Source of the DNA: Branchiostoma floridae
Taxonomy: Eukaryota; Chordata; Leptocardii; Amphioxiformes; Branchiostomatidae
Assembly: GCF_000003815.2 (NCBI RefSeq)
Contig: NC_049997.1
Span: 8,796,431 to 8,860,430 of the forward strand
Length of the DNA stretch: 64,000 nt
Direction of reading: 5' to 3'
The notes below the pieces were generated by a model, which saw only the letters and a list, made by a program, of their open reading frames with translations, did no database searches and was not told where the DNA came from. The position numbers were made by a program, and so were the translations under genes. Below, piece by piece: positions 1 through 64,000 of this stretch (position 1 is its first letter; every line of letters starts with the position of its first letter).

Positions 1-2520
1 TAATAGGCTCGAAAAGGGGGTGTAGTAAAGACGACAATGGATTACAGAGGGAAGGGGTTAAACCAACGTTTTAACTTGAAACTTAGAATTCCAGGGACTC
101 CTGGTCCATCGCATTAAGTTAGGTCCTGCAGCTATTGCCACCACTTAAAATCAAATATGTCTCCTGTGCTGTTATTGTTATATTGATCTAATCATTCACC
201 AGTGTTAAGTCGATAATGCATGAAGGGTAAGACATTGATATTTTGAGTACCAAGTATTAATCATTTACGCATCATTGGTTCAAGCTAAACCCACATGGTA
301 TCTATAGACTTCAAATTATATATTCCGACCTTAGCTGATTACTGCAAAACCATCTTCTAATTCATTTTTTTTTATCTTGATAAACTTTAACATTACATTG
401 TGACTTCAAGTGACTCCATCCGTTAAGTCCTCGAACATTTATCGGAATTCTGGAAGATAAAACCGGTTTATGGGCCCAAATTAGACTTCCTCCCGGAGAG
501 AAATTACACTTTCTCGGTGAAAAATTAGAAACCATCTTCCACAGTAAATGTGCCTTCCTTCTTGGTTGCTTTGCTCCTAACGCATAGCTATATATCTACC
601 TTTAACCGCAATTATTCAGGTACTATAATCGATTGTACGAAAGAAGCCATACATTTGAAGCTCTGCTAAATGTGTTATGTATTATAGATGACTGTATCTG
701 CGTAAACATTCCAATTTAAAGCCAACCATTGAGTCTATTCTTAGATTCAACATCACAATGTGCGCAATCTGCTGTATAAACCGAATAAGAAGGTACCAGC
801 GGAATACACCGTCTTCTATCGTATTTATGTCCACCTCATCCGAGCGAGAAAACACATGTTTCAATTCAAAATGAGACAGAAGTTGATACATTTGGTGTAC
901 TCGGACAAATAAGATAGCAGCCTCTGAATACGTTATTCGAATTTTCGACTGATCGATCTATTTCATGGAAACCCGGGTGATACAAGCAGAACCCCATGTG
1001 ATACGGTAGGTTATCACCCTGTATGGAGCACCCATATCGAACGCTATCGAACGCGGCTCATGTACGATATACATTTATTTTACAGATTTGGTTTAAGTAT
1101 GATGTGAAGGGTCAGCAAGGGCTACTGGCTGTCGGAAGGCTGCGCACAGCAATCCCTTTAGGCAGATCGCTGATGGATAGAGTCCATTCCAAGACACCAT
1201 GAGGGTTTTTAGGCGATATTTATAATTAGTCTGAATTATTTTGAATAAAAGAATATCTGAGCCACAATAATTAAATTATTTTCAAAAAATTGACTAAGAA
1301 AATACTCATTTATTTGAATTTCTTTGAATATTTTAGAAACATTTTGAAAGTAACTGTACAAAAATATCTTTATTTAGAATAATTGTGAAACCTCTCTGTG
1401 ATTATTTCACATTTACAAATATTTACAAAAAAATGGTTAACCTGGCCAAATGGTAAAATTAGTTTATTGCCCCCATAAAAGTAAGCCCTATTGTTGCATC
1501 TGTATATTTTTAGATTTCACTGCTGGGCACTGGTGGATCCTTTGTGGTGGGCCATTGTTGCATGGCACCCAACCATACTTTGCAAGGATGTGTGAATTGC
1601 TATCTTCCCAGCCCACCGAACCATTTACAAAAAGTGGTAGAAAATGGTAGAAAATGGTAAATAATGGTAGAATGCTGTTATCATTATTTAGAAACCATTA
1701 GAAGTATCCAATTCCACACTATGAATATTTCCAAAGTTTTACAGGACCAGGGAAATATTTATAAAGTTGAAACAGTGTTTAAAATATTTCTGAAGTATCA
1801 AATGTCCTAGACATATAATTACAAAACTTTAAAATCAATTCTAAACAATGGCAACAAACATCCGCATGGTGTCTTGGAATGGACTCTAGTAATAGATACC
1901 AAAAGCAGCATCTAAAAAAAACGGTATCCTGGTGATAACGGTAATGTGTTACTCTGTATGGCATAAAAGTATCCTTAGGCTAGGATATGGGCGACGTCTA
2001 CCATTATGGGAAGATGAAGGCAAATTCTGCATCATGTTGAATCTAGCCTTTCAGACTCATTGATTGTCCACATTTGGTGCATGCCTTGGGCCCGAAAGTA
2101 TAGCATAAAGGTTAGTTTAAAACTCTTATTCCAGTTATAATTATCCACCTGCGCCGCAGCAAATCGACCTAAATACATCAACTTTGATATTTTCATCCTT
2201 TTCAATTTCTTTTCTTGGTATCATGAGATAAACGCTGTTTTATTGATTTCTAAATGTCAACTTCAAGCGGTGTGCAGAAACAAGCGAGCACATGATGATG
2301 TATCGGTGTGTATTACAGATGCTGGAGAGTCTAGACCGTAGTTCCGGGCTCTACGTGTACTGATAAGCATAGATATCCTGCAAACAAGGCTTTTAGATGT
2401 CATCTTTATCTCCCCAATTCATATGACTGATCACCAATTATACCTAACGCATGGGCTGGAGTCTCCCTTGGGACACCGTGGAGTTAGTTAAAGTTACCCG
2501 TGCTTCTGCAACAGATGCTT
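1..2520. other. Gene-free AT-rich stretch
   Basis: I see no coding exon, RNA gene or clear repeat boundary here. The open frames are under 70 codons, have no recognisable domain and lie in AT-rich sequence. Around 1210-1450 and 1620-1700 the DNA is very AT-rich with short direct repeats of an ATGGTA-type motif. Confidence 0.6.
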
Positions 2521-2522
2521 AG

Positions 2523-2775
2523 GGGTGGTGCCCATCTCCATTTCTGTAGCTCGTTGGCCACACATTTGTGCAAGCCACTACAGCAGGGGTCTAGCCCGCT
2601 GGTAGTGATGTGTGTTTAACTTCCATACTCTTCCTCTTAAGTGCTGAGTGCTACGCAGAGAAAGCAGCATGTTCTTAAAGTCTTTGGTATAACTCGGCCG
2701 GCCATCGAACTCACGCAAGGTGAACACTCTACCCACTCGGTTATTGCATTGTGGAGTACAAGCAGTCTTTTTTTT
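2523..2775 (-). repeat. tRNA-derived SINE, family B, copy 1
   Basis: This block recurs at 4915-5195, 25316-25475 and 50657-50830 with the same word order (AGCAGGGG, TGGTAGTGATGTGTGTTTAAC, GCAGAGAAAGCA, GGTATGACTCGGCC, ATCGAACTCA). Read on the minus strand, the high-coordinate end resembles a tRNA, with an A-box-like and a B-box-like (GAGTTCGAT) promoter block. That is the usual head of a tRNA-derived SINE. This copy lacks a few bases in the B-box region. Confidence 0.6.
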
Positions 2776-4108
2776 TTTTTGGCAACGGCAATGCCATACA
2801 ATTACAAGGAAAGGTAAAAATGTGACCTTGATCTATGTATGACTCATGAGTCTAACTTCAAACTTAACACAGGTCAAACTTTCTGGATTCTGGCCACATC
2901 CTCTTGAAAATCATTACAAGGAAGCAATCCATTCTTTCTACTTAAAGCTGATGGATGTATGCAGCCACACGACCGGAGCAAACGGCCACATATCATTCCG
3001 TGGTAATTTTACTAGCGGTAAGGTCGTTCTTGATGGAATGTAACCCAAATATGACCAGCAAAAGGTTAGGCCTCTGTATTAAGCTTGATGTATTGGTCAA
3101 TTTTGTGTCAAATGAAGTAAGGTAATCCTAGTGCGGAATGGAAGAGCTTCCCAATGTCTTGGCACCGACCTGTACGTGACTGCTCAGGCAGGTTGGTTAA
3201 AAACACGTTGTCAGAGCAACTACATTAGTCCCGTAGGTAGATATTTGCAGTTTACACAATGGACTACGACATTACCCAAGTCGTTTTCGGTGTGACAGAT
3301 TGTCTCCATTGCTGTGTAAATGTCTTAAGCTGGTGTCTTGTCGGGGTGTTACGATGTAGCATCTTGACAACGACGTAGCATCTCGACAGCAATTGCCATC
3401 GAGATCACATAGGACACATCTGTACCTATTCAACACACATCTGTCCCGTTGATCGACGCTTTTACGTGACTCTAAAGATGTTTATATTCGAGCCAGCTTC
3501 TCCGTGCATCAAGATGGAGATGCAGTGGCTAAACCCAATCTCGGGAACCCGTTCCGGTTAACGACGTTTGCTCTTAGCTCAGCATTTGATTTACAACCTC
3601 TTTCAGAAGGCCACAACCTTGCGTGTACTTTAGGGGCAAGAAAAGGCCGCATGATCTGTCATTATCAGTAGCCTTGAAGTGATAGTTTATTAGCAGTAAA
3701 CCAGTTGCAGCCAAGCAATTGAAGCATTGACGAGACGTATTCAAGCACACAAATTACAAGCCTCCTATGTCGGCCAGACGAACGTCATTCCACAGAATTA
3801 AGTCTTTGATCGTACATCCAATTAGCGAGTGATTAGATTCCAGCCTGTAAGCAATGTGTACGAAATGTGCCAACGGGTTTTTATTTTGTCAGCAAAATTT
3901 ATACTGGGAGATAAAAGAAATTTTAAATTTTCATGAATAGGTCAACGTCTGTGTCTTCTGAAAGGGGCATACATCAATCTAATAATATCTAACAGCGAAC
4001 AGATTATTATTGAACTGAAAGAGCACATTGGACTAATGCTTGTAGCGTTTTACTGCTTGTAAAGTTTCCCACAAAATGTCATAATTTAAACATCATGACA
4101 TTTTCTGG
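2776..4108. other. Gene-free stretch
   Basis: No exon with a recognisable protein family and no RNA gene seen. The short frame at 2846-3043 has no domain and no supporting splice context. Confidence 0.5.
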
Positions 4109-4462
4109 TATAAAACGGGTCATAATAATCCCGGTGGAAGTCTGCAAGCTTCGTTAAAAATAAAACAATATCATGAGATTTATACCAAAGATCTTATGTT
4201 ACATCTTGAGATATTTTGACTTAAACTTGAGATGTTGAGAAAAGTCGTAAGATGCTTTGCAAAAATCTCAAGATATTTTGAAATTTGCTTTTGAAAAGTC
4301 TAATATCTTGAGATGTCTGAAAAATTTGAGATTATTCAAAAAAATCTTGAGACTTTTTTAAAAACACCAAGATTGTTTCAAAGGATATCAAGATTGTCTT
4401 CAAAGATAGCAAGATTGTCTAAAGAAATTTATTGCTGGGGGTCATTATGATCCACTGTATAA
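4109..4462. repeat. MITE-like element with inner AAGATT repeats
   Basis: The ends form an imperfect inverted repeat: TATAAAACGGGTCATAATAA on the left faces GGTCATTATGATCCACTGTA on the right. The interior (about 4180-4425) repeats ATCTTGAGAT-type and CAAGATTGT-type words many times. The structure suggests a non-autonomous DNA element with a possible TA target duplication. The family is not recognised. Confidence 0.45.
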
Positions 4463-4914
4463 CAGACATTTTCATAAAAAATATCAGATATGCACCTTTA
4501 GCTGTAAACAATCAAAAGCATTAGTCCTAAGTATTCTGCTCAATCTAACAATAATCTGCCCGCTGTTGCATGTTATCTTTAATTTTACATCACGAGTCTA
4601 CATATACAAGCAGAGTAATGTAATGAGTCTGCTAACCGTCCGTAATTTGGAAAGATGCCGGGTTGAATTAAAGGACAACTGCTGCAAATGTTCAATCGCG
4701 TACAGCTACACTTCTTTGAACTTTACTTTGCTCATCGTTAAACTAATGTTTCTCCAGAAGTGTCGTTGGACGCTTTCTTGTTTTCTTCTTCAAGCATCAC
4801 GAGAAGAGTATACTGTGCCTTCATCATCACCAATCTATTTCTAAACAAATGCAGCGAATCAATCTTATTTCTTATTGAAGGTATTTTCATATTCTCTTTC
4901 AGTCAGTCAAACTC

Positions 4915-5195
4915 CTTCCGGCGCCTGATGGCACATATGGCGGCGCCCATCTCCGTTTCAGCAGCCCTGGGCAACTTTGTGCAATCACAACAGCAGGGGG
5001 CTAGTTCACTGGTAGTGGTGTGTGTTCAACTTCCATGCTCTTTTCCGAACGCTGAGTACCAAGCAGAGAAAGCAGCGTGTAACAATTTTAAAATCTTTGG
5101 TATGACTCGGCCGGCCATCGAACTCATGACATACCGAATGCAAGGTAAACACTCGGTCATTGCACCGACCATCTCCTTCAGACAAACCCAAAATG
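4915..5195 (-). repeat. tRNA-derived SINE, family B, copy 2
   Basis: This has the same word order as the copy at 2523-2775, including the GGTATGACTCGGCCGGCCAT block followed by the B-box-like ATCGAACTCA. The long open frame that crosses it (4760-5275) is a by-product of the repeat and is not called as a gene. Confidence 0.6.
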
Positions 5196-5439
5196 AGGAT
5201 TATGTTCTATCATGGTCTCCACTGGTACCCTTGCCCTACAAACCAATTCACAGCATGGAACTCATTTCACTCTAATGTCAAAGCGCCTTAACGGCAATTT
5301 TCATTCTTCAGAACATTACTTCCCAAATGAAAAATGTCTAGCCGAAAGGCTTTGTCGTCAGTACGAAAGGTTAAGATTTCAATTAGGACGTTCGTTAATG
5401 TCAACATGTTTATTTCCCTTCCAATGACCCAACCTATCT

Positions 5440-6240
5440 GTCTAAGCTTAGTCTGAGGTATATCAGTTTCTCTAGGAGTAGTCTCTACCACACGAAAAGG
5501 GAGACGGGAACAGGCGTGTCACGACGCTTCTCAAAGGAAAGGTCCACACAGCTCCATTTGACCGATGGTTTCGTTTCATAGGTCTTCTTACTAATAACTC
5601 ATTTGATGTCGTTGTAACTAGTACTCGCACGTATATTCAATACATATACAGTGATTAAAATGTCACTCATCGATTTACTCTTCGGTTGAGGTACTGAGTA
5701 TATCAGTTTTTTTTATTATTCTGTTTTCTTTAGCCAGGGTAGCCCAACTCAGTGTAACACACTGCTTTACAGTGGGGCCCTGGATTTCTTCATGTGTAAC
5801 TTCTGCCACACGAAACGGAAACAGACGTGTCACGAAGCATCTTCAAAGGAAATGTCAACCTACCACAGACCTTCATTTGACCGATGGTTTCGTTATATAA
5901 ATATTCACACTAACAACCCATTTGATGTCATTGTAACTTACTCGCACGTATAGTCTATATATTTACAGTTAGTTAAATGTCACTCACAGATATACTCTTC
6001 TTCTGAGGTATATCAGATTCTCCAGGTGTAATTTCTGCAACACGAAACGGGAACAGACGTGTCTACGGTGACGCGTCACGATGCGTCAAAGAAAATGTCA
6101 ACCTCCCAATGACCTTTCTTTGACCGATGTTTTTTTTTTAATTCCATAAATCTTCTTAGCCATTTGATGTCATTGTAACGAGTACTCGCGTGTATGCTCT
6201 ATACATATACAGTTAGTTAAATGTCAGTCATCGATATGTG
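5440..6240. repeat. Three tandem copies of a ~250-300 bp unit
   Basis: Three successive blocks near 5455, 5790 and 6000 share GAGGTATATCAG, CACACGAAA, GACGTGTCACGA, TTTGACCGATG, CATTTGATGTCATTGTAAC, ACTCGCACGTAT and AAATGTCACTCA in the same order. They are diverged and carry no shared open frame. I read this as an old local tandem duplication. Confidence 0.65.
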
Positions 6241-7188
6241 ACTGAGTGTTAAGCTAAAAGAGTTGAAAATGGTTGTCAGATGTTTCATAATCCTCCTAGG
6301 ACTAACAGCTTTTAGGTTAATGGATGTATGTCGTATACTGAATACGTATAGGGTTAGGGAGACGTCACTCATCAAAAACTTTATGATAGAGGTTTTGAAT
6401 AAAAGAGACGGAATGGGAGGACAAGTTTCCTAACCCTCCCCGGACAGCTCATTTGACGTTGATGTATCTAGTAGACGCACATGTATATACTAACAGAGTA
6501 TACAAGGATCCATTAAGGATTTCTTAAGGCAATGCGAGCAGTATTTCTTAAGACGAAGTCCATTACTCATAACTATAGAACGCTAGATTCTAAACATGAT
6601 GAATTCTACGTGTCATGCTTAAGCCCATAAGGTAGGTGGGGGAGTTGTGTTAAGTCCATTAGTTTCTAATGCGTTCCGTCTAAACGATGTTGCCACAGGA
6701 CTCAGTCACGTTTCTTACAAACAGCTCCGGTCTTACCATTGTTAGTTTTCACTTCCTTAACTGGGTAGAAATGTACGATGCACCGGTACTGACGTCAGAG
6801 ACGCTTTCAGTAACTATTTCTGAAATGGACGGACGTGACGCCCGACTTCCTCGGAGAAACGGCGACGTGTTTGACATTTCAAGTAGTGTATTACAGACAC
6901 TAAAAGGGCTTCAAATAACTTGAGATTCTGTCTACTAATCGTCAAGGAAAAGTTGTCTACCATAACTTCTACCAATTGGCCAAGTGAAATCATTATCCAA
7001 GGCTGATAGTTGTTGTATCATTCCTTTGGTAGCTATGACATGGAAATTCATTTCTTGAGAATCGTTTTCTCTTGATTTAATTTTAGTTATCAATTATCAA
7101 TGAACATGTTTTTATATCTTTGACTCCATTTTTTCCTAATCAAAGTCTTGATTTCGGTTATTTTATTTTGGTTTTAGAATTATAAAGC
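6241..7188. other. Gene-free stretch
   Basis: No recognisable exon or RNA gene. The 78-codon frame at 6687-6923 has no known domain and no close match to any family I can name. Confidence 0.5.
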
Positions 7189-7190
7189 TA

Positions 7191-8104
7191 CAGTCAAACC
7201 TGTATTAGCGGCCACCTTTGCATAACGGCCACCTGCCCATAGTGGCCACTTTTTGTCGGTCCCTTGGATTGGTAATGATTAAGAAATAGGCTTAGCGGCC
7301 ACCTGTCCAACGCGGCCACGGCCACACGATTTCCGGTCCCGCAGGTACAAAAACACTGCCGATTACGGCCAAGCGGACCGCTGATCTGTGTTTCGGCACG
7401 CGTTCGGCCATATACAACAGCCGTATCGTCACCCTACGCCGGATTCAAAACCTCTTTGACTTATTTTCAAAACAAAACTTCGTAAACTGGCGCTACCCAT
7501 ACCCGCTGACAAACGAGGTCATATAAGGTCAATAGACTACACCAATATTACGGAGGTAAATTGTGTTAAAGTTACGTTCTAATACACTATCGCTTAGGTT
7601 AATTTACATCACAAAAATTTCTAAATAAATTGTTACAAAGACAAAATGATATGAACTTCAGAGTTCAGACTATGGTGGATTTTATTCTTACATTTATTAA
7701 GAGATAAGTCTAAAATGACGTGACTTTTCTTGTGAGTACCACATTAGCATAATGGGCGAATCTGACGTGTGAACGCGAGCGGGAACACACGGACGGCGAA
7801 GTATCAAATGATACAAGACGAAAGATCAAAGAAATATGACGATACCGTTCTCTTCAGACAATATCAACTGTGGAACATTTAAAACTTTTTATAGCTTTTG
7901 TTTCCTTAATACATATAGTGTAATAATCATTGCAGTACATGTACAGTACTGTATTATGTGAATAAAGATCAGTGGGTACTAAAACCATGTGTAACTTATT
8001 GCTTGTGGTCTGAACTAATTAGCATATTCTCTATAGTGGCCACCTCTCTATAGTGGCCAATTTTGACCAGTCCCTTGAGTGGCCGCTATAGACAGGTTTG
8101 ACTG
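7191..8104. mobile_element. Tigger/pogo-like DNA element, non-autonomous
   Basis: The 914-bp element begins CAGTCAAACCTGTATTAGCG and ends with the matching inverted sequence CTATAGACAGGTTTGACTG. It is flanked by TA on both sides (7189-7190 and 8105-8106), the target duplication of Tc1/mariner-superfamily elements. GTGGCCAC-type words repeat inside both ends. There is no transposase frame, so it must have been mobilised in trans. The TIR resembles those of pogo/Tigger elements; that family name is from memory. Confidence 0.75.
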
Positions 8105-8106
8105 TA

Positions 8107-9480
8107 GTCAACTGTTCATTAGCTTGCACATAATGACGACGATCATGATACTGTTACAGAGATGTCTTCCTGGGCCATGGCTTGATCTTCTTCTTAATTC
8201 AAGGCGCTGTATCCAGCCTTTACCCGGCTTTGCAGGATGATGGATATATTCTTGAAGTATGATATGAAAACAATATACGTTAAAAATCCAGTCTCGTACA
8301 TCTGCTCATATGTCATGATAATCAAACCGGAATCAACCACTGATGTTTAACATATGATTGAGAAAATAGCTGACATCCTCTGACGATATCCTGTAGAAGG
8401 GAGAAAATCTAATTAAATTATTACCACTAAATATTCACCGACGGTTTTGTACCATGCCGACAATTTTGTGACATTTATTTGATGTTAGCCGTGAAGTAGC
8501 GGCTAGGATATAGGTAAGGAAATACAATTACAGGATCGGTCGTAAATGCCAAATTTAAACGTTATAACCTTAGGCCACAGCAAGTAAATTTTATGGATGG
8601 CATCCTATGCAGAGTGCAAAAAAATGAGATAGCGAGAAAAAAGAAGTCTAAAAATAGCAAGATGGCTAAATTTCCAAAATAGACACCATAAACCTCGTAA
8701 CAAGCTTAAGATTTGAAGTGACAAAAAGTGGTATCACAACTAACAAGGCAAACATTTAGTAAAGGTGACACTAGTGTGGTACACTGGTATCACTTGCCAA
8801 GCTGGCTTCTATGTTGGTGTCACATTTACAACTATCCGCAACAAGCCGCACTCCTGCAACTATAGTCATGGCTACCTCCCTAGTGTCGCTTGTACAAGTA
8901 TGACCATTAAGCTACAAAATGTTTGCCTATTTTGGTCTATCTGTCCATCCCCAAATAGGAATATTTTTTTTCAAATAAGAGGAAAATTAATAAGCGCGTT
9001 GATGTCATACACGATATTAACAAAACACGTTTTCAGTAATGTCACCCTTTATGTTTTATCCCCGGGCCCAATGAACTATCCCAATGATTGCTTTACTTGT
9101 TCAGACCCTTGCGATGCCTAGAGGCGAAATTTCTTGTTGTTTCCGTAGCAGGTTGTATGGTTAAAGAAGGGTTGCCAGCCTTCCCCTTTAACGTGCGCAA
9201 GTCACCTGATCTACCACGGGCATTGTACGTCACTTCCTGAAATACTTGTTCCGTACTCAACCGAGATGCCATTCTCAGGTTTTGAAACGTTAGACTAATT
9301 GCAGCGAGAAGCATAACTTTGAAGATGCTACCAGTTGAGCTACAGGGACATTGAATATTTGAATTCTAATATTTGCGTCTTGCCATCAATAACTGTATTA
9401 AAGTCTCAGAGTTTATTATTGTAATAAATATTTTACGGTTTAATGAATACTCGAGGATAGCCACTTTAGTCCAAGGTCGG
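8107..9480. other. Gene-free stretch
   Basis: No recognised coding exon. The 118-codon frame at 8765-9121 has no domain I can name and is probably chance. Confidence 0.45.
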
Positions 9481-9773
9481 TCCTAGGTAGATAATAAGAA
9501 ACGTGACGTTTTGATCTTTTCTCTCAAGGTCACCAGGAACTACAGAACAACTTGATGTTAGGAACTCATTTTGAGGGAATGTGTTCTTGGAAAAAGGCAA
9601 TAAAATGTTGGATGACTCTCGTTTTACAACCATAAGAGTGCTGTTATGTTGGAGTAATGGGTAAGGGGGGTTAGGGTGGCCCGGAGGAATCTAAATCCAC
9701 TTCATGACATGCCATGTTGTGTCCTTGGGAAAGGCACTCCACGTGACATCCATACAGCCGTAAAATGGCACGG

Positions 9774-10016
9774 CCCCCTCTCCACTAGACGGCGATCACG
9801 CTGCGCTCTTACTGCGACCATAATTGGATATGTGTGAATATTGATTTCATATTGGGTATATTATACAGCATGTAAAAGTGTGACTGAGAGGACAACAAAC
9901 AGATAAAGTGTAAAAAAATCATTTCTTTTTTTGTACAATTCGTTGAGCGATCTGTTAAATTCTATGTCCCAGAGAGAGCGTGGCTAGAGCGCCGTTCTAG
10001 TGGAAAGGGGGTATAC
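9774..10016. repeat. MITE, family F2, copy 1
   Basis: The left end has CCACTAGACGGCGATCACGC and CTGCGCTCTTACTGCGACC; the right end has the inverse, GAGAGAGCG through GCCGTTCTAGTGGAAAGGGGG. The same ends recur at about 47920-48163, 48415-48660 and 59810-60028. The AT-rich core has no coding capacity. Confidence 0.7.
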
Positions 10017-10109
10017 CTGACTCCACTTGTGAGCTGGGAGGTAAAAAGTGGTGGGAGGAGAATGATTGACTTCGCTTTCTGATACCGGGTATGCCGTGAC
10101 CTAGACACG

Positions 10110-10510
10110 CATATCCAAATTTTTGGTTTGGTTTGGTTTGATACAGATCTCCATTAGCGACTGATATGTCACTATTCTTCCTGGAGTCCGGGTGATTTGT
10201 AGAGAATCACAAATTCTAGACAGAAGGATTTTGCACCATCGCACACCGTACCATCGCACGTGTGGGGGTTCTTTAACGTGCCTGGGGTATGGCTCTCCCC
10301 AGACACGGGACCTCCATTTTACGTCCTATCCGAGGGACGGCCCAAGTCGATGCTAAGTACCCATTTTCACCTGAGCAAAGTGAGGAAAATCGTGTAAAGT
10401 GCCTTTCCCAAGGGCACAAGATCGGTACGTAGCACGGCAGTCGGATTCGTACCCGCGACCTCTCGTTCTCGAGCCAAACACACTGCCACTGCGCTACGTG
10501 GTCCCACTTT
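10110..10510 (-). repeat. tRNA-derived SINE, family A, copy 1
   Basis: Read on the minus strand from about 10506, the head reads like a tRNA: an A-box-like TAGCGCAGTGGCAGTG and a B-box-like GGGTACGAATCC. It is followed by a body containing TTGTGCCCTTGGGAAAGGCA. The same body word occurs at about 27615 and 40302 next to similar tRNA-like heads. The open frame on the minus strand here (10273-10524) is repeat-derived. Confidence 0.75.
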
Positions 10511-10589
10511 GTATAACAGCCCAATAACCCTAAAGCCTCAAATAGGCTATGAGAGTTCCTTTACCTTCACGATATTTCATCCTCAGGGT

Positions 10590-11960
10590 CAGGACCTTCA
10601 GAACAGATTGAAGCTTTGGTGAAGGACGAATTCTTAGGGCAAATATTCTTGACAAAATATATCAAGATGTTAGATTCCTTTCGTTTCACAAATGCGTCCA
10701 TTCACCCAGATTGCCAGATGGTTTAACATAGGTCATAATGGCCGTTTTGCGCTCAATCCATGCAATAAAGTGTTGTATTTCTACACATTTAGCGTTTTCC
10801 ACCCACACGGAGAACCCATATAGTGGCGATTTGGGCAAAGCGATTATCTTGCAAGGTCATTGCCTTAATAGGTTCATAATATTAAACCCCTTGAGCAAAG
10901 AATCTGTCAGTTCTGTGACCTGAACAAGGTCGAAGTTCGAAGATGAACCCCACTTTTTATAATAATTAGATTGTAGTTTATATAGTTACGATACAAGTAT
11001 TCTTTTTAGCTATATTACAGGAAAGTCCCCTCACTTTGAATTTTTGTCTAGTGGAGAAAAATTATTTTTTCGTATGAGTTATGTGTTTATATAAACACAT
11101 CTCAAGCAACATTTTTAAAACATTACCTAGAAACGAGAAGAAGCCAAACAAATGTATTAGAATAGTTTAAGAACCAATGTTTTAGATCCGTGTTAAAACC
11201 ATGTGTACTGTTTTACGACCTTTTATCTAGATTTATATATGTCTGTACTTAGCCCGATGGGATATGTCATTATTAAAACGCACGACGTTCTGACCGGTTG
11301 TCTTCTGAAGGTCAAAAACCCATGTGAAGTGTTCATTCTTGGGAATGTCTTCTTGGAAAGATAACAATATGTTTGGTGTTCGTTTCACAAATACGATTGG
11401 CGTAACGGTTAGGGTGGCCCAGAACCCAGAGGGACCCCATGACATGCCACCGAAGTTGTGTCCTTGGTAAAAACACTTCATGTGACATTCTTCACTCCAC
11501 GCAGGTGTAAAATGGTACCTGACTTCGTTTGGGGGAGGAGGGTGCAGTGGAAGGAGAGGAAGGGGCTCCGCCTTCTGATACCGTGTCCTAGACCTTAACA
11601 CTGTAAAAAAAGAAACACCCCTGATACTGTGTCCTAGACCTTAACACTGTAAAAAAAGAAACACCCCTGATACTGTGTCCTAGACCTTAACACTGTAAAA
11701 AAAAACACCCAACGGCCAAAACAGCCTAAAATGGCTATGAGACTTCCTTTACCCTCGTTCCAAAAATACACCCACGCCCTCAAATTGACAGATGACTGAA
11801 CCAATGTAAGCATAGGTCATAACGACCGTTTTCTTTCAAGCCGTGCAATGTACTGGTATTTCCACCCAATGACTCACATTAAACACTCACTCAGAAAGCC
11901 CATATAGAGGCAAGTTAAGCAAAACGATTAACTCACAAATGTACGCTTCAAGCATTACCA
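10590..11960. repeat. Diverged local duplication (two blocks)
   Basis: Sequence at 10590-10890 is matched by pieces at about 11280-11400 and 11750-11950 (TTCGTTTCACAAAT, TAGGTCATAA, CCATGCAAT, AGAACCCATATAG, GCAAAGCGATTA). A related piece with TTAGGGTGGCCC and CATGACATGCCA also occurs at 9660-9720. The second block is interrupted by SINE-body-like sequence and a 52-bp tandem repeat. There is no coding content. Confidence 0.55.
11590..11710. repeat. 52-bp tandem repeat, ~2.3 copies
   Basis: The unit containing GTGTCCTAGACCTTAACACT and a run of A followed by GAAACACCCCTGATACTGTG repeats almost exactly from 11584 to about 11708. The last copy is shortened. Confidence 0.85.
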
Positions 11961-12370
11961 AAATTGAACATCCTCACGAACGCCAGCTGATGGCATTCAT
12001 CTGGGCTGGATAACACCATGATAGCGTAAACGCAGACAACCGTGCGACTGAAATGTCCAATAATCTCCGGGAGTCGTTCTAACACTGGGTATTAAGGATC
12101 TTCAATCCAGGACTAATATTGCTGGTGTGAAAATTAAATGCTTAGTGAAATGGTAGATTACCTGCCTCCAGTACATTGCTTTCACCCTTAGTACCACAAG
12201 TCATTGCTTTACTGTCTGGAATGCCTCCAAGACTGGTTTTGCACTTGTTGTTTGCTTTACTGTAGTGTCATCTATGCTTAAACTGCAATCACATTCTATA
12301 GTGAACACGACATATCACTTTCCAACACACGGACGTTACGTACGACGTCATTAATGCTCCAGTTCACGCC

Positions 12371-12559
12371 AACCAATCAGAATCGTGAATGAAAGATGCT
12401 GTGGAAATAAATGAGTCTACCGCCCGGAGAGCGGCAGTCGGCTACCTGCAGCACTTCCAGTGCAGACGAGCAGAGAGTTGGGATTCAAACAGTCCTGTTA
12501 GGGGAGAACTGCGATCAAGGTTTCATCGGAGAAGATTTGTTTTCTCGAGATATAAAGAG
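12371..12559 (+). promoter_or_regulatory. Candidate promoter and 5' noncoding exon
   Basis: A CCAAT-box match (CCAACCAATCAGAATC, near 12370-12385) precedes a GC-richer, purine-rich segment. That segment ends in a consensus-like splice donor, AAAGAG followed by GTAAAG at 12560. It stands out from the AT-rich surroundings and has no long open frame, so it may be a first noncoding exon. It could belong to the receptor 20 kb downstream or to a gene outside the window. This is inference only. Confidence 0.3.
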
Positions 12560-12825
12560 GTAAAGTGATTTCTAATTGATGTTCTTCTTTGCGTAAACAT
12601 GTATTTATCGTGATGATATTAGTATACTGCTACTGATATTAGTATATCCTCCACATGAGTGAACCTTAACAATGTTGAGGCACATATGTTCTGACTTTCA
12701 CTTTAGATGTTTACGTATTTAAACCTGCGAGAACTGCCATTGTCTTCTCTTTTATGCTCAATATGATCATGTCATTATCATTAATATTTCTGACAAGCAA
12801 TATTGAAAGCACATTGTTTTTATGT

Positions 12826-14000
12826 CCTCCCATGTAGACCTAGATATTATACAAGTATCTGATAGAGTCTCAGTCTGTGCATTCCACAAGCTACTGGACT
12901 AAATATTGCTATATCTGTTATAACTTTTCATGTCTAATAATGGATATAGTGTTGATTTATGAATGGAGTTACCAGAAAGTATTGTCTGCTATGTTTTTGT
13001 TTGATATTACAATATTGGGGTGTTTGCCTCTTTCCGATTGCTTGCGTGGGCGTGTCTGGAAGCGCTCTTTATAAGTATCTAGTCACACTTTCATCCACCC
13101 GTTCTCATCCATGTATGTATGTTTGCAGGATATAATAATTCTCGACTACCATATTCACTATAAAAGAGAAGACAATGGCATTGCCAGAGGTTTCAAACCT
13201 AAAGCAATGTTGACAGACCATTGTTTTATATCTTTCCATAAAGATCTAAATAAGATACAATATCTAAGAGTCTCTGGCTGTGCAATTTACAAGCCACTGG
13301 ACTAAAACAGTACCATTTGGTCTTTGGAGTTTTCATGTCCGGTACATAATGTTTATTTCATGGGATTGAGTTACAAGAAAACATTGTCTGAGCACTATGT
13401 TTTTGTTTGATATTACAATATTGGGTTGTTTACCTCTTTCCGATTGCTTGCGTGAGCGTGTCTGGAGGTGCTCTGTAGATTGTTACACTTTTATCTACCG
13501 CTTCTTCATTAATGTTTGTATGCAGGATATGATGAGTCTAGACAATGATATTCACTATAAAGGAAAAGACACCGGCTTTGCTCGAGGTTTCAAATAGAAA
13601 GCAATGTTGACGGGACATTGTTTTATTTCTTTCAATGTAGACCTAGATAATGTACTGGTCCAGTATCTAATAGAGTCTCTGTCTGTACATTCTACAAGCT
13701 GGAATAAAACAGTACTATTTCTGCTTTCCAACTTTCCATGTCAACTTATCGAGTTACCAGGAAGCATTGCCTGTTATGTTTTTTGTTTGACATTATTATT
13801 ACTTTTTCACTTCTGCTCTGTTGAGTTATATGCCACTTTCCCGTCGCTTGTGTGGGTGTGAATGTGGAGGCGCTCTGAATCTCGTCACACTTTCATCTAC
13901 CCGTCATAACCCAGGTGTGTATGCAGGATATGACTGCGTCAGAGAGCTCTAAGATTCCTCAACTAAACCATACCAGTAGACGGCAATGTGACGGCAACCT
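12826..14000 (+). repeat. Three ~380-406 bp tandem units with exon-like ends
   Basis: The word ATGTTTTTGTTTGATATTAC starts at 12991 and 13397, with a variant at 13776, giving periods of 406 and 379. Each unit contains a pyrimidine-poor TGTATG...TTGCAG or TATGCAG acceptor-like site followed by GATAT (13130, 13526, 13926). The short frame after it is partly conserved between the first two units (IHYK..D.G.ARGFK) and diverges in the third. The protein is not recognised. This could be a duplicated noncoding or species-specific exon, or simply a satellite. Confidence 0.6.
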
Positions 14001-14661
14001 AAATCGGGTCGTAAATTGTGAACCCCTTACGAAAAGGCGGATTTTGGAACCCTCTGATTTTGTAATGAGAATATCATGCAAAATGTCGAAGTATGGCTGA
14101 AAAGACAACAAAACTAACAAGGTGTTCAAAGACCCCTTTTAATAAATGAAAATAAGCGATCATATGCATTATGTCTGAAGTTGCTGATTTACTTCAAATC
14201 ACCCAAATGGAACCTCCGTCTCGTATCAGCCATACGGTGATTGACATCATTCACCCGGACTCCTGGAAGAATAATGACAAATCACTCACTAATGGAGATC
14301 TAAAATAAACCAAACAAATCGTAGCATAATTTTGGGTTGCAAGGCGGTTGATGCGAATGGATGTGTGAACTATTTTGAAACAGATACTGCATGCGTCAAC
14401 AGTCTGTACAATTCCTCAACGAGGGATCGAACGTCGGTCTAAATATAAAGACTAAAATCTTTCACGCCTTCGATCGTTGGTTGCCTTTAGCTTTTGAGCT
14501 ACAGCAAAATAGCATCGACAGAAGGATAACTCGCTTGGGAATGGATTCGTTTTACGTTAAAACTCCTTCAAAGGCTTTGAATGGATTGTTCGAGTTGTCC
14601 GTTAACTATTTAACACCTCAACCTATTTCTACCCAAATGCTACGTATAGAAAAAAAAATAC

Positions 14662-14893
14662 ATGGTGGTATCTCACTGCACTTGTGGCACCAACTGCGGG
14701 CTTCTCAAAGATACTCAACGATAACATTTTCTTACATTTTGTGTATTTTCTTATCTTATAAGTCATACATACCATAGTAGGTATTTCGCAATATATGAAT
14801 TATAAAAAGTCGACGAAAATATAGCACAACAGTGCCGCAGTGAACGAATCCCGCAGTGCCGCACCAGTGCCCCCAAGGTGAAATGCCACCTTA
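14662..14893. repeat. MITE, family F1 (GGTGGTATCTC subtype), copy
   Basis: The left end GGTGGTATCTCACTGCACTT and the right end with CAGTGCCGCAGTGAACGAAT, CCGCAGTGCCGCACCAGTG and TGCCACCTT form a degraded inverted pair. Related copies are at 45295-45532, 45938-46175 and 63870 to the window end. Confidence 0.65.
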
Positions 14894-15834
14894 AAGTGAT
14901 CGCTTCAAGACATTTTTGACAAAATTTGAGAAGTGGCATAAATTCCATTATCAAGGCTGGCATCATTTCTTGCCTGGAGAACGTACACGTATACCTTGTA
15001 CTTATTGCTTCAAAGACGTATCTTGCACAAGCAAGCAACTGGTACTTTTGAAGTTGAGGAAAACTGATTACTGTCAACTGTTCGGTACAATTACTCATGG
15101 TTTGCACAACAAGAAGCTCAGGTTATGTAGTCTCCGGTCTGGCGGAAATCAAATTTTAAACCTCCTTGTAGACGTAATTTGATTAGTTACAACTGCCCTG
15201 TTTGAATTGTCGAAATGTGGATCTACCGAATCTAGAAACTAAAAAGACTAGAGATAGTTTGTAGACACAGGAATTTCGAAGCGTTTTGAAATTGAACCCT
15301 CTGTTTTATTTCTTTCAATATACATATAATACACAAACTAGCTTGAATTTCCAGACAGCCCTGTATGATGACCATTCACACTTCACAGGGGGCCATGTAT
15401 CTTCTTATCTGGCCCAGCAGCACCCCACCTGAAAAGTATTCACAATAGCTGTGGCCGGGGGGGGGGGGGAGGGAATTAGAGAACAATGGGGAAAATCTTT
15501 CAAAATTGGTTGCTATGTGTTGCTATGGGAGCCAACGTCCACTTCGTTGAATCCAAGGAAAAAGACTTAACATTAGTGAGATGGTGTTTCAAGCTTCATT
15601 TCGTCCAAAGCGTTGGCAATAAAGAAATTTTAATGATCAACCTCGTTAGAGCAGCAAATTATCACAAAATGATTCTCTGTGATATAAAGCATGTATTGTT
15701 CTTTTATGTGAGCATTTGCGCCAAGCCTTTTGCTATCGTCCGGAGGTCCTTACATATTGGCAAGTGTAGCCAATTACCCAAATGCTGCGCTCTACGATAA
15801 GAATCGTTTTTTGCTCTAATACAAAATGCATCTC

Positions 15835-16475
15835 TATGTCCTTTTGTGTGAGTACAGGGTCAGGCACTTTTGTCCGGTGGTGTTGCAGGTGCACGAGGGC
15901 TCATTGTTCTTACTTCTGAGTATTCCATTCATGCCTTTTGCTACAACTTTTTGTCCAGGTTGAGTTGAAATTTTCTGTTAGGTTCTTGGGTGAGTAATTG
16001 GCGACTTATTGGCAACTACCCACATGAGATTCTCTGTGCTTGCAACACCTCTTTTGTCCTTCTACCAAAATGCAATCATTTGTGAAAGATAAAAGCATTA
16101 TTGTCCTTTTGTGTTTGTATCTGGGTCAAGCCTCTTCCTGTTGTCCGGTGGTGTGGCACGTGGCATTGTACGTATGGTCAGGCACTTTTGTCCGGTGGTA
16201 TTGCAGGTGCACGTGGGCTTATTGTTCTTACTTCTGAGTATTCCAATCATGCCTTTTGCTTCAACTTTTTGTCCAGGATGAGTTGAAATTTTCTGTTAGG
16301 TTCTTTGGTAGTTGGAGACTTATTATCAATTACATGAAATTTTTTGTGCTTGCAACACCTCTTTTGTCCTTCTACCAAATGCAATCTTTTGTGAAACATT
16401 GTGTTCGTATCTGGGTCAGGTCTCTTCCCGTCGTGTGGCACATGGTATTGTACATATGCCGTCGTGAGTATTCCT
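15835..16475 (+). repeat. ~340-bp tandem duplication
   Basis: The block at about 15840-16080 (GCACTTTTGTCCGGTGGT, TGCAGGTGCACG, TTCTTACTTCTGAGTATTCC, CAACTTTTTGTCCAGG, GAGTTGAAATTTTCTGTTAG, CTTGCAACACCTCTTTTGTC) recurs in the same order at about 16178-16400. A weaker trace lies near 15710. Small frames in it are not conserved in phase. Confidence 0.75.
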
Positions 16476-16654
16476 AAGGTTTAATGACCATTGTTAAAGA
16501 CACGAGTAGGCACGGCACTAATTACTAGCTCACGTTACTTCATGTCGCTGACGTGAATGTAATTTCATGCCGCCACTACAGCGGCATGAAAAAAAACATA
16601 CATAAATGATAAGTATCGAAGCATGGCTGTTTGTTTGAACTTCATTTAATCATG

Positions 16655-16700
16655 AAAGCTCAAATCGGCCTGCAGGCCGCTTTTTATTGAGGTCATGAGG
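16655..16700. repeat. Dispersed hairpin repeat, shared with 35388-35430
   Basis: The words AAGCTCAAATCGGCC and GCAGGCCGCTT followed by TTATTGAGGTCAT occur here and again near 35388-35430, both after an A-rich or T-rich stretch. GGCCTGCAGGCC is palindromic. It may be the 3' end of a retroelement, but no coding part is attached. Confidence 0.4.
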
Positions 16701-16744
16701 GAAGAGGCAAGGGTCAGACAATGTATATAACAGAGATACAGTTA

Positions 16745-17165
16745 CATCGTTTAGAGTCCTTAAGCCCCCTTTACAAATCAAGAATTTAGCTCGGCCGAGT
16801 TGTTGGCGAGCTCCAAATGGACATTTTCGGCCGGAGTATGACCGGCGTTTTGGCGATTATGCGGGCCTCGACCGATTTTTAGCAGCTCGGCCGGCGTTTG
16901 CGGGGCACTTGCAGCTGCGCTTAATTTCAGCGAGGCCTCGGCGGAGAGCGTTGAGCTCGGAGAGCTCGTCAATGGGTTGCCTGTAGCTCGACCGGAGCTT
17001 GTCCGAGCAATGGCCAAGACTTGGCGAATACTCGGGCGGCAACCCGACGGTTTCTGACTATCTTTTTTTCGGTCGGATTTTGTGCGAACTCTTCGGTCTC
17101 GCGCCAGACTCGTTCGGGCTTCCTGCAATAACCGGACGATATTCTGTCCGACTTTAAACTAGTTA
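16745..17165. repeat. GC-rich MITE-like element (CCTTTACAAAT ends)
   Basis: This strongly GC-rich block sits in AT-rich DNA and starts CCCCTTTACAAATCAAGAAT. It contains many CGGCC, CTCGGCCGAG and CGACCG words. Parts match the blocks at 18760-18910 and 57850-57980 (CGGCCGGCGT, GACCGAT, TACTCGGGCG). The overlapping minus-strand frames (16778-17128 and others) follow from base composition and are not called as genes. Confidence 0.5.
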
Positions 17166-17224
17166 CGTCCATGAAATGTCATGGAATGGAGGTTATATTT
17201 TCTGTTATGTGTCTCTGTCTGTGT

Positions 17225-17700
17225 AGATGATTACTCAAGAACGGCTGGATGGATTGGTTTCATACTTGTTGTGTTGGTGGGGTGCGATGAAAGCTCGAAT
17301 CGATGAGATTTTGGGCGCTGTATCTGTCGTTATGATTGATGTAATAATATCAGAAATCACCCCTATATCTGCGATATATTGGGACAGGCATCATGCTTTA
17401 AGCCTTTGTTAATGGGCTTAGCTCATCTCAGATAGTGAGGTGATTTCTACGACAGCTGTTTGGATCTGTGTACAAGATTACTCAAGAATGGCTGGATGGA
17501 TTGGTTTTATACTTGTTGTGTTGGTGGGGTATGATGAAAGCTCAAATCGTTGAGATTTTGGGAGCCGTATCTGTCGTTATAATCGGTGTAATAATATCAG
17601 AAATCACCCCTATATCTGCGATATATTGGAACAGGAATCGTGCTTTAAGCCTTTGTTAATGGGCTTAGCTCCAAGCAGATAGTGAGGTGTATGACAGCTG
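17225..17700 (+). repeat. Two-copy 247-bp tandem duplication
   Basis: GATTACTCAAGAACGGCTGG at 17227 returns 247 bp later, followed in both by GATGGATTGGTTT, ACTTGTTGTGTTGGTGGGG, TATCAGAAATCACCCCTATA and GCTTTAAGCCTTTGTTAATG. Both copies keep a ~60-codon frame (ITQE.LDGLV..LLCWWG..KA). Identity is high at the DNA level, so frame retention alone does not show coding. The protein is unrecognised. Confidence 0.8.
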
Positions 17701-18569
17701 GTTGGGGAACCCCGAGCTTTTTGACCTGGTATGTTATACTTCGTTTGCGCTGTTAGATTTTGTGCTCCGCGTGGCGTTATGACTCTATGCGTGGCTATAA
17801 TATATATCTGGCATCAACTTGTCCCCGTATCCTACATGTAGGTATTGGTTGAAGGATATTTCAAGAACACCACGCTACCATATGGCATCGATCTATTAAA
17901 CTCACATTATACTTCAAGTGTCACATATTTATATTTCCTAATCAGATGGACATTGTTTTTGTCTTTGAATGAAAAACCAGTTCTCTCCCATAACAGTAAT
18001 ATCCATTACTCTCATATACAACCGACCATCAACATACATAACATCCACAAAAAGCAATAAATATTTCATGGAGGTATGAGGTCCCCGAACTCTAGTTTGG
18101 CGTGCTTTGGGCGGGCGTTGTGCTGGTGTCGCTGGGAGCTTGGGAGGGCTCCAGCAGAATTTTAACTGTCACCTAATCAATTTGACGCCTGTGTTGAACA
18201 CGTGCCTTTGTTTTAGGCTTTCATTTTTAGTAAACAATTTGTTCCGACATATAAGATTTCTAATCTATAACATTTCTATTTCTAAGAAAGCTGCGTACCT
18301 TTTATAATGTAAGTCAATTGGACACCAAGACAGCACTTCCTATTTATATTTTGCTATAGGTTTGGATGTGTACATGTGAGATCATATATTCTTCATGTCT
18401 GAAGGCTTCCAGTCTGAAACTCGGACGGCCTTTGCCGGCCTTCGCTCGAGGATCGCCCAAGGTTCGCCCGAGGTTCGCCCGATTTCAGCTCTGTCAAAAT
18501 CATTGTATTATGGTGAATAAGACTTGTCTGTTCACTTTGTGGCTCTTGTGGTAGTTTCTTGATTGGTGT

Positions 18570-18910
18570 ATCACCACATTCCTGTTAATATTATTGTTTT
18601 CAGTGTGCCCATCCACTCCACTCATGTCCTACATATATCCCGCAACTCAGAAATTAAATTTTACACAAATATTGGCTTTTTACAAGGTTAGTCAGTTCTG
18701 ACTTCGTCCATGTTCAAGACATAGTACAATCTCATTAACAAATTATAATCAGTTGTGATGGACGGACGTCGGACGGGCTCCGTCCATTTGTAAAGGGGGC
18801 AGAATTTCAGCGAAAAATACAGCCGATACTCGGGCGATGTTGAAATTCGACGAGCTCTGACCGATCTACAAATTCGGCCGGCGTCCGCATGAATTGTAAA
18901 TCCGGCTTTA
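18570..18910 (+). repeat. Dispersed repeat, paired with 57655-57980
   Basis: CCACTCATGTCCTACATAT, TCGTCCATGTTCAAG, a GGACG-rich spacer, then TTTCAGCGAAAAATACAGCC and GACCGATCTACAAATTC occur here. The same order appears at 57655-57980 with moderate divergence. The ends resemble the GC-rich element at 16745-17165, so these are probably long and short members of one non-autonomous DNA-element family. Confidence 0.6.
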
Positions 18911-18988
18911 TAAGTCCTACAAGACTATATACACAATTTTACATACATACAACGAAACAAACTGCTGCAAGGTTCATGGCCGTTCCCA

Positions 18989-19105
18989 TTACTTTAAGAG
19001 TTTCTTAAAGGAAGCCAGAGTTGAGGCAGTGCGTATGTCCGATTGTAGACTGTTCCAGATGGTGGGTCCACGGTAGGCGATGGCTTTTTTAGTTAGGCAA
19101 AGTAT
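18989..19105 (-). mobile_element. LINE reverse-transcriptase C-terminal fragment
   Basis: On the minus strand the sequence encodes a tail of the form AYRGPTIWNSLQSDIR followed by TLASFKKLLK and a stop at 18989-18991. The pattern RGP-x-x-WN-SL-x-x-x-IR...SFK-x-x-LK is characteristic of the end of ORF2 in many non-LTR retrotransposons (CR1/L2/Jockey-type). Only about 40 codons remain. It is a dead 5'-truncated copy. Confidence 0.7.
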
Positions 19106-19887
19106 ACAAATATATGCTGTAAGGCCACGTCGATGTTATGGATGACAACCTCTGGAGACTCCAAAACTGATGCGCGCGGGAGAAAAAAAAATCTGCTAAA
19201 CCACAGGACTAAACATCTAGACCATTCTTCCCCAGGCTTGGTTTGTCTTATGTTCACCTCCGGATAGACTGTTAGAGACAATCATCACAATTTCAATCAT
19301 ACCTGTATTCTTCAATTCAGAGGGAACAAGGGCGCTGCGGCACCATACCCTGACCATGGTACACCCCTACCCCAACCCCCATCCATATCTATTCACATGC
19401 CAAACATCAAACAAATCCATCCAAAGAATCATGAGCTATATTGTACAATAGTAACCACAAAAATCCATACAAAAACATTGCCCCCATCGAAGGTGAACCT
19501 CCTTTACGCAGATAACAGTACCCCAGGTCAATCACCTCCTTCTTCTCGCCTTAATCAGGCATACAACATGTACATCAAGCGTATGCACATGCCACGAGAC
19601 GTCCCTCAATGCCTTTATTAATTTCCGATAGAATTAAGTCGCCGCACACGTTCTAAAATGTAACCCGATTGACCTCTTACTCTGTACGCTTGCAACATCA
19701 GGAACGCAGCTGATCTAGAAAAGGTTTGGATCTTGCATACTACTTACCTATATACTTTGACACAATGTAGCCTAACTAAAATCACGCTCAGGGCAGGCAG
19801 CCATCGGGAGATTGTGTAAACACAGGATGGACACAATGTAGCTCTTTAAGTATCGGGGTCTGAAGCATGGAGAAAGGTGATATACAC

Positions 19888-20280
19888 TTACACACACACA
19901 CACAGACAAACACACACACACACACACACATTTACGCACAAACACACACACACATACACACACACACACACAGATACACACACACACACACATACACACA
20001 CACACACACAGATACACACACACACACACATACACACACAGCGACAGATGCACACACACACACACACACAGCGACAGATGCATACACACACATACACACA
20101 CACACACAGAGAGATACACACACACACACACACAAACAAAAATACACACACAGCGACAGATGCACACACATACACACACACACACAGCGACAGATGCATA
20201 CACACACACAGCGACAGATGCACACACATACACACACAGCGACAGATGCATACACACACAGCGACAGATGCACACACTCA
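19888..20280. repeat. CA microsatellite with GCGACAGATGC insertions
   Basis: A long (CA)n tract is punctuated by seven copies of GCGACAGATGC (20041, 20071, 20153, 20187, 20211, 20239, 20261) and by GATACA interruptions. Long open frames on both strands are an artefact of the dinucleotide repeat. Confidence 0.97.
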
Positions 20281-20813
20281 AATAAACAAATAGAATCTAA
20301 AACAACGATGTTGTAACTGAAGTCGTGATGGACTCTATAACAAACCTCAACAACACGTACACGTCGCGTATGATACAATTAGAACACGCCATGTAATCAT
20401 CAAAACGTCGTTAAAAGTCGTTACGGTATTGATGATATGATTATATCAATAAGTCAACACTGGCGCCATGTGCCAATAATGCTCTCAGTGGAAGCAGATC
20501 GAATCTAGCCCGTGTAAAGTAAGTTTGATCACACGTGAAGTATACACGAGAAAGAAAAGGCACTCAGTCACGTTGCCAGCACTAACGTGCTACATTAAGT
20601 TTGCCAGAGTTCACCAATAAGTAGAAAAGGTCTTTGAGGACGCACCTCTGTTTTATCTGCCTGTTTCTGGGGTAGGCATCTCGGCATGACTGAAGAAGGG
20701 GGAATAGAAATGCTTACTGTTTTCAACCTGAATCTGCCTTCATCTTACAAATCTCTTGACAATGAATGTACGTTACATATGAAATACCTTAGATCCTATT
20801 CTACATGTCTATA

Positions 20814-20815
<2 letters not shown>

Positions 20816-20880
<65 letters not shown>
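20816..20880. repeat. TA microsatellite (~32 repeats)
   Basis: An uninterrupted TA run that can fold on itself. Its length is likely to vary between individuals and to be hard to sequence accurately. Confidence 0.97.
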
Positions 20881-20883
<3 letters not shown>

Positions 20884-22870
20884 TTATATTATCAATATTG
20901 AAGCAAGGTGTAGGAAAATGTGTTATTCTTTTCTACAAAGATTAATGTCTTCCAATAATATCATTGTCCACCACTTGCTGACGTCAGACATGTTCTATAG
21001 AAATTCTTTTTTCCAGAACTGTTATGACTTATTGTACAGGTAGAGATTTTAATGTATATGTATGTATCTTTTGTGTGTCTATGGGTTTTTAACCTGAAAT
21101 AAAGAATAAAGAAAGATTATCATATGTAACAGACGACGCCTTCTGTTCCCTGCTTGTCTAGCTAGGTGTTCAAATGGTAAGTGTTCACTGCTCATCAACA
21201 AATATTCTTCAGGCGGGTTTTGTCCACTGCACATGTAAGTCTTCAGGGTGCGTCTGACCAGGCTGGACGGTTCTATGCAGAGAGTGTCTCCTCCGGATTA
21301 TGGTTGCCATCAGGTTGTAGTCTGGGTTTCTTTCTGTATGTTTCCTCGTTGTTACTTGACTAAGTATATTACCAGACAGGGGCTACAAAAAACGTTACAT
21401 TGATGATAAGTGGGTGTTGCCAACAGGCAGTCAACCAAGCATGTTGCATTCCTCCGAGCTGTAAAAATTGCTGGTCGTTCTCATGAGCTGACAAGTCGAG
21501 AATTTTCACATTTATTCATTATCTGTTGATAATGATGCAGTAATTGAAAAGATTCATATAATTTCAACCATGTAATCTTCTCCTTATGTCGTCAAGAAAA
21601 GTGTACTAAATCTTACGGATAAAGTTCATACCATAAGTCGTCGATTGCGGAGATAAATACAACGTTTGATGAAGACAACATGTTTTCAAGTATAGCTAGC
21701 GGTTGGAAATTAATCTAAAACAAGAACCAGTTATATCCTGGTAGACTTCTCATAACCATACTTCAATATGTAGGGCGACGTGGTGAAGAAAACTTAGTAG
21801 ATTTCTTAAAATGATCATGATCTTGATTTAGCAATAAAGTTTGGAAGATCATCATAAATAAGTAGAATGAGAATATACAGTTAACAATAACAAGGAAAAT
21901 AGGAAAATAATAATTTCTCTCAAAATTTTTCTCTTGACTTGACTAGTTGAGTGGAAAAAATTATTTACAAAAGATTCACAATTTATATGTTATCGAGCGT
22001 TAAAAGTCTTTTTTGTTACTTCCTTTCTGTATACTGTCTCGTGAAGAAAGTTTTGACCTTATGTTGCGAGTTTTCGAAAGTACAATCCTTTGCCATATCA
22101 TCCATGTACATCGGTATTTACTCCCCCTAATTGCAGAATGGATGCAATTTATGTACGTTTTCGAACATTGCCTTCGAACATGTTTCGAATGGGATATTAC
22201 TATCGATATCACGAGTTTGAAGGAACTCAACCCATTCTTCAAATATGTTTTGAACAGGATATTACAGTTTTATATCAAACATGGAAACTTTTTTTTTCTA
22301 AATTACATCGGCGGTTCCCCTTGACATACTTCTAAACCCCCAGATATTGCCATTTCTACATGAATCTAGTCGGAAATATGAAACATGTTTTGAATAAGAC
22401 TTGCTCATTCTTTGATTTGCTCCAGTCATTCTTTATTACCATAATGTAACCTTTGTCTATTGCCCAAAATGAAAGCAATGACGCTCAGAGTGATTATTCA
22501 GTTGACATTCACAGTTGTCTAACATTCTATTTCCACCCTTAGTTGTGATGAAAGTTAAACTTCAAAATGAAAACCTTTATCAACTTTTCGCAAGAGTCAG
22601 AAGGGTCAGACGCTTTCTAATATGTGTAATAACATAACTCCCATACGGCCTGTCGTTTGTAATAAGGTACATAGAGGTCTTTGACCATTCCTAGATAGCT
22701 TGTCTGGGATGCAGGCCAAAATGATAAGCCTGGATACACGAACAATCATCGAAGCAGATCCTACTGTCTCCGGTAGCCGGCTTGACTTTGACTTTGACTT
22801 AGCTTCAAGCATACTTTCGATATCCATGGCTGTCAACTAAGTCTCGTTACGAATTATCATACGCAGTCTT
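20881..22870. other. Gene-free stretch
   Basis: No recognised exon. The frames at 22000-22335 on both strands are short, overlapping and without a known domain. An AATAAAGAATAAAG motif lies near 21100, but no gene end is identifiable next to it. Confidence 0.5.
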
Positions 22871-22874
22871 CTGC

Positions 22875-23380
22875 TGTTGTGTGCAGAACTGGCCCAGTTC
22901 GAATATTGTCTTGCATGTTGATGACATGTCTAGGATGAGATAGTGGAAGATAAAGGAAACATGTGGCTTCTTTAATGTGTGGGAAGTAGACGAAGGTTAC
23001 TGTTGTGTGCAGATTGGCCCAGTTAGAATATCGTCTTGCATTTTGATGACATGTCTATGACAGATAGCGGCAGAAAGAGAAAACAAGTGGTTTATGTAAG
23101 GTCCTCTTGCAGTGGGAAGTTGGCGAAGGTTACTGTTGTATACAGACTGGCCTAGTTAGAAGATCGTCTTGCATTTTGATGACATGTCTATGACAGATAG
23201 TGGAAGAAAGAGAAAACAAGTGGTTTATGTAAGGTCCTCTTACAGTGGGAAGTTGGCGAAGGTTACTGTTGTATACAGACTGGCCTAGTTAGAAGATCGT
23301 CTTGCATTTTGATGACATGTCTATGACAGATAGTGGAAGAAAGAGAAAACAAGTGGTTTATGTAAGGTCCTCTTGGAGGT
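22875..23380. repeat. Four tandem copies of a ~131-bp unit
   Basis: GTGTGCAGA..TGGCCCAGTT and CGTCTTGCATTTTGATGACA recur at about 22879, 23009, 23140 and 23271. The last two copies are almost identical, so the array has grown recently at its right side. A lone diverged piece occurs near 24085. Confidence 0.9.
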
Positions 23381-23765
23381 ACTATCGGGTGGGACCTGCT
23401 TCTTGTTCCCGTGAGATGCCCATTGGCTACCGGGCTATATTTGGGACCGGCAGGGTCCCGTATTTCTTTTATTAAACTCACAGTAAATATCGTCCTGGGA
23501 CCATGCGATAACACCGAGAGGTACCTCCGCTGTATCAGGCAGTCTGAACTTGTGTCTAAAAGACCCCAGTCAGAAAAGGGCAGCGAATTTCCCTTGGGGC
23601 GTAAACTCCCCGGAGCCCTAATTTGAGATCGGCGGGCTGACTGCCTTTGGTCCCCGAATAAATTGGCAAGCTGTCCGATACTGTTTGGCACCCAGGGAAC
23701 AGCACCGACGGGCACAGGCGCAATGGTGACCGAAGCATAAATCAAGCTTCCAGCATTTTTTCCAT
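23381..23765. other. GC-richer unassigned segment
   Basis: The stretch is open on the minus strand for 176 codons (23263-23793) but shows no domain I recognise, and overlapping frames are open on other phases. The base composition differs from the surroundings, suggesting an old mobile-element fragment. I do not call a gene. Confidence 0.35.
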
Positions 23766-24179
23766 TCAGAAGCCAAGGCTTGATGACCAGCACCTCTTAG
23801 TCCTGAAAATTGGTAACGTCCTAAACCTGGTGATTTATGCATTTGCGCTACATGAAGAGATTTCTATCAGTCTGAGAACTGTCTGTTACCATGGTGTGGG
23901 AAGATGTCATGACTAGTTTCCATGGCGACTGAGAATCCCAAGCTCGACTGATTTTCCTGGTGATGAAGAATCCTCGGGTCCTGTATGTAAATCAGTAAAA
24001 ACGGAAATTGATTTCTTGAGTTAAAGGCCCACCCACATGCTAGGCTTCCCACGTAGCACTTTGTGTGGAGTCTGACTCTTGAAATCGTATTGTCCTGCGT
24101 TTTGATGACATATCTGGGAGAGATATTGGAAGTTAGAGAAAAGTGACTTGCATCAGATTTTCTTCAAAATAGGAAATAG

Positions 24180-25315
24180 AGAGAGGTAAGATAGGAATTC
24201 TGTAGCGCCTGGTTTTAGTATAGTTTTTAACTAAGATAACTGAGGTTAGATCCTTAGATGGGCATCTCGGTTGAGGTTGCACCTGTCTTTCGGTGGGTGG
24301 TGTAAAATGGGGGTCCCCTGTTCGTGGTTGTGCCTGGAGTACGTTGAAGAGGATGGGTTTGCAATGTATAATATTACTCCGCCATCGAAACAGCAACAGT
24401 ACAAGGGCCCGAACGAAGAAGGTACTACGTACAACTCATATGCGCCCGGATATTAAAGGAGACGCCTGGAGAATAATTGGAAGCAATCGGATCTGACGAG
24501 AAGAACTTGCTCTTTTCATATCTACAGTAGATTGGCTAGCACTAACATAATAAAAGCCTCGCGGTATCTCAATTTCGTCTCAAGCACAGACTCATATGCC
24601 AGACACTTAGAAACGGAATATTAGATCAATGGCATTGAAAATGAAAGTTGTAGAAAGTAACTGCATTTTATATAGTTATGATCAATATCCTCGGATTGTT
24701 ACTTTAGTGAGTGAAATCACATATGGTTTGAAACTTTTGTCTGGTGCATGACGTATGGTCTGAGCTCTAAGCAATAATCTGGTCGAGCGTCCGTTGGAGC
24801 AGCTCAATTACGCCCAATAATTATATAAGTGCAGAACCGTAGCTTTGTATAATGTCCCTATGGAATTCACATCCAATATCCAGCCTACGCTAACAGACCT
24901 GCCGTGAACTACACTGGAAAGCAGTTGCCCAGACGGCAGAGGTTGGTTTTAACAACGTGCAGCGCCTGTTGCTGACTGCCTTCTCTGGTTGATAGTTTGT
25001 CCCATGTTCTCAAATTATCTCAAATTTTGCTCACTTAGATTGTTTTGCTGCAGTACGAGTATATCAAATGACCCGAGTTGCCTGGCAGGGCAAAGCTGTC
25101 ATAATTGAGACAAGAACTACTGTTGGCACGTTCCCAACCTGTGCTTATATAAGGCCCTGCGGATGCTTACCTTTGCAGCGAAAGTGCTTCCGTTGACAGT
25201 AAAAGTGTTTTCCTTGACAGTGAAAGTTACAGAGTTAATTCCTTACCACACCAGATTCTAGAAAGAGCGGTAACTAACTCAGTTTTAGTAGCACTTTTGA
25301 CCACATAACTTTGTA
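24180..25315. other. Gene-free stretch
   Basis: Short overlapping frames at 24133-24496 on both strands are not recognised. The block GTGGTGTAAAATGGGGGTC to AATATTACTCCG looks like dispersed-repeat sequence. Nothing else is seen. Confidence 0.4.
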
Positions 25316-25475
25316 AAATCACTACAGCAAGGGGGTAGTCCACTGGTAGTGATGTTTGTTTAACTCTCATTCTCTTTTTCAAATGCTGGATACGACTTGG
25401 CCGTCTTTGGTTTGACTCGGCCGAGTTCGAATTCGAGACACACCGAATTCGAATGCACTCACATGCACTCACAAC
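25316..25475 (-). repeat. tRNA-derived SINE, family B, copy 3 (degraded)
   Basis: AGCAAGGGGGTAGTCCACTG, GTAGTGATGTTTGTTTAAC, AAATGCTGGA and GACTCGGCC occur in family order. The AGAGAAAGCA part is missing, so this is an internally deleted copy. Confidence 0.5.
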
Positions 25476-26205
25476 ACTGACTCACATGGTCATTGGATTG
25501 CAACGGCCTATTTGACAATGGTGAAGGCTAACATTTTTGTTGGACCACATTCTTTAGAGTGCCCGGCCCGGACATACAGAGTGTATTCCGTTTCATATGC
25601 TATCATGAGGCATAATTGTAGCTTTGGCTTTTTTCAGACAAGCAACCGAAGAAATAAACAGACATTTGACAGACATGCAGGGTCGATATGATGTCTGGAG
25701 TTTGTTTCCTTCAACTCACGTACTTGAGGCTCCCTGGTGTTTTCAATTAACTTCCCCCGGCATTGCCTCCGCAACAGATTTTCTTGTCTAATGGTGTCGA
25801 ATTGGTATTCATGGATATCTACCGTACAGACACATGTTAGACACGCTCCAGAATGTTCCCGATGGTCTTTGTTTGCTTAAACCGTTGGAGTGCTTGCCAA
25901 ATTTCTACATGTATTGATGCGCTATTTCGAGTGTTCATGCCAGTAAAAAAAATATGTTTTCGCATGCTTCTTGAAATACGCTCGACTGGGACTAACTGTA
26001 TGGAATTAGATATCTTGACTATAAGAAAAAAAATCGTTGATAAGCTTTCCGTGTCTGTACTATACATGCTTCCTTCGTATGTTTAGAATACGTTAAAAAA
26101 AATTAGAGTTTCAATTATGTCATGTGAAAATTTAGCCTTTTCTTATGTGTAATTCCCTTGTGTAGATGTATGTACATTACCAACCCAACAAGATAATGAT
26201 GTTAA

Positions 26206-27177
26206 CCCTCAAACACCCGAGTGGGGTCCATTTGGACCCCAGGCGTACATTTCGAAGTGCCATTTCAACATTTTTGATCTAAAGAAAAAATCCTTCCGTG
26301 ACTTTGTCGGTCAATATGTCTTATACCTTCTCCTAAGTTGTCGCAAAGATTGGTACAATAATGTGGAAATTATAAAGAAAGTTTGTGTTCAGTCCCTCTG
26401 GGGTCCAAACGGACCCCAGCAAAAATGTGCAGTTTTTAAAACAAACTTTGGGGGCAAACTCATTAACCACTTATAGTTTGACTACCAAACTTTTAGACGA
26501 TATTGAGAATGTAAACCTAAATCCTAACAAAAATTTCTGTGTCATCAACATGTAATGTGGAGACATTATGACATCATTTACCTAATCAGGGCCGTCATCT
26601 TGGATTTTGAACAACGACGTCATGAAATTAGCATAAATTATAAATTCTAAGTCATGAAAATTACATTGAATTTCATAGAATTTAATTGTTGTCAGAAAAC
26701 AGGTGTAGTTTACCAAGAAAACCTTCTTTAAATTGAAATTGTCAAATTTTGGCAAAAATATGCCTGTTAGAATATGGTTGCCATGGCAACCCTCCAAAAT
26801 AATAAACTTACTTTATTGACCAAAAACTTTTGCGAACAATATTTTGTGATAAGTTACCGAGTTTTGTAGCTTTAGCTCTAACCGTTCATGAGTTATTCGA
26901 CATAAATGTTGCTGAGTGCCTCAAAATTCCCCTATCTGGTCCGAATAGGTTTAGTGCAAAACGTGGTCCTTCTGAACTTTTGCATAAATTATGATAATGA
27001 GTTGGAATTAGCAACATCTTAACATCTCAAAATCTTCCTCTTACATTGACGAAGCAATGTATATACAATGATCGCCGATAAGAAATGGTACTGAGACTTT
27101 ATGAACAAAACATTTTGGGGTCCGTTTGGACCCCACTCGGTCATTTTAGTCGCAAAAAAAGGTCGGCTGCTTGAGGG
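26206..27177. mobile_element. piggyBac-like non-autonomous element (972 bp)
   Basis: The element starts CCCTCAAACACCCGAG after TTAA (26202-26205) and ends GGTCGGCTGCTTGAGGG before TTGA, a one-base variant of the expected TTAA duplication. A GGGGTCC-N4-GGACCCC palindrome occurs at 26223-26240, 26400-26417 and 27117-27134. Interior words (CATGGCAAC, ATAAACTTACT, AACAATATT, AGTTACCGAGTTT) match the smaller TTAA-flanked element at 36727-37102. There is no transposase frame. Confidence 0.65.
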
Positions 27178-27559
27178 TTGATATTATCTCTGTATAACGG
27201 ACATTCTAGATCAGAGGGTACTTCATTAATTCCCTGTTGATAATGCCTTCTGACCTTCATTCCAATTGAAAAAACGTAAAGAGAAAAACGTAATGTCTTT
27301 TTTCCCCAGCCGAGGTAATTGGCTTAACAAATGGTCATCATCGGTTCACTAATGGACACTTGGATCAATCACGTACGAGCGGAGGGTGCGAAATCACCCC
27401 TAAGTGCCCTCGTTAAATCCAAACAGCCAACGTCCAGTATCACATGTGCTGACCACTCTACATAAGCATTTTTTTTTTCTATTGTGCTTTTTGACAGACG
27501 AGGACAATGTGGTACTGCACTCAAGTTTTGTAACTTATATTAACAGTGCCACATACATG

Positions 27560-27775
27560 GTACAGACAGAAGGTACCCATTTTTACACCTGGGTGAAGTG
27601 AGGAAGATCGTGTAAAGTGCCTTTCCCAAGGGCACAACGTCGGGGCGGGGCACGGCGGGGATCGAACTCAGAACCTCTAGGTTCCGAGCCGAACGCTCTA
27701 CTAGTTACGTCACGCCCGACGCCACGTAAGCATTCCTCCCAGACATTAATAACTAGCTGAACAAAAGCAGCCTCT
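27560..27775 (-). repeat. tRNA-derived SINE, family A, copy 2
   Basis: The body word GTAAAGTGCCTTTCCCAAGG at about 27614 is followed by a tRNA-like block that on the minus strand has a B-box-like GAGTTCGATCCC and an A-box-like region near 27710. It is the same family as 10110-10510. Confidence 0.7.
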
Positions 27776-28016
27776 CTCACGAGCCTTCTTTTCCGGCGGT
27801 CATTCTGATTACAGTATTTCAGTAACTCCGGATGTTAACCGGCTGGCTATCGGGAGCTCGTCGTGATGTCTACGGTGCTGGAAGAGTAGTACGCCCGCCA
27901 AATTCGCTAGCGCACACCGGGACAGCTTGTGCGGTGTTGGGCTTAGTAGCCTAGCCTCCTTCACCGAAATCTCTGGGGGCATTGGTGTAAATTGTAAGAC
28001 CACCTACAAGCTCCCC

Positions 28017-28136
28017 GGTATATATTCCTTTACTGGCATATATTTTGGGGGGAATATATACTATTTTCCTGTCATATATTCTTTTCCCGGCATATTTTCC
28101 TTTCCCGGTATATTTCCTTTCCCGTTGTTTTCCCGG
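28017..28136. repeat. Short-period repeat (TATATTCCTTTCCCGG-like)
   Basis: About eight diverged copies of a 12-18 bp unit, GGCATATATT / CCTTTCCCGGTATATT, occur in a row. There is no coding evidence. Confidence 0.7.
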
Positions 28137-28860
28137 TTAAAAATCGCGAATCGACCACCGTCACCTCCCCGAAAACCACCCCACAAAACTTTACGCCCAT
28201 GCCCTTAGGGAGGCCGGTGAAGAAGGCTATTAGTTACCGTGCTACTTTTATGTAACACCCTGACGTGTGAAACTCCTACTGGGTTCAAAAGTAAAGCCCG
28301 GCGGCTTTTACCGCAGTGCAGATAAGAATGATTACCGGCAAAGAGCTTCCTTTGCCCCGAAGACAGCCTGACCAAGCCACGATAGGCTGAAGAACAGGTT
28401 ATATAATGGCCCCAGCCCTATTAAAAGTGTATAGCCTATAACCCGACCACATAATATTTTCAGACGACCTTTCTGATTACTACAGTCGTTATCACTCGAC
28501 GAAGAGATTGAAGAAAAAAAACGACCCCAGTTTGCGCTTATATAGATCGGGTCAGGCCAGCAGCTCTCGAAGCACCAGATAGATACCGTGGAGCTCCCTA
28601 TTCCACTACCGAGGCCACATAGATAAAAGAAATGAATAATTCATATCTATCATCATTCCTTCATTTGCAATCCCCCACAATTGATAAGTTCCAACTTGAA
28701 GGTCAGGCAATTTTGGCGTGTCTGCGGCGTTATTGACACGTGTAGACATAACCATCAGTCTTCAATTGCCAAGCAATGAATATAATCGTACAGGTTATGT
28801 CGATCCTTTATAGCCTAGCCACCATTCCAAATGCGAGCAATTTATGCAATGATTGCGCTA
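28137..28860. other. Gene-free stretch
   Basis: No recognised exon or RNA gene. A GC-richer part (28270-28600) may be a decayed 5' part of the retroelement whose tail follows, but no conserved reverse-transcriptase motif is visible in it. Confidence 0.35.
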
Positions 28861-29282
28861 TGCATTTGCCGGGATGTGTCTTGGATTGAAATTCGCCCTA
28901 TTAGGACTTATTTGCAGTGGATGTCACTTGAAGACAGAAGGGAAATGTCCAGACTTTCCATGATGTACAAAATGACCAATAAACTGGTGGACGTACCAAC
29001 TGATAAGTATCTAATACCAGTTCAAAAAAGAACAAGAAACCGTCATGCCTTCAAATACCAGAGTTACCGACCTAGGATTGATGTGTTCAAAAATTCGTAC
29101 TTTCCCAGAACTATCGTAGAGTGGAGTTTGTTATCACCAAGTACAGTAGGGGCATCTTCTCTGGGTAGTTTTAAAGAACGCTTGCAGATACGAGCGTAGA
29201 TGTGCAAAAGTTAGGGGTAACGAGTCGTTCGGTGTAATATAACCAGCTGCTGCCGCGCCGCGTGCCTGCGAAGCTGGTGTGT
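28861..29282 (+). mobile_element. LINE reverse-transcriptase tail and 3' UTR
   Basis: The frame ending at 29199 has the typical C-terminal region of a non-LTR retrotransposon ORF2. It contains EDRREMSRLSMMYKMTNKLV, then a TDKYLIPV block, then YFPRTIVEWSLL and SLGSFKERL before the stop. The LLYK-x-x-x-x-LVD...FFPRT-x-x-WN-x-L pattern is known from CR1/L2/Rex-type elements. The polymerase core is absent, so this is a 5'-truncated dead copy. The following ~80 bp up to the next element are probably its 3' UTR. Confidence 0.8.
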
Positions 29283-29283
29283 A

Positions 29284-30435
29284 AAGGCCCCCTCTCACTT
29301 GACGTGCGGCACGCTTGCGGCATTGCTGCGTTCGAAAACGCAGATGTACCGCCACGGAACCTAGAGGTGTCGCAAGCAAACCTAGAGGTGCCGCAAGCAA
29401 ACCTAGAAGTGCCGCAAGCAAGCGCGACGTTTTTTAAAAAGTTTAAAGATAACGCAAGTGGCAAGATGCCGCAACAGTGCCGCAACAGTGCCGCAACAGT
29501 GCCGCAACGGTGCCCCAACGGTGCCCCAACAGTGCCGCCACCATGCCTCAAACAGTATCAAGGATATATTTTGCCTATTTTACACCAAGAATCAAAAGTG
29601 AACATCATTTTATCACCGAAAAACTATTTTAGATGCATTTCTAATAATTTTACAGCGGTTTTCGATCCAGTTAAAACACTGCGAATTCCAGAAAACTTAC
29701 CTTGTATCCGTATTCAGAGTTAACTTAAAAATACATCTTTTGATTTATTTAATGGAAAGTAGGTCAGTATTTTATACTTGAAAACAAAAAATAAGTAACT
29801 GGTTTATCGATTAACCTACGGATGTAGAGATAAAGGTTATCGTCAACGTTCAAAAAGAAATTATTTATGTTGGATGATAACGAGTTTGCGTTTGCGTTAT
29901 AACGTTACAAGCTAATCATTGCTGGTAGCCTGCCACCGATAAAATACAAAATTGCAGTCATTCAGACCCATGGGCCATATTTTTCTCACTTTTTACAAAT
30001 ATGATAGACTTAGACATCAATAGGCTGGCAAGCCATCCGCCGACAATGAAAATACTCCGCGTCATACAAAAAAAGTATGAAATATCAAACATTTTCATTT
30101 TAGAAATTTGCAAAATTGGTGAATAAACATATAAACATACATAATTACACATAACGTTAAATGGTACAAAACGTACACATCGAGTGAAATCTGGTATATA
30201 GTTCGTGTCCGTTCATTTGGGTCATTTCCTTTACAGTAAAAGTCTTTCAAGGTTATTTATAGCATATGTATCATATAATTCATTATCATAAGGGAAATCT
30301 TTTTCATTATAAATCTCATTTTGGGGCATTCTCATCATTTTACAGTGATTTTTAATAAATTGACAACGCTGCAATTGTCAATAACATGTTCATTTAGTCT
30401 AGAAACGCAACAGTGCCGCACGTCAGTGTGAGTGC
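29284..30435. mobile_element. MITE family F1, long member (~1.15 kb)
   Basis: The left end (AAGGCCCCCTCTCACTTGAC) is identical to the first 51 bp of the short element at 52287-52533. It follows TA, directly after the LINE tail. The right end is the degraded inverse, GTGCCGCACGTCAGTGTGAG. Inside are short tandem repeats: CCTAGAGGTGCCGCAAGCAA (29360-29420) and GCCGCAACAGT (29468-29540), made from pieces of the TIR itself. It has no transposase. Confidence 0.6.
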
Positions 30436-32830
30436 AAGAGTCAAGACAAAATCTAACTTTTAGCGTTGTTGAAAGCTATCTATTAATCTGTGCTATTGCA
30501 GTTCTTGGTGGTAACGTGTTTAACTTCAAGGCATCTTTACAAAAGAATTCTCAGTTGGTTCTCGTTTTACAAAATATTTATGCTTTTCTTTTGCCAAGCT
30601 GTCACTTAATTTTTTTTCTGAAATTGATTGGGTTTACAGAATCATAGATTGTGATCAGGCAACACGGCACTTCCAAGTGTTTTACTTGATATTTCCAGTG
30701 AAGCATATGTTGTACCTAGATGTAATTCAATGCAACATGCCTGAGGCAGTACAAGTTATCTGGATCGTTTTTGTGATTGAAAGAAAAAAGCGTCAACGAT
30801 GTAGCAATGTACATATGTTATTGATGAGTACAGATGTTATTGATCACCTTGTAATTCTCTTTGACGTCGACCAGACGTACCATTCAACAACTACCACCTG
30901 TTAAAGGCTTTTGTAGCATCTACTGAGCTGTGTGAACATGATTAGGACGTGTTAAAAGACCGAGTTAATGTAAGCTTTGACCATAAGCTCTTACATAGAT
31001 GACTACCCAAAGAAACCAAGGTTGCTGACAGGATAGGTCAGGTAGCGTAGCAACGTAATTATTTGTAAATGTTTAGACTTAAGACTTGATTTGCAACATT
31101 AATGTGGATTTATATTCAAATTGTGTTAAATAACTGTTACAGGAACTTCATACTCTTTATATGTTCAACTTGGTAAGGGAGAAACCTTTATTTGGATAGA
31201 TTATGCAAATCCAGGCCGAATTTACATAATCAGGTAGAAAATTGTATAACAACTTAGTGGTAAGAATGGCATGAAAATACTAGTGCCAGATGTAAATAAA
31301 GAAAGTTGAATATATCAGACAGAAATATGATAGTTTAGTTTGATATCATTGACATACTTAATGAAGAAAGTGTACGTATATAGTTTAATGAGGAAAGATA
31401 TTTGCATAATAATCCCCCCCCCCAAGGACATTAGATTATAATGAATAAGTCATGCTAAAAAGAGACTAAATTTATAACTTGCATATCTTATGCCATAGAC
31501 TTAAAAATTTCATTGGTGAATGATACATCTTTCATATCTTTGACATCATTTTAAGTGATAAACCATGTAGATCTAGTGTTAACCATAGTTACTGTGCCAT
31601 TGTAATATGACAAATTTACGGTATCTTGGAATTAAAAGAATGTTTTAGAGCTTGCAAACTTACAAAATGCAAATTCAAACTGTTCAAGGCCTCTATAGAA
31701 AGATGAACTTGTGCTTTGGAAGTTCATTCCAACACCTGGGCTTGAATGTAACTTAAGGCAGCAGGCATTGTCCTTGGTTAGTCTTGTAATAATTTATCAT
31801 CTGCCCTGGTCAGCCTTTTGCGTATGGAATCGACACAACAACGGTTTAATCACCGAAAAGACATGTGCAGAGTTGTAGAAGAAGAGATAAAGGTGACCGA
31901 CCCATGGAACACAACACCTGGTGGATTTTATCAGATAAATTAAGTTGTTTATGCAGTGTTCTCCACTGACCCATGTATCTCAAACATCCTGGTTAACGAG
32001 TACATGAAGTCAATTTGGCAACGTATGCCATATGAGACTAACAACAAGGTTGTAGTACAGCTGACCCTATGGCATAATAAGCTAGATATAAGAAATTGAG
32101 TTTTGTAGGATTTGAATGTACAAAAACAAAAACAAAACAGCTGTAAGAGAGACCTTGACTTCCAAAATAGTTGCTTTCGGTCCTTTTATTGTGGTTGTGT
32201 GTGTATGTGTGTGTGTTTGTGGACAGCATAACTTGAGAAGCTGTCGATGGATCTTTGTGATGTTTGACGTCGTACTGCAAAGGAATCACCGTTATTTTTG
32301 TATCTTGTTTTCCGGACATGCTCTGCTTAGAATATGACCTTGTAAAGGTAGTTAGCCCTTAACGTTCGTAAAGAGGTAAATGTAGGTACTGGCGCCTAGG
32401 CAGCCTTTCCAGAACTCCAAGAGCCAATTTGTTTGAGCCTTTGACTGATCGTTGTTGGTTAATAATTAAATTGATGATTGGCATACCAATAATTAGGTTA
32501 CAGTTGTCAAAATGAGCAGCTATCTTCCGTGTTATGATATTTCTAACTGTTAAAATGAATGTCTCAAAAGTTTGTACATTGAATTTCTCTCATCGTATAT
32601 TCTCCTCAATGAGTGCTTGATAGATTTTCTTTGCCCTCACAGCGCCAACCGAAAGCTGCCCCGGCTCATACGTTTGGAGAGAACGCACCTATACCTCATC
32701 AGAGAACGGCACATCTTCATTCATAGCACGTGGGTATTCATCGCCGACACGCTGTAATCGATGTCAGTCCCCATCAGAGCATTCAGTTCCAAAAACGATT
32801 CCAGCTTTACTCAAGATCAAGACCGAGACT
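30436..32830. other. Gene-free stretch upstream of the receptor
   Basis: AT-rich. No recognised exon. A short (GT)n patch lies near 32195-32220. Regulatory sequence of the receptor may lie here, but no specific site can be supported. Confidence 0.45.
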
Positions 32831-33009
32831 GAACTCAAGTGGAATGCAAATTTAAAGTTCTCAGCGGGAACAAAACTTACATAACAGTGGTAAGCTTACA
32901 TAACGGTCGGAGTGGCGTTGGCCGTAATTGCAGTTCTCGGAAAAGAAAGAAAGAAGGTATTGAAGTAGAAGAAGTACTTTCTGAAAGCCAAAGGATCTCG
33001 AAACTGAAG

Positions 33010-33590
33010 ATGGATCCAGCGCTAGAAGTGCTTTATCCTACAGAACACCCCCTCATTGAGCACAGCACGGACACCTATTCCGTACAAAGTTTCAACATGA
33101 CTTATTGCCTACACTTCTTCTCCCAATTCTACAACCACACCGCTTCTGAGACGTACGGCTTTCAGGATATCCTCTCACAGATCCCGCCGTATTGCCAGCA
33201 GCTTCTACTGGAGACCGCCGCCATGGACAGCCACGTCATGCACCAGGACTTTGAGTTTACGGACACCGATCGGGCTTCGTCGGTCATCCGAACAGTCCTG
33301 GGTATAGTGTACTCTCTCGTCATGGCTGTATGTGGGATCGGGAACCTGCTCCTCTTCGCAGTCATCTTCTGCTACAAGAAGAGCCGAAGCGCCACCAACA
33401 TGTTGATCAGTAACCTCTGCTTTGCTGACTTCTTCGTGGCGGTGTTCTGCATCCCGCTGCAGCTGGATTACTACGTCATCAGGAACCAGGCCTGGGTGTG
33501 GGGAGGCTCCATGTGCAAGGTGGTGTCCTTCATCCGCATGATGTCACTCTACGTCTCTACCAACACGCTACTGGTCATCTCTATCGACAG
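33010..33590 (+). CDS. PROKR-like: PROKR-like exon 1 (N-terminus to TM3)
   Basis: The exon codes for residues 1-193 plus two bases of codon 194, ending in the SIDR motif. The donor is GACAG followed by GTCAGT. The exon is GC-rich compared with its surroundings, as expected of coding DNA. The frame is open back to 32839. A possible acceptor, GTAATTGCAG, lies at about 32925-32935, so the 5' UTR may begin there. Confidence 0.85.
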
Positions 33591-36500
33591 GTCAGTTCTA
33601 CAACTCGTCTGGTTTACTTGGTTAAACTCCTTAACTTTCACTTGTAAAGTGTAACAGCTGTTCTGTCAGGAGCAACAAGTCTCTACCAACACTCGAGTAC
33701 TCTCCTGGTCATCTCTATCGACAGGTCAGTTCAACAACTCGTCTGGTTTACTTGGTTAAACTCCAAGTAAACAATTTTCACTTGTAAGGTGTGGCAGCTG
33801 CTATCTTCCAAGAGTAACAAGTGTACTCTCCTGGTCATCTCTATCGGCAGGTCAGTTCTACAACAAAGTTTGGTTTGGTTTATTTGGTTTAACTTCTTAG
33901 CTGTCAGATGTAAAGTGAATAAAGTGGCAACTTTTGGCACGTTGTTCAATACTGCTAAAACAGCACTGTTGATCTCTGACCACCCGACCCGACTTCCCAC
34001 ATAAACGTTATAATTAACGTTTTGCGATTCTAATTGACAGTTGTGTATATATTGTTACTCTGGGCTGTTGATTGTTTGGTTTCTCTTATTTCTTTGTTTA
34101 TGCTATTTCATTCATTCATTCATTCATTCATTCACTCATTTATTCACCATATTATTTCATAGAGAAGAATTTCAGCTGCATATCCATCTATCCCATGCTT
34201 TATGACGGTGTGCTTTTCACATTGGTAATCATCTGTCCCATGAACTGGGTTCTTCGGTCCTTTATAGTTGATTTAGTTGACATGATGAGGTTATCTGTTT
34301 GGCCTTGGCTACGTCGTGTTTGATCATTCAGGATGATTACATTTGATCACGGTGCACGTATTTTACGTATGGTGGTGGTTTCTGCCTTTCAAAGGATTTC
34401 CACCCGGTGATTTTAATCTTGATCATGGAGGAATAAGGACTTTATTGGTTTCCAGGGTTACCTTTATGTACACTTCAAAGTGTAAAGTATTAACTTATTA
34501 AGTAGCTTCAACAGACGCTTCCATATCAAGGACGTTCTCCATTTTAGTGTACGCGTGTGCAACAGAATGCATAATGGGTAATAATTCAAAGGTGAAGGTG
34601 TCTGAGACTAGGGTACCATCCGGATAGTAGTTCGCTCCTATATTCGCTTCTGCTATCTCTGGAAACACAGAGAAGCGACTGTATATAGTGTATAATGAAT
34701 GTCAGAGCTAGAAGCGACTGTATATAGTATATAATGAACGTCGGAGCGAACTACTCTTTGGATGGTACCCAGGCTAGTCTGAGACATGAATAAAACACAT
34801 CTGAATATCACAATACTAATCGATGAAATTGTCGACATCAGAACTGTTTTTTTTTATAATTTAGATATTGTAATACGTAAAATTATTGCATAGAAGACGA
34901 CAAAATACACAAAAAGTAAGAAAATTCGTTCTTTATTTCGTTGAGTATCTTTCGAGCCCCGCAATGCCACAAGCGTGCCTCACGTCCGGTGAGAGTGCAC
35001 ATTTAGTCTTTGGCGTCCATCTATGTACTTAGAATCGTGAACCCTCTTATTGATAGATTTAAAAAAAAGACTTAATAGCTTATTAGCCCTGGCGATACCA
35101 TCTCATCATCACTTATTCAAGTCCAATTGCGTTGAAAGTAATGATTCTTTAAAAGCAGTTGGGTGCACTGTTTTCGTTGTATTTGCATGAAGGCTTATGT
35201 ATGCTGAAAGGTGCGTGTGAAAAATAGAAAAAAAATGAAAACAATGAAACGTGACTCCAGCACTAAACTAAGACAAGATTTTCGACCAGTTCTATAATAT
35301 AGAAACTCGAAAGCCGTGCACAAATGCCACCTGTCTTTTAACCGAACAACCTGTCTCGTTTGTTTGAACGTTTTTTTTTATTCATAAGAAGCTCAAATCG
35401 GCCCGCAGGCCGCTTCTTATTGAGGTCATTTAGTTAGATCCCCGTTTCTGGCACAACCTTATTTGAAAATCCTACGACATCAAAGTAGGACTATGTGTTC
35501 CTACCACAGATGTAAACGCATTGTCTGTGACTTAGGGCGATGTATGGTATTTCAAACCTATTGATGTTACCCGTAACCTTTAAATACCCCTGGGGCCTTG
35601 TGTTCATAATTGATAAGAAGAACTACAATTACATCATATACCATATTTCTGCTGTATTATACACCATTTAACACGACCGCCATCTTAGAAGTGTTCCAAA
35701 ATCGACCCGGTAAACGTAAATATCCAAGTTGGTTTTGCTGTTACCCAAAGGTAGATGCTGAGGTTGTTAGTAGACCCATCCATGCGTACATGTGGTTTGA
35801 TTGGATTTTGATCAAACCTAGGTCGTTCTCAACGCAAGGGTCCCTGTGAAATGTCAATCGATGCCAAGGTATTAAAAGTTTACACTGCAAGGTCAATTTG
35901 GATTGTGATTGAAAAAAACAACAACTAAGGATTCAATATTGTCTAAATGGCCCGAAGCCAAAAATTTACAGTTTTTGTTTCTGACAAATGCAGGACCCCG
36001 TCAAATGAAGTAGCGAAGTTGTTACAACAACAAAGTTCTTTTGAGTAATGCGTTACGTGTATGAACTTTCTTTGGGAAGGTTTCCAAGAATGTTTGCCAT
36101 TACTTATGATGTATGCTTGGCTAAACTCCTAGAGGAAGATATTCTAGTTTGGCAGATAGGATTTTCTGAGTCCCAAGAGTTAATTGAGTTGGCAACTTCA
36201 TTTCTACCTGCATCGGGTCTACGATTGATCTTATCATCCTTGGCAACCGTCCCAGCAAAATCCGTACTTACAATGTTAAAACTGTGCCCCCAGAAAACAA
36301 AGGACGTGCACAGAAATGTAGTTTTGTTCTAGAAAACAATATTTATGTTTTACAGTATGCGTGTGAATGATTTGTTATCTATTTTTAGCCTAGACAACCC
36401 ATTTCTAATAAGCAAAAGAATGATCTAAAACTAATCAATTATGTCATACTTAAAGACTGCACCATTCCCATCATGCATTTCACATGCGTCTGCATACAGG

Positions 36501-39500
36501 GAAAATGTTCAGTTCAGTTCAGTTGGTTTTAAAATTTTTCATCATTAATCTGTAATCAATTCTGTACCGGTTCCATGAAAATGTAATATTTTCATTTTTT
36601 AGTTTTATTTCCTTTTTTTTAGAAAATAGGACTTTTTTAGCCTCCCGTTTAAATACTGGTTATAGGTAATATTGAGATATGCAGAAAATACTGGGGTTTT
36701 ACCGTTCTTGTACGTGCATGCTTTAACCCTATCCAGACTGGGCTTTTGGGGCATTCCCTGGACTATCTCATTTTGATTTTTAATTATAAATGTTCAACTT
36801 AGATGTGTTACACATTAAAGATATATGAAAAGAAGTTTAGTTTAGCAAGAAAATCTTAAAATCCCATTGTTTAAACCAAAATTAGTGATTTTTTGTAAAA
36901 TTTGCCTTTCAGAAACCCGTTACCATGGCAACACGAAAAATTATAAACTTACTCTATTTTTTTTTCAAATTGCTGCCAACAATATTCTAGAAAAAGTCAC
37001 CAAGTTTAGTTGTTCTAGCACAAGCCGTTCGGGAGCTATAGGACGTCAAAGTTGCCGCGGGCACTTTACCCCCCCCCCCCTCCCACCCCCGGCTGGATAG
37101 GGTTAACAAATTGAATCTAAATACAGACAAAAGTGCCAAGGCCCAATTTGTGATGTTGGAAGATATCATTTAATGACTTACAATCCGTAACAAGCTTAAT
37201 TATATTTTGTGGCGATCCATGAAATTGAATAATAAATCCATGAAATTGAATAATAAATCAATCTTTACTGCTGGATATATTAGGTAAGTAATATTAGGTA
37301 CAATATTTATTGAAACGTTTCAGACAGCATCCATCGTCTTTCATCAATTCAATGAATATACAGAGATTCTACTTTATGTAAACATGTTGGTTTTGCTTTG
37401 TCTCTTCTTCTTCTTCTCCAATCAAATAAGGTCAATGACCTGGGCCAGACAAATGACCTGGACCAGACAGCTATCACCATGGTTACCAGTAAAGATGCAG
37501 ACACCCAGTGGTGTTCGGTTACATCAAGTAGCAAATGGCTTAGCACAGAGCTAGAGGGGTTCAGGTCACTTGGAGTAAGAATAAACATAACAGTATTTAG
37601 AGTAAGACTACAACATGTAAAGGCAAACATTATATATTTTCTTGCAAATGTCACCTTTCTTGTTATATTTATTTCTTAAATATTTCATTTATGGATGTAC
37701 AGATGCCTGGTGGTGAGAAGGCAGTTTAACGGTAAGAAGACGAGGCGGAGTGTTGCTGTGGTGTTGGCGGTGGTGTGGACAGTCTCAGCCCTTGTAGCTC
37801 TCCCCTCGGCCCTCTACGCCAAGGTACGGAATCTTCCCTTTGCTATCAACTCCTGGTCACGGATTAAGAACGTTATAGAAAAGAAAAATAACACGTGTAA
37901 TGTATAATAAATTGTTAGTTGAACTACTGGTAATATCTAAGAATTTAAAAGTACCATTCTACTTTGTGAATAACAATAATAAGCCAATCTAGCTATGCAT
38001 GCTCTAAAGTGTTCATTGTGTTGATGACAGGAATACGTTGTCTCGTTCTTGCATAAAATTGTTTCTTTCCTACACAAAGAGGGAATGCGTCCCATTTCCA
38101 AAAAATTTTCCATAAAAGTGCATAGTATATAAACGGTAAAAAGTTCTTTGCTGGTGTCCTTGTTTTAGATGAAGGTTAGACATCCAGGTAATAACATACG
38201 CCAAATAGCAATTACTCAAGCATCGGATATAACATTCGTTGCCTGGCCTTTTCCAAAATCATAATCCCGTTGCTTGAGTAATTGCTATTTGGCGTGATGT
38301 TTATATCATCATTTGACATTTACCTAGAATAATACGAATACGAATTTTTTTTTCATATATGAAGTCATTGCATTGTAATATACATTTGTAAATAGCAACC
38401 CAGTCCCCTATAGATTTTACTATTACGAATAGCTCACACGATGTTTATTCTGATCGGGAAGTAATCAGAAGTTGACTTTTGCCTAGACGTACATCGAAGG
38501 TTACAGATATTGACTATTATATTCTATTCCTACAATAGATCCACCCTCAGCAGAACGGAAACAACATGTTCTGTGGGCAGGCGTGGCCTGTGAGCCAGAT
38601 GTTTGCCTACAAGGCGTACTTCATGTTCCTGATGATGATGATTATTCTATTCTATCTCTACTTTAGATCCACCCTCAGCAGAACGGAAACAACATGTTCT
38701 GTGGGCAGGCGTGGCCGGTGAGCCAGATGTTCGCGTACAAGGCGTACTTCATGTTTCTGATGGTGATTACTCTATTCTATCTCTACTCTCGATCCACCCC
38801 CAGCAGAACGGAAACAACATGTTCTGTGGGCAGGCGTGGCCGGTGAGCCAGATGTTCGCGTACAAGGCGTACTTCATGTTCTTGATGATGATTATTCTAT
38901 TCTATCTCTACTCTAGATCCACCCTCAGCAGAACGGAAACAACATGTTCTGTGGGCAGGCGTGGCCTGTGAGCCAGATGTTCGCGTACAAGGCGTACTTC
39001 ATGTTCCTGATGATGATTATTCTATTCTATCTCTACTCTAGATCCACCCCCAGCAGAACGGAAACAACATGTTCTGTGGGCAGGCGTGGCCAGTAAGCCA
39101 GGTTTTTGCCTACAAGGCGTACTTCATGTTCCTGATAATGATTATTCTATTCTATCTCTACTCTAGATCCACCCTCAGCAGAACGGAAACAACATGTTCT
39201 GTGGGCAGGCGTGGCCGGTGAGCCAGATGTTCTCGTACAAGGCGTACTTCATGTTTCTGATGATGATTATTCTATTCTATCTCTACTCTAGATCCACCCT
39301 CAGCAGAACGGAAACAACATGTTCTGTGGGCAGGCGTGGCCGGTGAGCCAGATGTTCTCGTACAAGGCGTACTTCATGTTTCTGATGATGATTATTCTAT
39401 TCTATCTCTACTCTAGATCCACCCCCAGCAGAACGGAAACAACATGTTCTGTGGGCAGGCGTGGCCAGTAAGCCAGGTTTTTGCCTACAAGGCGTACTTC

Positions 39501-40211
39501 ATGTTTCTGATGATGATTATTCTATTCTATCTCTACTCTAGATCCACCCTCAGCAGAACGGAAACAACATGTTCTGTGGGCAGGCGTGGCCTGTGAGCCA
39601 GATGTTCTCGTACAAGGCGTACTTCATGTTCCTGATAATGATTATTCTATCATATCTCTACTCTAGAGCCACCCTCAGCAGAACGGAAACAACATGTTCT
39701 GTGGGCAGGCGTGGCCGGTGAGCCAGATGTTCGCGTACAAGGCGTACTTCACGTTCCTGATGATGATTATTCTATTCTATCTCTACTCTAGATCCACCCT
39801 CAGCAGAACGGAAACAACATGTTCTGTGGTCAGGCGTGGCCAGTGAGCCAGATGTTCGCGTACAAGGCGTACTTCACGTTCCTGATGATGATTATTCTAT
39901 TCTATCTCTACTCTAGATCCACCCTCAGCAGAACGGAAACAACATGTTCTGTGGTCAGGCGTGGCCAGTGAGCCAGATGTTCGCGTACAAGGCGTACTTC
40001 ACGTTCCTGATGATGATTATTCTATTCTATCTCTACTCTAGATCCACCCTCAGCAGAACGGAAACAACATGTTCTGTGGTCAGGCGTGGCCGGTGAGCCA
40101 GATGTTCGCGTACAAGGCGTACTTCATGTTCCTGATGGTGGCGGAGTACGCTGTACCGTCACTCTGCATGGCCTTGTGTCTGCTCTTCGTCTGGTGCAAG
40201 GTGCATACAAA

Positions 40212-40243
<32 letters not shown>

Positions 40244-41526
40244 GTTTTTGAGGCTACCAACTTCAATTTGAAGACTTTTGTAGCCTATATAGGAAAGTCG
40301 TGTAAAGTGCCTTTCCCAAGGGCACAAGATCGGTGACCTTCTGGACCTGAGTCAAACGTGCTGCCGATTGCACCACGCGGTCCTACGATATCTGCACAAT
40401 GGTCTATACAGCTACTTGTTTACATTCAATATCAACAATTGATAATTTAATTTGCTGCTGAGAAGTTAAGTTATCTTTGTTTTCGTGTTTTTTTGCAAGA
40501 ATCTACATATCAATCATCTATCTAAAAGTGGAAATTTTTGCCTAGAATAACCGCCTAACGACGTGTACTAGGACTAATCAAACTTGGTGAATTTTCATAA
40601 GATTTTGTTGTCCTTGAGTCCTTGATAGACATATTTTATAACGTTCACTGATTTTGGTTTGAACAACAAGGTTTTAGGGGTTTGTTGCTCAACTACACTT
40701 GTTTTCCTATACATAATAATGTAGAACTTCAAATTAAAAATATATACATAATTATCTTACATACCTATTTGTTATCTTTTGTTTACTTTAATAGAGGCAT
40801 TAACTTTTGTTTCTAAAGACTAAACTAGCTGCCAAGAATTTTATGTGTTTTGAGGTTCTTTTGAACTACTTTTATTTGTCTTTTCCTTTACCATATGTTC
40901 TTGAATAGTATTAAAAACATTGTATGTATTTCTATGCAAATTCTACATTTCTACTTTTTTTTTCTCCATTACTACAGGTTTGGGGCCGTCGGTTCCCCGG
41001 GACCGAGAACGCGTCCATTCGCCGTGCGAGAGAAAAGTCCCGTAAGAAAACCATCCACCTCCTGGTTCTGGTCATCATGTTCGTGGTGTGCTGGACGCCT
41101 TACTACACCTACAGTCTCGTGCGAGACTTCTTCGACGTGCTGCAGACGTACCACCTCAACACAGACCTCTTCTACATCGCAGAGGTCTTCGCGAAGAGCA
41201 ATAGCATGATCAACACCGTGGCCTACATAGTTTTCAACGAGAACATCATGATGTACGTGCGGAGTTTGGTCTCTTTCCTCCGTACACGAGCGGGGAAACG
41301 GCGCACGATCAGTCGATATGGGTCACAGCCGACCCGGAGAACCAGCCTGCGGAGACGCCCCATGATTGTGCAGGTTGAAATGGCGGTGTTGCCGACTGAA
41401 CATGAGGGCAGCCCGGGGAAACTTTGTTTGTCGCCCGTCCGCACCACTGCTTGTAGCGTTACCTCTACCCCGGTGGCGGTGCATCGAAATAATGAGCCTG
41501 CAGTTGCCCACCATACTCAGCTCTGA
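33010..41526 (+). CDS. PROKR-like: Prokineticin-receptor-like GPCR, four coding exons
   Basis: Exons 33010-33590, 37703-37823, 40042-40200 and 40978-41526 join in frame to a 469-residue rhodopsin-class receptor. It would sit in the plasma membrane and bind a prokineticin-type peptide; this role comes from the family. Visible features: two N-glycosylation sites (N29, N42), TM1 with GIGN (93-121), TM2 with NLCFAD (129-151), LDYYVIRNQAW in loop 1, C169 before TM3, TM4 (209-231), C246 within FCGQAWPVSQ in loop 2, TM6 with CWTP (313-335), and TM7 SNSMINTVAYIVF with NT in place of the usual NP. The loop 1, loop 2, TM6-7 (LVRDFF) and TM7 wording matches prokineticin receptors closely. The N-terminus is longer than in vertebrate receptors. 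An in-frame ATG at 32839 would add 57 residues without signal-peptide features, so 33010 is preferred. DRY is DRC. Confidence 0.85.
33547..33930 (+). repeat. Triplicated exon-1 end plus splice donor
   Basis: The last ~45 bp of exon 1 with its donor and ~85 bp of intron are repeated twice downstream. TCATCTCTATCGACAG/GTCAGTT appears with donors at 33591, 33725 and (as CGGCAG) 33851, giving spacings of 134 and 126 bp. The downstream copies lose the open frame, so only the first can act as the normal exon end. Confidence 0.9.
34100..34146. repeat. (ATTC)n microsatellite
   Basis: About nine repeats of a tetranucleotide in intron 1. The complementary (AATG)n tract occurs near the inverted copy of the adjacent dispersed repeat at 51.9-52.0 kb. 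Confidence 0.9.
34230..34608 (+). repeat. Dispersed repeat R in intron 1, inverse of 51455-51770
   Basis: GGATTTCCACCCGGTGATTT, AATAAGGACTTTATTGG, TTACCTTTATGTACACTTCA, AACAGACGCTTCCATATCAA and CAAAGGTGAAGG occur here. They appear as their reverse complements in the same relative order in Dispanin gene A intron 1. It is non-coding. Confidence 0.8.
34609..34776. mobile_element. Foldback MITE (TAG...CTA), 9-bp duplication
   Basis: The ends are TAGGGTACCATCCGGATAGT and the inverse GGATGGTACCCAGGCTA. The flanks are the identical 9-mer GTCTGAGAC (34600-34608 and 34777-34785), a clean target duplication. It inserted in the end of repeat R. Related copies are at 45690-45853 and 48825-48902, with a piece at 57297. 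Confidence 0.9.
34845..35005. repeat. MITE F1 right half
   Basis: TATTGTAATACGTAAAA, GAAGACGACAAAATACACAA, AAATTCGTTCTTTATTTCG, GAGTATCTTTCGAGCCCCGC and AATGCCACAAGCGTGCC match the interior and right end of family F1 (compare 44113-44346). The left TIR is missing. Confidence 0.65.
36727..37102. mobile_element. piggyBac-like MITE with TTAA duplication
   Basis: The 376-bp element starts CCCTATCCAGACTGGG and ends CCGGCTGGATAGGG. It is flanked by TTAA on both sides (36723-36726 and 37103-37106), the hallmark of piggyBac-type insertion. Its interior is related to the larger element at 26206-27177. It lies in receptor intron 1 and has no coding capacity. Confidence 0.85.
37299..37660 (-). repeat. 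Probable retroelement 3' end in intron 1
   Basis: On the minus strand the block reads as a ~100-codon frame ending DKAKPTCLHKVESLYIH, followed by a tail with TGATGAAAGACGATGGATGC and GAAACGTTTCA. The latter wording is common at the 3' ends of dispersed retroelements in invertebrate chordates; I cannot name the family with confidence. It lies 40 bp before exon 2. Confidence 0.35.
37703..37823 (+). CDS. PROKR-like: PROKR-like exon 2 (loop 2 to TM4)
   Basis: This 121-nt exon completes codon 194 and encodes residues CLVVRRQFNGKKTRR to TM4 and YAK. The acceptor is TGTACAG and the donor is GCCAAG/GTACGG. It turns the usual DRY into DRC. No upstream AG would restore a tyrosine, so the change is in the sequence rather than in my splice choice. 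Confidence 0.8.
38509..40041 (+). repeat. 125-bp array of splice acceptor plus exon-3 start
   Basis: Twelve copies precede the functional exon 3, making 13 in all. They start at 38539, 38667, 38792, 38917, 39042, 39167, 39292, 39417, 39542, 39667, 39792, 39917 and 40042, with period 125 after a first step of 128. Each holds ~25-29 bp of intron end (TATCTCTACTCTAG) and ~96 bp of exon (IHPQQNGNNMFCGQAWP and onward), then passes back to intron-like sequence. Eleven of the twelve upstream copies keep the AG acceptor; the copy at 38792 has CG. Because 125 is not a multiple of three, read-through shifts frame and meets stops, so only the last copy makes a complete exon. Confidence 0.95.
40042..40200 (+). 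CDS. PROKR-like: PROKR-like exon 3 (loop 2 cysteine and TM5)
   Basis: This 159-nt, 53-codon, phase-0 exon encodes IHPQQNGNNMFCGQAWPVSQ through TM5 to LLFVWCK. It is the only array copy that continues into MVAEYAVPS. The donor TGCAAG/GTGCAT is weak, and a (CTTT)n tract follows it directly. Confidence 0.85.
40211..40243. repeat. (CTTT)n microsatellite after exon 3
   Basis: About eight CTTT repeats lie 10 bp inside intron 3. Confidence 0.95.
40255..40388 (-). repeat. tRNA-derived SINE, family A, short copy
   Basis: GTAAAGTGCCTTTCCCAAGG and GGCACAAGATCGGT are followed by a degraded tRNA-like block ending CACCACGCGGTCCTA, as in the family A copy at 10110-10510. Confidence 0.65.
40978..41526 (+). 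CDS. PROKR-like: PROKR-like exon 4 (loop 3, TM6, TM7, tail)
   Basis: The acceptor is a pyrimidine tract ending ACTACAG. The exon encodes the basic third loop (RRAREKSRKKT), TM6 with CWTP, LVRDFF, TM7 and a ~90-residue basic, Ser/Thr/Arg-rich tail, with a TGA stop at 41524-41526. The tail is longer than in vertebrate prokineticin receptors and offers many possible kinase sites. The coding GC content is clearly above that of the flanks. Confidence 0.9.
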   Translation, partial: VWGRRFPGTENASIRRAREKSRKKTIHLLVLVIMFVVCWTPYYTYSLVRDFFDVLQTYHLNTDLFYIAEVFAKSNSMINTVAYIVFNENIMMYVRSLVSFLRTRAGKRRTISRYGSQPTRRTSLRRRPMIVQVEMAVLPTEHEGSPGKLCLSPVRTTACSVTSTPVAVHRNNEPAVAHHTQL

Positions 41527-41710
41527 GATCTGATCCGACCTGATCTCAGATTGATTTTTACTAAAAAAAATTGTACACAAACTACGGTTTTTGCCAGTAT
41601 TACCTAGGATCAAGCTTCTGTTTTTGCTTTGATTAACCATCTTTCTCTAACCAGCCCACCAGCAAAATCGCAATTTGCTTTGATTAACCAATTAGTGATT
41701 TGTGAACAAA

Positions 41711-41716
41711 AATAAA
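41711..41716 (+). terminator. Candidate polyadenylation signal for the receptor
   Basis: AATAAA lies 185 bp after the stop codon, within AT-rich DNA. Position and motif fit, but no transcript end is visible. Confidence 0.4.
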
Positions 41717-42976
41717 ACGCCATCGGCATTACCACAAAAAATCAAAGTATTCTCACTTTGAAGTAATTCATATGATTTATTAATCTTTGAAACAGAAACT
41801 AGCTCTTCTGTTCAAAGAAACCGGGATGTATTTGATACGATGAAAACGATAATAATCTAAAATGGTCGTAATGAGGGCACAAATCGCAATGTTTTGTTTT
41901 TTCTCCGCTATAGTTTTCTGGAATAAAAGGCATCTCTCTGTGGTGTAATTTACCTAATTTGGAGAACTTAGAAGCGGGAAATCCTGGTGTCACCTCCCAG
42001 AGGATGAAGTGAACTAGAAACGTCTGTATGGATATAAAAAAAATGCAATCTGATCGTAATAATGTCAAAAAAACAAATCGAATATCCTTATATTTGTTAT
42101 TATACAAATTGTTAAAATGAAACAGCATGATTAGTATCTTAAAAACTAAGCCCATGTTGTTCTCAAGAAAACCGGATCTTCTTTTTTACTCAACGATGCA
42201 AAATAAGAGTAATGCCTAGGTTGATAAACGAGTAATTTGTGTATTAACCAGCTTTTAATGCAAAATAAAAACTATCTTTGTTAATCTACTGAATAGAAAT
42301 TACATTCCCTTAAAATGAAAGTACATGAGAAATCAAGAAAGGTCTTGCCAAAAAAGAGCAATGTCGAGTCACTTAACCACTTTAACTTCACGTACTGTCA
42401 GTGGTGAATTGACTTATTTTCACTTATTTCATACTTTCACGTATGAAAAAGAAATGCCTCATGAACCGCAATGAGCAATATGCATGAATGGTGACACGTT
42501 ACTTAGTGTCGTAGACGATTTACGACAAAGCTAAAGCGTGACCAACGTTTCAAAACAAATACCTAACAACATTTTCCGTGCCGATTTGTATAATGTACAC
42601 TGACTTCCCCATTATCTAACAACGTTTGTTGTGTTCGGTCGAGCAAACATCCTTCGCGACAACGTTGCTCGTTAAAAGCTACTGAGATGACAAAACAATT
42701 GATGAAATAAAAAAAAAGACGTCCATTGGGAACCTTCTCTGTCTGATTCTATGTAACATCCTCTTCCTTTGTAAAGATAATATTGCTTTGCAAAAAATGC
42801 CTTAAAGCATTGCTAACGTCAACTAAACGTAAGATTACTCGCTTGTTTGGTAGACCTTTGAACTTGTTTATGTAAGAGAAGCTATATCATCCCGCAGGCC
42901 TCTTGTCGCGATTAACTTATGCCTTGCAATCTGAAGAATACTTTCATGTAGAACACTCACCTTCTTTATGTAAAAG

Positions 42977-43431
42977 ATGAAAGAAAGCTTGTGGCTAGCG
43001 GCAAATTCGCGTAAAACACTTACAAACACTTCCCTAGACTTGCTGCTACTGAAATTGAGACCTATTTTACGTAACTACGAAGTTTTAATAAGGAGCCAAC
43101 AGCTACGCAGCGAACAAGTCATCCAGCTTGTTAGGTCCAATTTAAAAGCAATCAGCGATACGCTTGACAACGTCGTCGGCAGACGTAAATCAAAGGTTTC
43201 AGCTAAGGCCAAAAGGTGATCACTAAAGGGCAAATCTCTCTGTTGGTGCCCCTTGACACCACAACAACTGCTTCATACAGAGGTAGCGATTACAAAAGAT
43301 TACGCAGTTGCACGGAGGTGAATTTCGAAGGCCATTTGATATCATGGTTATTTCAAAAGAACGGAATTGAATTCCCAAAGACCTTTAGGTTTAAGTGCTG
43401 CAAATATACGATAAGGAATCCGAATGACTAA
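42977..43431 (+). other. Two adjoining unrecognised frames
   Basis: A lysine/arginine-rich 80-codon frame (42977-43219, ending GRRKSKVSAKAKR) overlaps a second 71-codon frame (43216-43431) in another phase. Together they could be a frameshifted mobile-element protein or chance. Neither shows a domain I know, and no splice context supports them. Confidence 0.25.
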
Positions 43432-44112
43432 CAACTTGATGCTCTATTCTCACGTATATGGCTCTTTATGAGAAATCGATTTTGAGAATTCATATCTTGT
43501 GCAGCCGATGCGATTTTCTTAAAATGCGTTGGTGCCATAGAGATGCCCGTCTCTAGTTGGTTAGATATGACCATGGGTTTGGTACGTGGTTGGACTGGTT
43601 TAAGGTGAAATAAGAAAGCAAAGAGCGTATGCCTCCGTAAATATGTAGTGTTTTTTTTTTAAATTTCAAAAGGTTATAGCCTTAGCATTGCCATGCGCAA
43701 TAACAGTCGGTGCTTAGTAGGTCTCATGAGGTCACAAATTGAGGCAACTGAACTTCTAGAGATTCTGTTGTAACTTCAAAATAGATCTAGAAATCATATG
43801 TGAGCTGAACCGTAATTAGTACTTTGATAAACATCAATTCTTCAGCAATGATCATAGATACTAATTGGGTGCTGTGGGACAGGCACTACACATCAAACAC
43901 AATTCTTAATTGTATTTTGATCAAACTTTCATTGGTGCATGACTTCAGACGTAATTTTTTTAACCCATTTACCTCGATCATTGATTTTCATCACCTTTAC
44001 CCCCATGCCCAGGTCAGGTACAGATCTTTACACTTACGTTAAATGAGGAAAGTCGTGTTGAGCCGTTTTCCATGTATTAACCCAATATCTAGATCTTGAC
44101 TCCGCTAGCATG

Positions 44113-44346
44113 CACTCTTACGGGACTTGGGGCACGCTTGCGGCATTACGAGGTTCGTTCACTACGTCGCTCTTTTGTTATTTTTTTTTATAATTGAGGT
44201 ATTGCATAATACGTAAAAGTCTGACTTAGAAGACGACAAAATACGCAGAAAAATAAGAAAATTCGTTCTTTATCTCTGAAATTCGTTGAGTATCTTTCGA
44301 ACCCCGCAATACCGCAAGCGTGCCCCAACTTCGGTGAGAGTGCACC
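44113..44346. repeat. MITE family F1, diverged full-length copy
   Basis: TGCACTCTTACGGGACTTGG and GCACGCTTGCGGCATT on the left face GCAATACCGCAAGCGTGCC and GGTGAGAGTGCACC on the right. The core with ATACGTAAAAGTCTGACTTA and GAAGACGACAAAATACGCAG is shared with all F1 members. Confidence 0.75.
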
Positions 44347-44549
44347 TTACGTATACGCCAGGCTATGAAATCTTTTCGCTTATAATTGAACCGTTTCAAA
44401 GATTTACCTACGGAGAACTTGAATACATTCATGAATTCCAATGCTTTCTTCCTGAATTTATTTGGGTATGCAAAGCAAACATTTCCGACAAGACAGTCAC
44501 ACTCCCAAAAGGTTGTAAGATGCATTGGAAGGATTATTTCTTATGATTA

Positions 44550-45100
44550 AAGCAGAGCCTCCCCAGTGTTGATTTATTTGACTTCAGCTAAAATATTCAA
44601 TAATGCCTCAACCTCTTTTTCAATTTATCTAAAGCCAGCTTTATGCATATGTATACAACATCAATAAGATTAAACATTTCCTTGGCTACCTCATGCTACG
44701 ATCGTTTGATAAAACATATGACATATATTCATTAAACTTATAAGTGGTTATTTATAATTAAAGCAATGATAGTCACTGACGATATGAACACAAATATTAA
44801 TTTTAACATGTGTATATAATATACATATATTGTATCAAGATGTACATAATTCATTACGTAGAAGTGAATGCCCGAGAAAATGTTGGAATGTATGAAATTT
44901 AAGAAAAGTTTGTGAATATTTTTGATAGTTTATGACTGGTTGATACTAGAATCCATTTGCAGATAGCATATGGATGAAGTATGTATCATACATATGCGAG
45001 GGCAGGTCCCATTGCGAGGTGTAGTCAGAATTAATGTGGAATAACGTACTTCAGCTCAAGCTGTGAAAAATCAGTACAGATGTAACTTATGTAAGGTATA
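44550..45100. other. Gene-free AT-rich stretch
   Basis: No exon, RNA gene or repeat end seen. Confidence 0.5.
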
Positions 45101-45294
45101 ATTTAGTTCGCTAGTAGGGAGTTAGACTCCCCCACTCCCTGTGGAGTTATCAATCACATACTCCGCGCGCTTCCTGTTTACTCTTCAACGTATCTATCAA
45201 AGTTACTGGATAAGAATAACTTTTTCCTTCACCAAAACGTGGAAAAGTGAGAGGTAAAGTACAGGGGTGTAAAGTGCTTATTTTGTCTGACGCA

Positions 45295-45532
45295 AAGGTG
45301 GTATCTCACTACAATTGGGCCACCGGTGCGGCACTGCGGGGTTCGTTTACCGCGGCACTGTTGTGTTATTTTCGCCGATCAGCTATTGCGTAGCACGTAA
45401 AAATATGACTTAGAAGACCACAAAATACGCAAAACGCAAGAAATTTTGTTTTTTATCTCTGAAATTCGTTGAGTATCTTCCTAATCCCGCAGTGCCGCAA
45501 GCGTGACGCAAGTCCATTGAGATACCACCTTA
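45295..45532. repeat. MITE F1 (GGTGGTATCTC subtype)
   Basis: The left end AAGGTGGTATCTCACTACAA faces the right end TTGAGATACCACCTT. CGCGGCACTG and CGCAGTGCCGCAAGCGTGAC lie just inside. Confidence 0.8.
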
Positions 45533-45689
45533 AGGTGTAATTTGGTTCACTAGTAGGAGTTAGACACACCCCCCCCCCTCCCTGTGGAGTTATCAATCAC
45601 ATACTCCAAACTTCCTGTTTACTCTTCAACGTATCCATCGAAGTCGATGGATGAGAATAACTTTTTCAACGTGGCAAGGTGTGTCGTAA

Positions 45690-45853
45690 TAGCCTGGGTA
45701 CCATCCGGAAAGTAGTTCGCTCCGGCGTTAATTCTACACCATATACAGTCGCTTCTCGCTCTGACATTTATCATACACAATATGCAGTCACTACTCTTAT
45801 GTTCTGTAGCTGGTAATAGAAGCGAAGATAGGAGCAAACTACCACCCGGGCTA
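45690..45853. mobile_element. Foldback MITE (TAG...CTA), copy
   Basis: It starts TAGCCTGGGTACCATCCGGA and ends with a shortened inverse, CCCGGGCTA. The flanks GTGTCGTAA and GCGTGGTAA are a 7-of-9 match, as expected for an aged 9-bp duplication. Confidence 0.75.
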
Positions 45854-45937
45854 GCGTGGTAAAGTGCGGGGGTGTAAAACTATCATTATGTCTTACGTAA
45901 CAGGATATGAGTCATAACTTGCCAAGCAACATACAAG

Positions 45938-46175
45938 AAAGGTGGTATCTCGCTGTACTTGGGGCACCGGTGCGACACAGCGGGGTTCGTTCACTGCGGC
46001 ATTGTTGTGTTATTTTCGCGGATGTTTTATTTATATATTAGATATTGCGTAATACGTATGACTTAGAAGATAAGGAAATACACAAAAACGTAAGAAAATT
46101 CGTTCTTTATCTCTGAACATCTTTCGACCCGCGCAGTGACGTAAGTGTGACGCAAGTACAGTGACATACCGCATA
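45938..46175. repeat. MITE F1, duplicated copy
   Basis: AAGGTGGTATCTCGCTGTAC to GTGACATACCGC has the same structure as 45295-45532. The two sit at corresponding places in the tandem duplication. Confidence 0.75.
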
Positions 46176-46179
46176 CAGT

Positions 46180-47915
46180 GACGAAATGAATATGCTCGTC
46201 AAATTTAGATTTACATTCAGATAATATTTGTACGTCTGTTCCAGATGTGTCTTCTCGTATTAATGTAATTTGTCATAAAAATTATTGTTTACAAATTCGG
46301 ATCCACTTGAAGTTCTTATAATGATTATTGTTTACAGCTACAGTGCCAAAATATCATTACTATTAATATAATTATATATCAATATTATTATTGTTATTGT
46401 TATAATAGTTGTTAATAAATACAATGTCTCTTTGATGTGCTATGTACGTTGGAATCAAATAACTTGTACTTTTTTATTATGATACGCTTGATAATATTGT
46501 TTCGTGAACAACTTATACAATTTTGTTATGTTAGATTTTATGTGACAGAAAATGCCTCAAAAAGGAAGTATAGATGAACTTGTGTTCTGCAACTAGATTT
46601 ATTTATTATAAGACATTCAGTGATCGTCTATTTTATTGCTTATTCTTATATGATGTATGTTTTTCGTCTGTAGCCTTTGGTTTTGATTGATGATATACAA
46701 ATATTATTACCAGTAGTATAGATATATGGACGTGTTTAACGTAGAGAAAGTCTATGAGACTCAGTGCATTATTTTTCATAGAAATCCATTCGAAAGAGGC
46801 TGGTTCCTCCGTTTTGTTGTAAAACTATTTGATAATGTATTTATCATCTACGATGATGCTGATTATCAATTATGATTATTCAATTTGTATCAATGGCTTA
46901 TTGTAAAGAAACTTCAAATTGTACATACTTATCTAACTGTGATGCATAGTTTCAATAAATATATTTGTTGAGAGTGAAAATCCCGCGTACGTATTGTATG
47001 TGTCTCAGAATAACGTTATGACTTGCACGTTATATGAAATATATAAGGAAAGAATAATTGCCCTGAAAAGACATTACATGCTGTTTCACCCCCGATGAAA
47101 TGAAATCAATGTTTTACACCGCGAAAACCGCATTGCAAAGAAATAGAGTGCCATTGACATAATAATGTTCGGCCATCGCACGTTGGTATCTTCAGCTATC
47201 ATATCAATATTGGAGCATTCCACATGATACTGTGAATGTCCAAATTTTCGCTTATGGTTCAGATTATAGTCTAACGTTGATCCGAAATGAAAAAAATGTG
47301 TTTTGTCTTTTGCCCTTTTGCTCCCTTATCTCAGCAATACTTACTGATTATTGTGCAGTAGTATGAAATGGAGGCGTCATTTATTACGGCAAAAAAAATA
47401 TTATCATCATCATTACAATCACCGCAAATACGCACGAATACTAACCAGGCACATATGAAAACAGACTCGATCATCAAACACAATTTACGGTACGTTCTAC
47501 TCAATATAAATCAGTGACAGTTGACCATACCGTTAGTGCGGAAAGTGACTATTATGTTTATCTGTAGCACTCTTGCGGAGTCGTAAATGGGGCCGCACAC
47601 TATTTCATTTTCCTTCTGGCTGTCCGCAAAGGCACCTGTGTCTATATTTCGTGAATATAGCGATGCTATAACCCCATTTCCTTACAAAATTTATGATAAA
47701 TTCTCGCGACCTTGAGACCGTTCTACAGTACACCAAAACGGTTTTATCAATATGCTGTAAAATGTGTCGTTTTTATGGATTCCAAACCAATTCGTCGCGT
47801 CATTTACACTCTAATATCTCCATTTTCTTCACCGGAATTGCTCTTGTTGTAGATTGGTCGTCCCAATTTGAAGGTCGCTGAACACACCTGTTCTGAAAAT
47901 GAGTCTATCTCCTGA
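46180..47915. other. Gene-free AT-rich stretch
   Basis: Very AT-rich with no recognisable exon or RNA gene. AATAAA-type motifs occur near 46960 but without an attached gene. Confidence 0.5.
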
Positions 47916-47919
47916 GGCC

Positions 47920-48163
47920 TTGTCCACTAGACGGCGATCGCGCTGCGCTCTCACTGCGACCTAAATATGATATGTGTAACTTTAGTTTTCACACTGGGTA
48001 TATCGTAAAAAAGGTAAATGTGTACTTGACTGAGGAGACAACAAAACGCACAGAGTATAAAAAGATTCGTTTCTTTTCTATATGAATCGTTGAGAGATAT
48101 GTCAAATCTTAGGTCCCAGAGAGAGCGCGGTGAGAGCGCCGTCCTAGTGGAAAGGGGGTATCA
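47920..48163. repeat. MITE, family F2, copy 2
   Basis: CCACTAGACGGCGATCGCGC with CTGCGCTCTCACTGCGACCT on the left faces GAGAGCGCGGTGAGAGCG and GTCCTAGTGGAAAGGGGGTA on the right. The core has ACACTGGGTATATCGTAAAA and GAATCGTTGAGAGATATGTC. Confidence 0.85.
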
Positions 48164-48414
48164 CCAGAATTGCTCTTATCGTAAATTGACCGTCCCAATT
48201 TGAAGCTCACTGAACAAATCCGTACACGGCGCACTATTTTCCTATCTAGCCTTGCCTGTTACAGTTGATAAGAGCTGGTATAAAGCAATTACGGAGGCGT
48301 TACGCTATTACTTTGCACGTGTAATAACAAGCGTCAGCAGGAATGGACATTCACCTTGCCATGTGCTACATTATAATTACCGCCCTATCATTTGCATGTT
48401 AATCATTATGTTTA

Positions 48415-48660
48415 TATCCCTTTCCACTTCGACGGTGTGTACTCTCACTGCGCTCTATCTGCGACCTAAAATTTGACATATCGCTCAACGAATTGTATAG
48501 AAAAGAAACGAATCTTTTTAAACTTTGTGTGTTTTGTTGTCTTCTCAGGCACACTTTTACGTTTTGCATGATATACCCAGTGTAAAAGTGAAGGTTACAC
48601 ATATCCTATTTAGGACGCAGTCAGAGCACAGCGCGATCGCCGTCTAGTTGAAAGGAGGAC
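48415..48660. repeat. MITE, family F2, copy 3, opposite orientation
   Basis: The core is the reverse complement of copy 2 (TCGCTCAACGAATTGTATAG, TGATATACCCAGTGTAAAAG). The right end is GCGCGATCGCCGTCTAGTTG and the left end is degraded. Copies 2 and 3 lie 250 bp apart in inverted orientation. Confidence 0.85.
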
Positions 48661-48824
48661 AGTAGGAGAATTTGTAATATAAAAGGTAACGTATAAACAA
48701 TCGGCTAAATAATATTGGGTACCAATCCATCAATGATCATTGGGGCTTGCTCTACATAATTTAGAGGCAAAGTAAGAAATGATTTGAAGCTGCATATTTT
48801 GGTGTGCATGTATTTGGTAACAGC

Positions 48825-48902
48825 TAGCCTGGGTACCATCCGTACTCTACCGGGGCTCCTTACGCTTGCTACCCCTAAAAAATACGGATGGTACCCAGGC
48901 TA
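48825..48902. mobile_element. 78-bp foldback MITE, minimal copy
   Basis: TAGCCTGGGTACCATCCGTA faces its inverse TACGGATGGTACCCAGGCTA. The flanks GGTAACAGC and GGTAACATC match at 8 of 9 bases. It is a near-perfect hairpin with a ~38-base loop. Confidence 0.9.
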
Positions 48903-48911
48903 GGTAACATC

Positions 48912-50650
48912 GTGGCTGCATGTGCAGAAATTTGTCGCTTTCTTCATTTTGTGCTTGTAACTTTACTTCCTCCCGTCCCCCTTCCTGCTTTCCATTTCTA
49001 TCTCCAACTCGATGGTTTCCCCATGTTCCCCCTCTACCACCCTTTGCCTTCATTTCCTTCCTTCAATACTTCTCAGAACTACATCCTGTAGACTATGAAC
49101 ACAGCAAACATGTCCGCAAATAACCCCGAGAGGCCTTACACTAAGAGTCACAAAAACACGCGTGTTCTACACAAAGATAAGACGAGCCTTCTGATTGGTC
49201 AAATTGGTCATTGATCAAATTCGAACGCTAGCTCACAAGATAGAAATATACTACAGTTGTGGTGAAAAGGAACACCTAAATCTTAAACATTCGTGACTGT
49301 GAACCGTCTGCGTTTATTTGTGCTTTTTATGTTGATGTGAGTAACAATTCAGAAAAAGCTTACAGCCAATCACAGATCGCGTCCTTGTCACTGACCGCAC
49401 CTAAGGCCTTGACGTCATATATTTGCACTTCTCACCGTTACGGCCAAACATCACGACTTACCGCGACAAGGTAATACCTGCTGAACAAGGTACTGGCATC
49501 TAATTTCATCCTAACATCTACTTATCATTTGTATCTCAAGTTTTTTATCTTTTACTTTATTCCTTAAAGATGATAACAACGAAATTACAAATTAGTGGAT
49601 TGTCAGTTTTAAAAAGATCAATACATAAGTCGCCATTTTGTTAAAATGGACGAACTCTCAAATGTAACATAAAAGTGAAGAATTGCTATATTTCATACAG
49701 CTATCACTCTTTTGACATCTTTAGCATGCATGACCAGCCTTAACGTGCACTAAATATACCCATGCATGATGAAAATATGCTGATCTGAAAACACCAACTG
49801 TACTTAAACCGTTACATATTTGAAAGCTTTCGAAACTTTTGAGTCACAGTGTTTGAGAACAATTGTTTAGTATGACTACTACATGTAATACAATAATTTA
49901 CTGCAAGTTTTGTCTGACTGGTAGAATTTTCCTACAGTCAGACTACAGTAAGGTCAGTTTAAGGTCGGACGACGCAGTGGAGTGCCCACCAATCATTAAC
50001 CATAGAGTAAAGTTGTGTCGTTGTATCACTGTGTTCGTTTCATCCAAAGTAACACTAGCCAAACTATTTTATAATGAGGGGCTTATTGAATATTGAAAAG
50101 GGCTGCTGCCCCTACCCTTTGAGTGTTCGTTTGTGGTCTGTATACAATAATGGGCTGTTGACATTAGTAAAAGTCCTAGGTTGTTATGTTCTAGGCGTAG
50201 ACGTCTGATCTGTTGTTAACCATTGACTACTGTGTAAAGGTCCTGTATACATGGTGTGTGTTGAAGATATCATCGTTCGTTTACACAAACTGGGTACAGT
50301 TCAGCAAACAGTCGCGCTGAGCATTGCATGGGCAAGGTGGTTCTGCTTTTCTTCTTATAGTATGCTTTTTTGGTAAGCTATTTCTCTTCCCTTCTGGACT
50401 AGATCGTAAATTTTTAATTCGTTGGATGTTGTTTCCAATTTTTCTTTACATTTCTACTAAAACGAAAAAAACAGTGATTTTACAGTTAAAAGCATCATAA
50501 TCTCTATGAAAGGTAACGTTATTCTGTTTATTCTATTTTCCTTTGTATAATCTTTTCCATTCTGTATCAAATTAATTCGCTTAATGTTGGACGCCTTTTT
50601 TCTTTATATTCTCAATTCCTAACTAACAACTGTTCTATGATCGTCGGTGT
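48912..50650. other. Gene-free stretch upstream of Dispanin gene A
   Basis: A pyrimidine-rich strip (48960-49070) and AT-rich DNA. No exon is recognised. Promoter elements of gene A may be here, but none can be singled out. Confidence 0.4.
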
Positions 50651-50656
50651 TTAATT

Positions 50657-50830
50657 TCAGCAGGGGCTGGTCCGCTGGTAGTGATGTGTGTTTAACTCCC
50701 ATACTCTTTCCTGCTGAGTGCTAAGCAGAGAAAGCAACATGTACCATTTTAAAAGTCTTTGGTATGACTCAGCCGGGATCGAACTCACGACCAACCGCGA
50801 ACAATCTACCCACTCGACCACTGCACCGGT
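50657..50830 (-). repeat. tRNA-derived SINE, family B, just before gene A
   Basis: AGCAGGGGCTGGTCCGCTGG through GGTATGACTCAGCCGGGATC and CACTCGACCACTGCACC. On the minus strand it has a good A box (GGTCGAGTGGGTAGA) and B box (GAGTTCGATCCC). This is the best-preserved family B copy. It ends 52 bp before the gene A start codon, and a TTTAATTTCAG acceptor-like site abuts its left edge. Confidence 0.75.
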
Positions 50831-50882
50831 AGGTTATCGAAGACTAATGACAATTTGTATCAATGCACAGATAGACACTACC

Positions 50883-51107
50883 ATGGCGGAACAAGAAGCC
50901 TCCTACCCTCCCCCTGCTTACCCGGACAAGGGTGGTGAACAGCCGCCACAGCAGGGGTATGGCTTCCAGCCGCAGCCGTACGGACAGTACCCTCCACAGC
51001 AGGGCCAGTACCCCCCTCAACAGGGCCAGTACCCCCCTCAAGGGCAGTACCCGCAAGGGGGGTTTGTGCAGCAAGGGGCTTACGTGCAGATGGGGACTAC
51101 TGTCGGG
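50883..51107 (+). CDS. Gene A exon 1 (Pro/Gln-rich N-terminus)
   Basis: 75 codons from ACCATGG, a good initiation context, to donor GTCGGG/GTAAGA. The frame is open upstream through the SINE, but the start chosen aligns with the MAT/MAE starts of genes B and C. Confidence 0.85.
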
Positions 51108-53309
51108 GTAAGAACGAGTCCGATTTCGTGTTTAACATAAGTATATACTTAACAAAGAAGGAAAATGAGATCTATAGATAAATTAAACGGGAAATAATAT
51201 CTATAAGTGGAAGTGACCCACAGTCTAGGGAGAGGGGGTTTGCGACTATGACATAGAAGAAGAACAAGAAGAACAATTTTTATTAAAGCTGTCAAAACCA
51301 AGATTTCCTTGTTCTTCTGTTCTTTCCTTGTATATAGTAGTCTCGAACAGTCTCCTTGGGTTGCAGAAAGTTTGTGAAATTGGAGATGACCCAATGGAGA
51401 AACTTAAACTTAAGCCATATTTCGAGTGCAGTTCTCGGCCTACTTGACCATGGTGAATGAATGAATGCCTTCACCTTTGAATCGCTACCCATTATGCGTA
51501 CAGTAAAACGGTGCAGGTCCTTGAAATCGAAGCGTCTGTTGACGCTACTTAAGTTAGTAGTTTACACTTTGAAGTGCACATAAAGGTATCCCTGAAAGCC
51601 AATAATGTCCTTATTCCTCCGTGATTTAAAGTCACCGAGTGGAAATCCTTTGAAAGACGTAAACCACCACCTTATGTAAGACACATACACAGTGATCAAG
51701 TGTTATCATCCTGAATAATCAAACACGACGTATCCAAGGCCAAATAACCTCATCATGTCAGCTAGATCAGCGTCAATGGCTGAGTAATTATAACCCTGTA
51801 ATGGGATTGATGATTACAACTGTGAAAAATACACTGTTAAACGCATGGGCTAGATGAGCATGCAATTACAGTTCTCCTCTATATGTCTCATTGTGAATAA
51901 GAATGAATGAAAGAATGAATGAATGAATGAATGAATGAATTATGCTCTCACAGAGTGGAGGAATAAAAGAAGGAAAAGAAAAAAATGGATGAATGAATGA
52001 ATGAATGAATGAATGAATGAATGAATGAATGAATGAGCTCATTGCAAGTGGCGTTACTACAATGAGAACTGACAATACAAATTTAAGACATGTTTGGGAG
52101 TTTCTAAAAGCAGATTTTTTTTTCTTTTCTTTACTATACTGATTTTGTAGCAGCCGGCCGTGATGATGGTAGGGAGCAGGGCTAATGACTACATGGGCCT
52201 CTCCATCTTCACTCTGCTCTGCTGCTGCCTACCTCTCGGCATCGCGGCCATCGTCAGCTCCTGTGAGGTAAGGAACCCTCAAACTAAAGGCCCCCTCTCA
52301 CTTGACGTGCGGCACGCTTGCGGCATTGCTGCGTTCGGAAGATGCTCAACGAATTCAGAGATAAAGAACGAATTTTCTTACTTGTTGTGTATTCTGTGGT
52401 CTTCTATGTCACACTTTTACGTATTGCGCAATATCTGAATTATAACAAATCGGAGAAAATAACAAAACAGTACCGCAGTGAACGAACGCAGCAATGCCGC
52501 AAGCGTGCCGCACGTCAAGTGAGAGGGGGCCTTTACCATGGAGGAGGGGGGCAGGTCATCACACCGCTGCCACCAGTTAAAAAAAAAAACATTCCACTGG
52601 GCGGCGACCTCGTTGAGACCCCAAATTTTAATCGATCGTTCGACGAATTCCTAAACTGTTATGTGGTCTTTTAGTCGAATCTTTACCTATCATGAACTCA
52701 GGGGCTGCATAAATCCAATTAAGATCGCAGTGAGCCTTGGGACATGTACCAATAGGGAGTGGGCAGGTCGTCACACCGCTGCCACCATTGTAATGGTATT
52801 GGTGTGGGCCTGTGTAAATATGGGCTTTACAGTGTTGAAGCATAATGTGTTTTAAAACAGGGGTCGATACTGACAGACCTTGTGGGCGATTGAGGGTTAA
52901 GCGTTTTCAATTAGACATCTAGACACGTATATCTAAATAAACAGAAAACTCTGTTTTTTTTACGCTGCATTGTTTAATTTAGAACAATCTAGCAATGCAC
53001 AGCAAAAAACGGTTTCTTTGAACTTAAAGGATTATGCCATTCACGGCTATCAAACTTTACAGACCATATGTATTCAGTATTTGTCCAATCTGTTTGCTTG
53101 TTTGTTTTGTTTAATCGATTGATGATTTGTTTGTTTATCAGACACAGGACGCCAACAACGCTGGAGACCTGAACAGAGCTCAGGCAGCATCGAACCGAGC
53201 CAAAATCCTCAACTACTGGGCTCTGGGCGTGGGGATCTTCTTCTGGGTCATCGGGGTCATTCTTATCATCCTGTACTTCACCCTGTTTATCTCCGCGTTT
53301 TGGGGTTAA
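50883..53309 (+). CDS. CD225/Dispanin-family membrane protein, gene A
   Basis: Exons 50883-51107, 52151-52267 and 53142-53309 join in phase 0 to a 169-residue protein. The N-terminal 75 residues are Pro/Gln/Tyr/Gly-rich with a PPPAY (PPxY) motif at 9-13 and tandem GQYPPQ units. The CD225 domain follows: NDYMGLSIFTLLCCCLPLG (87-105) with a CCC cluster (99-101), the conserved GDLNRAQAASNRAKILN loop, and a second hydrophobic segment (139-164). The family (IFITM, PRRT1/2, SynDIG-like) consists of small two-segment membrane proteins. The cysteines are often palmitoylated and PPxY motifs bind WW-domain ubiquitin ligases; both are inferred here. Closest subfamily not resolved. Function in this animal is unknown. 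Confidence 0.85.
51455..51770 (-). repeat. Dispersed repeat R, intron 1 of gene A
   Basis: Reverse-complement match to 34230-34608 in the receptor intron, including TTACACTTTGAAGTGCACAT and GGAATCCTTTGA-like blocks. Confidence 0.8.
51900..52035. repeat. (AATG)n microsatellite, two blocks
   Basis: Two AATG arrays separated by ~40 bp lie in intron 1 of gene A. Confidence 0.95.
52151..52267 (+). CDS. Gene A exon 2 (first membrane segment)
   Basis: 39 codons, phase 0 at both ends. Acceptor TTTTGTAG (an alternative CAG 3 nt later would drop one Gln); donor TGTGAG/GTAAGG. Encodes the conserved GLSIFTLLCCCLPLG core. Confidence 0.85.
52287..52533. mobile_element. Perfect-TIR MITE F1 in gene A intron 2
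   Basis: The 247-bp element has 51-bp terminal inverted repeats that match base for base (52287-52337 against 52483-52533, starting AAGGCCCCCTCTCACTTGAC). It is flanked by TA (52285-52286 and 52534-52535). Perfect TIRs indicate recent insertion. It starts only 19 bp after the exon 2 donor. Confidence 0.95.
53142..53309 (+). CDS. Gene A exon 3 (loop and second membrane segment)
   Basis: 55 codons plus TAA. Acceptor TTTATCAG. Encodes TQDANNAGDLNRAQAASNR and the hydrophobic C-terminus ending AFWG. Confidence 0.85.
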   Translation, partial: TQDANNAGDLNRAQAASNRAKILNYWALGVGIFFWVIGVILIILYFTLFISAFWG

Positions 53310-53647
53310 AGGTCTGACTGACAAGGCATGGAATTCAATCTTTAAGCACGCCTTAAAGCGTTTGTAAAGGTTCCGTTTTCTTGATCTGGTGAAAAGGGTT
53401 GCCCTCTCAATTTACGCACGTTTTAAGGTATGCGTAAAGCTTGAATTTTGTGCTATGATGACAGGTGTTTGGCGTGTTGTTGTAAGACTGAAAGTCCACG
53501 CAACAGGAAAGGGATCAATGACTCCCATGAATACGATTATAATGCCTTATAGACAAGACAGAGAGAATATCTTAGAGAAAAGAGAGATGTCGTAACAAAA
53601 TTAAAGTAAGAAACAGAAACGTTTCTGAATCTGTCAACATTTTTCCA

Positions 53648-53653
53648 AATAAA
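53648..53653 (+). terminator. Candidate polyadenylation signal, gene A
   Basis: AATAAA lies 339 bp after the stop codon; another possible site occurs near 54155. Confidence 0.35.
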
Positions 53654-54538
53654 AAACGTTTTCTACAAAAATGAACAGGTTTCTATGTATGTTATGGGCT
53701 AAAACCTGCACTATTTGCTGTGATCTAGAACCCTTTGATTGAACATTTCAATCGTGTGCCTAAGTAGCATGTTTGACTTTCAAAACCTTGATTTGTACTG
53801 GTTTTTCTGTTAACGCGCATGAGTTGAAATACAAAGGGGAACTTTTGATCAACCCGTATAGAACATCTAAAATGTTTTTAAAAGATTTTTACTCATCAAA
53901 GTATTGGTAGGTATCAAAAGGCATTTCTTTATTGTTGTGTGGAATTGCAACGGTTGGACAATCCTAAATGTACACATCAATCTAACTCCACACCAAGGGA
54001 TCTAATCTCTTGCTGAAACACACTTTCTCCTCATCTAGTCTGCTGTATAGCCGCTGTATGGATTGTTTAAGCGAGCAATGTCGTTGACATATCTTGCAGT
54101 AAACGTTTAGTATTATAATCTGAATATTGTTTTCATAATTATATTGAAAAATTAATAAAAGATGACAAATTGAACTTAACGTGTACTAAATTATTTCAAA
54201 AATATTATCCACATGTTGAAATCTCTACGGTCATAAGTCGTTAAGTATGTCAAAGAAGATCAAAATATGATAGTATCGGCGTTTGATCATAGCAAGTCAC
54301 ATCGTAGTCTTACAGGGATGTCGTTCATTTTCTTCTATTCTTCAAGTAATTGTCCCCTAATATTTCGCTTTCTTTAACAATAGTTAAACTAAAGTAGAAT
54401 ATATCTTCCTTAACAATATCATTCTTTGTTTCAAATTTCTAAAGCCATGCAATGCACACCGCAAGAAAACACACTTGACAAATGTAGGGATGCTGCGGTT
54501 GTCGTTTTCAAACTTTCATCTTATAGGATCATTTGTAG

Positions 54539-54681
54539 TCAGTACTTGACGAACTGAAAGATGATGAAGACAACCAATAAAATAACCCCCAGGGCGATCG
54601 CAGAAATGTTGAGGAACAGTGCTGCGCTTGACGCTTTTTTGGCCCGGTCGATGTCCCCAGAAGACTTAGCGTCATTCGCCT
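54539..54681 (-). pseudogene. Gene B exon 3, frameshifted
   Basis: Acceptor TTTGTTAG. From exon start to the GGGGAC of the GD motif there are 23 nt, where genes A and C have 21 (seven codons). No alternative AG nearby restores the frame, because an in-frame TAA lies upstream in the phase needed. Confidence 0.75.
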
Positions 54682-54944
54682 AACAAACAAACGACCAAGC
54701 AAAAAAAAAACAGAAAACAATCCATCAAATGACATACTTGGCGAATGACAAGACTGGGGTCATACTGTTTTCATTTGTATTGAAACAATAAAATACTGAA
54801 TACAGTTGGATGCTATGTTCACCACACTCAACAAAGACACATTTACACTACAGTATGATACAAGAAGAAGTAGAATAGATCTTTAATAGTATGCCATCTT
54901 AAACTTCCAATGAGATCCTATAACGCCATTATGGCGAGTCTCAC

Positions 54945-55061
54945 CTTGCTCGATTGGGCTATCGCGCAGAGGCCGATGGGCCAGCAGCAGCAGAGGCACG
55001 TGAAAACGGAAAGGCCCATGTAGGTAGGTACGTCGCCCTCTTCCGTCGTCACGCTGGTTCG
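54945..55061 (-). CDS. Gene B exon 2
   Basis: 39 codons, the same length as gene A exon 2. Acceptor TTTAAACCAG; donor AGCAAG/GTGAGA. Hydrophobic segment with CLCCCWPIGLCAI. Confidence 0.8.
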
Positions 55062-55856
55062 CTGGTTTAAAAACAAACAGTTTATAAAGAAAACGAGAAA
55101 ACTATGCTTCCCATTCTCTAAGTATCATATTACAACATTTTTGAATAAAATGTTGCCATAATGTTAACACAAAGATAAAGAAACACGCAATACTTCCCCT
55201 TCTATGGACTTCGGTAAAAATGTTGCAATGACTTCCGGGACTTGTCAATGCCACAATGTCTAATGACTTCTTTGTAAGTGAAACACAGGTTGATACTAGC
55301 TAGGTTGACACAGAATCTGCTGGCCGTATCTACATGGTGCTACTTATTTCAGGAGAAAAGTCCGCAAAGGCAAAATTTATATAAATAGAACAGGGAAAGT
55401 CCTAACATTTATCCGAACACCACTGTTGATTTCAATTTTTACCACTCTCTCACCTAAGGTTATTGATTTCTAAAAAGGGCAACGCTTTTAGATAACTGAT
55501 CAGAATGACCTGAGTTGGTAGATCTCAAGTGCCAAATAGTGCTATAGCAAATGCACGCTTTTACTTACGTACCTACATGCACCCAGTTCCTCTCGTTGCT
55601 ATGTTGTAACACCAGGGATCAATGTCGTAACTTCAACCAAAAGGTTACGACCAAAATCTGCAATCAATTGGCAGCAGCCACCCCCTCCCCTCCCCCTGTT
55701 AAATCTGAACAATATAATCACACGATAGCAAGAGAATAAGACAGCAACGTCTCACTTAGTAGAAGTATGAATTCACCTTTAGACATTGCAAAGGAAATGT
55801 TCGAAACTTATTGGAAAAGTAATCATATAGACTTTTCAACCAAAATGTTTGGATAC

Positions 55857-56123
55857 CTCCTCCTGACATTCCATCAAGGGACGGTTGGCACATGCCACCA
55901 CTGGTGATGGCCGTGTTGTCTGTCCAGAAGGGTCCAATTGTTGCAGTGGACCGTACCGCCAGCTTGGAGGACCCTTCTGTTCCGGTAAGTGCTGTTGCTG
56001 TAGGAGCACATGTTGCACTGGGTACAGGCTATCCTGCTGCCGTTCGTCCTTCATAGCAACCCATACTTCTTGACTTTTTTCCAAATAAGCGGGAGGGGGA
56101 GAAGACTCATCTCCAGTCGCCAT
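55857..56123 (-). CDS. Gene B exon 1
   Basis: 89 codons from ATG at 56123 (MATGDESSPPPAY) to the donor GAGGAG/GTATCC. An upstream in-frame ATG at 56255 exists, but the MAT start matches gene C. The donor is inferred from phase and consensus. Confidence 0.65.
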
Positions 56124-56289
56124 TGCAGCACTCGCTTGACTGAAAAGTTGTGCTATACTAACATCGCTACCAATTATATATATACCCTTTTGCGACAAGG
56201 AAGTAAATTCAACGGGAAACGGCTTTTTAAGAGAGAGAAGAGAAAGCAGAACCACTTTGAAGAAAAGAATAGCGGCAGTTCAAGGGTAA

Positions 56290-57250
56290 CTGATAAAATC
56301 TAAGAGGTCATGATAACCGAATAACAAAGCTAGTTTTAGTAACTTTACATTGACTCCCTCCACTCACTTCCTGTAACTCTACTTATAATGTATTCTGACA
56401 GACAACAACCCACTAAACTAAAGATCACATACCACTAGTATACCAGCAATATTTAAGATTTTGTTTGAATTTGCCATCCTCGGGTCACTGATGTTATCAT
56501 GCACAAACAAAATCAATTTCCTCCTGCCTGCCGAACAAAAACTTGCATAATGTTTGTATCGTTACTATATATAACATTTACGATGAAAGCGTCACAGTAA
56601 CGGTAAAAGTATTTTTAAAAAAACAAATAAAAGGCTCAGTCACCAACAGAACGTCTGACTGAAAAAAATTGAATCTTAACATTGTTTACATTCTTTACAA
56701 AGAGAAATTACACGCAACGGGAAAAGATAACTAAAGGGAACAAATATCTTGAGTTGAGTGTGTTATTTTACAGAACAGAAAAGCAGAACCAACAAAATGA
56801 CTGATAATGTAACAATTAAAATCACATTAGTTAACTAAATGTTTACCTTTTCAAAGAGCAATGAAATGCAATCAGTTTAGCACGTGCTCTCTTTTTTGTC
56901 AGAAATGTTACATAAACAATTTTTGAGCTCTCCTATACAGACTTTGCAGCGCAGAGAATGTTTGCTGTCTGTGCGACCTTGCTCAGAACGTATGGCCAAA
57001 TCATGCGGTACCAATTGGGTGATAATTCTAACTACCACACATGCACAGTGATCACGGCATTCGTCTTGATTTTCGAGGCTGTAGAAACGTTTAGGAGGTA
57101 GTAAAAATGAGGCGATTTTTCTTCCCTGTACTGCACCTTTCTTGAACAAGATGTTAGAATTGAGACATTTATTTTGACTCTTTGAGTGGCGTTGAATGCT
57201 TGAGTGGCTAGGTTAGTTGACAGAAAAGGTCACTGGTAGATTCCTGGCGT
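56290..57250. other. Gene-free stretch
   Basis: AT-rich. No exon recognised. Part of it is presumably the promoter region of gene B, with no specific site visible. Confidence 0.4.
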
Positions 57251-57258
57251 TGTGTTCC

Positions 57259-57282
57259 TGAACAGACGTTTCGTCTGTTCAA
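57259..57282. repeat. Short hairpin
   Basis: TGAACAGACG, TTT, CGTCTGTTCA: a 9-10 bp perfect stem with a small loop. Confidence 0.7.
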
Positions 57283-57296
57283 TCAGGTATAACAAT

Positions 57297-57360
57297 TAGC
57301 CTGGTTACCATCCTATTTCTACCGGGGCTCCTTACACTCACTTCCCTAAAAAAAACGATT
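57297..57360. repeat. Foldback MITE fragment
   Basis: TAGCCTGGTTACCATCCTAT and TACCGGGGCTCCTTACACT match the left part of the 48825 copy; the right half is absent. Confidence 0.6.
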
Positions 57361-57654
57361 CCAACTACTGTCTTAAAACCCTCATGGTGTCTCGGAATGT
57401 ACTCTACGGCTTTAAGAAAAGGCTATATAACCTTTACTTTACCTAAATCTAGACAATCAATACTTCAGTAATATATCACGTACATCATAAGAAGGACAAT
57501 ATATGACAGACAAGTTTGAATGTAAAACACCTGTGGTCGTGTTGCCAGGTAATTTCTTGGTTTTGCCGGTTTTGCCTTTGCGTCGGCCCAAACTCAGACT
57601 CAAAGATTCAATTTGTTCTATCTCAAATTTCCTGTTGATATTATTATTTAAGGG

Positions 57655-57980
57655 TGCCTGTCCACCCCACTCATGTCCTACATATTTCCCAAAACATATA
57701 TGCACATGAGCAGCAGTTAAAGTTGATCCAAATATCAGCTCTTTACCGGGTTTTTCGATTCTCGCTTAATTCGTCCATGTCCAAGCGATTCTACCATCTC
57801 ATGGGGGATACATAATCATTGGCGTTGGATAGACGTCGCTAGAGCACCGTCAAATTTGTGAACAGGCAGATTTTCAGAGAAAAATACAGCCGACCCTCGG
57901 GTGATGTTGACATTTGGCGAGCTTGGACCGATCTAAAAATTCAGACGGCGTTCGCACGAATTGTAAAACCTGTTTCAGTA
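57655..57980 (+). repeat. Dispersed repeat paired with 18570-18910
   Basis: CCACTCATGTCCTACATAT, TTCGTCCATGTCCAAG, GAGAAAAATACAGCCGACC, TTGGACCGATCTAAAAATTC and CACGAATTGTAAAA follow the order of the 18.6-kb copy. Confidence 0.6.
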
Positions 57981-58467
57981 AGAAAGCAAGGCGATATAAC
58001 CTCTAAGAACTCAGTCAAAACATACCCATCTCTCATCTAGTATTAAAATTGGTCTTTTTTCACGCAGACTATTCAGCGCCACACGTTTCCCAGTGCGGTT
58101 TAGATAAGTTCCAGCTGCCGATCCCAGACCTGTAACCTCAAAGAAACGTCGATTCAACTATTCGATCTAACTGATCTTCCTCCCTATTAAACGGTGACGA
58201 TACCTGAAGTAAAGAAGATAAGGAATTCAAAGGTCCAAGAATCCAATTCCACTGCCAAGCCCTTAGCGTGAGTCTCTAAATAGCAGCAGACAATCGCGTT
58301 CGAGTCTCCAGCCCGCCTTTGACACCGGCGACGCTTTCAAGAGTTAAGGGCATGTAAAGGGCTTGGAATCATTCAATCAAAGAGATGGGCGTATGTTGAC
58401 TGGTGAATACAAGCTGTCTAGACTGTGTGAATCTTATTGCAATAAAAAGGCGGTGTTTTTAGTCTGC

Positions 58468-58790
58468 CATAACCATAACCCTTGTACTAACCATAACCTT
58501 AACCATAATCATAATCCTAATCCTAATCCTTACCCTAACCCTTACCCCAACCCTAACTTTAAACTAATTTACTCTAACTTTATCCCTAACCATTGACCTA
58601 ACTATAACCCCAACACTAACCCCAACCCCAAACTTAACCCCAAACCCAACCACCAACACTAACCCAAATCGTAACCACTACTCCTACCTCAACCCCAACC
58701 CCAACCCTAACCCTAACCCTAACCCTAATCCTAACCGAGGCCAAGTCCTATACCGTTACATAACCTAGCCCTAACCCTTACGATACTCCT
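58468..58790. repeat. Interstitial telomere-like CCCTAA/CCCCAA repeats
   Basis: Degenerate CCATAA, CCTAAT, CCCCAA units surround an exact (CCCTAA)n core near 58705-58730. This is the C-rich strand of the TTAGGG-type telomeric repeat common to deuterostomes. Confidence 0.85.
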
Positions 58791-59164
58791 AACGCTGATC
58801 ATCACTATACACACTAATCCAGGAAGCCAAAAAATCGTCGGAGCAAGAATTTGGCGCCATCCCTCCCGCTCAAAGACGCCCTTGAGGCCCTTAAGCTTTA
58901 CCTCTCTCGACCTTATAATTACCAACCGTAAGATCTCACAAGTGTTTACACTATGTATGAGCATGAGATGAATGCTACGTACGTGTGGGTCATACCTAGT
59001 TCGATTTGTATTCAAGTCCAAAATTCATGGCGTACCAGTGTAATAATGACATGGATTTACGGTGAAGACATTTTAATGATCAAGGGCAGGTCATGCATAG
59101 AAACACGTTTTTAATAAAAGAATGCAAGTCCCTATCCTACGATTGCCCAATCGTGAACTCTTTA

Positions 59165-59708
59165 TTAGGCCTAGTTCCCAATTGCACCGGTGTCATTCAG
59201 GGATGTAGCCTAGACTCCGTTGCAGTCTTCGAATGGGGATGATTTTATTGTGTGTGTGTTGGGGGGGGGGGGGGGGGGGTATGGGGGGGCTCCGTTGGTT
59301 CGCGATTTTCAACGTTGGCTGGGTTCTCTTGTGCCGGGAAAGGGAGTTTGCCGAGGAAGTGAGTTTGCCGTGATAGCGATTTTGCCCCGTCCGGGCCGTT
59401 CGAAGACTGCAACGGAGTCTAGATGTAGCCCTGGCCAGACTTCAGCCAGAAATTTGTCCCGGTGGGCTGTCAGTTACCGGAGGAGTGCCCCTCGGTGTTC
59501 CCCACGGGTAGGTCACGGCGTCTACTTGTTACCATGCCCCGGGTTCAATTTAAGTCCGACTTAGATTCAACCCGGTGCCTGGCCAGGCCGAAAAATACCC
59601 CGTAAGCCGCAAGGTGTCCCACGGGGCCACTTAGGGGTCAACCTCGAAAGTGCCCCCCCCCCCCCCAAAAAAAACGTTTAGGCTGAGCACCTATTGCAAT
59701 TGGGACCT
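59165..59708. repeat. Outer MITE-like element (TCCCAATTGCA ends)
   Basis: GGCCTAGTTCCCAATTGCAC on the left faces CCTATTGCAATTGGGACCTT on the right. The GC-rich interior has GTGCCTGGCCAGGCC and C/G homopolymers. It is interrupted by the element at 59211-59421. Confidence 0.5.
59211..59421. mobile_element. Inner MITE, TAGACTCC ends, 9-bp duplication
   Basis: It begins TAGACTCCGTTGCAGTCTTC and ends GAAGACTGCAACGGAGTCTA, an exact inverse over at least 20 bp. It is flanked by identical GATGTAGCC (59202-59210 and 59422-59430). An 18-bp G run sits inside. A second, inverted copy lies at about 61960-62294 and contains the assembly gap. Confidence 0.9.
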
Positions 59709-59809
59709 TAGCCTGAAATAGTTCAAAATGTCACACATGTATGCCCTGACATCTTGTCCAAACGAATTGTTATTCTCATCACGTAGTAGTTTAATTTATA
59801 CCACGTTCT

Positions 59810-60028
59810 ACAAGGACGGCGCTCTACGACCTAAAACTTTCTACACGGATCGCTCAACGAAGTATGGAAAAATGTAAATCTCTTTAAGTTTTTTGTGTTT
59901 CGCTGTCATTTTAGTAATACTTTACATTTTGTATGGTATACCCAGTATGAGATCAAAGGTTACACGCGCCCGTTTAAGGTCGCAGAGAGAGCGCAGCGCG
60001 ATCGCCGTCTAGTGGAAAGCTGACCTTG
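59810..60028. repeat. MITE, family F2, copy 4
   Basis: The left end ACGGCGCTCTACGACCTAAA is degraded; the right end GAGAGCGCAGCGCGATCGCC with GTCTAGTGGAAAG is well kept. It has the same core (TCGCTCAACGA, GGTATACCCAGTATGA). Confidence 0.75.
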
Positions 60029-60921
60029 ATGACGACAGCTATTGCCTTAGGCGGTACATCCTTATTTTGTTACACCTGCGCAACAGTTGGGCTGATTGTA
60101 TTGAGAGACTTAGAAAGGTAGGTGTGTATAAAATTTGCTCAATCAAGATATATATACATATATATATATATATAACTATACAAGTAGTCTTATATTGTAT
60201 ATTTGCTACAGTAAACGTAAATTCATTGAAAGGTTAAAATGGCGCTTTTATTACCTATAGTCAGGGGTCGTTAAATTCAATACAAGTTAAAGGTCTGATG
60301 AAACTGTCTTGCTGCAATGTTATCAATACAAAATGCACTAGAACGTTAACAACGTGAAACCTGTGATATAAGCAGGCGCCGAATCTACAGAATAGCATAC
60401 TATTGTAACGGTTAATCTAGTAAGACATGTACAGCACCCCTCCCCCAACAGTGCTTTGATTATTAATGATATTAAAATAATTTGTAATGTCTTTTATTGG
60501 TATTTTATTAGAATCACAACAATTCAATACCAATGAAGAGTCAGATATGTTCAAAATGCATTCAAATGACTAAACAGACAATCTAAATTGAATGCAATAG
60601 CATTTAAGCACCATACGTGCAGAATATGTCAAACTGTGTACGTAAAAAATATTTGTTGACAAAATAATGCCATCCCGGACGTTGTTTCTGGCAAACAAGC
60701 AACCGAAATGTTGTACGCTAACTCGAAGGTCGCTAGCTTCGCTTTAATTCGCGGCAGCTTTCGGCAGCGGACTAAGGCGAACAAGGCTGGACTGCAGGCT
60801 ACATCCATTACGCTAATATTGTATGTTTTCAAGCATAAATGAAAAGTACGCTTTAAGCAGCGACGCAACAGTTCCATTTACTCATAAAACCTTGCATTCA
60901 TTTTACAATCCACAATCAGAA

Positions 60922-61131
60922 ATGGCGACTGAAAGTGAGCTTTACCCCCCTCCTCCTTACAATGTCGACCACCGAGAACAACCTCAAGGTTACGGGTTTC
61001 ATCCGTACTACACCCAACAGCCACCGTACAACCCACACCCACCGTACAACCAACAACCACAGTACAACCAACATCAACACCCAACAAACATGCACCCCTA
61101 CGGACAACAAACAACCACTGTCGAGATTTCG
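60922..61131 (+). CDS. Gene C exon 1
   Basis: 70 codons from AAATGG to donor ATTTCG/GTATCT. The upstream frame is open to 60823, but the MATES start aligns with gene B. Confidence 0.75.
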
Positions 61132-62470
61132 GTATCTTTAAATTTCTTGCAATACGTTTGACATTTTGCCAAAATACATACACATGGCGTTTATACATTG
61201 TAGCTGGCATTGATAGGGTGGGAGGGGGTACTGGAGTATTACACGTACCAATTTTCTCTTCTTTTTTTTTCCCCTCGAATTTGTAAGGTGCTGCCGAAGG
61301 ACTACTATGGCCTGTCCATTTTCACTCTCATCTGTTGCTGTCTGCCTGTCGGCGTCGCCGCTTTGATCTTTTCTTACGAGGTAAGGGCCGTTTCCATGGT
61401 AACGAGTGATTGTGATCCCACCCCTGCCACCATTTGGTAGTTTGGCAATGATCACATACAGCGCCAGTGCTTTGTCCTCAGCGAAGATATGGAAATAACT
61501 ACACTGATCTTAAACGTGACTTTGATTCTATATTCACCTCAAGATGATGCGATCTACTTGAGTGATTCCACAACGTCGTTTCCAGTGGGACTTGGGTTTT
61601 AGTCTGTTTTCCTGCGTATGTTCGTCCGTGTTGTGCATACGTCATGGTAAATGTAGGCTTCAGCGAAGGAGGTGTGGTCCTTAGAAACATAGGCGACATC
61701 CGATTACTTATAGCATATCTATTTATTTGCATCTGAAAGGCATAAAAAATGAAGCAATTAGAAAAGATGTGATTTTGATTTTTATCTGACCAATGTATCC
61801 TGTCACTGATAAAAAATGAGCTAATACTCGTCTATCACCACCTAGCTTAACAGCTGCAATCGGGTAAAATACACTTAAAAAAATGTATATATGAATTGGC
61901 CTTATAACATTATATACGTTCTGTTGTGTACATACATACATACAATGTACAAAAGATAATCTTCTGTAAAATCGCGATTTCAACGTTGGTCGGGTCTCTG
62001 GCCGAATCANNNNNNNNNNNNNNNNNNNNNNNNNNNNNNNNNNNNNNNNNNNNNNNNNNNNNNNNNNNNNNNNNNNNNNNNNNNNNNNNNNNNNNNNNNN
62101 NNNNNNNNNGTGATAGCGATTTTGCCGACGGGGCAATATCGCTATCACAGCAAACTCCCTTTCACAGCATACTCCCTTCCTGGGCATAATCCCTTTCCCG
62201 GCACAAGAGAACCCGACCAACGTTGAAAATCGCGAAACAACGCCCCCCCCCCCCCATAAAAACCAGCCCCGTTCGAAGACTGCAACGGAGTCTAAAGTTA
62301 AGTGATGTAACGTTAACGCTGTTTCTTAAATTTGTGCTTGTCAGGTACAGAGCGCGAACGCCATCGGAGACGTTCCCCGGGCCCTGAAGGCGTCCAACCG
62401 CGCCAAGATACTGAACTACGTGGCGCTCGTGCTGGGCGCTTTCTGCTGGATGCTGGTATCCAACCATTAA
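60922..62470 (+). CDS. CD225/Dispanin-family membrane protein, gene C
   Basis: Exons 60922-61131 (70 codons), 61288-61380 (31) and 62345-62470 (41 plus stop) join in phase 0 to 142 residues. The N-terminus starts MATESELYPPPPYN with a PPxY motif and goes on as a Pro/Tyr/Gln/His/Asn-rich stretch. Exon 2 gives KDYYGLSIFTLICCCLPVG (74-92) with the CCC cluster, and exon 3 gives NAIGDVPRALKASNRAKILN. The second hydrophobic segment is short (YVALVLGAFCWML) and stops at VSNH. A splice from GTATCC at 62456 to an acceptor before 62952 would replace the last four residues. Role as for gene A: a small membrane protein with possible WW-domain partners, not assignable further. Intron 2 contains the 100-N gap. 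Confidence 0.8.
61288..61380 (+). CDS. Gene C exon 2
   Basis: 31 codons, phase 0. A long pyrimidine tract ends in TTTGTAAG; donor TACGAG/GTAAGG. First membrane segment with CCC. Confidence 0.85.
61960..62294. mobile_element. Second copy of the TAGACTCC MITE, with gap
   Basis: The right end TTCGAAGACTGCAACGGAGT to 62294, with a C-run and GAGAACCCGACCAACGTTGA inside, is the reverse complement of the 59.2-kb element. GCGATTTCAACGTTGGTCGG at 61973 is inverted relative to that part, so the N gap sits in the middle of a long hairpin. The left terminus TAGACTCC is not seen. Confidence 0.7.
62010..62109. other. Assembly gap (100 N)
   Basis: Exactly 100 N bases, the usual placeholder for a gap of unknown size. 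Frames drawn across it are meaningless. Confidence 0.99.
62345..62470 (+). CDS. Gene C exon 3
   Basis: 41 codons and TAA. Acceptor TGTCAG. It is strongly GC-rich in AT-rich DNA. The internal GTATCC at 62456 could be a donor in phase 0 (37 codons). Confidence 0.75.
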   Translation, partial: VQSANAIGDVPRALKASNRAKILNYVALVLGAFCWMLVSNH

Positions 62471-62559
62471 ATCTGACTCACATCAAAACAATCGAGGAAG
62501 TTTATAAGTCCCAGAACTTTCGTGGTGAACCTCATTGGACATACATAGAAGAAAAGAGC

Positions 62560-63868
62560 TAAATGAGTAATGTTAAGGTAGTATTGTTGACGTAGGTTTA
62601 AAAAGCTGCTGAAAAAGACTTCAAATTAGGGCTTACGCATCATGCATTGCCATAGACGATATATACATTTATTTCTTCTATAAAGTGATTGAAAGTGCCA
62701 TTAGCATCATTAAAAACACTATTGTAAACAACTACTGTCAGAACTATAATAGAAAACTACATTAAATGATTACAGTAAACAATTACAGTAAATAGAGTAA
62801 ACAATAACAGAACAAGCATAGTAAACAATTACAGTAAACAATTAAACAACTATAGAAAACTACTACAATAAAAATTACAGTAAACAGCTACAACTACATT
62901 TGTATTAGCTCATTATGAGGTGCCTACTTTGATTCATATATTCCTTCTCAGGTCGAGAACTACGTTTGGGAAAAACAGAGGAATTACAACATAGCAGGGA
63001 GGAGATACAAAACATAAAGAATAATCCTGTGGGGACTAAGGTGCAAAAGTTATCAGATATAGATTAAGGAAGTATGCATAAATCCCAAATGTATAATAAC
63101 CCTGGTATCCAAACATATTATAGCTGCTTATCTCTCTCTCTCTCCAAAATGGTTATTTTCGGAGAGGACGGGCAGATTCGACAACTATAAAAGGTATGGA
63201 TAATCTAGATTCTATCTGCCTTTGTGTCTATAACTGTCTTAAAAGAAGCTAGAAGTTGAATCTTACTTGATATTAGTATATATAAGTATCTGTAGATGTA
63301 GTAAATACCAGTCTGGGATGATATCAAACTTTTGAGAGCATAAATGTACAAAAAGTATTTTATTTATCATTCTTACTATCTTTGTTCTGTCTTCCTAAAG
63401 TAGATGTAGAAGAGATGAAGAAAAAACGCCTAAAACATTTCCTCCAACGAAGGCTTTATTGTTATGTTATAGTAAGGTATATTTACCTCATTTAACCTTG
63501 ATACATCTTCGGCCTGTTCCGTTTTTCAAGATTTCAAGGGTGGAGGGATTTTATTCAATTGATGAATCATCCCTTTCATGGTTACTAGCTGTCTCTCAAA
63601 GGAAGACGGTAGAAGATGGATACAAGGTAGTCCCGAGTCGTTTTTTAAGCTGTAGAGGCAGTGGTTAGTTCTCCACTGTGTCTATGGCACGGCATTGGAA
63701 GGCTGAGTCCATCCCTAAGCTTCCACTGTTCCTCAACCGAAGTCAAGTACTTATTTTACACCGGAATGTAGAAGGATAGGTGGCAATCCCAAGGACCCGG
63801 CATATAGCCAAGAATTCCAGGAATATCCAACATATCCCGTGACCTTAGTGGACCTCGTGTCTCCTACC
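62560..63868. other. Gene-free stretch after gene C
   Basis: It contains repeated ACAGTAAACAA-type units (62770-62890) and a (TC)n patch (63129-63145). Apart from the tentative exon at 62952, no exon is recognised. Confidence 0.5.
62952..63017 (+). CDS. Possible alternative last exon of gene C
   Basis: Acceptor CCTTCTCAG, then 21 codons (VENYVWEKQRNYNIAGRRYK and Thr) and TAA, phase 0. If used, it gives gene C a basic cytosolic tail instead of VSNH. There is no homologous exon in genes A or B, so it stays tentative. Confidence 0.3.
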   Translation, partial: VENYVWEKQRNYNIAGRRYKT

Positions 63869-64000
63869 TTAAGGTGGTATCTCACTGCACTTGGGGCACC
63901 GGTGCGACACTGCGGGGTACGTTCACTGTGGCAATGCCGTGTTAATTTCGCGAATTTTGATAATCTAGATATTACTCTGTCTTCGTGTCTACCTTGTCCC
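63868..64000. repeat. MITE F1, cut by the window end
   Basis: AAGGTGGTATCTCACTGCAC and GGTGCGACACTGCGGGGTAC match the left ends at 45295 and 45938; the right end lies outside the window. Confidence 0.75.

Follow-up and report, generated by a model that had tools for sequence, protein, structure and literature searches.

The window, by which we mean the whole 64,000-nt stretch of Branchiostoma floridae DNA analysed here (G000:C19:8796431-8860430 in the contig labels used below for other receptor loci), contains a predicted receptor gene whose four coding exons specify a protein of 469 residues (Table 1). Residues 111–370 match the Pfam family 7tm_1 with an E value of 8.5e-47, indicating a rhodopsin-family seven-transmembrane (7TM) fold. 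Alignment to human PROKR2, using a provisional sequence, gives 127 identical positions out of 342 (37%) and 238 BLASTP bits, and the best receptor in the PDB reaches 126 bits in phmmer, a different program. Two PDB searches match 735 and 145 sequences; among the 60 listed, no entry is named prokineticin receptor, and the gene name therefore rests on the provisional PROKR2 sequence. The junction between exons 2 and 3 is in phase 0 and lies, on a provisional topology, directly ahead of what we take to be extracellular loop 2. The accessible text of a 2008 survey describes twenty predicted prokineticin-receptor-like genes in B. floridae, with approximately 42% identity in the transmembrane (TM) regions (PMC2246102). 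Our gene resembles this set in its identity to human PROKR2 over 342 residues, but it has DRC instead of DRY after TM3, and its coding sequence is split into four exons.

Table 1 Features of the receptor gene, its repeats and the repeats at two other receptor loci.
Feature	Position	Strand	Basis
Coding exon 1, N-terminus to TM3	33010..33590	+	Homology, signals, Pfam, PROKR2 alignment
Second mirage: exon 1 end and intron 1 start, three diverged copies	33553..33917	+	Self-BLAST, donors, alignment; below TRF reporting threshold
Coding exon 2, after TM3 to TM4	37703..37823	+	Homology, signals, PROKR2 alignment
13-unit, 125-bp array, 3'-splice-site mirage (intron 2 end and 96 nt of exon 3)	38511..40137	+	TRF, repeat families, unit table
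Copy 1 exonic part, preceded by a different intron end	38539..38634	+	Unit table
Donor-like sites of copies 1–12, first bases	38590, 38718, 38843, 38968, 39093, 39218, 39343, 39468, 39593, 39718, 39843, 39968	+	Donor scoring
Copy 3 acceptor dinucleotide, CG replacing AG; the sole AG lost among 13	38790..38791	+	Sequence, unit table
Authentic exon 3 (53 codons in phase 0), covering loop 2 and TM5; copy 13 forms its first 96 nt	40042..40200	+	Homology, unit table
Donor-like GTGAGC of copy 13	40093..40098	+	Donor scoring
Coding exon 4, TM6, TM7, C-terminus, stop	40978..41526	+	Homology, signals, PROKR2 alignment
L037 mirage	1963-2288, G000:C16 about 11.985 Mb	reverse complement	
L020 repeat	1211-1608, G000:C16 about 16.965 Mb	reverse complement	

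The window holds several other features. Positions 34107-34598 in intron 1 form an inverted pair with 51468-51935 (500 columns, 77% identical), probably a dispersed transposable element, and intron 2 contains a perfect 24-nt inverted repeat at 38199-38294 (arms at 38199 and 38271 with 48 nt between them), perhaps a small transposable element. Self-BLAST finds further local duplications at 22874-23378, 17218-17705, 15858-16458, 12795-13933 and 5452-6237, mostly with spacings of approximately 130–410 bp. Ten open frames of the window, three of them beside local duplications, gave no Pfam family above the cut-off. The open frames 50718-51137 and 60817-61158, which likewise match no Pfam family, share proline- and tyrosine-rich starts (..YPPPAYPDK.. 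and ..YPPPPYNVD..) and are possibly paralogues. A run of 100 N at 62010-62109 is either a gap in the assembly or a withheld stretch.

A tandem array lies at the boundary between intron 2 and exon 3. TRF, run on the 64-kb window, reports 13.0 copies with a period of 125 bp that match at 94% and score 2870, whereas no repeat scores above 64 when the window is replaced by order-1 Markov versions of itself (20 in all); a repeat-family search also returns a start-to-start distance of 125. Each unit consists of 29 nt of the intron 2 end followed by 96 nt from the start of exon 3, and thus spans an intron/exon boundary, placed here by homology and splice signals, as do the ‘mirage’ minisatellites described in amphioxus (available text of PMC3087553 and PMC3902484). 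The exonic parts start at 38539 and 38667, a spacing of 128, and thereafter follow at intervals of 125 up to 40042. Copy 1, preceded by a different intron end, is presumably the ancestral copy. A 250-bp query from the array, compared with the genome (513,431,437 bases in 431 contigs), finds at least nine matching places, all of them inside the array. The original prediction had described a 13-copy, 125-bp array of an acceptor with a partial exon, in which 11 of the 12 upstream copies keep their AG and particular variants mark particular copies; the TRF result and the unit table bear out each of these points, among them one variant confined to copies 5 and 8 (GTAAGCCAGGTTTTTGCC), another present in copies 6, 7 and 9 and a third in copies 11–13. 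The upstream copy without AG is copy 3, which has CG.

Every unit is provided with a branch-point-like site and a pyrimidine tract ahead of its acceptor position. The AG is intact in 12 of the 13 copies, the authentic one included, and splice signals are thus retained in the manner of a mirage; on a provisional human scoring matrix, 10 of the 11 intact upstream acceptors score 7.03–7.30, against 7.30 for the authentic acceptor. A YTNAY motif lies 26–35 nt upstream of the acceptor in all 13 copies, and in copies 2–13 it is formed by the end of the preceding unit's exonic part (CTGAT, or TTGAT in copy 4). All 13 copies also carry a donor-like GT, 51 nt inside the exonic part, in the form GTGAGC or GTAAGC. 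These sites fall into four classes, CCG|GTGAGC (six copies, score 9.02), CCT|GTGAGC (three, 5.48), CCA|GTAAGC (two, 5.80) and CCA|GTGAGC (two, 5.68), so that on the same provisional human matrix six of them exceed all three authentic donors of the gene (8.59, 7.91 and 5.18). Outside the array, only 13 of 3800 GT sites on the plus strand of the window score at least 9.0. An AG and a strong donor occur together in four of the 12 upstream copies (2, 6, 7 and 10); copy 3 has a strong donor without an AG, and the other seven have weak donors (5.48–5.80). The internal GT lies 17 in-frame codons past the acceptor, and 74 nt (77 in the first unit) separate it from the acceptor that follows. Because the GT lies 51 nt into each copy, the AG-bearing units are potential phase-0 exons of 51 nt, and the 17-residue product of such a unit, IHPQQNGNNMFCGQAWP, is identical in 12 of the 13 copies.

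The choice among these acceptors would have consequences for the message. Read-through from every upstream acceptor position, 12 in all and hypothetical in the case of copy 3 with its missing AG, yields 59 or 60 residues before a stop in the next unit, 107–1482 nt before the end of exon 3, in agreement with the earlier claim that a wrong acceptor breaks the frame. By the usual rule, under which a stop more than about 50 nt ahead of an exon end leads to decay, mRNAs of this type would be degraded. In silico mRNAs with 1, 3, 11 or 12 extra 51-nt units, the cases computed, instead remain open to the normal stop, although the version with 12 is only formal, since copy 3 has no AG.

For the differences among copies, the p values given here serve as guides, the tests having been picked post hoc and the copies being non-independent. 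The 96-nt exonic part has 14 variable sites, distributed over codon positions 1, 2 and 3 as 3, 2 and 9 (p 0.017). Relative to the consensus, 9 of 15 derived states are synonymous, against a neutral expectation of 0.16–0.23 (p 0.0002–0.002); divided at the internal GT, the synonymous share is 4 of 5 before it and 5 of 10 after it. In copies 2–13, the 29 intronic nt have six private variants and no shared ones, whereas the 96 exonic nt have two private and 12 shared (p 0.0007). Taken by themselves, private variants give 6/29 versus 2/96 (p 0.002) and shared variants 0/29 versus 12/96 (p 0.067). The unit pairs 6/7 and 11/12 are identical, and 9 of the 13 units are unique over their 125 bp. Amino-acid changes fall in five codons, none of them among the 13 positions identical to the provisional PROKR2 sequence; at P 0.058, we dropped the idea of constraint at those positions. 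A permutation analysis found no significant extra likeness between copies at any lag from 1 to 5, and hence no higher-order repeat in the array. The repeated unequal exchange put forward in the original prediction fits the mosaic sharing of variants, although adjacent copies resemble each other no more closely than remote ones do (permutation at lag 1, p 0.34).

The array is not the only repeated boundary in this gene. A second mirage, new to this analysis, covers the end of exon 1 and the start of intron 1 in three diverged copies (self-BLAST, 33553-33762 versus 33679-33894, 76%; 33565-33651 versus 33825-33917, 81%). Its donors, at 33591, 33725 and 33851, all read CAG|GTCAGT; splicing from either of the two extra donors would lead to a stop at codon 215. 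We scanned 27 other receptor loci with 1.5-kb flanks, a set in which some pairs of loci belong to a single gene as separate exons and L034-L036 are three distant single-exon receptors, and found mirage-like repeats across the match in two of them. In L037, a prokineticin-receptor-like paralogue, a mirage with three copies 132–133 bp apart affects the donor of exon 1, as the second mirage does in our gene; this too is a new observation. In L020, three copies about 140–147 bp apart contain a probable acceptor and the start-codon region after it, the middle copy lacking the AG. Likewise new are the donor-like GT in all 13 copies of the array and the opposition between its synonymous-rich shared exonic variants and its private intronic ones.

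Comparison with the other fetched receptor loci, which have about 26–55% protein identity to our gene in their best matches, places the array within the history of intron 2. Among loci whose match crosses the junction, a count that omits those whose match ends there, the place of intron 2 is uninterrupted in six (L011-L015 and L022, the last soon running into N) and that of intron 3 in eight; the distant receptors L034-L036, outside these counts, lack both introns. We considered and rejected a recent gain of introns 2 and 3 that would make them private to our gene, because L021 and L041 appear to share them. L021, one of three junction-ending loci examined for intron 2 (with L031 and L038), has CTTTTTGCAG, after which the loop cysteine follows at the same distance in codons, and appears to share intron 2 in the same place and phase; L041, one of eight further regions fetched for intron 3, appears to share the place of that intron. 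The scan of L021 found no repeat spanning its match, and the array therefore seems younger than the intron that carries it. A 12-row tree built without vertebrate receptors does not place our gene firmly among its paralogues.

Taking these observations together, we consider it probable that the array is a neutral mirage, spliced at its last copy, whose exonic parts are refreshed by allelic exchange. A tandem duplication across the intron 2/exon 3 boundary would have been followed by growth through unequal exchange. Most mRNA would use the acceptor of copy 13, because exon recognition pairs the donor at 40201 with the nearest good upstream acceptor; this choice would give an exon 3 of 159 nt instead of 284 to 1662 nt. 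Messages spliced at upstream acceptors would probably be degraded, leaving the array near neutral. The simplest account of the variation pattern is exchange between the exonic part and a translated exon, which would explain why the exonic variants are largely shared and rich in synonymous changes and why every intronic one is private. The source of this exchange is likely, by our assumption, another allele of the same gene, since the paralogues are too diverged: we had entertained them as the origin of the shared variants, but identities of at most 55% in the best match now make this unlikely. Against exchange, a mutable pyrimidine-rich tract could likewise produce the surplus of private variants in the intronic parts, as could constraint acting on copies that are translated. 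The earlier suggestion of a neutral minisatellite with a captured exon edge agrees with the amphioxus mirages, for which normal splicing is reported or suggested in the available accounts (PMC3087553, PMC3902484), and in that part it survives. Plain neutrality would not require each unit to carry a donor-like site.

That donor-like site, absent like the second mirage from the original prediction, means that the splicing switch offered there as another option could make in-frame insertions of 17 residues. The units might accordingly be read as alternative tandem micro-exons, each a 51-nt phase-0 exon with an intron of 74–77 nt and its own branch-point-like site, which would add 17 residues apiece to extracellular loop 2 and so alter a ligand-facing loop. 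The universal GT, its rarity at comparable strength outside the array, the YTNAY motif in every copy, the nearly invariant product and the open frames of the computed mRNAs all agree with such exons, and in a JGI gene model for lancelet PGBD5 an exon of 57 residues lies within the mirage repeats, albeit one that has no EST or mRNA support and that the authors set aside (PMC3902484, as far as its text is available). Nevertheless, we regard this reading as quite improbable. The donor falls on Pro-Val codons that also occur in the provisional human PROKR2 sequence, so coding may explain it; only a third of the upstream copies (4/12) pair an AG with a strong donor; and donor strength is itself judged on the provisional human matrix. 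The derived states past the GT, which would be intronic in a micro-exon, are half synonymous, as in a copied exon, and the added loop cysteines could damage folding. In addition, the mirages of globins, Adh3 and troponin C are reported, in the text available, to be normally spliced and to leave the mRNA undisturbed (PMC3087553, PMC3902484).

The array might instead act as a length-variable brake, with upstream acceptor use feeding mRNA into degradation, so that receptor output would drop as copy number climbs. The 11 intact upstream acceptors, most of them close to the authentic one in score, and the stops that follow read-through far before the end of exon 3 are what a brake would need, but the normal splicing reported for other mirages in the same sources speaks against it, and we find it distinctly unlikely. 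It is very unlikely, too, that the minisatellite serves as a bank of cassettes, in which copy number and splicing would together set the number of 17-residue modules in extracellular loop 2 while selection would clean the exonic parts and leave the intronic parts to drift; were this true, most 125-bp units would be full 51-nt phase-0 exons with a 74-nt intron. An assembly artefact, with fewer true copies or two merged haplotypes, is extremely improbable: although the BflGb6 mirage of the draft genome has been termed aberrantly assembled, PGBD5 mirage copy numbers are unequal in two genome versions and two unit pairs here are identical, nine unique units exceed what assembly alone makes, and true length variation is reported for mirages, which differ between haplotypes or genome versions and in Adh3 are somatically unstable (PMC3087553, PMC3902484, in the parts available).

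The neutral mirage, our preferred reading, assigns the array to a kind already known: judged by its anatomy, it is a large example of an amphioxus mirage. As in Adh3, BflGb6, BflGb9, troponin C and PGBD5, a boundary is copied in tandem with splice signals in many copies, and the edge unit differs from the inner ones. In the figures given in the available text, the 125-bp unit falls inside the reported span (Adh3, 10–72; BflGb9, 157; BflGb6, 150–160; PGBD5, 60 and 108), and the copy number of 13 is higher than the 6 and 3 of BflGb6 and the up to 7 of PGBD5; PGBD5 also resembles our gene in having two repeat arrays in a single gene. A complete in-frame exon signal in almost all units is undescribed in the available text of the globin and PGBD5 accounts (PMC3087553, PMC3902484). 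Mirages are a test provided by nature of spliceosome choice among near-identical sites, and the weight of the present case lies in two boundaries hit in one gene, a paralogue (L037) with a repeat at the same donor, and in-frame exon signals in many units. The globin paper notes, in the portion available, that many repeats hold AG or GT signals and proposes their recruitment as exons (PMC3087553), and the exon signals of our units bear on this proposal that a mirage can give rise to an exon. In the Rogers model of intron gain by internal tandem duplication, the intron is new to its gene, whereas the array-bearing intron 2 is not, given the L021 acceptor in the same place and phase; the two cases are alike in that duplicates of acceptor and donor could turn into exons or introns, as the accessible globin text relates (PMC3087553).
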